Positions 1 through 64,000 of a stretch of DNA of 64,000 bases are shown piece after piece. The position numbers and the translations under genes are program-made. The notes beneath the pieces were generated by a model that worked only from the letters and a program-made list of their open reading frames with translations, searched no databases and had not been told where the DNA came from. The stretch's first letter is position 1. Each line of letters begins with the position of its first letter. This DNA comes from Fictibacillus macauensis ZFHKF-1 (lineage in GTDB: Bacteria > Bacillota > Bacilli > Bacillales > Fictibacillaceae), in NCBI RefSeq assembly GCF_000269865.1, contig NZ_AKKV01000030.1:124001-188000 (forward strand). The letters run 5' to 3'.

Positions 1-72
1 AAAAATCAATATTTATCTTTCGCCGCAAAAGAATGGCTTCGCTTTGCCCAAGAACAACTAAAAAAGCACTAA
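1..72 (+). CDS. C-terminal end of a probable LysR-family regulator (partial)
   Basis: The first 24 codons read in frame from base 1 to a TAA at 70-72 and end in AAKEWLRFAQEQLKKH. A tail of the form 'S-x-A-A-K-x-F/W-L-x-F' is common at the end of LysR-type regulators, which is the only basis for the name. The gene begins outside the window. A hairpin follows ten bases after the stop. Confidence 0.4.
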   Translation, partial: KNQYLSFAAKEWLRFAQEQLKKH

Positions 73-81
73 TATATACCC

Positions 82-109
82 GATGAGCTCGTCAAAGGAC
101 GGGCTCATC
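82..109 (+). terminator. Hairpin after the partial gene
   Basis: GATGAGCTCGTC (82-93) pairs with GACGGGCTCATC (98-109) around a 4-base loop, 12 pairs with one G-U. No strong T tract follows, so it may be a weak terminator or an mRNA-stabilising stem. Confidence 0.5.
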
Positions 110-232
110 CTACTGAATTTACTCTAATATCTATTATGAAAGTTTGTATAAACTAGGACTAAAATCTATAAAAAGCTACTTTTAACATCTTTCCCACCTT
201 TTATCTATGCTTGATAGACATATATGAAAGCA

Positions 233-257
233 TTTACATAGATAACATCTATGTAAA
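233..257. promoter_or_regulatory. Perfect 11-bp inverted repeat upstream of the thioesterase gene
   Basis: TTTACATAGAT (233-243) and ATCTATGTAAA (247-257) form a perfect palindrome with a 3-base centre, about 93 bases before the thioesterase start. This is the size and symmetry of a repressor operator (for example TetR type). The cognate regulator is not evident; the partial regulator at the left edge is one candidate. The rest of 120-349 shows nothing else I recognise. Confidence 0.5.
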
Positions 258-349
258 CGATAAAAAATAGCCATTTTACTTCCTTAAACTGGTGGAGTAG
301 ACTTAATCACTGTAAAGAGCACAGGAAACTTTCACCAGAAAGGATGTTT

Positions 350-889
350 ATGTTGAACGCTAAAAAAACGAGCGAAAGCCGCATTATTAATACAGATCAA
401 GTACTATCTTGTGATTTAAATAACTACAATACGTTATTCGGTGGTGTTTTAATGAAAAAGCTCGATGCAGCTGCTTCTTTATCTGCTCGCCGCCATGCAC
501 GAGTTAAAACATGCGTAACTGCTTCTACAGATTCTATTGACTTTCTACATCCGATCCATCAAACGGACTCAGTTTGTATCGAATCCTTTGTTTCCTATAC
601 CGGATCTAGTTCAATGGAAATTTTCTGTAAAGTAATTGCCGAAGATATTCTTACTGGAAATCGTCGCATCGCTGCCACAGCCTTCTTAACATTTGTGGCA
701 CTTGGCGAAGATAAACGCCCTGTGAGCGTTCCAGCTGTTGAACCTGAAACAGAAGAAGAAAGATTTCTATTCGAGACAGCGAAAGGTCGTGCTGATATGC
801 GAAAAATCCGTCGAACGCACAGCAAAGAATTAGCCGAAGTCATCTCGCTAAGAAAACCATGGCAAGCTGAAGGGGGTGCTACCGCATGA
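350..889 (+). CDS. Acyl-CoA thioesterase, hotdog fold (YkhA/YciA-like)
   Basis: A 179-residue protein predicted to hydrolyse acyl-CoA thioesters. The N-terminal half carries the hotdog helix signature (NYNTLFGGVLMKKLDAAASL, then A at SARRHA), followed by the strand region with DSIDFLHPI, typical of the BFIT/YkhA acyl-CoA hydrolase family (usually 150-180 residues). The charged C-terminal tail after EPETEEERFLFE is family-like. An in-frame ATG lies at 344, but AGAAAGGA sits too close to it; the ATG at 350 has proper SD spacing, so I chose 350. The stop overlaps the next start (ATGA), implying translational coupling. Substrate is unknown. Confidence 0.8.
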   Translation: MLNAKKTSESRIINTDQVLSCDLNNYNTLFGGVLMKKLDAAASLSARRHARVKTCVTASTDSIDFLHPIHQTDSVCIESFVSYTGSSSMEIFCKVIAEDILTGNRRIAATAFLTFVALGEDKRPVSVPAVEPETEEERFLFETAKGRADMRKIRRTHSKELAEVISLRKPWQAEGGATA

Positions 890-1260
890 TTACATTAGGT
901 AGTCACCAAGAACTAAAACAAGCAAAAGATGCGCTTGAATTGTTAGAAAAAGCGTGTCCGGATTTATATGAAAAATGGATTAGTATTATTCATCTAACAC
1001 GTGCTCTGCACTTTAAATATCAATACATGGGAGCTTTACTAATGAATGAAGACACACGAAGGTATGCTCCCGAATTCGTTCAAGGATCGGTTATTAGATT
1101 ATATAAGCGTGAGCTGCGCATTGTACAAGATCATGAAGAAATAGATGCTTTACACCAAATTCTACGCCGCTATCAACATGCCGGGGCAGCAAAACTTAGT
1201 TTGCTTGCACTTGGGTACACACCGGAATCACTCGTTGGTACGTCTAGTATTATTCACTAA
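886..1260 (+). CDS. Hypothetical protein coupled to the thioesterase
   Basis: 124 residues that I do not recognise. It starts at an ATGA overlap with the thioesterase stop and has its own GGGGGTG ribosome binding site. The sequence is mainly helical and charged (LKQAKDALELLEKACPDLYEKW; later QDHEEIDALHQILRRYQHAG) with no membrane segment, signal peptide or cysteine cluster apart from one Cys near residue 24. Coupling suggests it works with, or stabilises, the thioesterase. No clear terminator follows; bases 1261-1476 hold nothing I can name. Confidence 0.65.
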   Translation: MITLGSHQELKQAKDALELLEKACPDLYEKWISIIHLTRALHFKYQYMGALLMNEDTRRYAPEFVQGSVIRLYKRELRIVQDHEEIDALHQILRRYQHAGAAKLSLLALGYTPESLVGTSSIIH

Positions 1261-1476
1261 CCACTGGTCATCCTCGGGCTTATGGCTGTTTCCTTGTAAG
1301 TCGCAAAACTTTTGAAGGCATAGTTGCTTCTTAACCATACAAACGTTTGCCATACGTTGTATTCTCACAACCTTTGACTATGTTACTTTTACACTATAAC
1401 AACTTTTCATAAGACGACGATGGCCAGACTATAACTACCTCATGCAACACTCATTCACCTCGCTAGACAATCTTCT

Positions 1477-1511
1477 AAAAAAAATAGCCCCTCGAATCTT
1501 ACCGAGGGGCC
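1477..1511 (-). terminator. Intrinsic terminator of the leftward fdh/iolS cluster
   Basis: On the minus strand a stem made of 1503-1510 and 1487-1494 (GCCCCTCG with CGAGGGGC) is followed by a run of eight T (plus-strand A run 1477-1484). It lies five bases beyond the stop of the small HTH gene. Confidence 0.85.
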
Positions 1512-1515
1512 ATTA

Positions 1516-1746
1516 TTAATCTTCGTCTTTTGCATCCCAATCTTCCGGAATCGGCTCATCTAAATACTCTTCCACTAGCCTTTTGTACTTTTCCATCTGC
1601 TCTAAATGAGTAGCAAACTGGTCTTTATTAATCATATATTCTTGTCCGTCATAAAAGGCACGGATTTTGTTTGTTTCAATAAGCTTTAAAATAAAAGCCG
1701 GTGGTAATTCAAGGTATTCTGCCGTTTCGTTTAATGTGAGATACAT
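1516..1746 (-). CDS. Small helix-turn-helix protein (excisionase/MerR-like domain)
   Basis: 76 residues. The N-terminus (MYLTLNETAEYLELPPAFILKLIETNKIRAF, then DGQEYMINKDQF) is the excisionase-type winged helix that reads 'T-x-x-E-A-A-x-x-L', suited to binding DNA. The C-terminus is acidic (EEYLDEPIPEDWDAKDED). It lies 24 bases after iolS in the same direction and just before the terminator, so it is probably the last gene of that operon. Such small proteins are common in Bacillus without phage context; there is no integrase nearby. Target unknown. Confidence 0.65.
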   Translation of the reverse strand: MYLTLNETAEYLELPPAFILKLIETNKIRAFYDGQEYMINKDQFATHLEQMEKYKRLVEEYLDEPIPEDWDAKDED

Positions 1747-1770
1747 ATGGTCACCTTTTCTGTCAAAATT

Positions 1771-2703
1771 CTATGAAAAAATACGATCAATCGCGTCTTT
1801 TTCCTCTGCTGTTAACTGTACATCTAATGTTTTCAAATTATTGCTCACTTGATCTGCTCGCTTTGCTCCAGGAATAATAGCATCAATTGCTGGTTGCGTT
1901 AAGTACCAAGCAAGAACAAGATGTGCAACCTCGGCATTTTTTTGCGTGGCAATACTTCGTAACTGCTCTACTTTCTCGAGATTGCGTTGAAATTGCGCTG
2001 GTTGGAAATACGGTAAATCTTTACGAAGATCTTTAAACTTCGCGTTTGCATCGTACTTACCTGCCAATAACCCAGAAGCGAGTGGGAAATACGGAACAAA
2101 TGAAATGCCGTTCTCTTTCATATAAGGAAGCATCTCTTTTTCTACTTCACGTTGTAGCAAGTTGTATTCGCCTTGCACTACATCAACATATCCATCTTTA
2201 TTGGCTTCTTTTAATTGCTCCATTGAAAAATTAGATACGCCAATGGCACGAATTTTACCCGCATCTTTCAATTCTTTTAGGGCGCCTACCGCTTCATCTT
2301 TCGGCGTCGCCTCATCTGGGAAGTGAATATAGTATAAATCAATATAATCTGTTTGTAATCTCTTTAAGCTATCTTCTACCGATTGCTTTAAAAAAGCCGG
2401 CGAATTATCAAATACAGTATCGCTACCGACAAAACGATGTGCACCTTTTGTTGCTAGTACCGCTTGTTGACGACTGCCTGTTTCTTTTAACACCTGACCA
2501 ACAAGCTCTTCAGATCGTTCTGGACCATAAATAAATGCTGTATCTAAGAAGTTTACCCCAATTTCAAGAGCTCGGCGAACAAGCTCCTTCCCTGCTTCCT
2601 CATCTAGATCAGGATATAAATTGTGACCACCAACTGCATTCGTTCCTAATCCAATAGGATTAACAACTAAATCGGTTTTTCCAAGTCTCGTTTCTTTTGC
2701 CAT
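1771..2703 (-). CDS. iolS: Aldo/keto reductase IolS-like
   Basis: A 310-residue NADPH-dependent aldo-keto reductase very similar to Bacillus subtilis IolS as I remember it (shared stretches such as [16 protein letters not shown] and [12 protein letters not shown]). The AKR catalytic tetrad is visible: Asp54, Tyr59, Lys86 and His127; the cofactor loop GAKRADQ lies near the C-terminus. Family length is usual. IolS is associated with inositol catabolism in B. subtilis but is not essential for it, and no other iol gene is in view, so the physiological substrate is uncertain. SD AAAGGAG precedes the ATG. It is 73 bases downstream of fdhD. Confidence 0.85.
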
Positions 2704-2776
2704 GCCCTCATCTCCTTTAAATCATCATACTCTCTTTTATCGTAGCAAAGAGACTGAAATAAGGGAAAATTTACGC

Positions 2777-3574
2777 TCAATTTTCTCTCGACAAAGTTAT
2801 AATTCGCTCTGGATGTGTGTAAATATTACAGCGAGCTTGGCGAATAAAGCCAACCGCTGTAATGCCAAGATCGTGCGCTAACTTTAAGGCAAGTGACGTT
2901 GGTGCCGATTTTGACAAGAGGATACCAATCCCCATTTTAGACACTTTCAATAAGACTTCAGAAGATATTCTTCCACTAAAGGCAATTACCTTTTCGCGAA
3001 ATGGCAAGCTTTCACGTAAACAATGACCATAAATTTTATCAAGCGCATTATGACGTCCAATATCACTTCTCATTACTAGCATTTGCTCATGTGAGCACAA
3101 AGCCGCGTTGTGTAAACCGCCTGTTGAATGAAAGTCGTTTGATGCATGCTGCATCTCATCTATGAAAGTCAAGCAGCGCTCTATTAATAGCGCTTTACGA
3201 GATGAAACGGTTTTTGCAGTTTTTACATCTGATTGAAAGTAGAATTCTCGGCTCACACCGCAACAGGAGCCAATCCACCGTTTTGCGGTATTTTTTACGA
3301 TGCGATCTTTTTGAAGCAATTCAACATATGCAAAGCCTCGCTCTTCATCGATCGTCAATTGCTTGATCTCTTGATAACGTCGAATCACCCCTTCTGAAGC
3401 AAGAAAGCCGACAACAAGATCCTCAAGATCATTGGGCGTACAAACCATCGTCGCGAATTCATCGCCATTGATCACGATTGTTAGCGCGTATTCAAGAGCC
3501 ACTTCATCTTCTTTTTCTTGGAATTCTCCGTTTTCAAACCGAATCACCGCGTGCTTTTCTTTCACGTTGCCCAT
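2777..3574 (-). CDS. fdhD: Formate dehydrogenase accessory sulfurtransferase FdhD
   Basis: A 265-residue FdhD family protein, which passes sulfur from a cysteine desulfurase to the molybdenum cofactor of formate dehydrogenases. Seen: the cysteine motif IGSCCGVSR (Cys104-Cys105), then TGGLHNAALC, the signature RSDIGRHNALDKIYG and the C-terminal block FSGRISSEVLLKVSKMGIGILLSKSAPTS. It lies 14 bases after the fdhF-like gene, its natural client, with SD AAAGGAG before the ATG. Confidence 0.92.
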   Translation of the reverse strand: MGNVKEKHAVIRFENGEFQEKEDEVALEYALTIVINGDEFATMVCTPNDLEDLVVGFLASEGVIRRYQEIKQLTIDEERGFAYVELLQKDRIVKNTAKRWIGSCCGVSREFYFQSDVKTAKTVSSRKALLIERCLTFIDEMQHASNDFHSTGGLHNAALCSHEQMLVMRSDIGRHNALDKIYGHCLRESLPFREKVIAFSGRISSEVLLKVSKMGIGILLSKSAPTSLALKLAHDLGITAVGFIRQARCNIYTHPERIITLSREN

Positions 3575-3588
3575 AGTTAGCTCCTTTC

Positions 3589-5946
3589 TTAGCTAATCTC
3601 TGTTTCTAAATCTTCCACTCTTTTTTCAACATAGCTTATATCTTTTCGCGCATTGAATTGTTCGGCTTTTTCAATATATACGCCTACATTAAAGCTTGGA
3701 ATTCCAGCATATTTTTCATATACACCTTTTGGTAACAAAAAATTACCTTCTGGAAAATGTACTTCCAAGTTGCCCTTTGCGATATCAATAAAGCGCGCAC
3801 GCCCTTGAAAGACGCCATGTTCATTATGAACAACAACTAACTCACCTTCTGCAATTGAAAGTTGCTGTGCATCCTGAGCATTCATAAGCACATCATACCG
3901 ATCGGCTTGATTAAAAGGATCTTGCTCGTTATAGACCATTGAATTAAATTGCTTTCCTCTTCGCGTGGTGACATAAAACATTTCTTTCGTTTTCTTTAAA
4001 TCAGGAATAGCAACAGCTATTAAATTTCCTTTGCCATCACTCGTCGGACATAGACCATCTTCACACAGCCACGCCCCTCCCCACTGAAACACATCCCCGC
4101 GTTCTTTTAAATGCTGAATGCCTTCATAATTCGAGTTTGCTTTCGCTATTTCTTCACGAATCGCTTGCCCGTCAGCAAAGTCTACTAAGTGAGCTAGATC
4201 TGGTTTTACGCGCTTCGCAAGATCTCTATAGATTTTCCATTCAGCACGCGCTTCTTTTACAGCTTGTGCATTCCCTTCTATAGGCGGCGAGTAGTACACC
4301 ATACGTTCTGTTGACGTAGACGTTCCGCCACCTTCTTGTTCGTATCTTGTTTTTGCTGGTAAAACAATTACTGTTTCTTTCGCATCAACTAAGGTTGACG
4401 TATTAAATATAATATCTTGATGGACACGCAACTCTAATGAAGACAATGCTTTTTCAATGAATAGAGGGTCAGGCATCGTTTCAAGAAAATTGCCGCCTGA
4501 TACATAGTACATTTTAATTTTTCGTTCATGATCGTCCGGAAGCATAATATTTTCTAATGATACGCCAAGCACGTCACCTTGCCATTTTGGCAACGTAAAA
4601 CCCCATAATTTCTCAATTCGTTCAATGGAGGCAGGTTCAAAATCGCCACCTGGCAAAACAAATGGATCAGCCCCCATTTCTCCCGATCCTTGTACGCTTG
4701 AATGACCACGAATCGGCATAAGGCCACAATGCTTACGACCAAGAAATCCCCGCAAAAGTGCTAAATTCGCAACTTGCGAAATGTTATCAGAAGCAAAAGT
4801 ATGCATCGTTAACCCTAATGACCAGACGAAAATGCCACTTTTACTTTTCGCTAATAGATCAGCAAGTTCGTACATACGCTCTTTTGCTACACCAGATGAA
4901 GCTTCAATTTGCTCCCATCTTTGCTGCTGCACATGGCGTTTTAGTTGCTCATAATTGTTTACATGTTGCGCAACAAAGGCATGATCAATCGCTTTGCCTC
5001 GTTCTTCTTTCTCCATCTCAAACCAATGCTTCATAATGCCGTGCATAAAAGCAATGTCTCCACCGATATTCACTTGATAAAAGTCATCTGCTAGCTTCGT
5101 ACCAAATAAAGCCGATTCTGGAATGGACGGAATCCAATATTTCTCCATAGACGGCTCTCGATATGGATTAATACAAATAATTTTCGTCCCTTTTCGTTTT
5201 GCTGCATACATATATTTAGTTGAGACTGGCTGATTATTAGCAGCTGCTGATCCCCAGAAAACAATAACATCTGAACCGATCCAGTCACTATAATTACACG
5301 TTGAAGCACCTAATCCTATTGAGCGCTTTAGCGCTGTTTTTGAAGGAGAATGACAAATGCGAGAAGCGTTATCGATGTTATTCGTTCCCAGCAATCGCGC
5401 CACTTTTCCTGCTACATAATAAGACTCATTCGTAATGCCTCGTGATGTAAGAAAAAAAGCGGTTTGTTTAGGATGCAATGCTTTCATCTTCTGAGCAATC
5501 ACATCCATTGCTTCATCCCATTGAATGCGAGAAAATCGGCGTTCACCTTTTCGACGGATGAGCGGATAAGGAATTCTTCCAAGCTTGCGAAGCTCCGCAC
5601 TGGAATACTGTCTTAATTCATCAATATCCGCATGAACCATCTCTTCCTTCATTTCAGGCATCGTATTAAGACGAAGAATATTTAATCTCGTTGTACAAAC
5701 GTGCGGTCCTGCTAACGTTTGATCGTACAAGCCCGATACACCTAACGCACAGCCGTCACATACACCTTGCGTGATAATACGTCTCGCATAATTTAAATTA
5801 TCACGATTTTCCCAAATCACTTTCATCGTATCGCGAATGTGCCCAGACTTTACTTTTCCTAAGCCAAATGGAACGGGGCTTACCCAATGTTTGGGTGCCC
5901 ATGATTTCGGAAGTTTTGCCGGGCCATCGTGTTTTGTCTCTCCCAT
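3589..5946 (-). CDS. Molybdopterin oxidoreductase, FdhF/YdeP-type formate dehydrogenase alpha subunit
   Basis: About 785 residues. Family: molybdopterin-bis-guanine-dinucleotide enzymes of the YdeP/FdhF type, cytoplasmic, usually linked to formate oxidation or acid stress. The N-terminus has Cys63-x2-Cys66 and Cys84 (CDGCALGV, HVCTTRLN); a fourth iron-sulfur ligand is not obvious, as in YdeP-like proteins. SRICHSPS places a Cys where FdhF has its Mo-ligand Sec/Cys. The C-terminus holds the molybdopterin-dinucleotide binding domain (TTRRGKQFNSMVYNEQDPF). An upstream ATG at 5955 abuts the AAAGGAGG; the ATG at 5946 has a 9-base gap and is preferred. The fdhD gene follows, supporting a formate dehydrogenase-type role. 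No electron-transfer subunit is present. Confidence 0.85.
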   Translation of the reverse strand: MGETKHDGPAKLPKSWAPKHWVSPVPFGLGKVKSGHIRDTMKVIWENRDNLNYARRIITQGVCDGCALGVSGLYDQTLAGPHVCTTRLNILRLNTMPEMKEEMVHADIDELRQYSSAELRKLGRIPYPLIRRKGERRFSRIQWDEAMDVIAQKMKALHPKQTAFFLTSRGITNESYYVAGKVARLLGTNNIDNASRICHSPSKTALKRSIGLGASTCNYSDWIGSDVIVFWGSAAANNQPVSTKYMYAAKRKGTKIICINPYREPSMEKYWIPSIPESALFGTKLADDFYQVNIGGDIAFMHGIMKHWFEMEKEERGKAIDHAFVAQHVNNYEQLKRHVQQQRWEQIEASSGVAKERMYELADLLAKSKSGIFVWSLGLTMHTFASDNISQVANLALLRGFLGRKHCGLMPIRGHSSVQGSGEMGADPFVLPGGDFEPASIERIEKLWGFTLPKWQGDVLGVSLENIMLPDDHERKIKMYYVSGGNFLETMPDPLFIEKALSSLELRVHQDIIFNTSTLVDAKETVIVLPAKTRYEQEGGGTSTSTERMVYYSPPIEGNAQAVKEARAEWKIYRDLAKRVKPDLAHLVDFADGQAIREEIAKANSNYEGIQHLKERGDVFQWGGAWLCEDGLCPTSDGKGNLIAVAIPDLKKTKEMFYVTTRRGKQFNSMVYNEQDPFNQADRYDVLMNAQDAQQLSIAEGELVVVHNEHGVFQGRARFIDIAKGNLEVHFPEGNFLLPKGVYEKYAGIPSFNVGVYIEKAEQFNARKDISYVEKRVEDLETEIS

Positions 5947-6104
5947 CCGTCTCATCCTCCTTTAAAAATTGAACCGCTAAATGTAAGCGTATTCTTTTTT
6001 CTATTCTACCATAGACGTTCCTATGATTTTTGGAGAGAATAAGTTGTGCTATCATTAGAGATAAAAAATATCTACTGTACTAGGCTTAGAAAGGGATGAA
6101 CTAA

Positions 6105-6497
6105 ATGATTTACTTTTTAGTTGGAATCGGAGGGATCGTCGGAGCGCTTTTGCGATTTGTAAGTAGTCAGGCGTTTCCAACACTACTCTTCCCAACGGCT
6201 ACTTTATTCATTAATCTCACCGGTTCCTTTATTCTCGCTTGGCTAACAACGTATGTAAGCAAGGTACATCTGCTGCCACCGGCTCTTGTTACTGCTCTTG
6301 GTACAGGATTAATTGGTGCCTTTACCACTTTCTCTACTTTTAGTGTTGAAACCGTCAAGCTCATTTCCTCTCACCATTATTTTATGGCTGCTATGTATCT
6401 TCTTTGTAGCTTATGGGGTGGCTTGCTTTGTTCTTGGCTAGGCTTTCGCTTTGGTCATTATTGCTATAGCAAATATACGGTAGGTGCAAAAGGATGA
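6105..6497 (+). CDS. crcB: Fluoride channel CrcB/Fluc, subunit 1
   Basis: 130 residues with four membrane helices. CrcB/Fluc proteins form dual-topology dimers that let fluoride leave the cell. Motifs seen: GGIVGALLRF at the N-terminus, the pore Asn in FINLTGSF, and GLIGAFTTFSTFSVE with the phenylalanine-box and sodium-site region. It overlaps the second crcB gene by four bases (ATGA). Many Bacillus carry two such genes whose products pair as a heterodimer. I looked for a fluoride riboswitch upstream and did not find one. Confidence 0.92.
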   Translation: MIYFLVGIGGIVGALLRFVSSQAFPTLLFPTATLFINLTGSFILAWLTTYVSKVHLLPPALVTALGTGLIGAFTTFSTFSVETVKLISSHHYFMAAMYLLCSLWGGLLCSWLGFRFGHYCYSKYTVGAKG

Positions 6498-6856
6498 GTG
6501 CCTATATCCTTGTTGCGCTTGGTGGATTTTTTGGAGCGATTACGCGCTTTTCCCTTTCAACAATGATAAAAAGAATTTGGCCCATCACATTTCCATTGGC
6601 CACTTTCTTCATTAATAGTATTGGCTCTTTTTTATTAGGGTGGATTGTTGGTATACATGCTAACCTTCACATGCAATGGCTAGTCGGCACTGGATTTATG
6701 GGAGCATTCACTACGTTTTCAACATTTACGTTGGAAAGCATTCAGCTGATGCAACAGCGCAAATGGGGCGTACTGCTACTATATGTTGGAGGTAGCTATT
6801 CGGTAGGCATCCTATGTGCATTTCTCGGAATGGCTCTTTCTTCGACTTTTGCCTAA
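6494..6856 (+). CDS. crcB: Fluoride channel CrcB/Fluc, subunit 2
   Basis: 120 residues, four membrane helices, with the same signatures as its neighbour: GGFFGAITRF, FINSIGSFLLGW and GFMGAFTTFSTFTLE. Start overlaps the stop of the first gene, so the two are made together, as expected for the two halves of a heterodimeric channel with opposite topologies. A strong hairpin terminator follows 18 bases after the stop. Confidence 0.92.
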   Translation: MSAYILVALGGFFGAITRFSLSTMIKRIWPITFPLATFFINSIGSFLLGWIVGIHANLHMQWLVGTGFMGAFTTFSTFTLESIQLMQQRKWGVLLLYVGGSYSVGILCAFLGMALSSTFA

Positions 6857-6870
6857 ACGTTAGCGTAAAC

Positions 6871-6907
6871 AAAAAAAGCTCCCCCTTTTTGCTTTTGGGG
6901 AGCTTTT
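6871..6907. terminator. Bidirectional terminator between crcB pair and bcrC
   Basis: AAAAGCTCCCC (6874-6884) pairs perfectly with GGGGAGCTTTT (6897-6907). GTAAAC (6865-6870) and GTTTAC (6911-6916) can extend the stem outward. A/T runs flank both arms, so it can serve the convergent crcB and bcrC genes. Confidence 0.85.
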
Positions 6908-6912
6908 CACGT

Positions 6913-7491
6913 TTACATGTTTTGATTTCTACGCTCACTTCGTTTTCCGAAAATAGAAAGATAAAGATCGATAATTTTTTGAATAGGCTTTTCAAACAGA
7001 AAGTCTAGTTTAGTAATAATCAATGCCAAGATTACTGATACGACAATACTTCCTAGTACATCAAATGGATAATGTAGACCTGCATATATTCTAGAAAAAC
7101 CAGTAAGCACAGCTAACACAATAGCAAACGTCCCGATTTTCTTGCGGTAAGCAAACAAGATCAAGGCAATCGAAAAGGCCCCTGTCGTATGATCGCTCGG
7201 GAAGGAAGCATCTGCCGCATGGTCAATTAACGGCTTATAGCCTAACGTCACAAACGGTCTAGTCTCAAAGTAAATATGAGAAATCGCCACATTAATAACA
7301 ATGCCAATAACACCGGTAATTCCCGCTAATAATGCCACTTTTTTCGTTTTCACATTGCCAAACACCCACATGAGCAATAAAATGAGCCCAAATAGATAGA
7401 TGGCTTTATCAGTTATAAAAATCATGAGTTGATCTAACAAATCTGATTGACCGGCTAAGCCATGAATGTTCTTTAATAACGTTTCATTCAT
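6913..7491 (-). CDS. bcrC: Undecaprenyl-diphosphatase BcrC (PAP2 family)
   Basis: 192 residues, membrane protein that dephosphorylates undecaprenyl pyrophosphate to recycle the cell-wall lipid carrier and gives basal bacitracin resistance. The PAP2 motifs are seen in order: YFETRPFV (K/R-x6-RP type, near residue 80), SFPSDHTTGAF (central PSGH-like block) and GFSRIYAGLHYPFDVLGS (SR-x5-H-x3-D). The N-terminus (KNIHGLAG, MIFITDKAIYLFGLILLLMWVFGN) matches B. subtilis BcrC. Single gene bounded by the terminator. I did not find a convincing ECF sigma promoter upstream, although the B. subtilis gene is under sigma-X/M control. Confidence 0.9.
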   Translation of the reverse strand: MNETLLKNIHGLAGQSDLLDQLMIFITDKAIYLFGLILLLMWVFGNVKTKKVALLAGITGVIGIVINVAISHIYFETRPFVTLGYKPLIDHAADASFPSDHTTGAFSIALILFAYRKKIGTFAIVLAVLTGFSRIYAGLHYPFDVLGSIVVSVILALIITKLDFLFEKPIQKIIDLYLSIFGKRSERRNQNM

Positions 7492-7619
7492 ATCGTCTTA
7501 AAACCTACCTCTTTTAAGTAATGGTGTTCTCTTAACGTGATTAAACTCTAATTTTAAGGCACAATTCTTTTCATGACAAGTGACCAAAAAGAATCAATGA
7601 TGACATTTTTATGAAATAA

Positions 7620-8795
7620 CTAGATTTTTTTTACGATGACAACTTTTAGATAATTGCCCTCTTTATAGTTGTTGATCGTTTTAAAGTCTTCAGGAAGCGT
7701 ATGCTCTTCCAAAACCTGATATTTAAAACCTTGGCGTTTAAACGCCTGGTCAATGAAGCCTTTAAACTTCTTCATTGAAAACGTACTACAGTTGGAGGAT
7801 GCGACAATGACGCCACCTTGTTCTGTAATGGCAATCGCTTCTGTGAGTAACGCTGTGTAGTCTTTTGCAGCACTAAACGTATGCTTTTTTGAACGAGCAA
7901 AGCTTGGTGGATCTAAAATCACAAGATCAAAAAGAAGTTGCTTACGAACGGCATATTTGAAATAGTGAAACACATCTTCAACAATGATTTCTTGTGAAGC
8001 AGGATCGATTCCGTTAATACTAAATTGTTCTTCCGTTTTACTACGACTGCGATTGGCTAAGTCAACACTTGTTGTTTTCTTAGCGCCACCTAGCGCAGCG
8101 GCAACAGAAAAAGCACCTGTATAGGAGAACGTATTTAGCACGCGTTTGTTAGCCGCATACTTGTCCCGAATCGCTTTACGAACATGACGCTGATCTAAAA
8201 AAATACCAACCATGGCACTTTCATTAAGATAGGTTGCAAAAAACATGCCATTTTCTTGGACGATGAGCGGAAACTGCGCGCGTTCACCTTCTACAAAATC
8301 ATCATCTTCAATATATGAACCCTTTTCAGCAAAGCGTTTTTTTTCATAAATCCCTTTGGCTGTTGTGACTTTACGAAATGCCTCTAATACCTCTTCTTTA
8401 AAATCATAAATTCCTTCACTATACCAATTGAAAACATAGTAGCCATCAAAATAATCAATGGTCAGACCACCAATTCCGTCTCCTTCTCCATTAAAGACAC
8501 GAAAAGCTGTTGTTAAGGAGTCATTAAATAAAGAAGTCCGCTGTTCCAATGCTTGCTTTAATTTTTCACGAAAAAACGAAACATTAATTGTCTCTTTTTC
8601 ATTAGATGTTAAGAGCCAACCCATTCCTTTATTTTGTTGACCAACATACCCTTTCCCTACAAACTTCCCACGCTGATCGATCAGTTTCAAAAGCGTTCCT
8701 TCTTGTAATCCTTTACCGCCATTGATCATAAGATCGGCCGTTAGCAGTGGGCTAACAGGGGCTGTCTTCACCGTAACGATGGTTTCTTTTCTCAT
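7620..8795 (-). CDS. Class I rRNA large-subunit methyltransferase (RlmI-like, PUA plus SAM domain)
   Basis: 391 residues from the ATG at 8795; an in-frame TTG 12 bases upstream lies within the ribosome-binding region and is less likely. The N-terminal PUA-like domain (GTLLKLIDQRGKFVGKGYV) is followed by a Rossmann methyltransferase with VLNTFSYTGAFSVAAALGGA (SAM binding), SVDLANRS and the catalytic-region motif DLVILDPPSFARSK, typical of the RlmI family that makes 5-methylcytosine in 23S rRNA. A homologue in B. subtilis is ywbD, as far as I recall. Exact rRNA target unproven. Monocistronic. Confidence 0.83.
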   Translation of the reverse strand: MRKETIVTVKTAPVSPLLTADLMINGGKGLQEGTLLKLIDQRGKFVGKGYVGQQNKGMGWLLTSNEKETINVSFFREKLKQALEQRTSLFNDSLTTAFRVFNGEGDGIGGLTIDYFDGYYVFNWYSEGIYDFKEEVLEAFRKVTTAKGIYEKKRFAEKGSYIEDDDFVEGERAQFPLIVQENGMFFATYLNESAMVGIFLDQRHVRKAIRDKYAANKRVLNTFSYTGAFSVAAALGGAKKTTSVDLANRSRSKTEEQFSINGIDPASQEIIVEDVFHYFKYAVRKQLLFDLVILDPPSFARSKKHTFSAAKDYTALLTEAIAITEQGGVIVASSNCSTFSMKKFKGFIDQAFKRQGFKYQVLEEHTLPEDFKTINNYKEGNYLKVVIVKKI

Positions 8796-8930
8796 ACATT
8801 CACCCAATCTATCGTTTCATATACTATTCATACTCATTCTGTCATTATAATACGTAACCTCAAAGAAAGCATCACAATGCCAAAAATCACTTCACAACTA
8901 CAAGACTTCAGTACTCATGCTTTCCCTCAA

Positions 8931-8973
8931 ATAAAAAAGGATTCATCATGATAACACAAATGATGAATCCTTT
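8931..8973 (-). terminator. Intrinsic terminator of pssA
   Basis: Plus-strand AAAGGATTCATCAT (8936-8949) and ATGATGAATCCTTT (8960-8973) form a 14-bp perfect stem; on the minus strand it ends in a T-rich tract (plus A run 8933-8938). It begins six bases past the pssA stop. Confidence 0.88.
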
Positions 8974-8978
8974 AACAT

Positions 8979-9692
8979 CTAATCCTTATTGCCCCGTTTC
9001 CACCGTGGAAGTTTCGGTTCTTTCACGCGAATAAAACGGAAGATCATAAATAAAATATAAATCGCTAATGCGACATAAAAGAAGATTGGCACTCGTTCAA
9101 ATTTCGCTTTTGATACAAGATAAAACATATAAAACAAAAACAACGTAACGATTACACCGTTCTTTGGCATACGGATGCTTTTAAAGCTTGGAATCTTAAT
9201 GGTACTAACCATTAAAAGTGCTAAACCGTAAAAAGCAATAATAAAAATCCAAAGTGGAATTACTTTCACGAATAGCACAAGAAAGGTAACGACTGCCCCT
9301 GCTAATGTAATCGGTATGCCTGTGAAATGATTCATTGACTCTTCTTTCGGTGTCATATTAAATCGAGCAAGCCGATAAGCACCGAAGACAGGAAAGAGTC
9401 CTGCCATAACAACTCCTGTAATATAATCCAATCCTGAGAAGTATGTATGAGCAGCTAAGAAAGCAGGTGCAACACCAAACGATACAACATCTGCAAGTGA
9501 ATCCAATTCCTTGCCCATTTCATTTGCAACTCCAAGTAAACGAGCTGCACGACCGTCGATTGCATCAAGCATAATGGCAATAAAAATTAATATGGTGGCG
9601 TTTTTACTATCGCCATGAATAATATAACCGATGGAAAAGAAACCACAATACAAATTTCCAAGCGTGAGAAGATTTGGTATATGCTTTTTCAT
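8979..9692 (-). CDS. pssA: CDP-diacylglycerol-serine O-phosphatidyltransferase PssA
   Basis: 237 residues. Makes phosphatidylserine from CDP-diacylglycerol and serine, the first step to phosphatidylethanolamine. The CDP-alcohol phosphotransferase motif is complete: DAIDGRAARLLGVANEMGKE then LDSLADV, giving D-x2-DG-x2-AR-x8-G-x3-D-x3-D. About seven or eight membrane helices. In B. subtilis pssA is followed by ybfM and psd; here it stands alone with its own terminator, so psd must lie elsewhere. Ordinary SD (AAAGGA). Confidence 0.92.
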   Translation of the reverse strand: MKKHIPNLLTLGNLYCGFFSIGYIIHGDSKNATILIFIAIMLDAIDGRAARLLGVANEMGKELDSLADVVSFGVAPAFLAAHTYFSGLDYITGVVMAGLFPVFGAYRLARFNMTPKEESMNHFTGIPITLAGAVVTFLVLFVKVIPLWIFIIAFYGLALLMVSTIKIPSFKSIRMPKNGVIVTLFLFYMFYLVSKAKFERVPIFFYVALAIYILFMIFRFIRVKEPKLPRWKRGNKD

Positions 9693-9794
9693 TGAACACG
9701 TCCTTTATAGAGAGACTATACTCTTCTATAGTAAAGCATTTCACTAAAATTCTAAATGGTTTTCTTTTAGAAAAATGAGAAAGCCTCTTCTATT

Positions 9795-10214
9795 CTAAAG
9801 ATTGATTTTGTGAATTAACGAAATGAACGTTTCAATCTCACCTATTGTCATTTTGCTTAATTTCTCCTCATAAAATTCATGCAAAACTTTATCCATATTT
9901 ACGGCTAATTCTTCGCCTTTTGGGGTAATAGATAAATAAACAATTCGACGATCCTCTGCACTGTTTTTTCTTATTACTAAACCACGATTAATAAGCTTAT
10001 CACTCGTTACCGATATATGGCTATTTGTTACCTGCAGATGATCAGCAATTTCCGAAATCATTAAATCGCCATGACAATGTAATTCATTTAAAGCAGCATA
10101 CTCATTTAGTGGAATGTATTCCTTCAACATAGGAAGAAAACATGCCCGAATCTTTCGTATTTGGTTTTTATAATCCGATACTAAGGTTTGTATAAGCACT
10201 TCTCTCTTACTCAT
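9795..10214 (-). CDS. MarR-family regulator (second of two)
   Basis: 139 residues from an ATG at 10214 with SD AAGGAGAG; upstream in-frame ATGs would overlap the preceding gene. Winged-helix MarR fold: helix LNEYAALNELHCHGDLMISEIADHLQVTNSHISVTSDKLINRGLV followed by the wing RKNSAEDRRIVYLSITPKGEELA. It lies 37 bases after the first MarR gene in the same direction, and both point away from the efflux operon. Probably a paralogous repressor of the same or a related target; no ligand can be inferred. Confidence 0.82.
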   Translation of the reverse strand: MSKREVLIQTLVSDYKNQIRKIRACFLPMLKEYIPLNEYAALNELHCHGDLMISEIADHLQVTNSHISVTSDKLINRGLVIRKNSAEDRRIVYLSITPKGEELAVNMDKVLHEFYEEKLSKMTIGEIETFISLIHKINL

Positions 10215-10251
10215 CTTTCTCTCCTTACGTGTTTGAAAATGAAAGAGCATT

Positions 10252-10701
10252 TTACACTTTTGCTTTAATTCCAGCTTCAATTTTTTTTAATAGACGGATG
10301 TACTCATCTTGCTCTTCTGTTGTTAATGTCGAAATCATTTCTGCCCAAAACAAATTTCGTTTCTCTAATATAGAAGAAATTAATCCTGTTCCGATTTCTG
10401 TTAAACGAATCCAAACAACACGGCGATCCTTTTCATCGCGAACACGACGAATGAGTTCTTCTCCTTCTAATTGGTTTAATAAGGTGGTCGTTGCACCAGA
10501 TGTTAAACTCATCTTTTGCGAAAGATCAGCAACCATACAATCTTGTTGTTGAAACAATGTTTTTAAAACAGCGTATTTTGTTGGAGTTAAGTTATATGGA
10601 ATATCTTTAATTTGATCTTCGATAAAGGCGCGTCTTAAATAAAAAAAGGTATCTTTAATTTGATCGAGCTTTTCAATTTGTTCATGTACACGACGATCCA
10701 T
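10252..10701 (-). CDS. yhbI: MarR-family repressor, YhbI-like
   Basis: 149 residues from the ATG at 10701 (the ATG at 10710 abuts the GAAGGAG SD). MarR winged helix: LTPTKYAVLKTLFQQQDCMVADLSQKMSLTSGATTTLLNQLEGEELI, wing RVRDEKDRRVVWIRLTEIG. It is divergent from HlyD/MFS/flavodoxin genes in the same order as B. subtilis yhbI-yhbJ-yhcA-yhcB (there in one direction), hence the name. The promoter (-35 AGTAAA/-10 ATCATA on the plus strand at 10849-10854 and 10826-10831, read leftward as TTTACT-17-TATGAT) overlaps an inverted repeat, which suggests self-repression. Confidence 0.78.
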   Translation of the reverse strand: MDRRVHEQIEKLDQIKDTFFYLRRAFIEDQIKDIPYNLTPTKYAVLKTLFQQQDCMVADLSQKMSLTSGATTTLLNQLEGEELIRRVRDEKDRRVVWIRLTEIGTGLISSILEKRNLFWAEMISTLTTEEQDEYIRLLKKIEAGIKAKV

Positions 10702-10753
10702 CCCTGTCATCTCCTTCAGTTTTCAACCATTTCACTGGAAACATTATACTACT

Positions 10754-10907
10754 ACAACTTTAAAAGTGTTTTTTATTGTACGTTAGTAATGTTTGTGGTA
10801 AAGTTGTTACTTAGAATATACCTTTATCATAAAGTATCTTTCATAAAAAGTAAAACTTTCACAAAGGTATCATTATAAAAAGTTATCTGTTCCTTACAGT
10901 TAACTTT
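10754..10907. promoter_or_regulatory. Divergent MarR/efflux control region with repeated AAAGTT boxes
   Basis: The region holds ACAACTTT (10754-10761), its inverse AAAGTTGT (10800-10807), a 9-bp inverted repeat with one mismatch centred on 10828 that covers the leftward -10, and a larger inverted repeat with 12-bp arms AAAGTTATCTGT (10879-10890) and ACAGTTAACTTT (10896-10907), one mismatch, 5-base centre. The last lies 26 bases before the HlyD start. The shared AAAGTT half-site and its position fit operators for the MarR proteins; this assignment is inference. Confidence 0.65.
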
Positions 10908-10932
10908 ATTAATAATTAAGGAGGGCAACCAA

Positions 10933-11568
10933 ATGAGTAGAGGTCGTTTAATTTTGACCAATATCATCGCACTATTAGTAGTTATCTTATTAATTGGAGG
11001 AGGAGCTTACTACTACGTGCAAAGCAGCGACTATGTCAAAACTGACAACGCAAAAGTTTCTGCTGATCTTAACACTATTACCGCTCCAGCAGCAGGTAAA
11101 ATTACAGGTTTATCAGCTGAGGAAGGGAAAGAAGTTTCCAAAAGCGATAAAATTGCAACACTAGAAGGTGAAAAGAAAGTATCTATTTCTGCACCAGCTT
11201 CAGGAACAATTATTAAGAAGCAAGTCAACAACGGACAAATGGTACAAGCTGGACAAACCATTGCTCACGTTGTAGATATGAAAGAACTTTACGTTATTGC
11301 TAACGTTAAAGAAGATGAATTGAAAGATCTTGAATCAGGCGATTCTGTTGACGTAACAGTTGATGGAGATGACGGTTCTACATTAGATGGAAAAATCGAA
11401 GAAATCGGTTATGCAACAAACTCACTATTCTCACTTATGCCAAAATCAAGTGATGATGGTAACTATACAAAAGTAACACAAACAGTACCAGTTAAAATTT
11501 CTATTAAAAATCCTTCAGACAAAGTTAAACCAGGTATGAATGCTGAAGTTAAAATTTCTAAAGACTAA
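10933..11568 (+). CDS. yhbJ: HlyD/EmrA-type membrane fusion (adaptor) protein, YhbJ-like
   Basis: 211 residues. One N-terminal membrane anchor (about residues 8-28, IIALLVVILLIGGGAYYYV), then the barrel-sandwich/biotinyl-lipoyl-like halves (SADLNTITAPAAGKITGL and KVSISAPASGTIIKKQVNNGQMVQAGQ) and a beta-barrel ending in KPGMNAEVKISKD. Lacks a long coiled coil, as in short Gram-positive adaptors. It is thought to assist the MFS pump encoded 44 bases downstream. Good SD AAGGAGG. Confidence 0.87.
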   Translation: MSRGRLILTNIIALLVVILLIGGGAYYYVQSSDYVKTDNAKVSADLNTITAPAAGKITGLSAEEGKEVSKSDKIATLEGEKKVSISAPASGTIIKKQVNNGQMVQAGQTIAHVVDMKELYVIANVKEDELKDLESGDSVDVTVDGDDGSTLDGKIEEIGYATNSLFSLMPKSSDDGNYTKVTQTVPVKISIKNPSDKVKPGMNAEVKISKD

Positions 11569-11612
11569 TGCAAAATTTAAGGACTACTTTTCCAGGAAAG
11601 GAGGAAAATTAA

Positions 11613-13226
11613 ATGACAAGTGAACTCGAACAACCACAAAATTCGCATGATATTAAACGGTTCATTCCGCTATTGATTATATTAATGGTCGGTTTGTTTC
11701 TTGCCATTTTGAACCAAACATTGTTGAACGTAGCCATTCCGCGCATAAACACTGAGTTTGGCGTAGAAGCTAGTACTTCACAATGGTTATTAACAGGCTA
11801 CATGCTCGTTAACGGTGCACTCATTCCGTTATCACCTTTTTTAATTGAGCGATTTGCTGTTCGTCGTCTGTTTCTTTTTGCCATGTTGTGCTTTACAGTC
11901 GGTTCTTTAATTTGTGGAGTAGCAACTGGATTCCCAATTATGATTACTGGCCGATTAATTCAAGCCATTGGCGGGGGCGTACTTGCTCCACTCGTAATGA
12001 CCATCATTCTCTTCATTTTCCCTCCAGAAATTCGAGGAAAAGGGATGGGGATTTTCGGTCTTGCGATGATGTTTGCGCCAGCAGTCGGACCAACTCTTTC
12101 TGGTTGGGTCGTTCAAAACTATAACTGGCACTTACTTTTCACAGGTATGGTACCACTAGGTGTAATTGTACTTGTGCTTGCTTTTATTAGCTTAAAAGAC
12201 ATTCAGCCACCGAAAAAAGTCGCGGTTGATACACTTTCTGTCGTAACATCACTCGCCGGTATGTCACTTTTACTTTACGGGTTTAGTGAAGCAGGAAATG
12301 ATGGCTGGACAGATGGCGTCGTTTTATCAACGATGATTATTGGTGCTCTATTATTAGCGTACTTCACGATACGACAATTTCGTCTTGAGAAACCGTTGCT
12401 TGATATGCGTATTTTCAAGTTCAACATTTTCTCACTCTCAAGTATTATCAATATTGTATTAACGATTAGTATGTATTCTGGTATGTTCTTACTACCAATT
12501 TACTTACAAACAATTCGTGGCTACTCACCACTGGATTCAGGGTTACTTCTCTTACCAGGTGCGATTATCATGTTAATTATGTCTCCTATTTCGGGTACAT
12601 TATTTGATAAGGTGGGACCACGACCACTTGCTATCTTCGGTATGGTAATTACGACGGTAACAACGTACATGTTTACAAAACTTACGATGACAACACCATA
12701 TTCGTTCATCGTCGGTCTGTACATGATTCGTATGTTCGGTATGTCATTCCTAATGATGCCGATTATGACAGCTGGTTTAAATCAGTTGCCGAAAGAACTA
12801 AGCAGTCATGGTACGTCTATGTCAAATACATTGCGCCAAGTCAGTGGTTCAATCGGAATTAGTTTAATTACAACAATCTTTACGAATCGCACAGATTTCC
12901 ATAAAGAAGTGATGAGTGGAAGCATGAATACAGGTGATCCGTTCTTCATGGCATCTTTCCATGATTTTGTTCAAAAAGTGGCCATTACGCTTCACATTCC
13001 ACTTCCACAAGCACAAAACCAAGCGTTACAAATGCTTTATGGAAGAATGAGTCAAGATTCAGCGATTAGCGGCATTAACGATGCGTTTATATGGGCAACC
13101 CTTATTTCACTCGTCGGCTTAATCTTAAGCTTCTTCTTGCGCGATGTTCGTAAAGATAAAGCGAAAGCAAAACAGTCACAAAAAGATGAAGTGCTCTTGC
13201 TGCCTGCACCAAAAAATGTATCCTAA
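11613..13226 (+). CDS. yhcA: DHA2-family multidrug efflux MFS transporter, YhcA-like
   Basis: 537 residues, 14 predicted membrane helices. EmrB/QacA-type drug:proton antiporter. Seen: LAILNQTLLNVAIPRI in helix 1 (motif D1), ASTSQWLLTGYMLVNGALIP, GRLIQAIGGGVLAPLVM (motif B, with basic residue), and GLAMMFAPAVGPTLSGWVVQNYNWHLLF (motif C, antiporter). The C-terminus is cytoplasmic and lysine rich. Forms an operon with the adaptor and the flavodoxin-like gene (28-base gap). SD AAAGGAGG. Substrate unknown. Confidence 0.88.
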   Translation: MTSELEQPQNSHDIKRFIPLLIILMVGLFLAILNQTLLNVAIPRINTEFGVEASTSQWLLTGYMLVNGALIPLSPFLIERFAVRRLFLFAMLCFTVGSLICGVATGFPIMITGRLIQAIGGGVLAPLVMTIILFIFPPEIRGKGMGIFGLAMMFAPAVGPTLSGWVVQNYNWHLLFTGMVPLGVIVLVLAFISLKDIQPPKKVAVDTLSVVTSLAGMSLLLYGFSEAGNDGWTDGVVLSTMIIGALLLAYFTIRQFRLEKPLLDMRIFKFNIFSLSSIINIVLTISMYSGMFLLPIYLQTIRGYSPLDSGLLLLPGAIIMLIMSPISGTLFDKVGPRPLAIFGMVITTVTTYMFTKLTMTTPYSFIVGLYMIRMFGMSFLMMPIMTAGLNQLPKELSSHGTSMSNTLRQVSGSIGISLITTIFTNRTDFHKEVMSGSMNTGDPFFMASFHDFVQKVAITLHIPLPQAQNQALQMLYGRMSQDSAISGINDAFIWATLISLVGLILSFFLRDVRKDKAKAKQSQKDEVLLLPAPKNVS

Positions 13227-13254
13227 ACTTTCCAATTTTGAATAGGAGGACTAC

Positions 13255-13785
13255 ATGATGAAAATTTGTGTTGTATATGACAGCGAAGGCGGCCATACGA
13301 AAGCTCTTGCCGAAGCCATTGCGGCTGGCGCACAAGAACAAACGGGAGCTGAAGTATTTTTATGGAGCGTAGATGAAGCAGATGTCTACGCTCTTCCTGA
13401 AATGGATGCCATTATTTGGGGATGTCCAGGTCACTTCGGAACCATTAGCTCTGGCTTAAAGAGCTGGATTGATAAACTCGGCTACTTATGGGCTGAAGGA
13501 AAACTTATTAATAAAGTGGGTGCTGTATTCACTACAACAGCTACTACTCATGGTGGATTAGAAGCAACCTTATTAAATCTAATTACACCAATGCTTCACC
13601 AAGGAATGCTTATCGTTGGCTTACCAGGTAACATTCCTGCCAACGCGTTATATGGCTCTTATTATGGAGTAGGTGTAACGTTCCCAATTGATGGAGGAGA
13701 AGAAATTTCTTCAGAAGGAAAAGCTCTTGGTCACGCATTAGGAGAACGTGTTGCCAATGTGGCAAGACAACTAACAGATCGGTAG
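13255..13785 (+). CDS. yhcB: Flavodoxin-like/WrbA-like protein, YhcB-like
   Basis: 176 residues with a flavodoxin fold. The FMN phosphate loop reads [20 protein letters not shown] near the N-terminus; further FMN contacts are [23 protein letters not shown] and [17 protein letters not shown]. This pattern matches WrbA-type NAD(P)H:quinone oxidoreductases. Third gene of the efflux operon; the conserved link with a drug pump suggests protection from quinone or redox-active compounds, which is inference. Two ATGs in tandem at the start; the first has SD AGGAGG at a suitable distance. Confidence 0.85.
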
Positions 13786-13795
13786 GTGAGAAGAC

Positions 13796-14341
13796 ATGTT
13801 TGGTGTGCTGGCTATTATTATTGCCGTTATTTTGATTGTCGTTTTAATCATTATCAACTCTAAAGCCGTTTCATCTCGTGGAGCAGCTAGTGAACAAAAA
13901 CAACAACAAAAACAAACATCAGCGCCGTCTGCGTCTTCAACGTCTATGCCGTCTACTTCTTCTGAAAATCTTGATCCGGCTCAGCAACCTCTTCAGCAAC
14001 ATGAGAGCCCTCGTGCTCCAGAACAACCTGAAGTGAAAAAACCGGTTCAACAACAGCAGCCTGTCAGGAATCAAAAGAAAGTAACGATGCCTACAAATGA
14101 ACAAGCTGATATTCAAGAAAAGACTACGCATCCTGAAACGGAGACGACAGCTCTTAAGCAAAGTACTCCGGTAAACGAGGAACAGAAAATGGGGGATAAT
14201 GAATACCGCAATGCCTTACAAAAATTGCAAACTCCATCTCCAATTCCTGCTCCAAGTGAACCGGAAGAAGAAAAGAAACTTACGATGAAAGATAACGATT
14301 ATCGTAAAGCTCTAAAATCTTTACAAGATAAACAAGATTAA
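13796..14341 (+). CDS. Membrane-anchored low-complexity protein at the end of the efflux operon
   Basis: 181 residues: an N-terminal membrane helix (about residues 4-21), then a Gln/Pro/Ser/Glu-rich tail probably outside the bilayer and disordered. Two near copies of a motif, GDNEYRNALQKLQ (about residue 131) and KDNDYRKALKSLQ (C-terminus), stand out. It occupies the position of B. subtilis yhcC, but I cannot confirm homology. SD AGGTGAG ten bases after yhcB. Function unknown; perhaps a scaffold for the pump complex. Confidence 0.65.
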   Translation: MFGVLAIIIAVILIVVLIIINSKAVSSRGAASEQKQQQKQTSAPSASSTSMPSTSSENLDPAQQPLQQHESPRAPEQPEVKKPVQQQQPVRNQKKVTMPTNEQADIQEKTTHPETETTALKQSTPVNEEQKMGDNEYRNALQKLQTPSPIPAPSEPEEEKKLTMKDNDYRKALKSLQDKQD

Positions 14342-14345
14342 TAAG

Positions 14346-14379
14346 GAAAAGGCCATAGAAATGCTATCTATGGCTTTTT
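14346..14379 (+). terminator. Terminator of the yhbJ-yhcA-yhcB operon
   Basis: AAAAGGCCATAG pairs with CTATGGCTTTTT (core CCATAG 14353-14358, CTATGG 14368-14373) followed by five T. It shows that in-frame ATGs upstream of the CBS gene at 14361 lie in the loop and are not real starts. Confidence 0.8.
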
Positions 14380-14414
14380 CTATATCAATACAGGTACAGA
14401 GAGGGGATCATCTT

Positions 14415-14897
14415 ATGAAAGTGCAAGATTTTATGATTTCAGATGTGTATGTTGCACATCTTGATCAAACGTTAAGCGAAGTAATGGAGATGTTAGCTCG
14501 ACAAAATGTAGGAGGAATGCCTGTCGTCGATCATGAAGGCAAACTACTTAGCATGATTTCAGATGGCGATATTCTTCGCGCATTGAAGCCGAAAAGTCGT
14601 CATATGTATGACTTTTTCTCCTTTGTATTTTATGAAGAACAAGCTGAATTTGAAGAAGTTATTCGTCATACCGGTGCCACACCATTACGTGAACTTTTAC
14701 CTAAACGCATTAAAACATATACCGTTTCTCCACAGGATGAAATGGAGCATGCGCTTGGCCTGTTAGCGAAGCACCATTTCAAAAAGCTTCCTGTTATTGA
14801 TGAACAACAACATGTAGTTGGTATTATTAGCCGTGGCGATATTATAAAGAAAATCCGCAATGCAATTTTACCACAGCTGCAAAACGATCAACGTTAA
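14415..14897 (+). CDS. Tandem CBS-domain protein
   Basis: 160 residues made of two CBS domains: MKVQDFMISDVYVAHLDQTLSEVMEML...GMPVVDHEGKLLSMISDGDIL and IKTYTVSPQDEMEHALGLLAKHHFKKLPVIDEQQHVVGIISRGDIIKKI. Such stand-alone Bateman modules bind adenine nucleotides and sense energy or regulate partners. Start chosen at 14415 because GAGAGGGGAT lies just upstream and the in-frame ATG at 14361 is inside the terminator hairpin. Partner unknown. Confidence 0.85.
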   Translation: MKVQDFMISDVYVAHLDQTLSEVMEMLARQNVGGMPVVDHEGKLLSMISDGDILRALKPKSRHMYDFFSFVFYEEQAEFEEVIRHTGATPLRELLPKRIKTYTVSPQDEMEHALGLLAKHHFKKLPVIDEQQHVVGIISRGDIIKKIRNAILPQLQNDQR

Positions 14898-14907
14898 TCT
14901 TGTAAGC

Positions 14908-14945
14908 ACACAGAACAGCTTCTTACGGCTGTTCTGTTTTTATTT
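14908..14945. terminator. Bidirectional terminator between CBS and acyl-CoA ligase genes
   Basis: ACAGAACAGC (14910-14919) pairs perfectly with GCTGTTCTGT (14928-14937), then TTTTATTT. The loop contains the stop codon of the convergent ligase gene (14923-14925). Confidence 0.85.
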
Positions 14946-16482
14946 CTCGCACGCTTTCTCGCAACACATATTTTTGTATTTTCCCACTAGCATTGCGCGG
15001 AAGTTCTTGTGAGAATATATACCGACGAGGTCGTTTATAATTGGCTAATTGGGCACTCTCTTGACAAAAACAGTCTAGCTCCTCTACCGATACATTCTCT
15101 TTTTTTCGAACGATGACTGCTACTACCCGTTCTCCCCATACCTCATCAGGCTCTCCAAACACGGCCACATCTAAGACATCTTCATGTTCAAACAAAACAT
15201 CTTCTACTTCACGAGGAAAGATATTCTCTCCACCACTAATAATCATGTCATCAATACGATCAGATACATATAAGTACCCGTCCTCATCCTTATAACCGAT
15301 ATCACCCGTATGATACCAACCTGACCGCAAAGCCTGGGCGGTTGCTTGTTTTTTTCCTAAATAGCCCTTCATCATACTTGTACCTCGAACGATAATTTCT
15401 CCCTTTTCGAAGGGAGGAAGCTCTTGCATCGTTGCTGAAGTCTCATTATATACCGGTTTAACGATGCGAATTTCATGATTTGGGCAAGCGATGCCGGCAG
15501 ATCCTACTTTACGCTCCTGCTCCTCTTCGTATAAAAAGGAGATGGCTGGACCCATTTCTGTCATACCATAGGCTTGTACGAGCGCTATACCCATCGTATC
15601 CATGAGTTTCCGTATAAGAATGGGTGCCATCGGGGCTCCACCGTATAAACCAAGTCGTAATGCATCCAATCGGTACTGTGTTACGTCTTCCTGCATGAGC
15701 ATATTCCACATTGCAGGTGCTGCAAACATTACCGATATACATTCCTTTTCCATAATAGATAGTACCTGTTTCGGCTGAAATTGTGACATAATGATTGATG
15801 TTGCACCACAATGAATACGAGGCAAAAAGGCACAATGCAGTTCCGCACAATGAAACATAGGAGCTGCTGTTAAGCCACGATCATGAGGACGCAGTTGAAG
15901 TGCTTGCATACAAATTAAACTTTGTTCTATCATATCGCGATGACGATGAAGAACACCTTTTGGTTTTCCCGTCGTCCCACTCGTATACATAAGCGAGTAA
16001 GCTTCATCTTCATTCACTTCAATCGGTAACGCAGTTGTTGGAGCATTTTGTATATACGTTTGTAAAGAATCAGCCCGACTTGTTGTACTACTCATCCAGC
16101 AACGAAGCTTCGGATCTGCTTTTTGCAATTGCGATACTTCAGCAGCTAACAACTCATCATAAATGAAAAGAGCGGGTGTAGCATCGCAAACAATGTGTGC
16201 TACCTCTTTCCACTTCAACCGAAAGTTAATAGGATTAAAAATAGCACCCATTTTGGCACATGCCAAAAAAATCGTGGCAAATTCAATGCTATTAAACAGA
16301 AAAACAGAAACAACGTCCCCTTTTTTAACACCCGACATTCGGAAGGCTTGTACTGATTGATTTACAAGTTCATTCCATTGTGAGTACGTATAACGTCTAC
16401 CTCTTTCTGAATCTACAATCGCTTCTTTACTTGGAAACTTGTTTACACTCTGTTCAAATAATTGACCTATTGATAAATACAT
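14923..16482 (-). CDS. AMP-dependent acyl-CoA synthetase (fatty-acid-type)
   Basis: 519 residues from the ATG at 16482 (SD AAAAGGAGCG); the ATG at 16503 overlaps the SD. Adenylate-forming enzyme that activates a carboxylic acid to acyl-AMP then acyl-CoA. Motifs: P-loop-like YTSGTTGKPKGVLHRHRD, QAYGMTEMGP (A5), GWYHTGDIGYKDEDGYLYVSDRIDDMI (A7-A8) and C-terminal PRNASGKIQKYVLR with the catalytic lysine (A10). Length fits medium/long-chain ligases. Chain-length specificity cannot be read. Transcribed alone, divergent from the glucosaminidase. Confidence 0.87.
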   Translation of the reverse strand: MYLSIGQLFEQSVNKFPSKEAIVDSERGRRYTYSQWNELVNQSVQAFRMSGVKKGDVVSVFLFNSIEFATIFLACAKMGAIFNPINFRLKWKEVAHIVCDATPALFIYDELLAAEVSQLQKADPKLRCWMSSTTSRADSLQTYIQNAPTTALPIEVNEDEAYSLMYTSGTTGKPKGVLHRHRDMIEQSLICMQALQLRPHDRGLTAAPMFHCAELHCAFLPRIHCGATSIIMSQFQPKQVLSIMEKECISVMFAAPAMWNMLMQEDVTQYRLDALRLGLYGGAPMAPILIRKLMDTMGIALVQAYGMTEMGPAISFLYEEEQERKVGSAGIACPNHEIRIVKPVYNETSATMQELPPFEKGEIIVRGTSMMKGYLGKKQATAQALRSGWYHTGDIGYKDEDGYLYVSDRIDDMIISGGENIFPREVEDVLFEHEDVLDVAVFGEPDEVWGERVVAVIVRKKENVSVEELDCFCQESAQLANYKRPRRYIFSQELPRNASGKIQKYVLRESVREIKTEQP

Positions 16483-16652
16483 CCCACACACGCTCCTTTT
16501 CATTTAGATGAACCTATAAAGGAAAAACGCTAGATGTGCTTACTGTATTCCCGTCTCTTTCTATAAAATCCTCTTACAATCAAAAAAAGAATAAATCTCT
16601 CCTATCTTCTGTCGATATACTTCGTAAGACTCGATTTATAGGAGGATGTTCT

Positions 16653-17654
16653 TTGAAAATTATACTGTTAGTCTCCCTATTGCTATTCACTTTACTGAAT
16701 TTTTTCCAAAGCCATGCTTTTGCTGCTGTGAGCATGACGAAGCGTATTGTTACCTATCCACTTACACTCGATGAGATGGTGCAAATGCAAATGAAAACAC
16801 AGCCACAAACCGATCATCGTTATTCCATGTTTGTACGAGGCAATACGATTCAACCTGTTAATGATCATATTGGCATTGTCATTAAAGATGAAACGACGAT
16901 AAAAAACGCACCAACACCATCATCATGGACTATTAACACTGTCAAAAAAGGCGATCAGCTTTCTCTCCTTTCAAAAGTAAAAGGAAAAGATGGCTCTCAT
17001 TGGTTTCGCGTGCTCCATTCAAAGCAATGGTTCTATGCTCATCCTAAGGACGTACGCTATAACCTTGATCCGAGTACGTTTCTAGCAAATACTGTACAGT
17101 CATTGCAGTTCGCTAAGCTATCGCAAAGCGCAAATCTGCAAGTCAATGAGGTAAATAATGCCTTGTTAAAAGGAAAAGGTATTTTGGAAGGAACAGCAAA
17201 GGTCTTTATTTCAGCTGCGAAAAAGTATCGCTTGAACGAGGTATATTTACTCTCACATGCATTATTGGAGACAGGGAATGGTGCATCTGCTCTTGCAAAC
17301 GGCATTTCTTATAAAGGAAAAACGGTTTTTAATATGTATGGAATTGGCGCTGTAGATCACCGTCCACTAGAGGGTGGTGCAAAATATGCTTACGAACATG
17401 GTTGGTTTACGCGTGAACAAGCAATTCGTGGCGGAGCGGCTTATATTGGCGCTAACTATATTAAGAATGGACAGGATACGTTGTATAAAATGCGGTGGAA
17501 TCCAGAAGGAGCGATGAAGCTTCGTTATGCTTCTCATCAATATGCTTCTGATGTAAGGTGGGCAACTAAACAAGTCACGTATATGAGCCAACTATACAAA
17601 ATGTTATCAAGCTATCACCTTTCACTTGAGATCCCTGCTTATCAAAAACGTTGA
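16653..17654 (+). CDS. Secreted endo-beta-N-acetylglucosaminidase (LytD/GH73-like)
   Basis: 333 residues from a TTG at 16653 with SD TAGGAGGA; in-frame codons upstream lack an SD and precede the signal peptide. Signal peptide KIILLVSLLLFTLLNFFQSHAFA, then a region with an SH3-like stretch (TTIKNAPTPSSWTINTVKKGDQLSLLSKVKGKDGSHWFRV) and the glucosaminidase domain: FISAAKKYRLNEVYLLSHALLETGNGAS, with Glu of LLETGNG as the likely catalytic acid, and NMYGIGAVDHRPLEGGAKYAYEHGW. Cleaves cell-wall glycan strands. No cell-wall sorting signal. Confidence 0.86.
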   Translation: MKIILLVSLLLFTLLNFFQSHAFAAVSMTKRIVTYPLTLDEMVQMQMKTQPQTDHRYSMFVRGNTIQPVNDHIGIVIKDETTIKNAPTPSSWTINTVKKGDQLSLLSKVKGKDGSHWFRVLHSKQWFYAHPKDVRYNLDPSTFLANTVQSLQFAKLSQSANLQVNEVNNALLKGKGILEGTAKVFISAAKKYRLNEVYLLSHALLETGNGASALANGISYKGKTVFNMYGIGAVDHRPLEGGAKYAYEHGWFTREQAIRGGAAYIGANYIKNGQDTLYKMRWNPEGAMKLRYASHQYASDVRWATKQVTYMSQLYKMLSSYHLSLEIPAYQKR

Positions 17655-17732
17655 TTCATAAAAAATCCGCTACCCATTTGCGGCCTTTATAGTGGCACTC
17701 TTTCATAGCTTGCTTACTATATCGTAAGGGTA

Positions 17733-17761
17733 TTGAAAAAAAGATATAACCCTTCTATCTT
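17733..17761 (+). promoter_or_regulatory. Sigma-A promoter of the tyrosinase gene, with flanking inverted repeat
   Basis: TTGAAA (17733-17738), 17-base spacer, TATCTT (17756-17761), 30 bases before the ATG. AAGGGT (17726-17731) and ACCCTT (17749-17754) form an inverted repeat that straddles the -35, so a regulator may bind here. Which one is unknown. Confidence 0.55.
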
Positions 17762-17791
17762 AAAATAGAGAAAGCAGGGAATGTGTTGGCT

Positions 17792-18694
17792 ATGAATGAA
17801 CGTGTGAGAAAAAGTGTCAACTCACTTACAGCCAGTGAAAAAAATGATTTTGTAAATGCGGTTCTCACCTTAAAAGCAGAAGGAAAGTATAACAAATATA
17901 TCGCTTGGCATGCCTCGGCTGGTGGCTTTCAGACACCACAAGGCGCCGACCGAACAGCAGCACATATGTGTCCTGCATTCTTGCCGTGGCATCGTGAATT
18001 TTTGTTGCGATTTGAGCGAGATTTACAGTCTGTTAATCCAAGCATTATGCTTCCTTACTGGGATTGGGCTAGAGACGCCATGCTTCGTGACCCTTCACAA
18101 GCACCGATCTGGCAACCTGATTTCATGGGTGGAAATGGAAATCCACGCAATGATAATCTCGTAGAAGATGGGCCATTCATCGGCAATCGCTGGATTACGA
18201 TTGATGAAGAAGGACGACCTGCGGGCGGATTACGGAGAGATTTTGGTCAAGACGGTTTAAGGTTACCAACCGAAACTCAGGTAAGAAATGCCTTAACTAT
18301 TCCCGTCTACGATCGCCCACCATATAACATGGATAGCCGAAATAGTTTCCGTAATACACTAGAAGGCTTTCCAGACGGACCGCAGCTTCATAATCTTGTT
18401 CATCTATGGGTTGGTGGGCAAATGGGCTTTGTGCCTATTGCGCCGAATGATCCTGTATTTTTTCTTCACCACGCAAATGTAGATCGTATTTGGGCGATGT
18501 GGCAAGATTTATACCCAACAAGTCCATACCTTCCCCAAGAAAATGGACCATACGGCCAAAATTATCATGATCCTATGTATCCTTGGAACGCGCAAACTCC
18601 TTCTGATGTGAATAATTATCGTGCATTAGGTTATGTTTACGAAGCTAGTTCAATTTCAAACTCTCCCAAAAAAACATCTTCCCTTTCCCGATAG
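17792..18694 (+). CDS. Type-3 copper tyrosinase
   Basis: 300 residues, cytoplasmic or released without a signal peptide. Oxidises monophenols and o-diphenols to quinones, leading to melanin. All six copper ligands are seen: His40 (AWHASAG), His58 and His67 (AAHM, LPWHREF) for CuA; His200, His204 (QLHNLVHLW) and His227 (FLHHANVDRIW) for CuB. The water-positioning Glu191 and Asn201 are kept. Closely resembles the Priestia megaterium enzyme, but the Arg after the second CuB His (R209 there) is Leu205 here. ATG 17792 aligns with the known N-terminus; GTG 17783 or TTG 17786 are alternatives, with AGGGA at 17776. No caddie protein gene is adjacent, as is usual in Bacillus. Confidence 0.93.
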   Translation: MNERVRKSVNSLTASEKNDFVNAVLTLKAEGKYNKYIAWHASAGGFQTPQGADRTAAHMCPAFLPWHREFLLRFERDLQSVNPSIMLPYWDWARDAMLRDPSQAPIWQPDFMGGNGNPRNDNLVEDGPFIGNRWITIDEEGRPAGGLRRDFGQDGLRLPTETQVRNALTIPVYDRPPYNMDSRNSFRNTLEGFPDGPQLHNLVHLWVGGQMGFVPIAPNDPVFFLHHANVDRIWAMWQDLYPTSPYLPQENGPYGQNYHDPMYPWNAQTPSDVNNYRALGYVYEASSISNSPKKTSSLSR

Positions 18695-18771
18695 ACCCCC
18701 CGCTATCGACTTTAATCCCCTCTCCTATAGAGGCCCTTATGAAGGTTCCCTCTGTGTCTCTTAACCATAAA

Positions 18772-18817
18772 AAGGCAACTTTCCAACCAAGATGGTCGGA
18801 AAGTTGCCTTATTTTTT
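18772..18817. terminator. Terminator between tyrosinase and rluF
   Basis: AAGGCAACTTTCC (18772-18784) pairs perfectly with GGAAAGTTGCCTT (18798-18810), followed by ATTTTTTT. A/T runs on both sides let it serve both convergent genes. Confidence 0.88.
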
Positions 18818-18820
18818 TAG

Positions 18821-19519
18821 CTAATCATGTGCGCCAAGCTCCTCTTTTAAACAAAGAAGTTCTTGCTCGGAAATCGCCCTATACTCTCCGATTGGGAGCG
18901 TATCTAATGAGAGACTCATAATACGAATCCGTTTAAGAGAAGTGACGGTATAACCGAGCGCACGTGACATGCGTCGTATTTGTCTGTTTAATCCTTGTGT
19001 TAAAACGATGCGAAAAGTTTCCGAATCAATTGCTTCTACGACACACGGTTTTGTTTTCACTTCCGGAAGTTGAACGCCTTGAGCCATTTGTTCAACAAAC
19101 CAAGAAGTAAACGGTTTATTAAGTGTTACAATGTATTCCTTTTCATGTTCATAATCGCTATGACTGATTCTATTAGAAAATTGACCATCATTCGTTAAAA
19201 GAATTAATCCTTGAGAGGCTTTGTCTAACCGTCCGATTGGAAATACCCGCTCCGGATAGCCAATATAATCTATGATGTTACCTTCAATATGCTTTGCGGC
19301 CGTCGTTGTCACACCAATTGGCTTGTTAAACATTAAATAAATAGGCTCTCCCTTTTTCTCTAACGGCTTACCATTAATGAGAAGAACATCGCCCTCAGTT
19401 AGCTCTGTTTTTGATGTGCAACGCTCACCATTACACGTAAGCTTCCCATCCTCAAGCAATCGCTTCGCTTCGCGCCGTGACAGATTACCGTTTTCACTTA
19501 TAAATTTAAAAATATTCAT
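18821..19519 (-). CDS. rluF: 23S rRNA pseudouridine synthase RluF-like
   Basis: 232 residues of the RsuA/RluF family. N-terminal S4 RNA-binding domain (FKFISENGNLSRREAKRLLEDGKLTCNGE), then the catalytic domain with FPIGRLDKASQGLILLTNDG (catalytic Asp in GRLDKA) and GLNRQIRRMSRALGY. The order and wording (GNIIDYI, HEKEYIV) resemble E. coli RluF, which modifies U2604 of 23S rRNA; RluB/RsuA specificity is not excluded. Single gene with SD AAGGG. Confidence 0.85.
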   Translation of the reverse strand: MNIFKFISENGNLSRREAKRLLEDGKLTCNGERCTSKTELTEGDVLLINGKPLEKKGEPIYLMFNKPIGVTTTAAKHIEGNIIDYIGYPERVFPIGRLDKASQGLILLTNDGQFSNRISHSDYEHEKEYIVTLNKPFTSWFVEQMAQGVQLPEVKTKPCVVEAIDSETFRIVLTQGLNRQIRRMSRALGYTVTSLKRIRIMSLSLDTLPIGEYRAISEQELLCLKEELGAHD

Positions 19520-19560
19520 GCACCATTCCCTTTCTTCTTTAACACTAGGAAGGAGAACTC

Positions 19561-20190
19561 TTATGATGCGGCCGACATTGCTTTAAGCTCTGTACGTCGT
19601 GCACGTTTCCATTCTTGGATTGTTAGAACGATAAAAAACGCAAACCCAATTAACATAACACCAAGCCAAATACGTTCAATAAAGGGTTGCTTCCATAGCC
19701 CTGCTAACGATAAAAGAGCTGGAAAAGTCAATGTAATCCAAGACTGAACAAAAGCAACTTTGCCAACATACTGATCGATTTTCTTATTTAAGCCACCTGT
19801 TAAAAAGAAAAGAAACCATAAATACGCCCAAGCTAACCAAGTTAGCGCACTAACTAGGCTATGAAATTGCACGTAAGAAACGATTGTATATAGAAGGGCA
19901 ATGATGGCTACCCATAGCGAGTAATAGCCAAGTCCACTTGCCTTCAATGAGAATAGATTGGTTACACCTACAAATAAGTACGTTAAGCCAAACAAAAAAA
20001 TGGAGGCTAACTGAAAAAGTGTCCAATGCTCTTGATCGGAAATCACAATTAAATAAAACGGAATAACAATTTGAAGCACACCAACAAATAAGTTAAAGTA
20101 CCCGGCGCTTTTACCATCTACCTTGCCAAGAAGAACAAAGCTATTTATAAATAAGGCCGCACCTGATAAAAATAAACCGACATCACCCAT
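19561..20190 (-). CDS. AmiS/UreI family transporter
   Basis: 209 residues, six or seven membrane helices and a short basic C-terminal tail. The AmiS/UreI family conducts urea or short amides across the membrane (UreI is the acid-gated urea channel of Helicobacter). Seen: MGDVGLFLSGAALFINSFVLLGKVDGKSAGYFN at the N-terminus and SALTWLAWAYLWFLFFLTGGL in the middle. No urease or amidase gene lies next to it. The start region is unusual: the SD (GAGGTGA) is 22 or more bases upstream with a hairpin between it and the ATG. Confidence 0.8.
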   Translation of the reverse strand: MGDVGLFLSGAALFINSFVLLGKVDGKSAGYFNLFVGVLQIVIPFYLIVISDQEHWTLFQLASIFLFGLTYLFVGVTNLFSLKASGLGYYSLWVAIIALLYTIVSYVQFHSLVSALTWLAWAYLWFLFFLTGGLNKKIDQYVGKVAFVQSWITLTFPALLSLAGLWKQPFIERIWLGVMLIGFAFFIVLTIQEWKRARRTELKAMSAAS

Positions 20191-20194
20191 AACG

Positions 20195-20211
20195 AATCGC
20201 TAGTAGCGATT
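20195..20211 (-). promoter_or_regulatory. Hairpin between SD and start codon of the AmiS/UreI gene
   Basis: AATCGCTA (20195-20202) and TAGCGATT (20204-20211) form a palindrome; as RNA a 7-bp stem with a 3-base loop. The best SD (minus-strand GAGGTGA) lies just upstream of it and the ATG four bases downstream. Folding would bring the SD to normal distance, so the hairpin may control translation. Confidence 0.5.
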
Positions 20212-20242
20212 TATTCACCTCACAACTATTCTTTCCAAACGT

Positions 20243-20282
20243 AAAAAAAACAAATCCCTTCCTGCACCTGCAGAAAGGGATT
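20243..20282 (-). terminator. Terminator of the deo operon (after nupC)
   Basis: Plus-strand AATCCCTTCCTGCA (20253-20266) and TGCAGAAAGGGATT (20269-20282) form a long stem with one mismatch; the minus strand ends in a T run (plus A run 20243-20250). Confidence 0.85.
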
Positions 20283-20304
20283 ATGCCCTCATTATTAGAA
20301 GCTA

Positions 20305-21486
20305 TTACAGAATTAAACTTACGATAATAGCAGATAGAACACTTACTAATGTTGCTCCGTAAAGAAGCTTTAGACCAAAACGAGCTACCGTGTTTCCTTT
20401 TTCTTCGTTTAACCCTTTAACGGCACCAGCAATGATCCCGATGGATGAGAAGTTCGCAAAGGATACAACAAACACAGAAATAATTCCAAGTGTTTTCGGT
20501 GTAAACGTATGAATCTTAGTAAGCTCCTGCATGGCAACAAATTCGTTTGTCACAAGCTTCGTTGCCATAATGCCACCTGCTTGTACTGCTTCGTTCCAAG
20601 GAACACCCATAAGGAATGCAACTGGTGCAAAGATATACCCTAGAATGTGTTGGAATGTTACGCCGAACACAAGATCAAATACGTTATCGATACACGCCAT
20701 AAGCGCTACGAAACCAATAAGCATTGCACCAACAATTACTGCTACTTTAAAACCATCCAAAATGTATTCGCCAAGCATTTCGAAGAACGATTGTTTTTCT
20801 CCTGCTTGTACTTCAATAATATCTTCTTTTGGATCTACTTCATATGGATTAATAATGGAGGCAATAATAAAGCCACCAAATAAGTTAAGCACGAGCGCTG
20901 TAACAACGTACTTTGGTTCAATCATTGTCATGTAAGCACCAACAATTGACATAGAAACCGTCGACATAGCTGAAGCACATAGTGTGTATAAACGATGTTT
21001 CGGCAATTTTCCTAATTGCTTTTTCACAGTAATGAATACTTCAGACTGCCCAACCATAAGTGAAGCAATCGCATTGTATGATTCAAGTCTACCCATACCG
21101 TTTACTTTGCTGAGTAGGAACCCAATAATTCGCATAAAGAATGGTAGTACTTTAATGTATTGTAAAATTCCAATAAGTACAGAAATAAATACGATTGGCA
21201 TTAATACTTTTAAGAAGAAGGAATATCCTCCATTGTTTATTACGTCTCCAAATACAAAGCCAACACCTGAAGCAGCATATTCGAGCAGCTTATTAAAGAC
21301 ATTAGCGATGGAGCGAATAATAGTTTCTCCAACCTTCGTATTCAAAAGAACATACCCTAAGATGGCTTGAATAACGACCATAAGGATAATTGGTTTCACT
21401 TTAATGCCTTTGCGATTATTGCTAGCAATCAGTGCTAGTACGAATACAACCAAAAGTCCAATAATTGAAATTAAGTAAGTCATCAT
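20305..21486 (-). CDS. nupC: Concentrative nucleoside transporter NupC
   Basis: 393 residues, about ten membrane segments, CNT family nucleoside:cation symporter. Family signatures: [81 protein letters not shown] and [19 protein letters not shown]. Last gene of the deoC-cdd-nupC operon, supplying pyrimidine nucleosides to Cdd and deoxyribose phosphate to DeoC. SD GGGAG precedes tandem ATGs. Confidence 0.93.
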
Positions 21487-21519
21487 GAATTCTCCCAGAA
21501 GTTATATTTGAAAAAAAAC

Positions 21520-21921
21520 TTATTGATGTAAATCTTTTGATGAAAAATAACCAGGCAATAGCTCGTTAATCGTTGTTTCTTGTACATCGCCATTAAGGTT
21601 AGCCAAATAGATTTTTGTTTGTTCATTACAAAACTCAGCAATGACTTGGCGACATGCACCACAAGGCGAAATAGGTCCTTCTGTATCTCCAACAATTGCC
21701 ATTGCTTTTATAGTCTGTTCACCTTCTGAAACCGCTTTAAAAATTGCGGTGCGTTCAGCACAGTTGGTTAAGCCATACGAAGCATTTTCAACATTGCAAC
21801 CGAGAAAAAGAAGATCATTCTCGGTTAACAATGCTGCACCAACTTGAAATTTTGAATAGGGAACATACGCCTTTTGGCGGGCTTTTACTGCTTGTTCAAT
21901 GAGCCATTTTGTTTCCATCAT
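21520..21921 (-). CDS. cdd: Cytidine deaminase
   Basis: 133 residues. Zinc enzyme converting cytidine and deoxycytidine to uridine and deoxyuridine. Zinc and proton-shuttle residues are seen: Cys54-Ala-Glu56 (NCAERTAIF) and Cys87/Cys90 (PCGACRQV); substrate motif GCNVENASYG. Homotetrameric small type. Start at 21921 (SD GGAG five bases upstream); longer in-frame starts would overlap deoC. Lies 25 bases after deoC and 33 bases before nupC. Confidence 0.94.
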   Translation of the reverse strand: MMETKWLIEQAVKARQKAYVPYSKFQVGAALLTENDLLFLGCNVENASYGLTNCAERTAIFKAVSEGEQTIKAMAIVGDTEGPISPCGACRQVIAEFCNEQTKIYLANLNGDVQETTINELLPGYFSSKDLHQ

Positions 21922-21946
21922 GTATTCTCCATTCAAATTGAATTTT

Positions 21947-22624
21947 TTAGTAAGAGGAATTAGACGTCTGACCTTTTGCGATAGCAACACCTGAGCTTGC
22001 TCCAATACGAGTCGCTCCTGCTTTTACTACGTTTTGTGCATCTTCAAGGCTACGTACGCCACCGGATGCTTTCACACCAAGATCTGGTCCAACTGTTTTT
22101 CTCATAAGAGCTACATCTTCAACCGTTGCGCCACCTGTAGAGAATCCAGTAGATGTTTTTACATAATCTGCTCCTGCTTTCACAGAAAGCTCACAAGCCT
22201 TAACTTTTTCTTCATCTGTTAGTAGGCATGTTTCAATAATCACTTTCGTTAATGCTTTACCTTTAGCAGCGTTGATAACAGCAGCAATATCTTGCTCTAC
22301 AAGATCAAATTGCTTGCTTTTCAATGCACCAATGTTAATAACCATATCGACTTCATCTGCACCATTTTCAATCGCATTGATTGTTTCAAATGCTTTCACT
22401 TCTGGTGTAGATGCACCTAATGGGAAACCAATTACTGTGCATACTTTTACTTCAGGTGTATCTTTTAAAATGTCAGCCGCTTTTTTAACCCACGTTGGGT
22501 TTACACAAACGGATGCAAATTTATATTCTTTTGCCTCCAGCGCTAACGTCTCCACTTGCTCAGCCGTTGCTTCTGGTTTCAAAAGGGTATGATCAATCAT
22601 ACTAACTAGATCTTTGTTTGACAT
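21947..22624 (-). CDS. deoC: Deoxyribose-phosphate aldolase
   Basis: 225 residues, TIM-barrel class I aldolase that splits 2-deoxyribose 5-phosphate to acetaldehyde and glyceraldehyde 3-phosphate. Schiff-base Lys156 ([12 protein letters not shown]), helper Lys185 (GVKASGGVR) and the N-terminal [11 protein letters not shown] motif are all present. Start at ATG 22624; the in-frame TTG at 22633 is closer to the SD AAAGGA and less likely. First gene of the deo operon with a clear promoter and operator upstream. Called dra in B. subtilis. Confidence 0.94.
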
Positions 22625-22655
22625 AACCGTCAATCCTTTCCATTATAAGAAATAA

Positions 22656-22723
22656 TAAAAACGCTTTCATGTAATGATCAGATGATACAATATCACTATA
22701 GCAGTCATCTGAACAAATGTAAA
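22656..22723 (-). promoter_or_regulatory. deoC promoter with DeoR-type operator and cre site
   Basis: Read leftward: -35 TTTACA (22718-22723), 17-base spacer, -10 TATAGT (22695-22700). TCATCTGA (22705-22712) between the boxes and TCAGATGA (22678-22685) near the start of transcription form an inverted repeat suited to DeoR. A cre-like TGAAAGCGTTTTTA (plus 22656-22669) lies further downstream, fitting CcpA catabolite repression as known for the B. subtilis dra operon. Confidence 0.75.
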
Positions 22724-22750
22724 CACGAAAGCGCACAATTGTAAAATATT

Positions 22751-23704
22751 CTAGTGTTTTTTATCTATGAGAAATCGTGCGGTATATTGATCAGTCACAA
22801 GGACATTGGCATATCCACCTTTTAACGCCCCATATATACCGTCAATTTTTTGTTGACCTCCTGCTACTAAAATAGCGAATTCTTTCTTTTTTAGTTCTGC
22901 TAAATCGATTCCAAGCGTGCGATCATTAAGATTGGCATTTAAAACATTTCCATCTTCATCAATAAATCGTGAACAAATATCGCCTACTGCTTTCGCCTCA
23001 ATTTCCTTCATATCTTCATCAGAAAAATAACCAAGCTGAAACAAAAGAGAATCCGCTTTAACAGGTCCAATTGTAAACAACGCAATGTTTGCTTCCTTCC
23101 CAGTATCAAGAATCCGTTTAATATGCCGGTCAGCTTCCATTGCTTGTTTCACAACAATATGATCCACAATAACCGGTAAAGGCAAATGAATGGGTACCGT
23201 TTGAAAGGCTCTTCCAAATAGGTCAAGAATGTCCGAATGGTACGTATTTGTTTCTGAATGACTAATGCCACCCTTTAACTGCACGACTTTTACGTTTTTT
23301 ACAAACTTCTGTTTCAATTCACACGCCACGTTATATAACGTTGTTCCCCATGTTATGCCAATGACATCGCCGTCTTTTACAATCTTATATAAATAGTGAG
23401 CCGTTTTTTCACCTAATTCTTTTTTTATAAACTGCTGATCATATTGTGGAACAGTGGCTACAATTGCTTTTTTCAATGAAAACTTTTCCTCAAGTTCTTT
23501 TTCCAGCTGCTCGCTTCCATTCGAGGGATCCATAATTTTAATTTGTACAATGCCTTCGCTTTTCGCTTGTTGGAGAAGCCTTGAAACGGTCGGTCTCGAA
23601 ACACCGAGCTTGACCGCAATCTGACTTTGGTTATAGTCGAGCAAATAATACAGTTTTGCTGCCTCAATCACCTTTTTTAATTTTTCTTCCTCCAAAAGGG
23701 TCAC
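22751..23704 (-). CDS. deoR: Deoxyribonucleoside regulator DeoR (SorC family)
   Basis: 317 residues. N-terminal HTH (YLLDYNQSQIAVKLGVSRPTVSRLLQQAKSEGIVQIKI) and a SorC-type sugar-phosphate binding domain (DGDVIGITWGTTLYNVA, VVQLKGGISHSETNTYHSD, AVGDICSRFIDEDGN, LVAGGQQKIDGIYGALKGGYANVLVTDQ). Very similar in layout to B. subtilis DeoR, which is released from DNA by deoxyribose 5-phosphate. Located directly upstream of the genes it controls, same direction. Starts with GTG at 23704; the SD is weak. Confidence 0.92.
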   Translation of the reverse strand: MTLLEEEKLKKVIEAAKLYYLLDYNQSQIAVKLGVSRPTVSRLLQQAKSEGIVQIKIMDPSNGSEQLEKELEEKFSLKKAIVATVPQYDQQFIKKELGEKTAHYLYKIVKDGDVIGITWGTTLYNVACELKQKFVKNVKVVQLKGGISHSETNTYHSDILDLFGRAFQTVPIHLPLPVIVDHIVVKQAMEADRHIKRILDTGKEANIALFTIGPVKADSLLFQLGYFSDEDMKEIEAKAVGDICSRFIDEDGNVLNANLNDRTLGIDLAELKKKEFAILVAGGQQKIDGIYGALKGGYANVLVTDQYTARFLIDKKH

Positions 23705-23873
23705 CGCCGTTTCTCATATTCCTTCTCTTATATTAACAAAATTTCACTACGTTTGAACATATGTAAAAAGACTTACTACAATCGATGAGCGACCCACGTC
23801 TCTTCCCTAATTCCCTATTCTAACCATCCTTGCCATTTCAAAAGATTTTTTCTACTTTTGTTTCGTTTATAGC

Positions 23874-23902
23874 TTGTTTGTCACAGTTCTTACTGATATG
23901 AT
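23874..23902 (+). promoter_or_regulatory. Sigma-A promoter of the symporter operon
   Basis: TTGTTT (23874-23879), 17-base spacer, TATGAT (23897-23902), about 48 bases before the first start. The rest of 23705-23873 shows nothing I recognise. Confidence 0.55.
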
Positions 23903-23950
23903 AAATGACATGCTTTAACGCACAAAAACATAAAAGGAGGAAAGTAATAG

Positions 23951-24151
23951 ATGAGAAAAGTATTGCTCATTATACTTATTGCACTACCTATTATTTCTCA
24001 ATTAATTGCCCTTCCCTTTGTTAATTCCATTCATCCGATTATAGTAGGATTGCCGTTTTTTCATTTTTGGCTCGTACTGTGGATCTTTCTTACACCATTA
24101 TGTACGTGGGGAATTTATGCGCTTCAAAAAGCAGAAGGGAGTATTGACTAG
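23951..24151 (+). CDS. DUF3311-type small membrane protein
   Basis: 66 residues with two membrane helices, LIILIALPIISQLIALPFVN and HFWLVLWIFLTPLCTWGIY, and the family-typical HPIIVGLPFFHFW between them. DUF3311 proteins are the small partner encoded before SSS-family symporters. Its TAG is directly followed by the ATG of the symporter with no gap, so they are co-translated. Confidence 0.82.
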   Translation: MRKVLLIILIALPIISQLIALPFVNSIHPIIVGLPFFHFWLVLWIFLTPLCTWGIYALQKAEGSID

Positions 24152-25609
24152 ATGAATGATCAATTGATCGCTCTTTTCATTACATTTATACTTGTAGCAA
24201 TTATTGTCGTTATTGGCTTTATGTCAGGGCGAGATAAAAAAGTCCGAAGCTCTGTAGAAGAATGGTCGGTTGGCGGTAGAAACTTCGGAGGACTCCTCGT
24301 CTGGTTCCTTGTCGGTGCCGACTTATATACTGCCTATACGTTTCTTGGCTTAACAAGTTCAGCTTATACGAGTGGAAGCCTTATATTCTTTGCTATTCCA
24401 TACTCTATTCTTGCCTATTTTATATCTTATTTCTTTTTACCAAAACTGTGGGCCGTAGCAAAAGAATATCGATTTACCACCTTAGCTGACTATGCACGCG
24501 GTCGCTTTGACTCAAAGTTATTATCTGCATTAATTGCGATTGTTGGTGTTCTAATGCTTATTCCCTATATTTGTTTGCAGCTAAGCGGGCTCCAAGATAC
24601 GCTACAAGTTGCTGGGAAAGGCTACATTAACGTACAAGTCATTGTCATTGTTTCTTTTTTACTGGTTGGTCTCTATACGTTTTTCAGCGGCATTAAAGGA
24701 CCAACGTATACAGCAATCATTAAAGATATTCTTGTTTGGGCAATTATGTTATTCATGATTGTTTCGTTACCGATGATTCACTTTAACGGCTGGAATCCGA
24801 TGATTTCTCATATTACAAAAGAAGCGCCACAACTACTTACAATTCCTAGCAGTGGACCAAAGGCTTTTCCTTGGTTTATTACATCAGCTATTGTTTCTGC
24901 GCTTGCACTTTTCATGTGGGCTCATGCCGCTACTGGGGTATTCACTGCCAAAAGTGCAAATGCGATTCGTAAAAATGCGATGTTTTTGCCCTTATATAAC
25001 ATTATTTTAACACTCGTTATTTTCTTAGGCTTTATTGCGTATATGGTTTTACCAAAAGGTACAAACCCTCGCTTTGCGCTATTAGAACTGATTCATATGT
25101 CTTATGGTGGCGTCGCACAAGGATTGGCTTATGCAACCATTGCTCTTGCTTCTCTCATTCCGTGTTCAATTATGGCCGTTGGTGCTTCTAATTTATTTGC
25201 TAATAACATTTACCGCGACCTTATTAACCCGTCTGTTAACGGTGCACGCTTAACAATGATTACGCGTTGCATGGTGTTTGTTGTCATTGGCTTAGCTTTA
25301 TTGTTTGGAATTTTCTTTCCGACAGCACTCGTTTCTTTACAATTGCTCGGTGTGGCTGGCATGGTACAAATTTTCCCGGCGATTGTGTTTAGTTTGTTTT
25401 GGAAAAAACAAACACGTGAAGCGACCATCGCAGGCTTAGTGGTCGGTGTCATTGTTACGTTCTCCATGTATTTTGCAGGCAAATCATTTGGCATTAATGA
25501 AGGCTTTTGGGGCCTTGTATCCAATATCGTCATTCTTCTTCTTTTAAATCCCTTCTTCTCTAAACGGGCGGGGACGAATGCAATTAAGCAGTTTTTATTC
25601 CAAAAATAA
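24152..25609 (+). CDS. Sodium:solute symporter (SSS family), monocarboxylate-type
   Basis: 485 residues, about 13 membrane helices. N-terminal SVEEWSVGGRNFGGLLVWFLVGADLYTAYTFLG is the SSS consensus; the middle has FFSGIKGPTYTAIIKDILVW and the sodium-site region ALASLIPCSIMAVGASNLFANNIYRD. Pairing with DUF3311 is typical of MctP-like monocarboxylate or amino-acid symporters. Substrate not readable. Transcription probably stops at the hairpin inside the following repeat. Confidence 0.85.
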   Translation: MNDQLIALFITFILVAIIVVIGFMSGRDKKVRSSVEEWSVGGRNFGGLLVWFLVGADLYTAYTFLGLTSSAYTSGSLIFFAIPYSILAYFISYFFLPKLWAVAKEYRFTTLADYARGRFDSKLLSALIAIVGVLMLIPYICLQLSGLQDTLQVAGKGYINVQVIVIVSFLLVGLYTFFSGIKGPTYTAIIKDILVWAIMLFMIVSLPMIHFNGWNPMISHITKEAPQLLTIPSSGPKAFPWFITSAIVSALALFMWAHAATGVFTAKSANAIRKNAMFLPLYNIILTLVIFLGFIAYMVLPKGTNPRFALLELIHMSYGGVAQGLAYATIALASLIPCSIMAVGASNLFANNIYRDLINPSVNGARLTMITRCMVFVVIGLALLFGIFFPTALVSLQLLGVAGMVQIFPAIVFSLFWKKQTREATIAGLVVGVIVTFSMYFAGKSFGINEGFWGLVSNIVILLLLNPFFSKRAGTNAIKQFLFQK

Positions 25610-25613
25610 TAAA

Positions 25614-25813
25614 GAAAGAGACTGGGACATAAACAGCCCTAACTCCTAAAAATGGCTTCATCATCGTTTTTTGATGCTGAAGCCATTTTTTGATTTTAGA
25701 TTGTCTTGCGTTCAAGTTTCGCAGAAGTACTCGGGTCGCGCGCAGGAGATCGAAAAGAGAGCGAATCATGCACTACAAAACAGAGGAACTATTGTGTCCC
25801 AAGTCCTTTTCCT
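25614..25813 (+). repeat. Non-coding repeat element, copy A (short form)
   Basis: A 200-bp element without a credible gene. Its ends are imperfect inverted repeats: GAAAGAGACTGGGACA at the left and TGTCCCAAGTCCTTTTCC at the right. Inside are CATAAACAGCCCTAACTC, a strong hairpin, TTTTAGATTGTCTTG, a lone TCGCGCGCAG, and CAAAACAGAGGAA. The same blocks in the same order, inverted on the chromosome, make up copy B at 31482-32046. The following 25814-25945 leads into the NCS1 gene and shows nothing else. Confidence 0.8.
25648..25691. terminator. Hairpin inside repeat copy A, terminator of the symporter operon
   Basis: AAAAATGGCTTCA (25648-25660) pairs with TGAAGCCATTTTT (25678-25690), with TCATC/GATG extending the stem inward. 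T and A runs on both sides make it usable in both directions. Confidence 0.8.
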
Positions 25814-25945
25814 GTTATATAAAAGTTTTTATCACGAAGCAGGGTTTTTATGGAAGAACGGCGAAAAGGGAAATAATTTCATAAACAAAGGGGGGATTTA
25901 AGCTTGTTTCGGTTCGTCATTTCTTAATCGAAAGGGGAGCGCGAC

Positions 25946-27460
25946 ATGAAATCACAAGTAGAACAGCAAGGAATTGTTACCTTAACATCAGAGGCAACGG
26001 AATCAATGCGCAGTAGTGAGCTTTGGAACGATGATTTGCGACCAACAACATTGAAAGAACATACGTGGAGTGGCTTGAATTTTGCTACGCTTTGGATTGG
26101 CATGTGCTTATGTATTCCTGCCTATACAATGGCTAGTGGCATGATCTCACTTGGCATGAATTGGTGGCAAGCAATCGGGACTATTTTTTTAGGAAACGTC
26201 ATTGTCTTAATACCTATCTTACTCAATTCTCATGCAGGTACGAAATTTGGTATTCCCTATCCAGTCTTCGCCAGGTTATGGTTCGGTTCCAAGGGTGCAC
26301 ACATTCCCTCAATGGCACGAGCCATTGTAGCTGCTGGTTGGTTTGGTATTAATACATGGATTGGCACGACAGCCATTGATGTCCTTCTATCAGCTTCCTT
26401 TTCAACGTGGGCTAACTTAACAGGTCATACAGCCATCATTTTCGCCCTGTTCTGGGCCTTAAATGTAGGTGTTGCCTATAAAGGTCCACAAGCGATTAAA
26501 GTATTAAGCTTACTTGCTGCCCCTATTGTTGGAATTGCAGCCATCGTACTCCTCATCTGGGCTTTTACCTCTGCAGGTGGTTTTGGGCCTATTCTATCAA
26601 CACCATCAAAATTTACAACTACGGGCTCTTTCTTAAAAATATTTTTCCCAGCTTTAACAGGCGTTATTGCCTTTTGGGCAACACTCGCCTTAAACATTCC
26701 AGATTTTTGTCGTTATGCAAAAAATCAACGCTCGCAAATGATTGCACAAAGCTTTTCTCTTCCACTCACCATGAGTATTTTCTCCTTTATCGGGATTGCT
26801 GTTACTTCTGCGACGGTCGTTATTTTTGGCACCGCCTTATGGGATCCTGTTCAACTTCTTGCTAAATTCCCACCTTATGTGATTTTCTTAGGTACGATTA
26901 TCATCGCCATTGCTTCGTTGACCATCAATGTTGGAGCCAATATTGTTGCACCCGCTCGCGCCATCGAAAATCTTTATCCAAAACGCATTACCTTTGGATT
27001 AGGCGCACTTATTACCGGGGTTTTCGCAATTCTCATGCAACCATGGTATATTATGTCAAACTTCGGCAACTACATTTTTGGCTGGCTCGGTACGTATGGT
27101 GCACTTCTTGGTCCAATTGACGGGATCGCCATTGCAGATTATTGGCTCGTCCGTAAAAAGCAGATGGCGTTACAAGAATTGTATGATCCCAAGGGTCGTT
27201 ATTCATATTCCTCTGGCTATAACAAAAACGGTATTTACGCCTTATTAATCGGTGTAGCCATTCCATTGCTCGGACTGATTATTCCAGGAGCCCGCTTTCT
27301 TTGGGATAATGCTTGGACATTCGGGCTATTCATAGCGCTGTTTACGTATACGTACTTCATGCGCAATGATCACAGCATTTTGCGCAGTGGTGAATATGAA
27401 AAAATCACCCACTTTTCCACCGGAACAGATACACAACCTCCTGAATTCATCGCTAAATAA
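25946..27460 (+). CDS. NCS1-family permease (cytosine/purine/allantoin/hydantoin type)
   Basis: 504 residues, 12 membrane helices. Nucleobase:cation symporter-1 family: ELWNDDLRPTTLKEHTWSGLNFATLWIGMCLCIPAYTMASGMISLGMNWWQAI at the N-terminus, GWFGINTWIG, the conserved GPIDGIAIADYWLVRKK and YDPKGRYSYSSGYNKNGIYALLIG near the C-terminus. The overall pattern recalls PucI (allantoin) and Mhp1 (hydantoin). No catabolic genes for those compounds are adjacent, so substrate stays open. SD AAAGGGGAG. Confidence 0.87.
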   Translation: MKSQVEQQGIVTLTSEATESMRSSELWNDDLRPTTLKEHTWSGLNFATLWIGMCLCIPAYTMASGMISLGMNWWQAIGTIFLGNVIVLIPILLNSHAGTKFGIPYPVFARLWFGSKGAHIPSMARAIVAAGWFGINTWIGTTAIDVLLSASFSTWANLTGHTAIIFALFWALNVGVAYKGPQAIKVLSLLAAPIVGIAAIVLLIWAFTSAGGFGPILSTPSKFTTTGSFLKIFFPALTGVIAFWATLALNIPDFCRYAKNQRSQMIAQSFSLPLTMSIFSFIGIAVTSATVVIFGTALWDPVQLLAKFPPYVIFLGTIIIAIASLTINVGANIVAPARAIENLYPKRITFGLGALITGVFAILMQPWYIMSNFGNYIFGWLGTYGALLGPIDGIAIADYWLVRKKQMALQELYDPKGRYSYSSGYNKNGIYALLIGVAIPLLGLIIPGARFLWDNAWTFGLFIALFTYTYFMRNDHSILRSGEYEKITHFSTGTDTQPPEFIAK

Positions 27461-27463
27461 GTG

Positions 27464-27509
27464 AAAAAAAGTTGCTTCCACTAGTAAAGGGAGGCAACTT
27501 TTCTTTTTT
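27464..27509. terminator. Bidirectional terminator after the NCS1 permease
   Basis: AAAGTTGCTTCC (27468-27479) pairs with GGGAGGCAACTTT (27489-27501 region, G-U pairs allowed), then a TTCTTTTTT tail; an A run lies on the other side. It also serves the leftward methyltransferase gene, whose stop it touches. Confidence 0.82.
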
Positions 27510-28137
27510 ATAACGAATAGATTGTAAATGCTTCATACGAATTGTTTTCGTATAACGATGGAATCTCAATCACTTGTTCCACTTGAAACATCGTTTGTTG
27601 CTGTAGAAAAAAATGATAGTCCTCGTGCGCATAATATAAGATTAGTACAATGCGACGTGGAAAGGTTTCAAGCGATTGTAAAATGTTTTCAATTACTTTC
27701 ATGAAAATAGGTAGTGAGAACGGATGAAAAAAGTAAAAAATCGTATCAGTCTCATCAATAGGGTAGCGTGTCGCATCGTCTTCTATAAAGGTTAGTTTCC
27801 CCTTAGCATCCGGAAAGTTCTGTTCATACTGTTTCAAATTGTGTTGCGCCTCTTGAAAGAACCGAGGTTGTCGCTCAATGCCAATGGCGTCTCGTTGCAA
27901 CATATAATGCCAATAAAAGCTTACGCGCCCTTTTCCACACCCAAAATCTACAAGCCGACCTGGAATCCTCCCCCACTCATAATGCGTAAGGAGAAGATGA
28001 AGCCCACCATAAGACGTAGGTTCATAGCGATGATAGTGCGAAGTTGCTTCATATACATGTTGGACCTCACTCGTTTCAATGTGCAACAACATTTCATACT
28101 CTTGATCCTTCATTTCTTGTTTATGGCTTCGTGACAA
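27508..28137 (-). CDS. Class I SAM-dependent methyltransferase, unknown target
   Basis: 209 residues. Methyltransferase motif I is LVDFGCGKGRVSFY (about residue 63), followed by AIGIERQPRFFQEAQHNL (acidic motif II) and FIEDDATRYPIDETDTIFYFFHPFSLPIF. TTG at 28137 is favoured because GGGAGAGG lies six bases upstream; an ATG further in would drop the N-terminus. It overlaps the 3' end of the preceding gene by 17 bases and is the last gene of a five-gene operon. Substrate unknown; FFHPF is not the NPPY type of DNA N6 methylases, so small molecule or protein targets seem likelier. Confidence 0.72.
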   Translation of the reverse strand: MSRSHKQEMKDQEYEMLLHIETSEVQHVYEATSHYHRYEPTSYGGLHLLLTHYEWGRIPGRLVDFGCGKGRVSFYWHYMLQRDAIGIERQPRFFQEAQHNLKQYEQNFPDAKGKLTFIEDDATRYPIDETDTIFYFFHPFSLPIFMKVIENILQSLETFPRRIVLILYYAHEDYHFFLQQQTMFQVEQVIEIPSLYENNSYEAFTIYSL

Positions 28138-28846
28138 ATGAAACCTCTCCCTTTTCCTCCGATACCTTCACACCTTTAGGCACTTTTACATACAAAAAGG
28201 AAATGCCGTGGCTTGTTAATTCTACTTCATGTTCCGTGTCACCCATGTTCTGCAAAAATCTTGATGCAACTACCTCATTCAGTGCTCCAAGCTTAGCTGT
28301 TTTGTTCTGATCAGTAACGATTATACGCTGACCATCATGCTGAACAATTGGCGACATAATAGTATGTGTATAATCAAAGCCTTCTTGAAAACTTCGGCCA
28401 TGATAGTACTGTATTTCAATTTTCCCAGCGGTTCCTGGTTTTCGTTCGACATACACATTAGTAAGCGCCTGATCTCCATTGTGATCAGAATCAAAAGCAA
28501 ACACTATCTTTTTTTCATGAATTGGGAAGATCCATGATTTCTTAAGAAATAAAGTATGTCCAAGTCCCGAGGGGAAATTTCCATTTTCTAATGCTTGATA
28601 GAGTGCTAGTTGTTCCTTTTCATGTTGTTTCATCTCATCAACCGTAGCCAATGGTTTTCGTTGAAGAGATTCATTGTCTATGCCAAAAGAGCTGATCGTT
28701 ATTAAAAGTAAAAGGACAACATAGCCGATGAGAATGCGTGCACCGTTCTTGCCTGTTAATTTATCCTTTAATCTTTTTGAGAAAGCAAAAAGAAGATAAA
28801 AAACAATAAGAATAAGAAATAAAATCCATAGCAACGCAACAATCAT
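28121..28846 (-). CDS. Membrane-anchored protein of unknown function in the ABC operon
   Basis: 241 residues I do not recognise. Two membrane helices at the N-terminus (about 3-22 and 37-55) followed by a soluble domain that probably lies outside: FPIHEKKIVFAFDSDHNGDQALTNVYVERKPGTAGKIEIQYYHGRSFQEGFDY, beta-rich in character. It overlaps the preceding permease gene by four bases (ATGA). Position suggests an accessory part of the ABC exporter. Confidence 0.6.
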   Translation of the reverse strand: MIVALLWILFLILIVFYLLFAFSKRLKDKLTGKNGARILIGYVVLLLLITISSFGIDNESLQRKPLATVDEMKQHEKEQLALYQALENGNFPSGLGHTLFLKKSWIFPIHEKKIVFAFDSDHNGDQALTNVYVERKPGTAGKIEIQYYHGRSFQEGFDYTHTIMSPIVQHDGQRIIVTDQNKTAKLGALNEVVASRFLQNMGDTEHEVELTSHGISFLYVKVPKGVKVSEEKGEVSFVTKP

Positions 28847-29550
28847 GAACCATCCACCTCTACTTCTCGGGAAATAAAATAACTAATAGAATAACACGCA
28901 CATGATACAACGAGCGCCTTCAAAGTAAAAATAACGAGTGACGTTTCCTCTGTAAACAGCTTAACGAAATTTGCAATGTAGGAATTCCCCATGAGTACAT
29001 ATCCAATAATCACTAACAAAACAATAGAAAACACAGCTTTTTTGTGCCATTGTACGAGCATACCAATTAAATATCCTATACTTCCCACCACTAAGAAATA
29101 CAGCATTTGCACAAAACCCTCAATCATCATTTGTTGCATATTTATATCCTGAACATACAATGCGTCTACTTCATTAAATAAAAGAATGACTACTAGAGCA
29201 CGGCTGACAAAAAACATCATACTAGCTGCAAAGACAGCTGTTGTAAGAAGAAACAATGCATTAGCGATGGTACTTGTCGTTGCATTGCATATAAATGTCA
29301 CATCATCATATCGATAGCCTTTAGTCGTAAGGAGAAAAGCCGCTATTCCTTGCCATATAAGCAACACGACTAACATTGTAAGAACTGAATATATATTCAT
29401 AGTATCGCTACTTCCAAAAGGCTGTGTTGCAAATAATAAAAATAATAGTTGAATAAAAATAAACGACGTAAAAACTTGCCGATAGGCACGCATCTTATAC
29501 AGCCACTGTTGTTTAATAACTCCCCACAAAGAAGGTTCATGAAAAGACAC
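28843..29550 (-). CDS. Probable ABC transporter membrane subunit
   Basis: 235 residues with about six membrane helices and short loops, no catalytic motif. It sits directly after the ATPase (14-base overlap) and is therefore the likely permease of an ABC-2-type exporter like B. subtilis YhcE/YtrC-group proteins. The N-terminus WGVIKQQWLYKMRAYRQVFTSFIFIQLLFLLF is typical of such subunits. Confidence 0.65.
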   Translation of the reverse strand: MSFHEPSLWGVIKQQWLYKMRAYRQVFTSFIFIQLLFLLFATQPFGSSDTMNIYSVLTMLVVLLIWQGIAAFLLTTKGYRYDDVTFICNATTSTIANALFLLTTAVFAASMMFFVSRALVVILLFNEVDALYVQDINMQQMMIEGFVQMLYFLVVGSIGYLIGMLVQWHKKAVFSIVLLVIIGYVLMGNSYIANFVKLFTEETSLVIFTLKALVVSCACYSISYFISREVEVDGS

Positions 29551-30427
29551 GATTTATTCCCCCTCTATCCCCATCTGTTAAGTAAATACAAAGATCATCA
29601 ACTGCTACTTTTTCAGCTACGAGCCCCTTTGCTTGGAACATTTCTAATGAAATGTCACTTTGCTTTACTACACCATACGTCACACCAGGTGTAATTTCTT
29701 TTTTCATAAGCCAATCGTGTTCCGCTACCACAGACTGTATTTGAGCAGTCGGTCCACTTACACCGATTGCGTATTCTCTTAACTCCTCCATAGGAAGATG
29801 CAATACTTTCTTGCCTTCATGAATAAGAACAATATCCTCAACGAGTTCTTCTATTTCTGATAGAAGATGACTTGATAATAAAATTGTACGAGGATCATCG
29901 ATATACTCTTTTAGAAGCAAACGATAGAAATCCTTACGTACCGCCACATCCATCCCCGTTGTTGGTTCATCTAAAATTGTTAAGGGACAACGCGCACATA
30001 GCACGACAATCATTCGAAAGATGCTTTTCATACCGACTGACAAATGATGATAATAGCTTTCTTGTTCTAATTGAAAATACGTCATTAACTTCAAAGCTCG
30101 TTCCGCTTGCCAATTCGCATAAAATGCAGCCATTTTCGCTAACGTTTCTTGTAGTGTAAACTTCGGAGAAAAGCGCATCTCATCGCTAGCATACATACTG
30201 TTAGCAGAAACAAAAAGTGAGTTGTATGGGTTTTGAGCGAACACTGTAACTTCTCCACTCGTCGGACGAATATAACCAGCGATTAATTGTAAGAGTGTCG
30301 ATTTCCCCGCTCCATTTCTTCCAATGATGCCAATTATTTTCGGTTCACTGCTACTAAAAGTAATAGAATCCAACGCCCGTTTACGTCCGTACTTTTTACT
30401 TAGCGAATGGCACTTTATAGCGTGCAT
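29537..30427 (-). CDS. ABC transporter ATP-binding protein (YtrB/YhcG-type)
   Basis: 296 residues from ATG 30427 (SD GGAGGAG); the ORF extends further upstream but overlaps gntR. Walker A GRNGAGKS (36-43), a degenerate signature LSVGMKSIF, Walker B LTILDEPTTGMD and the switch His in LLSSHLLSEIEE. A C-terminal ~80-residue extension follows (KKVLHLPMEELREYAIGVSG). Paired with a YtrA-like GntR repressor one base upstream, as in the ytr and yhc operons that respond to cell-wall stress. Confidence 0.85.
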   Translation of the reverse strand: MHAIKCHSLSKKYGRKRALDSITFSSSEPKIIGIIGRNGAGKSTLLQLIAGYIRPTSGEVTVFAQNPYNSLFVSANSMYASDEMRFSPKFTLQETLAKMAAFYANWQAERALKLMTYFQLEQESYYHHLSVGMKSIFRMIVVLCARCPLTILDEPTTGMDVAVRKDFYRLLLKEYIDDPRTILLSSHLLSEIEELVEDIVLIHEGKKVLHLPMEELREYAIGVSGPTAQIQSVVAEHDWLMKKEITPGVTYGVVKQSDISLEMFQAKGLVAEKVAVDDLCIYLTDGDRGGINRVFS

Positions 30428-30428
30428 G

Positions 30429-30818
30429 TTATAACTCCTCCGTTTCCTTGACATTTCTATACATGTGTACAATCATCGCAATCAAATCTTCTTCCGCAAT
30501 GTTGAGATGAACGGCTTCACTCGCTAACTCCCCCACTAGCGGTTGAAGCTTCTTTTTTATTCGTTTATGCAGAACGATTTCTTTTCCTTCAGGCGATACG
30601 AACATACCAAGTCCCCTTTTTTTATAGAGCACATTTTCCTCGGCGAGTATAGTTAAACTTTTAGCAGCAGTTGCCGGGTTTACAGTAAACATTTCAGCTA
30701 ATTGATATTGTGAGTACATTTTTTCGTCTGCAGCGATGGTATTGTTAATAATCTGACTCTCTAACCACTCAGCCAGCTGCAAATAAATCGGTATGATACT
30801 GTCATTATTAAGAATCAT
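30429..30818 (-). CDS. GntR-family repressor, YtrA/YhcF subfamily
   Basis: 129 residues. Winged helix at the N-terminus (IIPIYLQLAEWLESQIINNTIAADEKMYSQYQLAEMFTVNPATAAKSLTILAEENVLYKKRGLGMFV) and a short helical tail, the layout of the YtrA subfamily, which usually controls the ABC genes that follow. First gene of a five-gene leftward operon; only one base separates its stop from the ATPase start. An inverted repeat in its promoter is a candidate operator. Confidence 0.85.
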   Translation of the reverse strand: MILNNDSIIPIYLQLAEWLESQIINNTIAADEKMYSQYQLAEMFTVNPATAAKSLTILAEENVLYKKRGLGMFVSPEGKEIVLHKRIKKKLQPLVGELASEAVHLNIAEEDLIAMIVHMYRNVKETEEL

Positions 30819-30849
30819 TTATAAAACTCCTTCGCCCTATACTACTATA

Positions 30850-30894
30850 GTGCATTATATGTGTAATGTACCTTATGTTACTATCACTTGTCAA
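30850..30894 (-). promoter_or_regulatory. Promoter and operator of the gntR-ABC operon
   Basis: Leftward -35 TTGACA (plus TGTCAA, 30889-30894) with TACATT 18 bases on as a possible -10; a TATAAT also lies in the repeat. GTGCATTA (30850-30857) and TAATGTAC (30864-30871) form an inverted repeat with one mismatch and a 6-base centre, overlapping the -10 region. It fits self-repression by the GntR protein. Confidence 0.6.
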
Positions 30895-31010
30895 TTATTT
30901 CTAAAAAGTCTAATAGCCTAGGTTGAGATAGGCATGGAAACTGATTAAAGGATTCTCATCATGTATGTGGAATTGTTTCTAAGAGAATGCACGGAATAAG
31001 GAGGCTTTTT

Positions 31011-31481
31011 ATGATTGCAATTCAAGATCTTTATCCTGAAGATTATTCATGGTGTTATGGCTGTGGTCGTCTAAATACGCACGGTCATCAATTCAAGACG
31101 TATTGGCAAAATGAGCATACGGAAACAATTTATACGCCGAAAGAAGCTGAGATGGCGGTACCAGGATTTGTTTATGGTGGGTTAATCGCTTCTCTAATTG
31201 ATTGTCATGGAACAGGATCGGCCGCGCTGGCTTTGCATCGCAAAAACGGTCATGAACCAGGAGATGGCGCCGAGCCTCCTCGCTTTGTCACAGCTAATTT
31301 ACATGTTGATTTTATGAAACCAACGCCTCACGGGATCCCGTTACGCGCCGTTGGTACGATCGAAGAAGTGCATCCAAAAAAGTGGATTGTGCATACGGAA
31401 GTATTTGCGAATGAATTACTTTGTGCGAAAGGAACCGTTACAGCTGCCGTTATGCCTGCTAGTTTCCTTCAAAAGCAATAA
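31011..31481 (+). CDS. Hotdog-fold thioesterase (PaaI-like)
   Basis: 156 residues from ATG 31011 with SD AAGGAGG five bases upstream; the in-frame ATG at 30987 lacks one. PaaI-type features: Cys-x2-Cys near the start (SWCYGCGRLN), PGFVYGGLIASLIDCHGTGSAALAL (hotdog helix with Asp) and TANLHVDFMKPTP. Likely hydrolyses an acyl- or aryl-CoA. Its stop is immediately followed by repeat copy B. Confidence 0.82.
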   Translation: MIAIQDLYPEDYSWCYGCGRLNTHGHQFKTYWQNEHTETIYTPKEAEMAVPGFVYGGLIASLIDCHGTGSAALALHRKNGHEPGDGAEPPRFVTANLHVDFMKPTPHGIPLRAVGTIEEVHPKKWIVHTEVFANELLCAKGTVTAAVMPASFLQKQ

Positions 31482-32046
31482 GGAAAAGGACTTGGGGGAC
31501 AAGACTTCCTCTGTTTTGTGATGCATACGGTGGCTCTTGCGCGCGAATCGAACTTACCTGCGCGCGAATCAACCTTGTCTGCGCGCGAACCGGGGGCTCT
31601 TGTGCCCTTCACTCTTTTGATGATTATTGAAGAGATTGCACGCGATTTCTTCTCATTTTTGAGCACATTTACGAGATTAGCTCTTAATTTGCTCTTGTTT
31701 TCATCCCTTGCATACGTTGTTAGAGGTGATTTGTCTAGTTTGTGCGTGATTCGGGGCTTCTGCGCGCGAATCAACCTTGTCTGCGCGCGAACTCGGGGCT
31801 TCTGCGCGCGAATCAACCTTGCCTGCGCGCGAACCAGGGGCTCCTGCGCGCGAACTAGGGCTTCTGCTCCCTTCACTGTATTTGACGATTATCGAAGAGA
31901 TTGCCCTCTTCTTGCCGGCTGCTTACGTACACAAGACAATCTAAAAATAAACGAATGAGCGACACAAAAAAATGGCTTGATCACCGACACCGATGATCAA
32001 GCCATTTTTATTGAGTTAGGGATGTTTATGTCCCTGCCTCTTTTCT
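31482..32046 (-). repeat. Non-coding repeat element, copy B (expanded form)
   Basis: 565 bp between the thioesterase stop and yxcD. On the minus strand it has the same order of blocks as copy A: AGGCAGGGACATAAACATCCCTAACTC (32038-32012 region), a 16-bp hairpin AAAAATGGCTTGATCA/TGATCAAGCCATTTTT (31968-31983 and 31994-32009), TTTTTAGATTGTCTTG, then CAAAACAGAGGAA and a GTCCC...AAGTCCTTTTCC end. Between hairpin and far end it carries a 21-bp-period array absent from copy A. It is orientated opposite to copy A and sits about 5.7 kb away. No credible gene. Confidence 0.82.
31539..31852. repeat. 21-bp-period GCGCGCGAA array in two blocks
   Basis: GCGCGCGAA occurs at 31539, 31560, 31581 and again at 31760, 31781, 31802, 31823, 31844: exactly 21 bp apart within each block. 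Units alternate between a TCAACCTTGTCT-type and a TCGGGGCTTCT-type second half, giving a 42-bp higher-order unit. The blocks are about 170 bp apart. GC content is far above the surroundings. Confidence 0.9.
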
Positions 32047-32047
32047 G

Positions 32048-32359
32048 TTACATTCTACTGCTATGTCTTTGCGTAACGTCTACGACAATACCAGCCTCAT
32101 CATCTAGCAATAGTGACAATCCTGCTGACATTGGATCAATATCGGTTTCTGTGCCGAGGTAAAAACGCAGTGCTTCAATTAAATTTGCTTCAATTAACAC
32201 CTGTTTGCGACCCATCGTATGCACTTCAGCTGAAAATCCATAATCATCGTCATACATTAACTCTACTTCGACATCTTGTGGTGCTAAGGATTTTTTTTGA
32301 GCAATATGCAAACATACCGCGTTAATCAAATCCTGTTCGTACAGTCTTATCGTCTCCAT
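32048..32359 (-). CDS. yxcD: YxcD-like protein (DUF2653)
   Basis: 103 residues, soluble, acidic. METIRLYEQDLINAVCLHIAQKKSLAPQDVEVELMYDDDYGFSAEV and the C-terminal LIEALRFYLGTETDIDPMSAGLSLLLDDEAGI match the YxcD/DUF2653 family as I recall it. Function is not known. It overlaps the preceding gene by 13 bases and is expressed from the sigma-W promoter upstream of that gene. The repeat copy B starts two bases beyond its stop. Confidence 0.75.
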   Translation of the reverse strand: METIRLYEQDLINAVCLHIAQKKSLAPQDVEVELMYDDDYGFSAEVHTMGRKQVLIEANLIEALRFYLGTETDIDPMSAGLSLLLDDEAGIVVDVTQRHSSRM

Positions 32360-32775
32360 TGATCATCGGTCCTTCTACGGTTTTTAAACATAGAAACGAG
32401 GCGCATAATTAAGGAAATAATGACAACGATCGCCAGAACATTCACGAGTAAGCCGAGAATGGAGCCAAGAGGTCCTAAGCTACTTAATAAACCTCCGAAT
32501 AAAAAGCCGGCAACCCCACCTAGAAGTAAGCCTCTAAAGAAACCGCCTCGTTTTGATTTCGTATTACTTCGTTTCGAAAAGAAGCCTTTGTTTGATTTTT
32601 GCTGTTGCTTAAATTGCGATGGTCCATTATTGCTACCACCATTCTTAAAGCCTTTAACACCCGAACGATATCCTTTTGCACTTGCAACATGGTTCGTATC
32701 ATGAAAAACGATACTCGTAACCGGTCCAAGTAAAAACGTAAATACAATTGACGCTGCAATAATTTTCTTTAACAT
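32347..32775 (-). CDS. Secreted or membrane glycine-rich protein under sigma-W control
   Basis: 142 residues. A signal peptide or anchor (KKIIAASIVFTFLLGPVTSIVF), a basic, Gly/Ser/Lys/Gln-rich middle (residues ~35-80), then a hydrophobic Gly-rich stretch FRGLLLGGVAGFLFGGLLSSLGPLGSILGLLVNVLAIVVIISLIMRL and a basic end. It resembles small Tim44-like predicted membrane proteins of Bacillus. First gene of a two-gene operon with yxcD. The sigma-W promoter suggests a role in envelope stress. Confidence 0.7.
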   Translation of the reverse strand: MLKKIIAASIVFTFLLGPVTSIVFHDTNHVASAKGYRSGVKGFKNGGSNNGPSQFKQQQKSNKGFFSKRSNTKSKRGGFFRGLLLGGVAGFLFGGLLSSLGPLGSILGLLVNVLAIVVIISLIMRLVSMFKNRRRTDDQWRR

Positions 32776-32824
32776 GATATTTTCCTTTCTAAATGAATTT
32801 CCTTTTGTTCTCTATACCCTCCTA

Positions 32825-32850
32825 TACGAAAGCTTTCACAAAAGGTTTCA
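32825..32850 (-). promoter_or_regulatory. Sigma-W (ECF) promoter
   Basis: On the minus strand TGAAAC (plus GTTTCA, 32845-32850), a spacer of exactly 16 bases and CGTA (plus TACG, 32825-32828). This is a perfect match to the known Bacillus sigma-W consensus TGAAAC-N16-CGTA, 50 bases before the ATG at 32775. Confidence 0.85.
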
Positions 32851-32924
32851 AAAAATAGCAGATTTTTTTATAAACTTCGTAGATTGGATCTAGTACTAGT
32901 GTACCGAATCCTCATGTTTCAATG

Positions 32925-32963
32925 CAAAAAAAAGCAAAGCACCTCATGTGAAGTACTTTGCTT
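32925..32963 (-). terminator. Terminator of the organophosphate transporter gene
   Basis: Plus 32932-32946 (AAGCAAAGCACCTCA) pairs with 32949-32963 with two imperfect positions; on the minus strand a run of T follows. Lies 13 bases beyond the transporter stop. Confidence 0.8.
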
Positions 32964-32975
32964 CGCTCATTTAGC

Positions 32976-34382
32976 TTACACAGCGGAATGAATTTGCTCT
33001 TGTTTTTTGCGCAGGCGACGAATTTTCTTTTCCTCACCAATAGCTACGATGGATAGGAAGATAATTCCTAGCACGAGAGCTGCATTAAAGACGATAAATG
33101 TATCTGTCCAACCGTGTAATGTGATACCACCAATTGTTAAACCTTGTGTTTTCGGATCAGCGATTTGCGCAAGTCCTACTTTCGCCATTGAATCTCCGAA
33201 TAAATAACCAAATGTTCCAGCCATACCGTTTGTAACGGTTGTTGCTTTCTTCGGTGCAAATCCAACAATCGATACACCAATTAATAGTTGTGGACCAAAG
33301 ATTAATGCACCTAGAGCGAACAAGGAAACGTAAATCATTAACTCGCTTGTTCCGTAACGATAACCTAATACAGCAACAGCTGTTAAAACGAGGCACAGTA
33401 CAGATACGAGTGCACGTCGACCTTTTAAGAAATCAGAGAGTAAGCCCCAACATAAACTTCCAAATAGTGCGCCAATTTCAAAATAGAAAATCGTATTAAC
33501 AGCACTTTCTGCACTAAAGTGAAGATGTTCTGATACATAAAGTGGTGCCCAGTTATCAATACCAATGCGAACGACATAAACGAATACGTTAGAAATACAA
33601 AGCAACCAAATCCAAGGATTTTTCAACACATAGGTTGTGAAAATTTTCCACTTGCTCATTGTTTCTGTTTCAATATTTTCATCGGCAATCGGCTCACCGA
33701 AAATTTCCTCACTACGATTCCAACCAAGTTCTTCTGGATCATCTTTTCCGATAAATAGTGTTACAACCCCGATAATTAAGGCAATGATCGCCGGGAAAAC
33801 AAACATTCCGACTACGTTACCGTTAAAGAATAAATTGGCGCCCCATAAAGCAAATCCACCAGCTACTGCTCCACCGATGTTATGTGACCAGTTCCAAAAT
33901 CCTAAATAACGACCACGTTGCTTTTCAGGTGTCCACCGTGTAATTGTTGAATAAGACGAAGGTCCTCCCGGTGCTTGGAATAAACCACTTAACCCCCAAA
34001 GAGCTAATAATAATCCAATTGGTGCTCCACCTGCACTTAAAGCAAGACCAATCGCTAATACCATCACTGCTGATAAAATAAGTAAGACAGAAATAATACG
34101 TTTTGAATTTTTTCCATCAATAAAGTAACCTAGAAGCGTTTTCCCAATTCCGTAGGTGACTGAGAATCCAAAGCCGATATAACCTAAATCACTCGTTGAA
34201 AAGCCAAGTTGGCTTTTCAATAATGGCTGAGCAGCCTTAAAGTTATTACGAATTAAGTACATTGCCATATAGGCAATAAAGACAACTAAGAACGCTTTCA
34301 AAAACTGTTTTAACCATTGTTTACGTTGAATTTCAATTGGAATGTTTGCATTTTTTATACGATTAATGCTGAAAAACCCCAT
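32976..34382 (-). CDS. Organophosphate:phosphate antiporter (UhpT/GlpT/PgtP family)
   Basis: 468 residues, 12 membrane helices, MFS. OPA family features: FLVVFIAYMAMYLIRNNFKAAQPLL at helix 1, YGIGKTLLGYFIDGKNSKR in the 2-3 loop, LFQAPGGPSSYSTITRWTPEKQRGRYLGFWNWSHNIGGA and the C-terminal half FVYVVRIGIDNWAPLYV. These carriers swap phosphate for hexose 6-phosphate, glycerol 3-phosphate or phosphoglycerate. It is the output gene of the binding-protein/two-component cluster upstream, comparable in logic to uhpABC, pgtABCP and hptRSA. Exact substrate unknown. Confidence 0.85.
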   Translation of the reverse strand: MGFFSINRIKNANIPIEIQRKQWLKQFLKAFLVVFIAYMAMYLIRNNFKAAQPLLKSQLGFSTSDLGYIGFGFSVTYGIGKTLLGYFIDGKNSKRIISVLLILSAVMVLAIGLALSAGGAPIGLLLALWGLSGLFQAPGGPSSYSTITRWTPEKQRGRYLGFWNWSHNIGGAVAGGFALWGANLFFNGNVVGMFVFPAIIALIIGVVTLFIGKDDPEELGWNRSEEIFGEPIADENIETETMSKWKIFTTYVLKNPWIWLLCISNVFVYVVRIGIDNWAPLYVSEHLHFSAESAVNTIFYFEIGALFGSLCWGLLSDFLKGRRALVSVLCLVLTAVAVLGYRYGTSELMIYVSLFALGALIFGPQLLIGVSIVGFAPKKATTVTNGMAGTFGYLFGDSMAKVGLAQIADPKTQGLTIGGITLHGWTDTFIVFNAALVLGIIFLSIVAIGEEKKIRRLRKKQEQIHSAV

Positions 34383-34413
34383 GATTGTTCCCCCTTATTC
34401 TTGTTGCTAAGTC

Positions 34414-35421
34414 TTAGGGCTTACGATAGTGATTGTATGCCTGCAATACTTGCTTATAATGCTGTGTCGATCCGCTTTTGATTGAGCGTAACAACTGTTG
34501 TTGACTGCGATGACTGACTGGAATCCCAAACGAAACTTTTCCTAAAATTTCTGTAGCAGGCTTTGATAAGCAATAGGCTAAAAACAAATCGCCAACGGCT
34601 CCATGTGGGGCATCTCTTAATTTCGAAATGGCATTCACAGAATACATGTTTTTATTAATGACATTACTTTTCATTGGAAACTGGCGTTCACGTAGCATTT
34701 TTTGATCGCCTAAAAAATTAATGCCAACTAAATACTCACCACTTGCCACAAATTCTGCTGGGCTATAACCATTTGCAGTCCAATAGCCAACATTATTTAA
34801 AAAATGTTTCAGATAGTTCACACCATCTTTGCCGCCCATATCTTTCGCAATCGCTTGCAAAATTTGAACCCCTGTTCCTGAAATATGCGGGTTTGGTAGG
34901 ACAATCTTTCCTTTCAGACGCTTATCAAGTAAGTCTTCCCATGTTTTCGGTAATGGAGCATTACCGAACGCTTTTTTCCACGAGGTTTCATTCACAGCAA
35001 TTGCCAACTGTTCAAGCTCATATCCGTACCAATAATGATCTGGATCACTACTACTTGTCTGTGATGTAAAGGATTCATCTTTCATCATTACTGGCATCGA
35101 TAGTTCTTCTTTCTTTAGTAGTTGATGCGCATCTAACGGGCCGCCAATGACAATGTCCGCTTTAGGATGATGACGTTCTTCACGAACTTTTCGCACCAAC
35201 TCTTCTGTTGGTAATCGAACAAATTCATACGTGCAACCTGTCCGTTTACAAAACGAGGAAAGCAATGATTCTCCAACTTCTTCACGAGCTGCAATATAGG
35301 CGACAACATGATGATTCGTTAAGTTCGGAACTTCCATATCTAATAACTCATGGAGTTGCCGAACATTAAAGTCTTCTGTCCCTCCTAAAAATAGGAGAAG
35401 AACAAAGAAAATCCGCTTCAT
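34414..35421 (-). CDS. Extracellular solute-binding protein, AfuA/HptA/PgtC-like sensor
   Basis: 335 residues. Short N-terminal hydrophobic segment (MKRIFFVLLLFLGG), then a type 2 periplasmic-binding fold of the iron/hexose-phosphate group: TNHHVVAYIAAREEVGESLL, KADIVIGGPLDAHQLLKKEEL, LPKTWEDLLDKRLKGKIVLPNPHISGTGVQILQAI and GVNYLKHFLNNVGYWTANGYSPAEFVASGEYLVGINFLGDQ. In staphylococci the related HptA senses glucose 6-phosphate for a two-component system. No ABC permease or ATPase is adjacent, so a sensory rather than transport role is likely. Confidence 0.78.
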   Translation of the reverse strand: MKRIFFVLLLFLGGTEDFNVRQLHELLDMEVPNLTNHHVVAYIAAREEVGESLLSSFCKRTGCTYEFVRLPTEELVRKVREERHHPKADIVIGGPLDAHQLLKKEELSMPVMMKDESFTSQTSSSDPDHYWYGYELEQLAIAVNETSWKKAFGNAPLPKTWEDLLDKRLKGKIVLPNPHISGTGVQILQAIAKDMGGKDGVNYLKHFLNNVGYWTANGYSPAEFVASGEYLVGINFLGDQKMLRERQFPMKSNVINKNMYSVNAISKLRDAPHGAVGDLFLAYCLSKPATEILGKVSFGIPVSHRSQQQLLRSIKSGSTQHYKQVLQAYNHYRKP

Positions 35422-36212
35422 AATTGCGCCCCCTTTACATTCAAACGATCAAGAGAGCGGCGTAAATACACCACATTTCCGTTATCATCTCCTAAGTATT
35501 GAGCAATGACAAATTCCGGATAGAGCGACAAACTTAACACATCTGTTCGCTTCCGTCCCTTTTTACCATGAAAGGAAATATGATAAATAGCTTGTGGTTT
35601 TTTGTATTTCAACATGAGCCTCGTTATTTGATCATAATCCTCGATCAGCGTCGCGTTGTGAATCTCTGTACTTAACTCATCTACTTTATTGCTTGGTAAC
35701 AGTCTAATATGTTCTTTATGCTCTGTTACCGATTGGGCATGCTTTACGAAGGAAGCGATTTTCTTTGGTGTATAACATAAGCTAAGTAAAGCTGCCTTTA
35801 AAGATGCCGCAATTGCCATTACGTTATCATCTCTATAGAGATAATGATCTACAACAACACGGTCACCTAAGGAGAACGCTTTCACAGAGCCGTTTAAATA
35901 CGTAATCGTCCCATGAAAATCACCTTTTATTACCTTCACTTTTTTCCTCAGCGTGCCACGCTCGCTAATTTGACTAAAAGAGGCGGCAATCCTTTGCAAG
36001 TGAAGCTCATCACGAATCGTGACCGTTCCCCACGCTCGATGATGAAAGGTAATCATCGTGGGTATCGATTCTCCTGTTCGGGTCACGACTTCTTTTCGAT
36101 CATCAATCGTTTCGATATGATTAAAGTAACTATTATGAATGATGGCTAAGCCAATACTAAAACCAAGGATGATCATTAAAAGAACACTAGCACGTGACAG
36201 CCAATGATTCAT
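35418..36212 (-). CDS. Membrane-anchored protein of unknown role in the organophosphate-sensing operon
   Basis: 264 residues from ATG 36212 (nine bases after GGAGGT; an earlier in-frame ATG abuts the SD). One N-terminal membrane helix (about 6-25), then an outside domain of ~235 residues with no motif I can assign: TGESIPTMITFHHRAWGTVTIRDELHLQRIAASFSQI, later AIYHISFHGKKGRKRTDVLSLSLYPEFVIAQYLGDDNGNVVYLRRSLDRL. It overlaps the binding-protein gene by ATGA. It could be DUF3919 or a relative, but I am not certain. Probably contacts the binding protein or kinase outside the cell. Confidence 0.65.
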   Translation of the reverse strand: MNHWLSRASVLLMIILGFSIGLAIIHNSYFNHIETIDDRKEVVTRTGESIPTMITFHHRAWGTVTIRDELHLQRIAASFSQISERGTLRKKVKVIKGDFHGTITYLNGSVKAFSLGDRVVVDHYLYRDDNVMAIAASLKAALLSLCYTPKKIASFVKHAQSVTEHKEHIRLLPSNKVDELSTEIHNATLIEDYDQITRLMLKYKKPQAIYHISFHGKKGRKRTDVLSLSLYPEFVIAQYLGDDNGNVVYLRRSLDRLNVKGAQL

Positions 36213-36240
36213 GTTGTTCATACCTCCAAATGTAAAGAAA

Positions 36241-36300
36241 AAATGTTTCACAAATTCAAAGTAAATGTTTCATAAATGTATCATTTTAAAAGCGCTTTCA
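36241..36300 (-). promoter_or_regulatory. Control region of the organophosphate operon: direct repeats and cre
   Basis: AAATGTTTCA occurs at 36241-36250 and 36263-36272, i.e. a direct repeat with a 22-bp period (two helical turns), as expected for an OmpR-family regulator. TAAAAGCGCTTTCA (36287-36300) is a near-consensus cre site and includes the TGA stop of the kinase gene. Both precede the unknown-protein/binding-protein/transporter genes. Confidence 0.65.
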
Positions 36301-37701
36301 TGCAAGGGACGCTACATGAATAGCAAATCGTAAAGAAACGGTCATTCCACCTTGTTTATTTTCAGAAATACTAAATTTCCCACCCTGTTTACTCATAATT
36401 TCTTCACAAATCAGTAAGCCAAGCCCATTGCCTAACGCTGAGCGTAATCGTCTACTCTTACCGCGATCATGCCATTGTTGCAGGATGACCGGGTCCATCC
36501 CTATTCCGTCATCTTCTATATGAATAGCTACATAGTTCTCTTCCATCTGCTGTGTAATATCAACATGAAGGGCATCACTGTATTTAACGATATTATCAAG
36601 AACATTTAGTAGCACTTGCTTTGTCTTATCATAATCAGCAAGCACGAAAACATCGGAAACATGCATATTCACTGTAAGATGTTGTTGTTGAAACTTTAAG
36701 CTCATCACATTTAAGGCGTCTTTAAGCAATGGAGCAACATTCATCATGGAAGGCACGACTTGAAAATGATTGCGATCATAACGAGAGGAGGCGAGCACTT
36801 CGTGGATGAGTTGTAATAACCGCTTACTCTCTGTTTGTACATACGTAAAACATTCTAGTTGTTGTTCTTTGGATAACTTAGGAATTAGCTCTACATATCC
36901 CATAATGGCAGTGATTGGTGTTTTCAATTCATGAGTAATTTTATTGGCAAATTCACGTTGCTTTGTTTTTTCATCTTGAAGTTGCTCAATATGAAACTGA
37001 ATAGAACGCGCCATCGTTTTAAAATCAACGGCAAGCTGTCTGATTTCTTCATAGCCAACGACCGGCATGGATACATTATAATTTCCTTTCGTCATATAGT
37101 GAGACATTGCGCGCAACTGTTCAATGGGCTCACAAATAATTTTAGCAACACGCTGAATCCAAACCATCGCGATAACGACAATTAAAATAAATAAACCAAT
37201 AAAAGCGGCTGTTAAATTGCGTAACAGTACGCTTTCTTCTTTTAATGGTGTAACAAATCGGATCACCCCTACTACCTGATCCTTATAATAGATTGGACTT
37301 GAAAATAGCAATGTCGGAAAAGGGTTATTTGATTTAAATACATAGGCTTTCTTGCCCGCTAACGCTTTTTTTAAATCTCCTTCAATGTACGGAAGAGTTC
37401 CCTTTTCCGTATCTGTTAGTAATTCTTTTTGATTTTTAAATAATTGCACACGTGTATCGTACCGTTTTGCTAAATACGACGCGACGAGAGACGCATTTTC
37501 ATATAAGCGATGAGCGCCCTCTCTCTTTTGCAAATAACTCATCGCGTAAGTCTGTGCCTCTACACTTAAACGTTGAGATGTTTCCACCGCATTATCATAC
37601 ATTGTTCGTTGAAGAAAAATATACATTCCACCATAAACAACTAAGAGCGCTGGAATGAGTAGGACTAGAAATTTATACGTAATGGTTCGCCTTAAACTCA
37701 T
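36298..37701 (-). CDS. Sensor histidine kinase of the organophosphate locus
   Basis: 467 residues from ATG 37701, which overlaps the response-regulator stop (ATGA). TM1 about 12-30, an extracellular sensor of ~130 residues, TM2 about 164-183, HAMP (190-245), HisKA with His257 (FANKITHELKTPITAIMGY), and HATPase with N box NVLDNIVKYSDALHV, G1 DDGIGMD and G2 GNGLGLLICEEIMSKQGG. A classical EnvZ/PhoR-type kinase, unlike the UhpB or LytS-type kinases of the analogous uhp and hpt systems. Confidence 0.87.
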   Translation of the reverse strand: MSLRRTITYKFLVLLIPALLVVYGGMYIFLQRTMYDNAVETSQRLSVEAQTYAMSYLQKREGAHRLYENASLVASYLAKRYDTRVQLFKNQKELLTDTEKGTLPYIEGDLKKALAGKKAYVFKSNNPFPTLLFSSPIYYKDQVVGVIRFVTPLKEESVLLRNLTAAFIGLFILIVVIAMVWIQRVAKIICEPIEQLRAMSHYMTKGNYNVSMPVVGYEEIRQLAVDFKTMARSIQFHIEQLQDEKTKQREFANKITHELKTPITAIMGYVELIPKLSKEQQLECFTYVQTESKRLLQLIHEVLASSRYDRNHFQVVPSMMNVAPLLKDALNVMSLKFQQQHLTVNMHVSDVFVLADYDKTKQVLLNVLDNIVKYSDALHVDITQQMEENYVAIHIEDDGIGMDPVILQQWHDRGKSRRLRSALGNGLGLLICEEIMSKQGGKFSISENKQGGMTVSLRFAIHVASLA

Positions 37702-38381
37702 TTCACGTTGCTCTCTTCCCACTTATAGCCCACCCCATAAATGCTAACAATGCCTTGACTGTACGTACCCAGCTTTTTTCGAAGGCGTTGAATCATAATA
37801 TCTACTGCTCGTGTGTGACCGATAAATTCAAATCCCCAAACAGCTTCTAATAACTCATCTCTCGTAAACACGCGACTTGGATACTTGAGTAAAAGACATA
37901 AGAGATCAAATTCTCGAAATGTCATCATAACTTCCTCGTCGTTTACCCACACTTTTCGTTCGTGAAGAACAATACGAATGCCTCCTGCTTCCAGTGTATC
38001 GCTACTTTTCATTGTCAATTCAGCACTTGAACGTTTTAATAAATTGCGAATGCGCAATAACAATTCTGTACTATTAAACGGTTTCGTCATATAATCATCG
38101 GCACCGAGCTGTAACCCGATAATTTTATCATTTGTTTGGTTTTTAGCAGTTAACATGAGTACCGGTAAATCTGGATTTTCTGCGCGAAGCTTTGGTAAAA
38201 GTTCATAGCCTGACATATCTGGCAACATTAGATCAAGAATGACAGCATCAGGTTGTTTTTTGACTTCCTGAAGTGCCTGCTTTCCATTCATTGCCGTACT
38301 TACTTCATATCCTTCCAGTTCCAATTGTAATTGAATTAAATGCGAGATGCTTTCTTCATCGTCGATTACTAATACTTTCAT
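37698..38381 (-). CDS. OmpR/PhoB-family response regulator of the organophosphate locus
   Basis: 227 residues. Receiver domain with acidic pocket DDEE (7-10), phosphoacceptor Asp50 (AVILDLMLPDMSGYELLP), Thr and Lys (LMLTAKN; YMTKPFNSTELLLRI), then a winged-helix domain (VMMTFREFDLLCLLLKYPSRVFTRDELLEAVWGFEFIGHTRAVDIMIQRLRKKLG). First gene of the leftward five-gene cluster; likely activates the transporter via the 22-bp direct repeat. Confidence 0.9.
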   Translation of the reverse strand: MKVLVIDDEESISHLIQLQLELEGYEVSTAMNGKQALQEVKKQPDAVILDLMLPDMSGYELLPKLRAENPDLPVLMLTAKNQTNDKIIGLQLGADDYMTKPFNSTELLLRIRNLLKRSSAELTMKSSDTLEAGGIRIVLHERKVWVNDEEVMMTFREFDLLCLLLKYPSRVFTRDELLEAVWGFEFIGHTRAVDIMIQRLRKKLGTYSQGIVSIYGVGYKWEESNVK

Positions 38382-38481
38382 ACGTTACGTCTCTTCCTTC
38401 CTATACACCAAGCTTCGTCTATACTATAGCATGTGCGAAACTACAAATTCATATTTGTTCACTATCTTTTTCTACTAACAT

Positions 38482-38525
38482 AAAAAAACGAGGCAGAAAT
38501 GCGGTGTTCGCACTTCTGCCTCGTT
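38482..38525 (-). terminator. Terminator of the lysP-like gene
   Basis: Plus AACGAGGCAGAA (38487-38498) pairs with TTCTGCCTCGTT (38514-38525); an inner TGCG/CGCA pair extends it, and the minus strand ends in a T run (plus A run 38482-38488). Confidence 0.87.
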
Positions 38526-38542
38526 ACCTAAGTGATTTAATC

Positions 38543-40015
38543 TTATTCGAAATCACATTTTTGCAACGGCACTACCTTTGTTTTCTTTACAAACTTATAG
38601 ATTAACCACACAAGAATAAACACCGGTAGACCAATGTAGGAAATGAGAACATCTCCCCAAGCAATGTGTTCACCTAAAAAGGCATTGTAATTCTGACCAA
38701 GAACGACAAACACACATAGCGCAAAAGCAAACAGTGGGCCAAATGGAAAGAATTTTGATCGATAAGGCAACTGCCGTAGGTCTCGTCCCTGTGCTACATA
38801 GGCACGTCGGAAACGGTAATGGCTAATTGCAATACCTAGCCAAGCAATAAAGCCTGACATACCCGATGCATTTAACAACCATGTGTATACTTTGCCATCT
38901 CCAAATAAAGAAGCAAAAAATGCTAAAGCGCCCACAGCTGTTGTTACGATCAAGGCAGCAACAGGCACACCCCGACGATCGAGCTTACCTAAAAACTTCG
39001 GCGCTTGCCCTTCTCGCGCCATATTCCATAACATTCTCGTCGAAGCATACATTCCCGAGTTTCCTGCAGACAGAACTGCCGTTAAAATAATGGCATTCAT
39101 CACTGAAGCTGCAAAAGCAATTCCCGCTCGATCAAAAACGAGCGTAAAAGGACTTACTGTAATAGCATCACTTGCTAATCGACTATCTGTATATGGAATA
39201 ATTAAACTAATAACAAAAATCGCTAAAATGTAAAATAAGAGAATACGCCAAAATACACTGCGAATGGCAATTGGAATGTTTTTTCGTGGGTTTTCCGTTT
39301 CACCAGCAGCAACACCAAGTAGCTCTGTTCCCTGAAATGAAAATCCAGCTGCCATAAACACGCCAAGTGTTGCAAAGAACCCACCATGAAATGGCGCATC
39401 GCCAATTGTAAAGTTTTTAAAACCAACTGGCGCTTGGTCACCAAGAATACCAATGATCATAAGTGTTCCTAATACAAGAAAAACAATAACTGTGACTACT
39501 TTTATTAAAGAGAACCAATATTCCGCTTCTCCAAATCCTTTAACAGATAAATAGTTAAGAAAAAACATAATAGCTAGGAAAAGAGCGCTCCATATGAACG
39601 AGGGTGTATTCGGAAACCAAAATTTCATAATTAATGTAACCGCTGCTAGTTCAGCCGCAATTGTAATCGCCCAGTTATACCAATAATTCCAACCAAGCGC
39701 AAATCCGAGCGATGGATCGACGAATTTCGTAGCATACGTACTAAAGGAGCCCGCAACTGGCATAAAGGATGCCATCTCTGCCAAGCTTGTCATTAAGAAA
39801 AAGACCATAATTCCAATGACAGCGTAAGAAAGCAGTGCTCCACCTGGACCGGCATTATGAATAGAACCACCACTTGCTAAAAACAACCCGGTTCCAATCG
39901 TACCTCCCAAAGAAATCATCGTTAAATGTCGAGATTTCAAGCCTCTTTTAAGCTCTGTTGGTGCTTCTTGTGACGTGGCGGAATGTCTGTTTGAACTTTT
40001 TTCGATTTTCTGCAT
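38543..40015 (-). CDS. lysP: Lysine-type amino acid permease (APC family)
   Basis: 490 residues, 12 membrane helices. AAT/APC signature at the N-terminus: RGLKSRHLTMISLGGTIGTGLFLASGGSIHNAGPGGALLSYAVIGIMVFFLMTSLAEMASFMP, then SFSTYATKFVDPSLGFALGWNYWYNWAI and FQGTELLGVAAGETENPRKNIP. The sequence alone says basic/other amino-acid permease; the lysine riboswitch in its leader makes lysine the probable substrate. Single gene, SD AAAAGGAG. Confidence 0.9.
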   Translation of the reverse strand: MQKIEKSSNRHSATSQEAPTELKRGLKSRHLTMISLGGTIGTGLFLASGGSIHNAGPGGALLSYAVIGIMVFFLMTSLAEMASFMPVAGSFSTYATKFVDPSLGFALGWNYWYNWAITIAAELAAVTLIMKFWFPNTPSFIWSALFLAIMFFLNYLSVKGFGEAEYWFSLIKVVTVIVFLVLGTLMIIGILGDQAPVGFKNFTIGDAPFHGGFFATLGVFMAAGFSFQGTELLGVAAGETENPRKNIPIAIRSVFWRILLFYILAIFVISLIIPYTDSRLASDAITVSPFTLVFDRAGIAFAASVMNAIILTAVLSAGNSGMYASTRMLWNMAREGQAPKFLGKLDRRGVPVAALIVTTAVGALAFFASLFGDGKVYTWLLNASGMSGFIAWLGIAISHYRFRRAYVAQGRDLRQLPYRSKFFPFGPLFAFALCVFVVLGQNYNAFLGEHIAWGDVLISYIGLPVFILVWLIYKFVKKTKVVPLQKCDFE

Positions 40016-40052
40016 AAAAAAGACTCCTTTTTGTTTAGGAAGGAGCGGGTAC

Positions 40053-40312
40053 TAAAAAAGCCGTCAAAAGTGTGACAGCTATTCTAATAGAATCCGCATC
40101 AAACCTCCCGTAAGATAGCACAACTCGCATACCAGTATCCTGCTATGCGTGACAGTTCTGTTCCTATTCGGATACAGTCCCAGCTTATGCTTTCAGAGTA
40201 AAACACAAACTTCGGCAACTTTTCCTTTCAAGCTGAGTCTTTGATGTTCTCTGCATCTCGTCTGTTCTACTCTTAAAAGTTGCGACCTCTACCTCATCGG
40301 ATGTGATGAGGA
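40053..40312 (-). promoter_or_regulatory. Lysine riboswitch (L-box) with transcription terminator
   Basis: Read leftward the leader has the L-box hallmarks in order: GATGAGGTAGAGGTCGC (40306-40282 region), AAGAGTAGA, AAGGAAAAGTTGCCGAAG, GCTGGGACTGTATC, ACTGTCAC and a GGGAGG block near 40105. The aptamer spans roughly 40095-40312. A terminator stem AGCTGTCA (40080-40073) / TGACGGCT (40066-40059) with six T (40059-40054) follows, 38 bases before the ATG. High lysine should stop transcription of the permease. Confidence 0.93.
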
Positions 40313-40343
40313 TTTTGTATATGTAGTTGTAAAGCTTGTACCA

Positions 40344-40372
40344 ATTATAAAGTGAACGGTATGAATATTCAA
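40344..40372 (-). promoter_or_regulatory. Sigma-A promoter of the lysine-riboswitch transcript
   Basis: Leftward TTGAAT (plus 40367-40372), 17-base spacer, TATAAT (plus ATTATA, 40344-40349). It lies about 32 bases before the aptamer 5' end. Confidence 0.75.
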
Positions 40373-40405
40373 CTCTTATTTCATACCATCTTTTGGGTTA
40401 TCCCT

Positions 40406-40618
40406 TTATTTCTCTAGATGGTTTGAGTGATGCTCTGCTTCTTTTAGAAGTTCCGCATACAGCCTCCATTCATTCATCACCTTCTTATGAACAGTATCAA
40501 CACTTTCCTGATCCAGATGAGGGCATGCAGCTAGCAATACGTGATACTCATGTAAAACCGCTCTTCTCATCTCCTCACATCGTTCATAAAGAGCGCGAGG
40601 TTCAGTCCATTCTTTCAT
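40406..40618 (-). CDS. Small hypothetical protein
   Basis: 70 residues, mostly helical and charged: MKEWTEPRALYERCEEMRRAVLHEYHVLLAACPHLDQESVDTVHKKVMNEWRLYAELLKEAEHHSNHLEK. No membrane segment. An AGGAATTCGA sequence gives a fair SD. The HLDQ element recalls the S-x-x-LD of small Spo0E-like phosphatases, but the surrounding pattern does not fit well enough to claim it. It ends 34 bases before the lysP promoter -35. An overlapping plus-strand reading frame is less likely. Confidence 0.5.
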   Translation of the reverse strand: MKEWTEPRALYERCEEMRRAVLHEYHVLLAACPHLDQESVDTVHKKVMNEWRLYAELLKEAEHHSNHLEK

Positions 40619-40699
40619 TCGAATTCCTGCCTTTTTTCACTATATTATGAACTAAACATACAAAAAAAGGCAGGGATATACAAGTGTTTTTTCATAATT

Positions 40700-41758
40700 T
40701 TAAATCAATTTCTCTTCTGCTAATAAAGCAGCCATTATTGAAAAGTGCGCGTCCTCTGTTAACGCTGTTAAATTAGCCACTTCAAAAAAAGCAGTAAGCA
40801 AACGTTCTCTATGCAGCATTGCTTTCTGTTTACTTGAAGCACGGACGCTCTTGGCAAATACAAGCGCTTCTCTTGGTATATGTTTGTATACAATCAGCTC
40901 AGAATGCTCCTCGTGATGCCTAATACACCAAAGCGCACATAGTAAGGTAAAGTGAAGGGGATAATTTGGAGACAAGCAAAGCATTATTTTTCCATTTTCT
41001 CGAAAATAAGAAAAAACATACTTTTCCGCTCCCTCAATAGGCACTACATATATGCCGGTTTTTACGCACATTTTCAATAGCTCATTTGAAGATTGGCGTA
41101 TGTCATCCTCAGTTACTATGCTACCAATGTTCCTTTTTACGTCTACCGTTTTTCCTACTTGTTCACTGATCCATCGCAAGTATCCTTTATGAAGACGCAT
41201 CGGTACAGGTTCATTGCTCTTAGGCGTTAAAAAGGAAGTAAACTTATGCATTAAATACAAACTGCATAATGTACTATATTCTCCATCAGAATACAAAGGG
41301 AGTTTGTGCTCATAAAAGGCAAGAGATACACCTTGATTTTGCAGTATCTCCAGCTCACTACGCAGATTCTTTTTGAATAATTGTAGGATAGTAGGTGCAA
41401 TCGAAAGCTTGGAGTCTGCTACTCTCTTTCGGAATGTGCTCTCATTACACGTTCTAAAGTCTAGTGCTTCTTGTTTATTTTGAATACTTTCTATTGTAAG
41501 AGCTTGGAGTAAAGTCGGAATATCTGAAATAACCGGCTCAAGCGCAATCGCTTCAATCATAATTTTCTGCGCTGAAGAATGATATTCATCATAGAGCGCT
41601 TGTTCCTCCTGAATGCGTCGGATGAATTCATCGTAAATGGCATGATACTCCTGTTTTTCCGTCTCACAAAGCGCATACGTTTTTAATTGTTCCTTCTGCC
41701 ATAATAGGCTTTCCAATCGTTTATAGCTCATTGAACGTTCTCGATCATTCGTAATCAT
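40700..41758 (-). CDS. Degenerate ImmA/IrrE-like protein coupled to a nucleotidyltransferase-like gene
   Basis: 352 residues. N-terminal helical, coiled-coil-like part (about 10-60), then a middle region I cannot place. Residues ~224-290 read NELLKMCVKTGIYVVPIEGAEKYVFSYF, NGKIMLCLSPNYPLHFTLLCALWCIRHH, which follows the pattern of HigA-type ImmA/IrrE domains ('aGI.vv.v....G.......P.I.LS.....hFTL.HELgHi..H') but lacks the HExxH zinc motif (here CALWC). So it may be an inactive relative; this is my inference. ATG at 41758 overlaps the preceding stop (ATGA) and has SD AGGAG. Confidence 0.55.
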   Translation of the reverse strand: MITNDRERSMSYKRLESLLWQKEQLKTYALCETEKQEYHAIYDEFIRRIQEEQALYDEYHSSAQKIMIEAIALEPVISDIPTLLQALTIESIQNKQEALDFRTCNESTFRKRVADSKLSIAPTILQLFKKNLRSELEILQNQGVSLAFYEHKLPLYSDGEYSTLCSLYLMHKFTSFLTPKSNEPVPMRLHKGYLRWISEQVGKTVDVKRNIGSIVTEDDIRQSSNELLKMCVKTGIYVVPIEGAEKYVFSYFRENGKIMLCLSPNYPLHFTLLCALWCIRHHEEHSELIVYKHIPREALVFAKSVRASSKQKAMLHRERLLTAFFEVANLTALTEDAHFSIMAALLAEEKLI

Positions 41759-42225
41759 AGCAGCTCCTGTAGATCTAATGATACAATTCCTTTAGGATAA
41801 TCAGTGTATCTTTCCGTCTGAAACATATCTAGAAAACAAGGATTCTTACCATCAATTACCCGATCAATTGCAATCATCATTGCCGGAAAATATTCTCCAA
41901 GGTATTTTTTTCTCTGTAAGGTCGTATCACGGAATTTACCGTAAAATAAAGGTTCTAGTTGTTGTAATACATGTGTATTGACGTGGCGTTCATCCCAGAC
42001 AAGATCATAATCACCAGGTACCTTCTTAAGTGTAACGAAACTGCCATCTATATACACTCTCTTACACCCAGCTTTCTTTAAAATTTGCAGTCCCCGCTTC
42101 ATTCCAGCAAGTAACGTTTTTCGATGTGCATTCGTGCCAAAGGCCCGCATAAGTTCATCCCATGTTAGAAAATGCTTTCCAGGCGTCAAATTTCCTCGTT
42201 TGTTGAAGGTTAACGTCTTTTTCAT
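41755..42225 (-). CDS. Nucleotidyltransferase-like protein (DUF6932-type)
   Basis: 156 residues from ATG 42225 (SD GGAGGTG). The motif VYIDGSFVTLKKVPGDYDLVWD (residues 58-78) is a nucleotidyltransferase-like GS...D-x-D core: Gly61-Ser62 and Asp72/Asp74. This 'GSFVT-K-x-x-P-x-D-x-D' form is what I recall of DUF6932. Such small nucleotidyltransferases occur in toxin-antitoxin and defence modules, often beside XRE/ImmA-like proteins. N-terminal FNKRGNLTPGKHFLTWDEL is also typical of that family. Activity unproven. Confidence 0.6.
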   Translation of the reverse strand: MKKTLTFNKRGNLTPGKHFLTWDELMRAFGTNAHRKTLLAGMKRGLQILKKAGCKRVYIDGSFVTLKKVPGDYDLVWDERHVNTHVLQQLEPLFYGKFRDTTLQRKKYLGEYFPAMMIAIDRVIDGKNPCFLDMFQTERYTDYPKGIVSLDLQELL

Positions 42226-42412
42226 TCTCCACCTCCGTAGTTCACCCATCACTTTATAAATATGAAAGAATGATTCTTATTATGAAGAGTCTTCTGCTCT
42301 TACATAGTCTTCTTAAAAACCGCGCAACCTATAGAGGTTAAATTAGACAAGCGAAACGTAGTATGCTATTTTGATAAAGATTTTTAAGTAAAAACTAGGA
42401 GACGATTGCTTT

Positions 42413-43405
42413 ATGAAAAAAACAAAATTATGCTTTATTGGTGCAGGCTTTCATGCCACGACGAACATTTACCCTGCTGTTGTTGAAGCCGGTGCTGAAA
42501 TCGTTGCCATTGCTACACGTAGCAAAGAACGATCTCAAAGTGCACTAACGCGCTTCGGAAGTACGGGAACGCCTTATGACGACTATAAAAGCATGCTCGA
42601 AAACGAAGAATGCGACGGTGTTGTTGTCATTGCGCAACCGGATGACCACCCTTCTCTTGTTCTTGATTGTATTGCAGCTGGCAAGAATGTATATGTTGAG
42701 AAACCGCTTGGCATGAGTGAAAAAGAAGCTGCTATGCTTGCTGAAGCGGCAGAAAAAGCTGGCGTTGTTCTCATGGTTGGTTTCATGAAGCGTTTTGCGC
42801 CTATTTACACACAATTAAAAGAACTCATTGATGGTGAATCATTAGGAAAAGCTCGTTCCTTTACAGCACGATTTGCTGTTAACAGCACGCCATTTTGTAA
42901 AGACGAAGAGCAATTTATGAAATTTGCAGCCATTCATATTGTGGATCTTGTTCGTTTTTTATTTGGAGAAGCAGCGCAAGTAACAGGATTTCGCAACAAT
43001 GATAACGAATTTATTTCTCAAAGCATTTCTATTAAATGTGAAAACGGCATTGTTGGGAGCCTCTATTTCTCCGGCATGACAGCTTGGTCAAGAGAAAGTG
43101 AAAACGTTCTCGTAACCTTTGATGACGGCTTTGCCTACGCAGATGAAGTAACAAGTCTTACGGTTCACAAATCACAAACGTTCGATGATTTACCTTGGAA
43201 ATCATTAAAAGAAGCAGATACGGTTTATACACCTTCTATGACACCAATGTCCGGAGCATATCGTGACTTGTACTTACGTGGCTTTGTTGGGGAAATGGTA
43301 CATTTTATGCACTGCTGTGAGACAGGACAAACGCCTGTTGCAAGTGGTCAAGATAATGTGCGTACGATGGCACTCTGCGATACCATCCTTTCACACTTAC
43401 AATAA
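42413..43405 (+). CDS. Gfo/Idh/MocA-family NAD(P)-dependent oxidoreductase
   Basis: 330 residues. Rossmann N-terminus (KLCFIGAGFHATTNIYPAVVEAGAEIVAIATRSKER), then the family EKP motif in GKNVYVEKPLGMSEKEAAMLAEAAEKAGVVLMVGFMKRFAP and the C-terminal alpha/beta domain with FAAIHIVDLVRFLFG, where the His of the catalytic region is seen. Acts on sugars, cyclitols or similar; substrate unknown. Followed after 25 bases by a DUF4288 gene in the same direction. SD TAGGAG. Confidence 0.85.
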   Translation: MKKTKLCFIGAGFHATTNIYPAVVEAGAEIVAIATRSKERSQSALTRFGSTGTPYDDYKSMLENEECDGVVVIAQPDDHPSLVLDCIAAGKNVYVEKPLGMSEKEAAMLAEAAEKAGVVLMVGFMKRFAPIYTQLKELIDGESLGKARSFTARFAVNSTPFCKDEEQFMKFAAIHIVDLVRFLFGEAAQVTGFRNNDNEFISQSISIKCENGIVGSLYFSGMTAWSRESENVLVTFDDGFAYADEVTSLTVHKSQTFDDLPWKSLKEADTVYTPSMTPMSGAYRDLYLRGFVGEMVHFMHCCETGQTPVASGQDNVRTMALCDTILSHLQ

Positions 43406-43430
43406 GCGATTCTTTTAAGGGGGCTTGTAC

Positions 43431-43793
43431 ATGGCAAAGGAAACAAAGAGCTGGTACACAGCGGCTTTATTATTTGAAGCCGTTCATGATGGAGAACCAC
43501 ATCACGTGGACGAACACTATGATCCTTTTACAAAAACGTATGAAGAAAGTCATATTATTCTTTTTGCTAGCTCTCGTGAAGAAGCAGTACACATGGCACA
43601 GGCATTAGGAAAAGATAAGGAACATACGTATCAGAATAGTTATGGTGAACGTGTTTCATGGCAGTTCATTCGCATGATAGATTGTTATGAGCTGTCCAGT
43701 CATCAGCTTGCTTCTGGAACAGAAGTGTTTTCCCGAATGATTCTCACCTCTCATGAAGAAAGCCCAAACACCTTAGTACAACGCTTTATGTAA
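43431..43793 (+). CDS. DUF4288-domain protein
   Basis: 120 residues from ATG 43431 (GGGGG six bases upstream; the TTG at 43425 is within spacer distance). KSWYTAALLFEAVHDGEP, then ESHIILFASSREEAVHMAQALGKDKEHTYQNSYGERVSWQFIRMIDCYEL match DUF4288, a small soluble family of unknown function (often 'WY-A-lLFe'). Co-directional with the oxidoreductase and ended by a 17-bp terminator. Confidence 0.75.
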   Translation: MAKETKSWYTAALLFEAVHDGEPHHVDEHYDPFTKTYEESHIILFASSREEAVHMAQALGKDKEHTYQNSYGERVSWQFIRMIDCYELSSHQLASGTEVFSRMILTSHEESPNTLVQRFM

Positions 43794-43796
43794 TAA

Positions 43797-43850
43797 AAAT
43801 ACGAACGACGTTTAAGCCGCGTAAGTACGGCTTAAACGTCGTTCTTTTTT
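43797..43850. terminator. Strong bidirectional terminator
   Basis: GAACGACGTTTAAGCCG (43803-43819) pairs perfectly with CGGCTTAAACGTCGTTC (43828-43844), 17 pairs and an 8-base loop, with TTTTTT after and AAAAAT before. Serves the DUF4288 gene and the convergent methyltransferase. Confidence 0.9.
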
Positions 43851-44670
43851 ATATTCCTTTGACCGGAGTCCAATGCAATAAAGCAGCATGAAAGTGATAG
43901 GTGTACCGATAGCCTCCATTTTCTTCGACTAAATGTGAACGGAGAACGTCTGCTACCTCGTCCAATTTCGTATGATCAAGAGAAACGATTTTCGTCACAT
44001 TGTCGTTCAAAGCCTCATCGAAAGATCCGTATAGTTTCGTACTTTGTAACGGAATGAGCGTACAATTGGCTCGAATTCCTAACTCAAATAAAATATTTAA
44101 AAGATCGATGTAATCTCGTTTACGTAATGAAATAGTAAATCCACGACGATGGAGTTCCATATAGTGTGGTTTCTCTGGCCCTGTGTTCATGCCAACAATC
44201 GCTAGCCTTTTAGCCGTTCGGTTCATTTTTAAAAGTGCTTCTGTAATCTGAAACATTCGATAGTAACAATTAAAGCCAAAGACCACATCGTGTTGTGGAA
44301 CCAGCGTTGCCTCTTCCCACTTTTTATGGAGAAAGGACATGTTATAATATCCTTCTTGCTCTGCACGCTTTTCTAACGATTGTATAATGGCTTCGGCACT
44401 ATCCACACAAGTCACATGCTCTACATCACGCGCTAAGGAAAACGTATAATTCCCCCAACCTGGACCGATTTCCAATACTGTATCTTCCTTATGGACTAAT
44501 TTTGCAATTCCTCTATAAACATCATGTGCATAAGGATCCGGCTCTGTTTGCTTTCTTTTTTGTAAATGAGTTTTCCAAAACGCTTCTTCAGCGCCATCAT
44601 CGATCATTCGCTTTGGCATGTTACCTGTATGATCTACCATTGCCTCTTGCCATCTTAGGACATAACTCAT
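43849..44670 (-). CDS. Class I SAM-dependent methyltransferase, unknown target
   Basis: 273 residues. Motif I VLEIGPGWGNYTFSLARDV (about residue 66), motif II VTCVDSAEAIIQSLEKRAE, then HDVVFGFNCYYRMFQITEALLKMNRTAKRLAIVGMNTG. The N-terminal AFWKTHLQKRKQTEPDPYAHDVYRGIAKLV is typical of small-molecule methyltransferases. Alone between terminators, SD AAAGGAGAG. Target unknown. Confidence 0.78.
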   Translation of the reverse strand: MSYVLRWQEAMVDHTGNMPKRMIDDGAEEAFWKTHLQKRKQTEPDPYAHDVYRGIAKLVHKEDTVLEIGPGWGNYTFSLARDVEHVTCVDSAEAIIQSLEKRAEQEGYYNMSFLHKKWEEATLVPQHDVVFGFNCYYRMFQITEALLKMNRTAKRLAIVGMNTGPEKPHYMELHRRGFTISLRKRDYIDLLNILFELGIRANCTLIPLQSTKLYGSFDEALNDNVTKIVSLDHTKLDEVADVLRSHLVEENGGYRYTYHFHAALLHWTPVKGI

Positions 44671-44747
44671 CTCATTCTCTCCTTTACTAATCCGCTTCCT
44701 TCACTGTATCGGTTTTCAAGCCGAAAGGAAAGAACAGAAATGGCTAT

Positions 44748-45932
44748 TTAAGGAGACTGAGGAAGGGAATTATTGTGTGCTTGCGGTGACTTTATAAACA
44801 ATACAATAATGAACGACACCCCATTCAAGCATGCAATAAGCGTAAAGGTAGGCGCAAACCCTCCGAGTAGAACAGCCACACTTGAAGCAGCTAATGCTCC
44901 TAAGCCAAACCCTTGATAGATCATTCCATAGTTTTTACTTTGATTTTTTAAACCAAAAAAGTCAGCGACGAGCGCAGGAAAGATTGTAATATTGCCACCG
45001 AAACAAAAAGCAATTGCTGCTACCACAACAAAGAATATCCCTTTCGTTAGAGGTAGCGTACTTATTATCGTAACTGCTGTTGCTGTTACAAATAATGCCG
45101 CTGCGATTACTTTTAAGCGACCTACTTGATCAGATAGCGCCCCTAGCACAATGCGTCCAATTGTATTAAAGATTGCAACAAGAGCTACTGCATTAGCAGC
45201 GGTTTCTAAATTTAAGTGAGCAAGATTTACACCTATATCTTTCACAATTCCTATTAAGTACAAGCCACTCATACACGCGGTAAAAAAGATAATAAATAAT
45301 AAGTATGCTTGTTTTGTTTGTAGCATTTCTTTTACTGAATAATTTTTTTGTGACTGTTCTTGATTATCATAGTCCTCACTACCTTTTGCCTCAGAGAGCA
45401 GTAAGGCCCCGCCAATAACGAGGAACATGACAATACCTCCCCAATAGTAAAAAGCATGCGATACACCCACAACTTGAATGAAGTAATTATTAATGTATTT
45501 AAATATAAGGCTACCTGTTCCGTAAGCGCCTACAGAAATACCTGAAATCAGTCCTTTACGGCGCGGAAACCATTTTATTAGATTCGATAATGATGTAATA
45601 TAGGCTGTCCCATCTGCAAAACCAACGATGACGCCAGCTAATCCATATAACAGCCAGAGTGAGGAAGCTTGTGAGCTTAAAAGTAATCCTATCCCGAGTA
45701 CAAAGCCCGCCGTGATCACTAAGCGCCGTATCCCCCATTTTTCTTGCAGCTTTCCGGCAAACAACGTAGCAATCGCTAGGGCAAAACTTGTAATGGAAAA
45801 GGTTAAGGCCACCTCATTCAACTTCCAGCCGTATGCATTGACAAGCGGCTGATTAAATAAACTCCACGTATAAATCGTACCAAGACCCATTTGGACAATA
45901 ATCGTACCAAGAATTACACGTAATCGCTTCAC
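44748..45932 (-). CDS. OFA-family MFS transporter (oxalate/formate antiporter-like)
   Basis: 394 residues, 12 membrane helices, starting with GTG (45932) after SD GAGGAGA. The OFA hallmark N-terminus is present: QMGLGTIYTWSLFNQPLVNAYGW, with the inter-helix AGKLQEKWGIRR and SNLIKWFPRRKGLISGISVGAYGTGSL. Members include OxlT and the pyruvate-linked YhjX of E. coli. No oxalate enzymes nearby; monocarboxylate transport is the safe guess. Confidence 0.82.
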   Translation of the reverse strand: MKRLRVILGTIIVQMGLGTIYTWSLFNQPLVNAYGWKLNEVALTFSITSFALAIATLFAGKLQEKWGIRRLVITAGFVLGIGLLLSSQASSLWLLYGLAGVIVGFADGTAYITSLSNLIKWFPRRKGLISGISVGAYGTGSLIFKYINNYFIQVVGVSHAFYYWGGIVMFLVIGGALLLSEAKGSEDYDNQEQSQKNYSVKEMLQTKQAYLLFIIFFTACMSGLYLIGIVKDIGVNLAHLNLETAANAVALVAIFNTIGRIVLGALSDQVGRLKVIAAALFVTATAVTIISTLPLTKGIFFVVVAAIAFCFGGNITIFPALVADFFGLKNQSKNYGMIYQGFGLGALAASSVAVLLGGFAPTFTLIACLNGVSFIIVLFIKSPQAHNNSLPQSP

Positions 45933-46017
45933 ATGAATCTCCTCTTTTCTGTTCTTCTAAGGTGTATGGTTTCTTACTATTCCTCTACTTCACATTCAGC
46001 TCTTTATAAAAATATCG

Positions 46018-46044
46018 TTAACAAATATTAGGAATGGACGATAT
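46018..46044 (+). promoter_or_regulatory. Possible sigma-D promoter and inverted repeat upstream of the chemoreceptor
   Basis: TTAA (46018-46021), 15-base spacer, GACGATAT (46037-46044), near the sigma-D consensus TAAA-N15-GCCGATAA, 40 bases before the ATG. The same region has perfect 9-bp inverted arms AAATATCGT (46010-46018) and ACGATATTT (46038-46046). Confidence 0.5.
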
Positions 46045-46083
46045 TTAACGTATCCTATTGAATGAGAGAGCGAGGCAAATTGT

Positions 46084-48135
46084 ATGCAGTTTAAAAGCCT
46101 TCGACGGCGAACTATTTTAACATTTATCCCCATCATTCTTTTACTGTTCATTGCCGTGACGGTTAGTAGTTATTTTTATTCGAAATCACTGATTAATTCA
46201 GAAGTAGAAAAGAAAATGAATCATCAGCTTGATAGTATTTTAAATCAACAGCAAGCAGAGCTCGTCGGCCATGCTAAGCTACCTCAAATAGTAGCAAGGA
46301 CCATTGAAGATGATGCTACTATCCTTACAAAACAAGATTATAAACAACGCATAATCAACGGCTTAAAAGCCAACCCAACGACATTTGGAAGCGGTATCTT
46401 TTTTGAGCCTTATGCGTATAAGAACAACGTTAAAAACTTCGGTTTCTATGCTTCTAGAAGTCAAGGAGCCATTCATTACACTAACGCCTATATGAATGAA
46501 AAAGTAGCCTATACTCAGTTTGATTGGTATAAAAATGGAAAGCAAACGAAGCAAGCCTATATTTATACTAAGCCTTATATCGATGATGTAGCTGGGCACG
46601 TGCCTATGGTCACTATTTCAGTTCCATTCTATAATAACAAGCACCGCTTTCTCGGTGTTACTACAAGTGATATTGACTTACGCTATTTACAGCGGTTCAT
46701 TTCAAAAATTAACGTTGGGTATTCTGGACGCGCTTTCGTCTTGGATCGTCATGGAAACTACTTAACAAATACGAATCCTACGAAAATCATAAAAACATCG
46801 ATTCTTAACGATGAAAATACCTCACTTCTGCAAGTTGGTAAAGATATGTTGCGACACAATCAAGGATCTGCCTCTTTCACTGAAGGAGCCTTATTAAAGC
46901 GCGTGTATTACAAAAAAATGAGCGATACCGGCTGGGTTATTGCCCTCGTCGTCTCAGAAGACGAACTGTTCCAACCTATTTCCTCCTTGCTTCAACGCAT
47001 CGTACTCATTGGCGGAATCGTGCTCGTGATCGCAATTGGAGCTGCCATATTGAATAGCCGGTATATGGAAAATCAGCTACAACGCATTAATAAACATACG
47101 CGTTCTTTAGCGGAAGGAGATTTTACAACATTACTTCCTGTTAACACAAAGGATGAATTCGGACAAATGACGGTCCACTTTAATGAAATGACGCAGCAAA
47201 TGCAAGCCATACTCAGCCACGTTACGATGAATATTCAGCATGTGGCCGCGACGGCTGAGCAGTTGTCAGCCAGTGCAGCGTTTTCCTCTCAAGCCACACA
47301 ACAAATTGCACAATCCGTTCAAGAAATTTCAGCAGGATCTGAGCAGCAGTTGGAAACGATGGAAGGCGGAAATCGGCAAATGGATGAAGTTGCTCGCCAT
47401 ATTACTACGATTAAAGATCGGCAAGAACAACTCTCAGAAGCATCTAGTAAAGCTTCTACTGCCTCAAAAACAGGCGGACAAGCTCTACAAAAAGTCGTTA
47501 CACAAATTCAAGTCATTCAACAAAAAGCTGAGCATACAGCGGATTTAATCTCTGCTCTCAACGAACAAGCAAAGCTAATTGATACAAATGCACAAGCCAT
47601 TACTGATATTGCTCAACAAACGAATATCCTCTCCTTAAACGCGGCCATTGAAGCTTCTCGAGCAGGAGAACATGGCAAAGGATTTAGTGTAGTGGCTGAT
47701 GAAGTACGGAAGCTCGCCGAAGAAACTGCGATAGCCTCTAATAAGATTCACTCAACCATTGATCGTATTCAAAAAGATGCAATCCAAGCTGTTACCGTTA
47801 TGAACGAAGGAGTGATGGCTGTTGAACATGGCATGACTCTTACTGAGCACACAGCTAACTCTTTTCAAGAAATTGATGCTGTCACGATGAGCGTAGATGA
47901 ACAAGTAAAGCAAGTTGTTAGCGCTTTGCGCTCTTTGCAGCAGTTCACCCAATCCATGGCTCAAGGTGTAAAAGAAGTGAACGTCATTGCTCGACAGGCA
48001 ACAGCACACGCCGAACAAGTAGCCTCAGAAACCGAAGAACAAAGTGCCTCAATGCAAGAAATCACTGCAGCTTCTAGCGTTTTAGCGCAGATGGCTGAGA
48101 AGTTACAGACTGCTATATCCCATTTCCGAGTTTAA
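46084..48135 (+). CDS. Methyl-accepting chemotaxis protein with dCache sensor
   Basis: 683 residues. TM1 about 12-34, a ~265-residue outside sensor of dCache type ([73 protein letters not shown]), TM2 about 302-325, HAMP (to ~380), then the signalling domain with hairpin tip [28 protein letters not shown] (from residue ~519) and flanking methylation helices. Such sensors often bind amino acids or organic acids. No pentapeptide tether. SD GCGAGG. Confidence 0.92.
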
Positions 48136-48154
48136 GTTTTGTTTGTAATGATTG

Positions 48155-48187
48155 AACGCAAAGGTGACATCATGCCTTTGCGTTTTG
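48155..48187 (+). terminator. Terminator of the chemoreceptor gene
   Basis: AACGCAAAGG (48155-48164) pairs with CCTTTGCGTT (48175-48184), then TTGCTT. Twenty bases after the stop. Confidence 0.78.
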
Positions 48188-48213
48188 CTTGGCCTTTACT
48201 ATCACCTCTCTAT

Positions 48214-49074
48214 TTAAACCACATCTTTGTGCTTTTCACGGAAGGAACTCGGTGATTCCCCACTCACACGCTTAAAGACTTTACTAAAATAATTACTACT
48301 CTCATAGCCACTTCGCTTTGCAATCTCGCCAATGCTCATATCACTTACTGATAACCATTTCATCGCCCGCTTCATTCGTTGATTTGTTACATACTGCATG
48401 GGCGTCTCATTTAAGTGCCGCTGAAATTGTTGAATGAAATAATATTTAGATAAGCCCGCGACTTGGGCTAGCATGTCTACACTGAGTGGAGAGCTTAATT
48501 GTTTGTGTATGCAACGTACTGCGCTCTGCAGTGATTCTGGTAATTCTTGTACTAGACTTTCTTGACTTTCGCGGCGTAACGTCATTGAAAATTGATAAGC
48601 TCGGCTGGAAGCTATGTATGGATCGTTAATTTTCTTGGCATACACTTCTTGATTAATTTCGTACAACAATGTAATAAGTGGAGAGTGCAACGGCAAATAG
48701 GTTCGCATTCCTTGTTCTATAATGTAGCAATCCCAACTTTTCTTTGCGATTTCTCCATTCAGCACAACATACATAAACTCCCATTCAACTACATCTTTTA
48801 CAGTTACATCACTCTTCTCTACGACGATCGCATCTCCTGGTTTTACAGAAACGGTTTCTCCATTTAGCTCTATGTGACCTGTTCCTTTTGTTGTATACAG
48901 AAACAAATATCCGTTAGACATAGTTTCATTTAAAAACAGATGATTCTTTATAAAATGAGAGGAAGTCCAGCGCTCCCACCCTGCATACCATAGATTAGCA
49001 GGAGAGGTGAGCTCACGAGCTTCATAGTGAAGAGCAGAAGAACCATATGGCTTTTCCAAAACGTGAAATCGCAA
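48214..49074 (-). CDS. AraC-family regulator of the mel locus
   Basis: 286 residues. Cupin-like N-terminal sugar domain (YLFLYTTKGTGHIELNGETVSVKPGDAIVVEKSDVTV) and C-terminal double HTH (LSVDMLAQVAGLSKYYFIQQFQRHLNETPMQYVTNQRMKRAMKWLSVSDMSIGEIAKRSGYESSNYFSKVFKRVSGESPSSFR). Starts with TTG at 49074, seven bases after GGAGGG. Divergent from the alpha-galactosidase and symporter genes, so it probably activates them in response to an alpha-galactoside. Confidence 0.87.
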   Translation of the reverse strand: MRFHVLEKPYGSSALHYEARELTSPANLWYAGWERWTSSHFIKNHLFLNETMSNGYLFLYTTKGTGHIELNGETVSVKPGDAIVVEKSDVTVKDVVEWEFMYVVLNGEIAKKSWDCYIIEQGMRTYLPLHSPLITLLYEINQEVYAKKINDPYIASSRAYQFSMTLRRESQESLVQELPESLQSAVRCIHKQLSSPLSVDMLAQVAGLSKYYFIQQFQRHLNETPMQYVTNQRMKRAMKWLSVSDMSIGEIAKRSGYESSNYFSKVFKRVSGESPSSFREKHKDVV

Positions 49075-49116
49075 TTTTCAACCCTCCTAACGCATTTATT
49101 TACCATTGAATTCTTA

Positions 49117-49144
49117 TTGAAAGCGCTTTACTATCGAGTATAAC
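49117..49144 (+). promoter_or_regulatory. melA promoter with overlapping cre site
   Basis: TTGAAA (49117-49122), 16-base spacer, TATAAC (49139-49144). TGAAAGCGCTTTAC (49118-49131) is a cre-like palindrome lying on the -35 and spacer, so CcpA binding would block the promoter when glucose is present. Confidence 0.7.
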
Positions 49145-49208
49145 ATAACTTAATTAATTTATTTTACATTCTTTTTTACTAATTTCTGATAGAAAAGAGG
49201 GATTTCTC

Positions 49209-50513
49209 TTGAAAAAAATTACATTCATCGGTGCTGGTAGCACGATTTTCGCAAAAAATATTTTAGGCGATTGCATGCTTTCTCTTGCCCTACAAGACTT
49301 TGAGTTTGCTCTATATGACATTGATTTCAAGCGCCTTCACGAATCAGAAATGATGCTGACGCAGTTGAAGCAAAACTTGAAAGCGCGTGTCACCATTACG
49401 GCCTATAAAGAACGCCGACCAGCTTTAGATGGCGCGTCCTATGTAATTAATGCGATTCAAGTTGGTGGCTATAAACCGAGCACCGTAATTGATTTTGAGA
49501 TACCAAAAAAATACGGCCTTCAGCAAACGATTGCCGATACGGTTGGCATTGGTGGTGTATTCCGTTCTTTACGTACCATTCCTGTCTTACTTGAAATCGC
49601 TCATGAAATGGAAGAGGTTTGTCCTGATGCCTGGCTTTTAAACTATAGCAATCCAATGGCTACACTAACTGGAGCTGTCCTTCGTTATACAAAGATTAAA
49701 GCAGTAGGTCTTTGTCATAGTGTGCAAGTTTGTACCGAGCATTTGCTAGCATCACTCGATCTACCAACTGATCATATTGAAGAGCGCATTGCCGGCATTA
49801 ATCACATGGCTTGGTTACTTGAAATTAAGCGAAACGGTGAAGATTTATATCCAGAAATTAAACGACGTGCAAAAGAAAAGCAAAAGCAGCTTCACAATGA
49901 CATGGTTCGTTTCGAGCTTATGGATAAGTTTGGCTATTATGTAACTGAATCGTCTGAGCATAACGCGGAATATCATCCGTATTTCATTAAGGCAAATGAG
50001 CCAGAGCTGATCAACCAGCTTAACATCCCAATCGATGAATATTTGCGGCGCTGTGAAAAGCAGATTACAGATTGGGAAAAAATGCGTGATGATTTAGTGA
50101 TGAATGAGCAATTAACACACGAACGCTCACGAGAATATGGCTCAAGAATTATTGAAGCGATGGAAACCAATACCCCTTTCGTCTTTGCTGGAAACGTTCT
50201 TAACACAGAAGGACTTATCTCCAACTTACCAGCTAAAGCCGTCGTCGAAGTGCCGTGCGTCGCTGATCGCAACGGTTTAAAGCCTTGTTCAATGGGCGAA
50301 CTTCCTGAACAGTTAGCTGCCTTAAATCGAACGAACATTAATACGCAGTTGCTTACAATTGAAGCGGCTATGACCAACAAGAAAAGTGCTGTATATCAGG
50401 CTGCATTCCTTGATCCTCATACTGCAGCTGAGCTTTCACTAGAGAAAATCATCGCCCTTTGTGATGATCTTATCACCGCACATGGTACGTGGCTTCCCGT
50501 GTATCATGCGTAA
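49209..50513 (+). CDS. melA: Alpha-galactosidase, glycoside hydrolase family 4
   Basis: 434 residues. GH4 enzymes use NAD and a divalent metal in an oxidative hydrolysis. NAD loop KKITFIGAGSTIFAKNILGD at the N-terminus; metal site region LLNYSNPMATLT, VGLCHSVQ (Cys-His pair) and GINHMAWLLEI (second His). The sequence resembles B. subtilis MelA rather than 6-phospho-glucosidases of the same family. TTG start at 49209 with SD AGAGGG. Forms an operon with the symporter 24 bases downstream. Confidence 0.9.
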   Translation: MKKITFIGAGSTIFAKNILGDCMLSLALQDFEFALYDIDFKRLHESEMMLTQLKQNLKARVTITAYKERRPALDGASYVINAIQVGGYKPSTVIDFEIPKKYGLQQTIADTVGIGGVFRSLRTIPVLLEIAHEMEEVCPDAWLLNYSNPMATLTGAVLRYTKIKAVGLCHSVQVCTEHLLASLDLPTDHIEERIAGINHMAWLLEIKRNGEDLYPEIKRRAKEKQKQLHNDMVRFELMDKFGYYVTESSEHNAEYHPYFIKANEPELINQLNIPIDEYLRRCEKQITDWEKMRDDLVMNEQLTHERSREYGSRIIEAMETNTPFVFAGNVLNTEGLISNLPAKAVVEVPCVADRNGLKPCSMGELPEQLAALNRTNINTQLLTIEAAMTNKKSAVYQAAFLDPHTAAELSLEKIIALCDDLITAHGTWLPVYHA

Positions 50514-50537
50514 AGAACAGTAAAGGAGGTAATGAGG

Positions 50538-52271
50538 ATGCAGTGGTTAACAATTATTACTTTTTTAATCTTTACAGGATTTGTTGGTGCTTTTACGTAC
50601 TATAAATCAAAAGGAAAAGTAAATGAAGTGCATACGAACGATACGTATTTTTTAGGTGGTAGAAGTTTGAAAGGCGGCGTAATTGCCGCCTCCCTCATGC
50701 TTACAAACTTAAGTACCGTAAACTTTATTGGTATGAGTGGACAAGCGTATAAAAACAATATGTCGGTCATAAGCTGGGAAGTGACGTCAGGCTTAGCGCT
50801 CGTCGTAGTTGCTTTTTTTCTCATTCCTCGCTATTTAAAGGCAGCCATTACAACGATTCCTGAATTTTTAGAAGATCGTTATGATACTGGCGTGAAAACA
50901 TTTGTTACGTATTTATTTATGGCTGGTTATATCTTAAATGGGATCCCTGTCACCCTTTATACAGGCTCTGTCGCACTTGGACAAATTTTTGATGTGGCCG
51001 GGTCGTTTCACATTAGCCAAAGCGCAGCCATTTGGGTTATGGTGTGGGCTATTGGTATTATCGGTGCCATCTACACGCTATTTGGTGGCTTAAAGGGGAT
51101 TGCCATTTCTGATACGATTTATGGGATTGGCTTACTAATTATTGGCTTTGCTGTCTTATATTTTAGCCTTCGTAGTCTCGGGCACGGCCATTTCACAAGC
51201 GGCTTTAGTAAGCTTTTTGAAGGTAATGATGCAAAAATGAATGCCATTGGCTCATCGACTGATCCTGAACCCTTTGGGACTCTATTTACAGGCATGCTAC
51301 TTGTAAACTTGTACTATTGGGGAACCGATCAGGCCATCATTCAACGCGTACTCGGCGCGACTAATTTAAAGGAAGGACAAAAAGGAGTGGTGCTTGCTGC
51401 CTTTATGAAAGTCATGACTCCGTTCTTCATTATCATTCCAGGCATCATTGCTTTTAAAATGTATGGTAATTCCATTAGCAATAGTGATTATGTGTATCCA
51501 CAACTTGTAAATGACGTATTGCCAGGCGCGATGAAAGGCTTCTTCGCAGCTGTGATGTTCGGCGCTGTTTTAAGTACGTTTAACGGGATGCTCAATAGTG
51601 CGAGTACTTTATTCTCAATCAACGTCTATAAAGCGAAAAATAAGGCAACCTCAGAAGCTTCTATTATTAAAAAAGGAAAATGGTTCGGCATCATCTTAAC
51701 GATCGCCTCCCTTTTTATCGCACCCTTTATTATGTATGCACCTAACGGACTGTTTCAATATTTACAAATGGTGAATGGCTTTACGAATGTGCCCATTTTA
51801 ACCGTCATCGTAGTCGGATATTTATCAAAACGCATTCCCGCTGTAGCGGCAAAAATTTCACTGGCACTGTTCGTTTCTGTTTATGCGCTATTACAGCTCG
51901 TGATCAAGCCTGATATCCACTATTTATATCAATTAGCCATCTTGTTTGTTGTATGTGTGATCGTAATGATGATTGTTGGGACTCTTAAGCCAAGACACAC
52001 TCCTTACGCGCTTCCAATCACAGGTAAAGTCAATATTCAACCTTGGAAGCATCGATTTGAAGCATCAGGTATTGTTATTTTTGCAATGCTTGGCATGTAT
52101 GTTTTCTTTTCTAAGCTTGGGTTTGCCGGAAAAGAGGGCGTAACCATTATGACGTTCGTATGGCTAGCGGTTATTGCCGTTATACTCGCTGTTCTCGTCA
52201 TTGTTTTGAAAGTACGTGATAAGAAGAAAATACTTCATGATGTTTCAAATCAGCATCATTCCCTTCACTAA
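50538..52271 (+). CDS. SSS-family sodium:sugar symporter of the mel locus
   Basis: 577 residues from ATG 50538 (AAAGGAGG eight bases upstream; the ATG at 50532 is too close). About 14 membrane helices. SSS features: DTYFLGGRSLKGGVIAASLMLTNLSTVNFIGMSGQAY, GGLKGIAISDTIYGIG, LVNLYYWGTDQAIIQRVLGA and FGAVLSTFNGMLNSASTLFSINVYK, the last two typical of the SGLT-like sugar branch. Coupled with melA it likely brings in melibiose or another alpha-galactoside without phosphorylation, which matches a GH4 enzyme acting on the free sugar. Confidence 0.85.
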   Translation: MQWLTIITFLIFTGFVGAFTYYKSKGKVNEVHTNDTYFLGGRSLKGGVIAASLMLTNLSTVNFIGMSGQAYKNNMSVISWEVTSGLALVVVAFFLIPRYLKAAITTIPEFLEDRYDTGVKTFVTYLFMAGYILNGIPVTLYTGSVALGQIFDVAGSFHISQSAAIWVMVWAIGIIGAIYTLFGGLKGIAISDTIYGIGLLIIGFAVLYFSLRSLGHGHFTSGFSKLFEGNDAKMNAIGSSTDPEPFGTLFTGMLLVNLYYWGTDQAIIQRVLGATNLKEGQKGVVLAAFMKVMTPFFIIIPGIIAFKMYGNSISNSDYVYPQLVNDVLPGAMKGFFAAVMFGAVLSTFNGMLNSASTLFSINVYKAKNKATSEASIIKKGKWFGIILTIASLFIAPFIMYAPNGLFQYLQMVNGFTNVPILTVIVVGYLSKRIPAVAAKISLALFVSVYALLQLVIKPDIHYLYQLAILFVVCVIVMMIVGTLKPRHTPYALPITGKVNIQPWKHRFEASGIVIFAMLGMYVFFSKLGFAGKEGVTIMTFVWLAVIAVILAVLVIVLKVRDKKKILHDVSNQHHSLH

Positions 52272-52273
52272 AA

Positions 52274-52321
52274 AAAAACGCTTAAACGGTCCACTCTTAC
52301 CTGAACCGTTTAAGCGTTTTT
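52274..52321. terminator. Strong bidirectional terminator after the mel operon
   Basis: AAAAACGCTTAAACGGT (52274-52290) pairs perfectly with ACCGTTTAAGCGTTTTT (52305-52321), 17 pairs. Directly abuts the convergent DUF4190 gene. Confidence 0.9.
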
Positions 52322-52585
52322 CTATGAGACGAGAGCTACGATGAACCAAAAGCCAAATTTATATAAAGTAATGAGAATGCCCAGAATAATCCCAGTAAGT
52401 GCCATACCACGAGATTGATTACTTTTTAGTCCAACAGCACCAAAGATAATAGCAAGAATCCAAGCAGGTAAAAAGAACCAGCCAACAAATGGCCAAATAC
52501 CTAACACAAAACCAACAATCCCTAAAATTAAGCTCGTAATCGCCATTCCATTTCCTTGTGAAGCTTGCTGTGACTGTGATTCCAT
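52322..52585 (-). CDS. DUF4190-type small membrane protein
   Basis: 87 residues. A polar Gln/Ser-rich start (MESQSQQASQGNG), then two or three membrane helices with GMAITSLILGIVGFVLGIW, PAWILAIIFGAVGLKSNQSRGMALTGIILGILITL. The 'A-I-x-S-L-I-L-G-I ... G-M-A-x-x-G-I-x-L-G' repeat is the DUF4190 signature. Function unknown. Confidence 0.78.
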   Translation of the reverse strand: MESQSQQASQGNGMAITSLILGIVGFVLGIWPFVGWFFLPAWILAIIFGAVGLKSNQSRGMALTGIILGILITLYKFGFWFIVALVS

Positions 52586-52693
52586 CCGTCTCCCCCTCTT
52601 CTCAAAATTACTTACTTCCTCATTTTTATGAACTATGCTAGTAAATATGTCGGTTTTTTTCTATCCTCATAAAGTTGGGGGAAATGTGGATAC

Positions 52694-54910
52694 TTATTCG
52701 TCGTTCATTGTTGCACTCGTAAAAACGATCGGTGGGGTCGCTCGCTGTGCAACAAGGATTGGCCACCAGAACCGGGAACCCCGCCATCCTTTGTCTTCTG
52801 AGCCTTGTTGTTCTGTAAGAATCAACACAGGATGCTGATCGCCAATTTCTCTCGCTATACGCAGTTCACTGTTTTTACTAGATGGTGTATCTGGAGCATC
52901 TTCAAAACGTCCCGTTTGCTGACGCATCCGCCCCATATTCCGACCGCGGCGAATGATTAACCACACCTTTCCTTTGTCACGTTTGGGCACATGTTGTGCT
53001 AAATATTCTAAGCACGAAAGAAAAGCTGTTACGTCCCACGGGTTTCCCGCTTCACCATCAAATGTTTCAGCAATGTGATCAACGATTTGCCTAGCCATTC
53101 TATAGTCGATCAGCACTGGTGTATCACCTTGCTCTACTTTCTTAATTGCTTGATCGAGCATGCGCATTGGTTGTGTCATATACGTTTTATAGCGTGTTTG
53201 AAAACCAACTGGCAACATTCGTTTATACGGTTTTAGCGTTGTAATGTTTGATAGCACAATTTTATTCGGAGAACATGGAATGAGTTGTTCACTTTGATCT
53301 CTTTGAATGAAAACTACGCCATTTTTCCCATGTCCTTTATGGAGAGCACGACGAAGTGCTGTATCAAATTCATGGATTTTTTCCATGACAGCATAGATGG
53401 CCTCTGTTGTATAAAAGCGCGTAACTGCTACGTCTTCTAACGGACGATAGCCAAACATACGAGAATGCTGTAGCACGGTATCTTGTTGGAAGGTGCGCGG
53501 ATTGCGACCATAATAAAAACCAATCAGATTCGAAACCGTAATGCCTCGATCTAAAATTTGTCCACCAATGAAAATATTTAATGGTACCCGAAGCTTTAAC
53601 TGACCCGAGCGATCTAATAATTCATTTACATCTCGTTCTGAGTTCACTTTCGTAATCATCACATGATCTTGTGCTAGCGCATAAATGGCTTCAAATTTCA
53701 CCCGCTCAAATGACGGAACAGGTCGCTCTGTAAGTGACAGAGACGCAACAATGTTACAATACGCTTCCTCAACTAATTTTGTTAAATAGAGAGCATCAGT
53801 TTCCGCCGCTTCCGTAAGCTGCTGCTTGATTTCTAAAGCGATTTCTTCTTGCCACTCATGTGCTTTTTTCGCCATTTCCGTATGAATAATAAAACTATAC
53901 TTTTCTTGGCGTTTGCCTTCATCCCTACATTGCAAACGCCGTATTACACCACCTACAATAAAGTGAAGAAATGCCGAACGCAAGGAGCGGATCCGCCTAC
54001 TGTGCAATGCTTCTTCTAACTTAAAGCGTCGACGATCTTGTTTTTTTAACACAACGAGCTCCTCTTCAGCAATTGGTTCATATAAATAGGCAGCAATGGA
54101 GCGGCGCTCTCGACTTTTTTTAAAATAATACTCACTGCCAATATAGGAATCTGGTACCGGTACGAGCGACGTAAACGCTGGCTTAATGGGTTGAAAACGC
54201 ACATTGCCTTTTTGGAGAGTAGCCGGTTGTAAATAAAGGGAATAGGGCGTGGCTGTTACTTGTAGAAAACTTGCCTGTGTAAGTTGTTTACGAATCGTAT
54301 CAATTTGACCTGCGATAACATTGATTTCAAGAATTTCACTTTTTGTTTTCGTAAAACCAAAACTAGCAAAATCAGCTTCATCATCAATAAGAAGCGTTCG
54401 CTTCTGCTGCAATTGCGGATAGCGTTTAAAGAGCGCCTCATGAAGGCGATTCATATTGTTCTTTTCTTTTTTCACAACGATCATTAGCTTTTGATTTAGC
54501 TCATAATTCGTTAAATTACTCGGTAAGGTCATAATATCAAACACTTGAAGCGCATCGAGTTCCTGTTGGTCAGCAAATTCATCACTCAGTCGTTCATACG
54601 TCTGCTTAGCAAGCGCCCGTGTTCCTTTCGTTAACACGATCGCCACCTCATAACCATTATCGAAGGCTAGTCCTGCAATGCCAATAAACGTCCGGGTTTT
54701 TCCACTTTGAATTTTACCAAGCAGCATCCCTGGTCGATTGCAATCTGTCGTCTCACTCATTAATTTTTCAACCGTTTGCTCTATGCATTGCTTTGTTTCT
54801 GAAGAGTAGTTATTTTTCTGATTCAAAGCGCTATACAATTCTCCGTCCGTTCGAAGGATCACCGATTGTTTCACATTCTCACATCTTTTCATTTTACATT
54901 TCTTTACCAT
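52694..54910 (-). CDS. Stand-alone Z1-domain ATPase
   Basis: 738 residues. Helicase-like ATPase: Walker A GKIQSGKT (65-72), Walker B/DEAD-like LLIDDEADF (173-181), SAT-like QVTATPYS (217-224), and the Z1 signature IGGQILDRGITVSNLIGFYYGRNPRTFQQDTVLQHSRMFGYR (448-489). Z1 proteins are usually found with DNA methylases, McrB-like or NgoFVII-like genes in restriction or phage-defence islands. Here the neighbours are small membrane proteins, so it is an orphan. The start is uncertain: ATG 54910 or 54892, neither with a good SD. Confidence 0.8.
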   Translation of the reverse strand: MVKKCKMKRCENVKQSVILRTDGELYSALNQKNNYSSETKQCIEQTVEKLMSETTDCNRPGMLLGKIQSGKTRTFIGIAGLAFDNGYEVAIVLTKGTRALAKQTYERLSDEFADQQELDALQVFDIMTLPSNLTNYELNQKLMIVVKKEKNNMNRLHEALFKRYPQLQQKRTLLIDDEADFASFGFTKTKSEILEINVIAGQIDTIRKQLTQASFLQVTATPYSLYLQPATLQKGNVRFQPIKPAFTSLVPVPDSYIGSEYYFKKSRERRSIAAYLYEPIAEEELVVLKKQDRRRFKLEEALHSRRIRSLRSAFLHFIVGGVIRRLQCRDEGKRQEKYSFIIHTEMAKKAHEWQEEIALEIKQQLTEAAETDALYLTKLVEEAYCNIVASLSLTERPVPSFERVKFEAIYALAQDHVMITKVNSERDVNELLDRSGQLKLRVPLNIFIGGQILDRGITVSNLIGFYYGRNPRTFQQDTVLQHSRMFGYRPLEDVAVTRFYTTEAIYAVMEKIHEFDTALRRALHKGHGKNGVVFIQRDQSEQLIPCSPNKIVLSNITTLKPYKRMLPVGFQTRYKTYMTQPMRMLDQAIKKVEQGDTPVLIDYRMARQIVDHIAETFDGEAGNPWDVTAFLSCLEYLAQHVPKRDKGKVWLIIRRGRNMGRMRQQTGRFEDAPDTPSSKNSELRIAREIGDQHPVLILTEQQGSEDKGWRGSRFWWPILVAQRATPPIVFTSATMNDE

Positions 54911-54924
54911 AGGCTATTTTTTCA

Positions 54925-54956
54925 TAAAAAAAGCCGCTCTGGAAGCAGCTTTTTTA
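54925..54956 (-). terminator. Terminator after the 60-residue membrane protein
   Basis: AAAAAAGCCGCT pairs with AGCAGCTTTTTT across a 5-base loop (one mismatch; 54925-54956). A/T runs on both sides. Overlaps the gene's stop codon. Confidence 0.78.
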
Positions 54957-55136
54957 TTTTCTTTGTTGTTTCAGTCGGTACATAGCTGACATAACAAGAA
55001 CCGCTAAACCAATTAACATGACAATGATCGTCACAACCATAGCCGCCGTTTTGTTTTTCACAAACATCGGTGAAAACCAAATCACTGCCATGCAAACAAT
55101 GATAATTAAATAACGAAATCTATTTAGTCTCTCCAT
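54954..55136 (-). CDS. Small membrane protein, unknown
   Basis: 60 residues with two membrane helices (LIIIVCMAVIWFSPMFV and AAMVVTIIVMLIGLAVLVMSAMYRL) and basic ends. SD AAGGAG gives a well-placed start. No family recognised. Confidence 0.65.
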   Translation of the reverse strand: MERLNRFRYLIIIVCMAVIWFSPMFVKNKTAAMVVTIIVMLIGLAVLVMSAMYRLKQQRK

Positions 55137-55213
55137 ACGTTCTCCTTTTAAAGGCTGATGACACTATCATACTGTACCGACACAGCTTTTAGCAAATGAT
55201 GATGAAGATCATT

Positions 55214-55816
55214 TTACACGTAAATCTTATACGTTTGTCCTGTTTGCGCTCCTTCTACGCTACGCGCATAAGCTTTGGCAACACGAGCTGCGGGTACAGG
55301 TTCAAATCCTGGAAAGAAAGGTCCATACGTGCTCATGGATTCCACTAAAACGTTTGGGCTCACATCATTGATACGAATGTGATGAGGTAACTCGATGGCT
55401 GCAGCTTGTACAAAAGCGCGAATTGCACCACCAGCCATAGCCGAGGATACGCCTCCAACGATTGGATCATCCATAATAACACCTGTTGTTAACGTAAAAC
55501 TGCCCTTTTCATTTAAGTAAGGCGTACCAATTAATACTAAATTAATTTGACCTTTCATTTTCCCTTCAATGGCAATCTCGTTATTTTCTGGTGTTAGCTC
55601 AGCAAGTGGTCCGAAAAACGCCTCTCCTGCTGTACTTATAACAGCATCAAGGTTACCGACCGTTTCAAACATGGCTTTAATGCTGTCCGGCGAACGCATA
55701 TCTACCATAACATCCGCTTCCTTTCGTCCAGCGGTAATAACCTCATGTCGCTGACTTAACTCCTCATATACAGCGCTTCCAATTGTTCCACGCGCACCTA
55801 CTAATAAAATTTTCAA
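55214..55816 (-). CDS. Atypical short-chain dehydrogenase (catalytic Tyr/Lys missing)
   Basis: 200 residues from a TTG at 55816, nine bases after GGAGG; the upstream in-frame ATG at 55843 lies before the SD. NAD(P)-binding N-terminus LKILLVGARGTIGSAVYEELSQRHEVITAGR and AVISTAGEAFFGPL (NAG-like). At the usual Y-x3-K position the sequence reads GVSSAMAGGAIRAFVQAAAIEL, so Tyr is Ser and Lys is Gly. It may be a nucleotide-binding sensor or isomerase-like protein rather than a standard dehydrogenase. Confidence 0.75.
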   Translation of the reverse strand: MKILLVGARGTIGSAVYEELSQRHEVITAGRKEADVMVDMRSPDSIKAMFETVGNLDAVISTAGEAFFGPLAELTPENNEIAIEGKMKGQINLVLIGTPYLNEKGSFTLTTGVIMDDPIVGGVSSAMAGGAIRAFVQAAAIELPHHIRINDVSPNVLVESMSTYGPFFPGFEPVPAARVAKAYARSVEGAQTGQTYKIYV

Positions 55817-55996
55817 CGTCGTATGCCTCCTTCTTATTTCCATTCATGCTAAGTGTATCGCACGTTCGTTCTTTCATGCTACTAACATGCTTAGCTTAGA
55901 GACAGACAAACTCTTTCAAAATATGACAGTTCATCGTGCAACTTCGTTTGCTATACCTTACAATAGGAAAAGATACTTACTGTTGGTGGTGATAAC

Positions 55997-56683
55997 ATGT
56001 TTACAATTCTCGTTGTAGAGGACGATGCTTCTCTGTTTCGAAAATTACAAGAACGGCTTTCACAGTGGTCGTATACCGTGCATGGTATTACGAATTTCGA
56101 ACGCGTATACGAAGAGTTTAAAGCTTTGCAGCCTGATCTTGTTATTCTAGATATTCAGCTCCCAAAATACGATGGCTTCCATTGGTGCCGCATGATTCGG
56201 ACGCACTCAACGGTTCCCATTATTTTCTTATCCTCACGTGATCATCCGTCCGATATGATTATGTCCATGCAATTTGGTGGCGATGATTTTGTTCAAAAAC
56301 CGTTTCATTTTGATGTGCTCATTGCGAAAGTGCAAGCGACATTGCGCCGTATTCATGACTATAGTCAAGAACCCGCAACCATTACACGGTGGGCAGGAGC
56401 CAATGTAGAATGGGAGCGCAATACAGTGTCAATAGAGAACACAACTGTAGAATTAACAAAGAATGAGATGTTTATATTGAAGTTATTAGTGCAGCATAAA
56501 AATAAAATCGTCACACGTGATGAGCTCATGAACGCGTTATGGGAAGATCATCGATTCGTGAGCGACAATACACTGACCGTTAATGTGAACAGATTGCGAA
56601 AAAAATTAGAAACACTCGGTCTCGACCATCTCATTGAGACAAAAGTAGGACAAGGTTATATCGCCCTTGAGGAAGAACGATGA
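55997..56683 (+). CDS. BceR-type response regulator
   Basis: 228 residues. OmpR family: acidic pocket VVEDDAS, phosphoacceptor Asp52 (LVILDIQLPKYDGFHWC), Lys in QKPFHFDVLIAKVQA, then winged helix ELTKNEMFILKLLVQHKNKIVTRDELMNALWEDHRFVSDNTLTVNVNRLRKKLE. Sequence type and gene order (RR, HK, ABC ATPase, ten-helix permease) are those of the BceRS-BceAB/PsdRS-PsdAB modules, which sense and counter peptide antibiotics. Overlaps the kinase by four bases. Confidence 0.9.
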   Translation: MFTILVVEDDASLFRKLQERLSQWSYTVHGITNFERVYEEFKALQPDLVILDIQLPKYDGFHWCRMIRTHSTVPIIFLSSRDHPSDMIMSMQFGGDDFVQKPFHFDVLIAKVQATLRRIHDYSQEPATITRWAGANVEWERNTVSIENTTVELTKNEMFILKLLVQHKNKIVTRDELMNALWEDHRFVSDNTLTVNVNRLRKKLETLGLDHLIETKVGQGYIALEEER

Positions 56684-57696
56684 GCATAGTGACCTTTTTA
56701 AAAGAACGCCGTAGCTGGATTGTTGCTTTTATCTTCCTTCAGTTCTTTTTATTATTCGTCGCCTGGATTGATCCTACAATAAATGTAACGTCAGCGCTGT
56801 ATGCGATTAGCTTAGCACTGTTTTTATTTTGCCTCTTTCTCATCTATCGCTTCTATAGAGAAACAGCCTTCTTTAAAAAAATTGAAGCGCTTGATCACGA
56901 AAATCAGCTGTCTCAATTCCATTTCGCTCGATCTCCTTTTGAGAAACAATGGCTACACTATCTCGGTGAACAGATGACGTTCATTCGCAAGCAAACATTA
57001 GAGCAACAAGCACTACTAGACCGAGAAAGCGATGAACTCGTTGCTTGGATTCATGAAGTGAAAACACCGATGACTGCGCTGCGTTTAATGATCGAGCAAT
57101 TAGACGATCTTCAAGTACGTACCGAATTTCTCTATGAATGGCTACGGATTCATTATCTTGTTGACCAACAGCTTCATCAAAAACGGCTATTATTCATTGA
57201 AAATGATACGTACATAGAAGAAGGTTCACTACATGATGTGCTTATATCAGAAATTAAAAATGTGCAAGCATGGTGTTTTCAAAAAGGCATTGGCTTTGAT
57301 CTTCAAGGTACAGAGCGATCCGTGTTCAGCGATTTTAAGTGGCTTTCCTTCATACTTCGCCAACTTCTATCCAATAGCATAAAATACAGCCATGATAGCG
57401 ATATTGTCATTACCGGAACGGAAGAAAACGGCATGGTTACTCTCACTATTGAAGATTTCGGTCGTGGCATTGATGCGCGTGATTTGCCACGAATCTTTGA
57501 GCGTGGCTTTACTTCCACTGTTCACCATGACGATCATGCCGCTACCGGCATGGGCTTATATTTAGCTAAGAAAGCGGCAGACTCACTCAAAATTAGGCTT
57601 CATGTTCAGTCTGAGCTATCAAAAGGTACTACCGTTATTCTTCATTTTCCAAAACGAAATCAATTTAATATGATTGAACGTGAGACACGCATGTGA
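56680..57696 (+). CDS. BceS-type intramembrane-sensing histidine kinase
   Basis: 338 residues. Two membrane helices (about 12-29 and 37-58) with only a few residues between them, so no outside sensor domain, the mark of BceS-like kinases that take their signal from the ABC transporter. His125 in the family motif SDELVAWIHEVKTPMTALRLMIEQ; HATPase with LRQLLSNSIKYS, DFGRGID and HAATGMGLYLAKKAA. Its stop codon lies within the binding palindrome for the following genes. Confidence 0.9.
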   Translation: MSIVTFLKERRSWIVAFIFLQFFLLFVAWIDPTINVTSALYAISLALFLFCLFLIYRFYRETAFFKKIEALDHENQLSQFHFARSPFEKQWLHYLGEQMTFIRKQTLEQQALLDRESDELVAWIHEVKTPMTALRLMIEQLDDLQVRTEFLYEWLRIHYLVDQQLHQKRLLFIENDTYIEEGSLHDVLISEIKNVQAWCFQKGIGFDLQGTERSVFSDFKWLSFILRQLLSNSIKYSHDSDIVITGTEENGMVTLTIEDFGRGIDARDLPRIFERGFTSTVHHDDHAATGMGLYLAKKAADSLKIRLHVQSELSKGTTVILHFPKRNQFNMIERETRM

Positions 57697-57767
57697 CAAC
57701 ATTGTCACATGCTTCTTTTCAATTGTTAGTGAAAACGAAGGAACGAACAGGCTTTCCTTTTTATACT
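57690..57767 (+). promoter_or_regulatory. Bce-type regulator binding site and promoter of the ABC genes
   Basis: TGTGACA (57692? arm ending at 57698) and TGTCACA (57703-57709) lie four bases apart inside a 22-bp perfect palindrome at 57690-57711, matching the 7-4-7 layout described for BceR-like regulators. A -10 TATACT lies at 57762-57767 with no good -35, as expected for an activated promoter. The site is about 60-80 bases before the likely transcription start. Confidence 0.8.
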
Positions 57768-57802
57768 GAATGTAAGAGATACAAGAAGGAGACGATACAG
57801 AT

Positions 57803-58564
57803 ATGTTTATATTAGAAGCGAAAAACATCCGTAAAAGCTACGGCAGTAAATTGAATAAACAAGAAGTCATTAAAGGATTAGATCTTCAATTAGAGGCTGG
57901 GGAATTTGTAAGCATTATGGGAGCATCAGGTTCCGGAAAAACAACCCTTCTTAACGTTTTATCTAGCATTGATTCAATTAATAGCGGAACGATTATGATT
58001 GAAGGTAAAGAAGTTTCTGCCATGAAAGAGAAGCAACTGGCACAATTTCGTAAACATCACTTAGGATTTATTTTTCAAGAATATCACTTGCTCGATACCC
58101 TAACGGTTAAAGAAAACATTATGCTTCCGCTCACGGTAACAAAGGTACCTCGAAATGAGGCGGAGGCACGTTTCAAAAGCATGACAGAAGAGCTTGGTAT
58201 TTATGAACTGAAGGATAAATATCCAAATGAAATTTCCGGTGGTCAAAAGCAGCGAACATCAGCGGCACGAGCATTCATTCACAATCCTAGTATGATTTTT
58301 GCTGATGAACCAACCGGTGCACTCGATTCTAAATCCGCTTCAGACTTATTACAAAAACTCACCGACTTGAATCGAAGCCGCCAAACGACGATTGCGATGG
58401 TGACACATGATCCTGTTGCAGCGAGTTATTGTAGCCGAGTTATCTTTATAAAAGATGGACAGCTTTATACCCAGCTTTATAAGGGAACACAAACGCAACA
58501 AGCGTTCTTTCAAGATGTGATGAAAACACAAGCAGTTCTTGGCGGTGTCCCAAATGAGTATTAA
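57803..58564 (+). CDS. BceA-type ABC transporter ATP-binding protein
   Basis: 253 residues, LolD/MacB-like ATPase. Walker A GASGSGKT (40-47), Q loop [11 protein letters not shown], signature [19 protein letters not shown], Walker [13 protein letters not shown], switch MVTHDP. Works with the permease, whose gene overlaps by 11 bases, to free lipid II-cycle intermediates from peptide antibiotics (family knowledge). SD AAGGAGA. Confidence 0.92.
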
Positions 58565-60503
58565 AACCTTAATCTTACGCAGTTTGAAAAAAAATCTTAC
58601 AAACTATTATTTATACGTATTTGCGCTTGTTTTTAGCTCTGCTCTCTACTTTTCTTTTGTAACACTGCGCTATGACTCATCAATGAATAAAGTGCAGGCT
58701 TCAGTAAAAGGAGAGGCTGGTTTTTCAGCCGCTTCTATTTTATTACTTGTTATTGTTAGTGTCTTTTTACTTTATGCCAACCAGCTGTTCATGAAGCGCC
58801 GCAGTAAGGAAATTGGCTTATATCAACTAGTTGGGATGACGAAATTTAAAGTCTTTCGCTTGTTATCAATTGAAAGCATGCTCATTTATTTCGGCTCCCT
58901 AACGATTGGTGTTATTCTTGGTTTCTTTTCATCAAGATTGATCGTCATGCTACTCTTTAAAATAACGAATGTACAAGCTGTCGCTACCTTACATTTCTCA
59001 CCTGAAGCATTGCTGCAAACACTTCTTGTGTTTCTAGTCATTTTCGTGCTGATGTTGCTTGTAAACTATTTCTTTATGAAGCGCCAAAGCATCTTATCTT
59101 TGTTTCGTGTCGTTTCTACTACAGAAGCCTCAGTGAAAAAACAGTCTGTGCTAGAATTAATCATAGGAATCGCTGGACTATGCCTCATAATTCTCGGGTA
59201 TTACTTATCATCCCGCTTATTCAGCACAGATACAGTTGCGACAAACGCTTTACTCGGTATGATGGTTGCCATTCTCGCTTCTGTCATAATCGGAACCTAT
59301 TTCTTTTATAAAGGTTCTATTTCTTTTCTATTCAATCTCATTCGGAAAAAGAAAAATGGATTTTTATCTGTACAAAGTGTGCTGTCTTTATCGACGCTTA
59401 TGTTTCGAATGAAAGCAAATAGTTTTTTACTAACGGTCATCACTACGATTTCAGCTTTAGCGATTGGCTTATTATCCTTAAGTTATATTTCTTATTATTC
59501 CGCAGAAAAAGCGTCGGAACAATTCGTACCAAACGACTTTACGTTTTCCCATAAGAAAGATTTAGCATCTTATGAAAAAACATTGAGCGATCATGGTATC
59601 CCGTTTGAAGAACATCGCATAAAAGTGTTGTCTGTTCCAGCCGATCTTTCTGATGTTTCGGATCGACCTTTGATCTTTGCAAGTAGCAATAGCAAATACA
59701 CACCAATCTCCGTCATTTCAACAAAAAGTATAAATGAACCTCCTTTAAAGAAAAATGAAATGTATCTAACAGGGGCGAATGATTCTTTTTTACGCCTCAC
59801 AAATTTTAAAGAGTCTGGAACCATTACCTTTAAACTGAAAAAAGAAAGCTTGAAACGAACTTTTACAGAACTTAAACATCACTATGTTGTTTCAATAAAG
59901 TATTCAAACGGCTCACTTCCTGTTGCCGTTGTCGATCATGCAACCTTTCAATTGCTAGAAAAAGAAGGCAAACCTACTCAGTCCATTTATAATGGTCTCG
60001 ATATAAAAGATAATACTAAACTGGAAGCAGCGAATGATTACTTTATACATCAATTCAAACCGGTTGCAAGTAATAACCTTTCTCCTCGTGTCGCTTCTCG
60101 CATTGAAGATGTTAAGCAACAAAGAGGCATGATCGGATTAGCCATGTTTATCGTTGGCTTCCTCGGACTCACATTCTTAATTACATCAGGCTGCATTCTT
60201 TACTTTAAACAAATGGGGGAAAGTGAGGAAGAACAACCGAATTATACCGTTTTACGCAAACTCGGCTTTACGAGAGACGACCTATTAAAAGGGATTATGT
60301 TTAAACAACTGTTTAACTTTGGTATCCCCTTATTTCTCGGCCTTAGTCACAGCTACTTTGCCGTAAAATCCGGATGGTTTTTCTTTGGTGTTTCACTATG
60401 GACACCGACTTTAATCGTCATGGGAATCTATACAATGCTCTACTCGATTTTTGCCATCCTATCCACGCTGTACTACAAAAAAATAATTAACGACTCACTA
60501 TAA
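58554..60503 (+). CDS. BceB-type ABC transporter permease
   Basis: 649 residues from ATG 58554. Ten predicted membrane helices with a large outside domain between helices 7 and 8 (about residues 325-525), the special mark of BceB-like permeases. FtsX-like segments: [36 protein letters not shown] near the start and [43 protein letters not shown] near the end. It also acts as the antibiotic sensor for the kinase. Specificity (bacitracin, lantibiotic, defensin) cannot be told. Confidence 0.9.
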
Positions 60504-60532
60504 ATAGCAAGCTCCCTAGGGAGCTTGCTATT
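60503..60532. terminator. Perfect palindromic hairpin after the Bce-type operon
   Basis: AATAGCAAGCTCCC (60503-60516) and GGGAGCTTGCTATT (60519-60532) form a 14-bp stem around a TA centre; T-rich sequence follows on one side. Convergent genes on both sides make it a shared terminator. Confidence 0.78.
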
Positions 60533-60536
60533 GTAT

Positions 60537-61010
60537 TTAAGCGGACTGTTTGACAGATTTGCTGACTTCCTCATGTGCATCGCTTACTTTAAAAAGAACA
60601 ATGCCCACAATCACTACGAGAACACCTATTAATTTACTCCAAGTAAACGGAACTTTTGCGAGGCCAAAGCTACCTAGTGAATCCAGAATAAGTGCCGATA
60701 TGAGCTGTGCAGTCAAAACAATTGAAATCGCAATCGTCGGACTTAGACGCTTTACTCCTTGTGTCACACATGTCACCACTCCAACACCAATTAAGCCACT
60801 GAAATAGTACCATGTTTTCATATGAGTTACATGAAAAAGCGAAGCACCTTCAAAAATAATCCCAAGTATAAGTGAAGCTAAAAACCCAAGCGCTAACACA
60901 AGCATCGTAGTCGCCCATGAATGAGCTTTTTCATTTACTTTCGAATTGAAAATATTTTGCAAGCCTACAAGAGCACCACCTACTAGTGCAAACAGAATAC
61001 CCACAATCAT
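60537..61010 (-). CDS. DUF606/YdcZ-type small DMT transporter (first)
   Basis: 157 residues, five membrane helices. N-terminal GILFALVGGALVGLQNIFNSKVNEKAHSWATTMLVLALGFLASLI and RLSPTIAISIVLTAQLISALILDSLGSFGLAKVPFTWSKLIGVLVVIVGIVLFK are typical of the DUF606 family. Related halves are encoded on each side of the Crp/Fnr gene, so the two may form a heterodimer. SD AAAGGAGGGG. Substrate unknown. Confidence 0.83.
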   Translation of the reverse strand: MIVGILFALVGGALVGLQNIFNSKVNEKAHSWATTMLVLALGFLASLILGIIFEGASLFHVTHMKTWYYFSGLIGVGVVTCVTQGVKRLSPTIAISIVLTAQLISALILDSLGSFGLAKVPFTWSKLIGVLVVIVGIVLFKVSDAHEEVSKSVKQSA

Positions 61011-61025
61011 ATAGCGCCCCTCCTT

Positions 61026-61712
61026 TTATTCATAGATGTTATTATTACTCATTTTTTGCAAGCCTTCGCGGTCCCTGACAACAATCCCACCAGGTTGTCG
61101 TTCGACTAAGCCTTGTTCACAAAAATGCTGTAAAATGCGATTTACATGACGATAACTCGTGCCAATTAAGTTTGCCGTGTCGCGCAAGCTATTTGCACTA
61201 TGATGTCCTTTTACTAATGCATGTGACTCATCAAAAGAGACGGACAGCAAATAACTTGCTAAACGAACCTCAACTGGATATAACAAATTAAATCGCAATG
61301 AATTTGATTTCACATAAAATTTTTCAGTAATAATTTTCAATAAAAATTGTAGAAAGAGCGGATCCTCACTTCCATATTTACGAACATACGGATATGGTAC
61401 ACAAAGCAACGTCACTGAGGAAACAGCTTCAACGGTATTAACTGTATCCGTATCTCTTACAAACTCAATGTCACCGAGTAACTCAAGCGGTGTTTTAAAC
61501 GATAAGATTAGCGTCTTACCTTCCTCAGACATCGTATATACTTTCACTTTTCCTTTTACAAGGACGTATAAATGCTGAATCGCCTCTCCTTGTTTACAAA
61601 TCAATTCACCTTCATTGAAATGTTGAATGGAAATATACGGTTGCATGTGGGAATTAAAGATATGTTGAATATTATACATTTGTAAATAAGTAATCAATTC
61701 CTGATTTATCAC
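61026..61712 (-). CDS. Crp/Fnr-family regulator
   Basis: 228 residues, GTG start at 61712 after AAGGAG. N-terminal cyclic-nucleotide-type beta barrel (ISIQHFNEGELICKQGEAIQHLYVLVKGKVKVYTMSEEGKTLILSF, PLELLGDIEF) and C-terminal HTH (ANSLRDTANLIGTSYRHVNRILQHFCEQGLVERQPGGIVV). No N-terminal cysteines for an iron-sulfur cluster, so not an Fnr oxygen sensor; YeiL-like proteins are similar. Sits between two DUF606 genes it likely controls. Confidence 0.85.
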   Translation of the reverse strand: MINQELITYLQMYNIQHIFNSHMQPYISIQHFNEGELICKQGEAIQHLYVLVKGKVKVYTMSEEGKTLILSFKTPLELLGDIEFVRDTDTVNTVEAVSSVTLLCVPYPYVRKYGSEDPLFLQFLLKIITEKFYVKSNSLRFNLLYPVEVRLASYLLSVSFDESHALVKGHHSANSLRDTANLIGTSYRHVNRILQHFCEQGLVERQPGGIVVRDREGLQKMSNNNIYE

Positions 61713-61729
61713 CGATAATGCTCCTTACC

Positions 61730-62155
61730 TTACATACTTAAAATTAAAACACCGAGCATCATTAAACCGATCCCGACAAAATGCCCTGGTCTCATCTTTT
61801 TCTTTTCCACCTCAAACCAGCCAAATCGATCGGTCAAAAAAGCAATAGCGAGCTGGGCAATTAAGAGTGCAGAAATACTAATGGTAATCCCTATTAAGTG
61901 TATAGCTGTAACGTTACTAAAGATGACGATAGCTGCAAATGTTCCACCCATTAAATATAAAGGCTTTACATCCTTGAATCTTTTCCATGAATTGTCTCTG
62001 AATAGTAGCATTAATATGAAGGCTGCTACAAAACCTGTAAATTGCGTCAGTGTTGCCGCCTGCCACGTACCAATACCTGCTCCGATTTGCGAGTTAGCTA
62101 CTCCTTGTACGGTAATACAAATACCGCCAAGAATTGCGAATAGGATTCCTTTCAT
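61730..62155 (-). CDS. DUF606/YdcZ-type small DMT transporter (second)
   Basis: 141 residues, five membrane helices: GILFAILGGICITVQGVANSQIGAGIGTWQAATLTQFTGFVAAFIL, then GITISISALLIAQLAIAFLTDRFGWFEVEKKKMRPGHFVGIGLMMLGVLIL. Same family as the gene at the other side of the Crp/Fnr regulator, 17 bases downstream. SD AAAGGAG. Confidence 0.83.
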   Translation of the reverse strand: MKGILFAILGGICITVQGVANSQIGAGIGTWQAATLTQFTGFVAAFILMLLFRDNSWKRFKDVKPLYLMGGTFAAIVIFSNVTAIHLIGITISISALLIAQLAIAFLTDRFGWFEVEKKKMRPGHFVGIGLMMLGVLILSM

Positions 62156-62263
62156 ATGAAAACTCCTTTAAATAAAATGTCTCCTTCTTATTATGAATGA
62201 AGACCCTTTCATAACGAAAGGACATATGTCCCAAAGAATCATTTTTTCTTTCGGATGCCACGC

Positions 62264-62300
62264 AAAAAAAGCTCTGGTTTATAAAAAGAACACCAGAGCT
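62264..62300 (-). terminator. Terminator of the amino-acid ABC transporter operon
   Basis: Plus AGCTCTGGT (62270-62278) pairs with ACCAGAGCT (62292-62300); the minus strand ends in seven T (plus A run 62264-62270). Confidence 0.85.
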
Positions 62301-62315
62301 GATCGTTATTTTCTT

Positions 62316-63044
62316 TTATAATACTTTACTTAGAAATGCTTTCGTACGCTCATGCTGTGGATTAGTAAATAACGCAACTGGAACATTTTCTTCCACAATA
62401 TAGCCACCATCCATGAATAAAACGCGGTCACCAACTTCACGAGCAAAGCCCATTTCATGCGTTACAACGACCATTGTCATGCCTTCTTGTGCTAATTGCT
62501 TCATTACTTCAAGCACTTCTCCGACCATCTCAGGATCAAGCGCTGATGTCGGTTCATCAAAGAGCATGATTTTTGGATTCATCGCTAGAGCGCGAGCAAT
62601 GGCCACACGCTGCTTTTGTCCTCCCGATAATTCACCAGGGTACTGATTGGCTTTTTCCTTCATACCTACTTTTACAAGCAACTCTAGCGCTTGTTGTTTA
62701 GCAGCCTCTTTAGAGGCGGCGCGAACTTTCGTTGGCGCAAGACAGATATTTTCTAGCACCGTGAGATGCGGGAACAAATTAAAGCTTTGAAAGACCATCC
62801 CAATGTCTTGCCTTATTTTATTTATATCCGTTTTTGGATTGGTAATGTCTTGTCCGTCGATGATGACGTGTCCACCCGTTATCTCTTCAAGTTTATTTAA
62901 ACAGCGTAAAAAAGTACTTTTTCCGGATCCAGAGGGACCAATCACACAGACAACTTCTTTCTCCTGTATTTCTGTAGATATGTCTTTCAATACTTCAAGA
63001 GCGCCAAATGACTTCTTTAAATGCTTAACAGTAATCATACTCAT
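62316..63044 (-). CDS. Polar amino acid ABC transporter ATP-binding protein (GlnQ-like)
   Basis: 242 residues, PAAT family ATPase. Walker A GPSGSGKS in [27 protein letters not shown] loop [18 protein letters not shown], signature [40 protein letters not shown], switch [12 protein letters not shown]. Overlaps the permease gene by ATGA. Substrate may be glutamine, cystine, arginine or similar. Confidence 0.92.
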
Positions 63045-63685
63045 CGTACCTCAAACCTCCTTTCTAAATAGCTTGCAAGCAGTGATAGTAAATAGATCAT
63101 AATAAAATAAACAATCCCAATGACGAGCCATATTTTAAATGCTTCATACGTTGCAGCAATAACGACTTGTCCTTGCTGTGTTAAATCAGTAATACCAATG
63201 ATCGATAATAACGACGTATCTTTCAAGCTAATAATCGCTTGATTTGTAAACGTCGGCAACATTCTTCGCACAGCTTGCGGTAAGATCACGTAGCGCATAT
63301 TTTGCATGCCGGTTAGCCCTAAAGAACGCGCAGCCTCTGTTTGTCCCTTATCAATGGATTGAATACCAGCCCGAATGACTTCCGTAAAATACGCCCCTGC
63401 ATTTAAACCCACTGTAACAATACCTGCTGTTGTTTTATCCATGGATAAAAACCCTAGTGAGTTTACACCATAATAAAAGAAAAACAATTGAACGAGGATG
63501 GGTGTTCCACGAAACGCATTAACATAAATTTTGGCAATAGCATTTAGTACTTTATTATGTGATAGGCGTAACAGTGCCATCACAAGTCCCACGACGAGAC
63601 CTAAAATGAGTGCCACGAGAAAAATAAAAATCGTTACTTTTAATCCCGTTTGTATATAAGGTAATGCTTGTTTAATAATATCCAT
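63041..63685 (-). CDS. Polar amino acid ABC transporter permease
   Basis: 214 residues, five membrane helices, HisM/GlnP type. The EAA loop is seen as [45 protein letters not shown], and the N-terminus ([34 protein letters not shown]) is typical. Lies between binding protein and ATPase genes. Confidence 0.92.
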
Positions 63686-63723
63686 CAGAAGGTAACCCCC
63701 TATGCATCATTCGCTACATATAG

Positions 63724-63754
63724 GTAAAGACAATGCACTAGGCATTGTCTTTAC
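63724..63754 (-). promoter_or_regulatory. Hairpin between binding-protein and permease genes
   Basis: GTAAAGACAATGC (63724-63736) and GCATTGTCTTTAC (63742-63754) form a 13-bp perfect stem with a 5-base loop, directly after the binding-protein stop. No long T tract on the minus strand, so it may stabilise the upstream mRNA or cause partial termination, giving more binding protein than membrane parts. Confidence 0.65.
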
Positions 63755-63761
63755 AACGACC

Positions 63762-64000
63762 TCATTTCTTTAAATACTTATTAACAATTTCATCATACTT
63801 GCCGCTTTTCTTTAAATCCGCCAAACCTTTATTAATACTTTTCAGTAACGTTTCATTTTTACCTTTTAAGACAGCCATTCCGTATTCATCACCATTTAAA
63901 CGGTCACCAACAATTTTTAAGCCGAGATCTTTTTTCGCAATCGCATAGGCGACAACAGGATAATCTTCTATTAATACATCGGAGCTTCCATTTGCTACTT
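63762..64000 (-). CDS. Amino acid ABC transporter substrate-binding protein (partial, C-terminal end)
   Basis: The last 79 codons are in the window and end with TGA at 63762-63764. The visible part reads VANGSSDVLIEDYPVVAYAIAKKDLG, then LNGDEYGMAVLKGKNETLLKSINKGLADLKKSGKYDEIVNKYLKK. This is the typical end of a family 3 extracellular binding protein ('Y-G-I-A-v-x-k-g...L...iN.aL..lk..G.y..I..KY'). First gene of the transporter operon; the start is beyond the window. Confidence 0.88.
   Translation of the reverse strand, partial: VANGSSDVLIEDYPVVAYAIAKKDLGLKIVGDRLNGDEYGMAVLKGKNETLLKSINKGLADLKKSGKYDEIVNKYLKK

Follow-up and report, generated by a model that had tools for sequence, protein, structure and literature searches.

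The systems closest to the locus considered here are the repeats BOX, SPRITE and STAR and the insertion sequence IS1272, which belongs to the IS1182 family. The BOX element of Streptococcus pneumoniae has the composition boxA-boxB(n)-boxC and a length of 67-637 bp, and SPRITE of the same species consists of a simple stem and a U-rich tract (PMC3049150, in the parts dealing with these repeats). STAR motifs number 62-90 in S. aureus and share the 14-bp core T(G/A/T)TGTTG(G/T)GGCCC(C/A), with copies at least 40 bp apart (PMC3532100, in the parts dealing with STAR). The transposition of IS1272 is described as replacing stem-loops in the target (PMC5678879, in the parts dealing with transposition).

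The window analysed here is a stretch of 64,000 nucleotides from Fictibacillus macauensis ZFHKF-1 (contig NZ_AKKV01000030.1, positions 124,001 to 188,000 of the forward strand). It belongs to a genome of 3.74 Mb in 55 contigs, of which 729 kb of sequence, the window included, was examined; gene positions are mechanical ORF calls, made independently of any annotation. The first-pass annotation of the window had reported eight GCGCGCGAA cores, 21 bp apart and grouped in blocks of three and five, and this is borne out by exact matches on the + strand.

31539, 31560, 31581, + strand: starts of the GCGCGCGAA cores of the first block, exact matches
31762, 31783, 31804, 31825, 31846, + strand: starts of the GCGCGCGAA cores of the second block, exact matches

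The spacing is exactly 21 bp within each block and 181 bp from block to block. Dinucleotide shuffles of the window contained 0.45 GCGCGCGAA on average and 3 at the most, with eight or more in none of 100, and Tandem Repeats Finder recovered the same arrays with periods of 21 and 42. A diverged copy of one and the same stretch follows each of the two blocks and therefore the repeat unit is larger than the array. The feature, originally placed at 31539-31852, extends in both directions to about 31484-32044 and takes in terminal inverted repeats, a spacer and a terminator. It lies between two convergent genes, of which we take the upstream one to be thioesterase-like and the downstream one to be 'YxcD-like'. 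The parts of the window copy are the following.

30987-31481, + strand: upstream gene, an ORF of 164 aa, convergent neighbour and ortholog anchor
31484-31502, + strand: left terminal inverted repeat AAAAGGACTTGGGGGACAA, 2 nt past the stop codon of the upstream gene, compared with the heads of the family
31484-31537, + strand: head module, made of the terminal inverted repeat and the CTTCCTCTGTTTTGTG... motif, common to dispersed copies by copy alignment
31538-31590, + strand: first array block, three TGCGCGCGAA cores at 21 bp
31600-31755, + strand: AT-rich spacer module, recurring in other copies and here lying between both array blocks
31761-31854, + strand: second array block, five TGCGCGCGAA cores at 21 bp
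31855-32044, + strand: tail module, with at least 40 forward tail matches in the genome (40 of 83 candidates scored)
31968-32009, no strand assigned: bidirectional intrinsic-terminator hairpin within the tail, with 19-nt arms that are 95% complementary
32026-32044, - strand: right terminal inverted repeat, AAAAGAGGCAGGGACATAA on this strand, one base from the AAAGAGGCTGGGACATAA of the family
32048-32359, - strand: downstream convergent gene, 103 aa, ortholog anchor

The tail hairpin is the only strong RNA structure in the window copy and the aligned tails. The stretch containing it (31960-32056) folds with z values of -6.76 and -6.84 relative to shuffled sequence, and its 15 consensus pairs are each retained by 30-32 of the 32 tails aligned. 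The array of the window gives z values of -1.33 and +0.53, that is, no signal on either strand, and the best Rfam match within 30900-32500 reached 15.4 bits (E 2.6), below the gathering score of 55. These results bear on the proposal that the array functions at the RNA level, forming hairpins at the 3' end of the upstream gene's transcript. GCGCGC is self-complementary and, at convergent sites, the array would lie between the stop codon of the upstream gene and the terminator; the proposal is opposed by the array folding no better than shuffled sequence and by 11 of 42 arrays of this genome, where both neighbours are on the opposite strand and hence no upstream gene would transcribe the array in that direction. 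Such an RNA element is considered very unlikely.

The array belongs to a large family within its own genome. A genome-wide count gave 571 copies of TGCGCGCGAA, as against 6 for the reversed control, and with so many arrays the idea of a single recent slippage product in one strain fails. Pairs of cores at exactly 21 bp number 392 in this genome and are absent from the other 33 genomes of the family searched. The strict period persists in the other copies, since 209 of the 236 consecutive core distances of up to 110 bp equal 21, the remaining distances in the sampled arrays being 42 (16 cases), 20 (three), 61 (two) and 19, 27, 40, 41, 62 and 102 (once each). Two unit types had also been said to alternate, which holds only partially in the window (A,A,B in the first block and A,B,A,B,B in the second) and is clear over the sampled part of the genome: in 30 runs with 165 units, the identity of the spacers between cores for lags 1 to 4 is 0.437, 0.779, 0.49 and 0.779, respectively. 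The units of this genome thus alternate as 42-bp dimers. Spacer identity from run to run is 0.467, while the best match of a spacer in another run averages 0.909.

Two further proposals can be assessed from these distances and identities. As 21 bp correspond to seven codons, the array could encode a heptad-repeat protein, and two ORFs, 31469-31876 on the - strand (135 aa) and 31518-31958 on the + strand (146 aa), are indeed open across it. Core distances of 19, 20, 40, 41, 61 and 62, however, break the frame within arrays, the two ORFs run across head, spacer and tail of the element, and the arrays sit between genes. A coding repeat is rejected as highly improbable, and the two ORFs, for all their heptad look (RAQ../ARE..), are likely to be spurious gene calls. 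The succession of 10-bp repeats and 11-bp spacers, with an AT-rich, leader-like module before many arrays, also recalls a CRISPR-like or guide-RNA array. The spacers are recurrent types rather than diverse sequences, as their best matches elsewhere indicate, 31500-31960 had no match to phage and plasmid records at E 1e-5, and the arrays are spread over many contigs instead of one locus, which makes this proposal hardly credible.

Forty-two arrays with at least two exact cores were collected from the 729-kb sample, which is enriched for tail-bearing copies because most of the stretches were fetched through tail matches. The units lie all on one strand in each of the 42, and the C-rich strand carries 32 of the arrays. 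The gene on the downstream side is opposite in strand to the array in 36 of the 40 arrays having such a neighbour; the upstream gene, assessed for 37 arrays, shares the array's strand in 23 and runs opposite to it in 14. Intergenic gaps with an array comprise 18 convergent, 15 tandem and 1 divergent gaps, compared with 29, 190 and 76, respectively, among the gaps without an array (Fisher p = 1e-8 for the excess of convergent and 0.001 for the deficit of divergent gaps).

Aligned neighbourhoods reveal one module order, in which the head comes first and is followed by an AT-rich spacer (about 150 bp), the array and the tail; in variant copies, the window's among them, array units precede the spacer too or the spacer is repeated. 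The copies are bounded by imperfect inverted repeats of about 18 bp, of the type AAAGAGRCTGGGACAYAA, at the start of the head and the end of the tail, and the DNA beyond these ends looks unrelated from copy to copy. At a motif threshold of at least 70%, the 42 arrays include 29 with a head, 31 with a tail and 26 with both, and shuffled neighbourhoods 0 and 0 for head and tail; in the 26 array-bearing copies with both motifs, the distance from head motif to tail motif is 314-1219 bp (median 519). Tails other than that of the window are 77-86% identical to it, among the matches listed. An array of at least two exact cores accompanies 31 of the 40 tail matches listed, and the other nine have 0 or 1 exact core, seven of them retaining the head with a motif-to-motif span of 169-384 bp; the number of exact cores per copy thus runs from 0 to 27. 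Over its first 280,000 bases, taken as one piece, contig C19 contains eight arrays, five with head, spacer or tail parts and three without any. Contigs C2, C7 and C19 end within an array, so that the repeats seem to break the assembly. Two further tandem repeats outside long ORFs were observed at C19:80264-80484 and 212871-213168, with periods of about 107 and 162 bp.

Comparison with sister species suggests that the window copy was inserted. All six sisters have only a terminator hairpin of about 40 bp between the orthologous convergent genes; in the window's genome the gap measures 566 bp and the ancestral hairpin is absent. This empty-site evidence comes from one locus (two genes, six sisters). 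A search for a second empty site in a 400-kb stretch of the sister G020 gave no further clear case, and one protein had a relative in only one of six sisters.

The ends of the element point to a likely source of its mobility. The right end of the family, AAAGAGGCTGGGACATAA in several tails, matches one end of an element in the viral contig L314 at 18 of 18 positions, and the right end of the window copy matches it at 17 of 18. The L314 element is 1.8 kb long, has its other end inverted with 3 mismatches and encodes a 522-aa protein that scores 433 bits with the IS1182 transposase model (cut-off 270); the ends of the element are therefore IS1182-type ends. Exact matches to AAAGAGGCTGGGACATAA occur in three viral contigs, L313, L314 and L315, of which L313 has one such end only. 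The 271-bp segment 4341-4611 of L315 (reverse-complement coordinates) carries an IS1182-type end at each side and encloses no ORF as long as 100 aa. The exact 15-base core of the terminal inverted repeat, GAGGCTGGGACATAA, occurs nine times in the window's genome and in none of the 33 other genomes of the family. IS1182-type elements with a different end, GGGGCTGACTCAAAAG, were observed within the family in G003 (L168) and G031 (L171). A search of the literature for the letters of the terminal inverted repeat yielded, among the matches listed, primers and other organisms only.

The element of the window's genome is too small for a transposase of its own: 522 aa need about 1570 bp, whereas the motif-to-motif distances are 314-1219 bp in array-bearing copies and 169-384 bp in those with 0 or 1 core. 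The IS1182-type transposase domain PF13751 had no match in the 55 contigs of this genome, and the transposase may have been lost since. Despite the missing transposase, which counts against this reading, we consider it probable, at roughly 0.7, that the element is an IS1182-type, non-autonomous mobile element (MITE) and the array its internal minisatellite. A past IS1182 transposase would have moved the element, replacing terminator stem-loops in the manner described for IS1272, and the absence of the hairpin at the window locus fits such a replacement by an element bringing its own hairpin. The element's own terminator would then have kept the gene end functional, and such sites would for this reason have been tolerant of the element. 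The length of the array would have been altered in place, by slippage or unequal exchange. Target-site detail is unreadable because the copies are old.

In the literature searched, which had most subscription papers outside its scope, no published description of the element or of the 21-bp class was found; to that extent the earlier statement that no named element resembles the array stands, and it has to be qualified because BOX and STAR are close in build. BOX, as described in the same parts of PMC3049150, is likewise a composite dispersed element with fixed end modules, IS-like inverted termini and variable tandem internal modules, and the 0-27 exact cores between head and tail modules agree with this construction. 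The likeness is one of build, and the element of F. macauensis differs from BOX in its 21-bp module (42-bp dimer), its GC-rich constrained core, the terminator in its tail and its IS1182-type ends. With STAR, as far as the corresponding parts of PMC3532100 describe it, the element shares a short GC-rich direct-repeat core, an intergenic position, a patchy occurrence among relatives, a core number varying by locus and a function given as unknown. Unlike STAR, its 10-bp core recurs at strict 21-bp steps and lies, in the sampled cases, mostly within a terminator element bounded by terminal inverted repeats, and the 571 motifs exceed the 62-90 given for STAR in PMC3532100 (parts dealing with STAR) six to nine times. 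Identity with STAR was rejected, as TGCGCGCGAA does not agree with the STAR consensus. The likeness to IS1182/IS1272 consists in the identical terminal repeat and in insertion where relatives have a stem-loop (compare PMC5678879, parts dealing with transposition); the element differs in having no transposase inside and in carrying a minisatellite and a terminator, and replacement is inferred from one locus. SPRITE is similar in being a dispersed repeat whose main structure is terminator-like (PMC3049150, same parts), but the terminator is here one module of a larger element. In sum, the element reads to us as a MITE of IS1182 type that harbours a minisatellite; its build is BOX-like and it resembles STAR.

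Whether the core has a job was examined through the divergence of units within arrays. Only middle units flanked on both sides by units with the exact core were used, which avoids units selected by their core. Across 167 such units of the window's genome, constancy of the ten core columns is 97-100%. For 89 lag-2 pairs, mismatch is 0-6.7% in the core columns and 13.5-36% in the spacer columns (means about 1.7% and 22%), so that within the same unit pairs the core diverges about 13 times less than the spacer. G064, a genome of another family, shows the same contrast (147 middle units, 102 pairs), with mismatch of 0-8.8% in TGCGCG and 19-51% in the 12 columns after it; the three columns before TGCGCG have 5-7%. 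The contrast is absent at lag 2 from the TATCCGAA array of G122 (8 units), and the constraint sets from other genomes, with 8-23 units only, are too few to weigh. A 10-bp core that is nearly constant next to an 11-bp spacer that drifts hints at a real job for the core, and such constraint is what a sequence-specific binder would require. Together with the strict period, which recurs in other genomes, it partly supports the suggestion of the first-pass annotation that a protein may bind along one face of the DNA.

These data weigh against the reading of the array as a neutral or parasitic minisatellite, in which slippage multiplies the 21/42-bp units and the core is conserved merely by recent duplication or conversion. 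Tolerated gaps, a patchy distribution, a variable core number and the lack of an RNA-fold signal in the array all accord with that reading; neutral duplication nevertheless predicts equal divergence of core and spacer, in place of the roughly 13-fold difference that is clear in G064 too. Neutral slippage would not by itself set core columns apart from spacer columns like this, but core-biased local conversion could do so. A purely neutral origin is thus possible, though we lean away from it. Another reading is that a putative host protein binds the core along one face of the DNA, at 21-bp steps near terminators, insulating neighbouring genes or shaping the nucleoid, and that the element merely spread the array. 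The constrained core and free spacer in the window's genome and in G064 fit a phased protein-binding array, and the TATCCGAA array of G122 speaks against it. Within the mobile-element reading, a sequence-specific factor binding DNA at two-turn intervals might similarly have kept the core constant, a step proposed with less assurance than the others.

Some arrays are older than the mobile element. The array behind eno in the window's genome (C19:151720) has no head, spacer or tail match, and an array occupies the same place behind the eno terminator in three of six sisters (G022, G023 and G025), with 2-4 units in the same direction and at steps of exactly 21; in the other three the array is absent. 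The cores at eno are TTCGCGCGCA in the window's genome, which uses this core genome-wide, as against, for example, TTGGCGCGTA in G022, G023 and G025, so that the core changed while place and period stayed. Pairs of KGCGCGYA at 21 bp were found in G022 (8), G023 (1), G025 (2) and G017 (3), with 1 match for the reversed control in 34 genomes; the pair in G012 is one palindromic place counted on both strands, and the window's genome also has one palindromic place. Ten of the KGCGCGYA places were inspected, two loci being common to two sisters (L280/L272 and L273/L282) and several lying, by eye, directly behind a terminator. Since the eno array, which lacks the mobile ends in the window's genome, is shared with sisters, the array family predates the species and was picked up later by the mobile element as its carrier; some arrays arose otherwise than by transposition of the element. 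The change of core letters with retention of place and 21-bp step fits protein binding, and the lack of the array in three of six sisters is a patchiness that argues against it.

Searches were extended to the order. Three TGCGCG at 21 bp were found in 20 of the 397 genomes, representing 19 of the 135 genera, the window's genome included, and this recurrence also fits a phased protein-binding array. The reversed control of the search matched in G037 (11), G065 (32), G080 (1), G116 (1) and G240 (2), for which GCGCGT-type cores, as in the sisters, may be one reason. Twenty loci from the 19 other genomes (a second one coming from G071) were 7 convergent, 12 tandem and 0 divergent, and one had a missing neighbour. 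At six of the 20 (in G240, G254, G116, G382, G037 and G122) the array is covered by a short open frame of 83-165 aa; these loci were counted as intergenic, though a real small gene is possible there. The array strand relative to the downstream gene was antisense in 6 and sense in 6 of the 12 tandem loci. A strand fixed relative to genes was accordingly rejected as a general rule, as it holds in the window's genome and is mixed elsewhere, and this difference counts against a protein-binding array. A core pair with at most one mismatch matched in 9 of the 397 genomes. Candidates in G106 (L030), G287, G266 and G198 were rejected, L030 looking by eye like open coding sequence and the others having identical or near-identical matched letters, so that the four look like one coding motif. 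The triple-core pattern had 0 matches in viral contigs; it matched 10 stretches of genome contigs, of which that of Lentibacillus populi (L060) was inspected and the other nine, mostly from metagenome-assembled or GC-rich genomes, were left out.

Surveys of tandem repeats without regard to one core gave a similarly uneven picture. Of the 12 tandem-repeat clusters in 240 kb of G064, 11 repeat at 21 bp or a multiple of it, and their cores are of several dissimilar kinds, again as a protein reading the helical phase would suggest; the 21/42-bp arrays observed in this stretch (C1:440001-680000, L198-L209) have cores such as CTATGCGCC, ACTGATGAATAA, TTCCGCCCAA and GGGCGATGCTC and, going by ORF calls, are intergenic. 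For G122, 140 kb yielded 16 clusters, 9 of them with a period of 20 or 21; the same stretch (C63:20001-160000, L210-L216) also holds clusters of period 51 (three, with a fourth of 30/51 within an ORF) and 193 (two). In the sister G020, 400 kb contain just three repeats of 21 bp outside long ORFs, each with about two copies (41-53 bp). Among 40 other genomes (711 kb in all, 239 bases to 20 kb each), intergenic 20-21-bp arrays were seen only in G063 and G079, a sample that is weak in having missed G037, G065, G070 and G071, all of which matched in the whole-genome TGCGCG search. The 21-bp class beyond the window's genome is real but patchy, and no universal occurrence is claimed for it. The low yield of two in 40 sampled genomes adds to the patchiness that weakens the protein-binding reading, which we hold as tentative and somewhat unlikely.

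A broader proposal would place these observations in an order-wide class of extragenic arrays defined by helical phase (42-bp dimers of 21-bp halves), lying near terminators, with constrained cores that differ in letters from genome to genome, are uniform within each and are read by a co-evolving DNA-binding factor, and picked up by a mobile element at least once. Such a phase-defined class would have its signature in the eno locus, where place and 21-bp step are kept and the core letters have become those used genome-wide. We regard this proposal as doubtful. If it were true, the class would be a recurrent feature of these genomes, on which no paper was found in the literature searched.

For F. 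macauensis, the finding amounts to a BOX/STAR-like repeat whose parts are visible, with IS1182-type ends, a carried terminator that can explain the tolerance of the element at gene ends, and a core under measurable constraint. It offers a handle on the old question of whether dispersed GC-rich bacterial repeats have a function: the core has changed between sister species at a fixed locus, and so a protein that reads the core, if there is any, can be sought.
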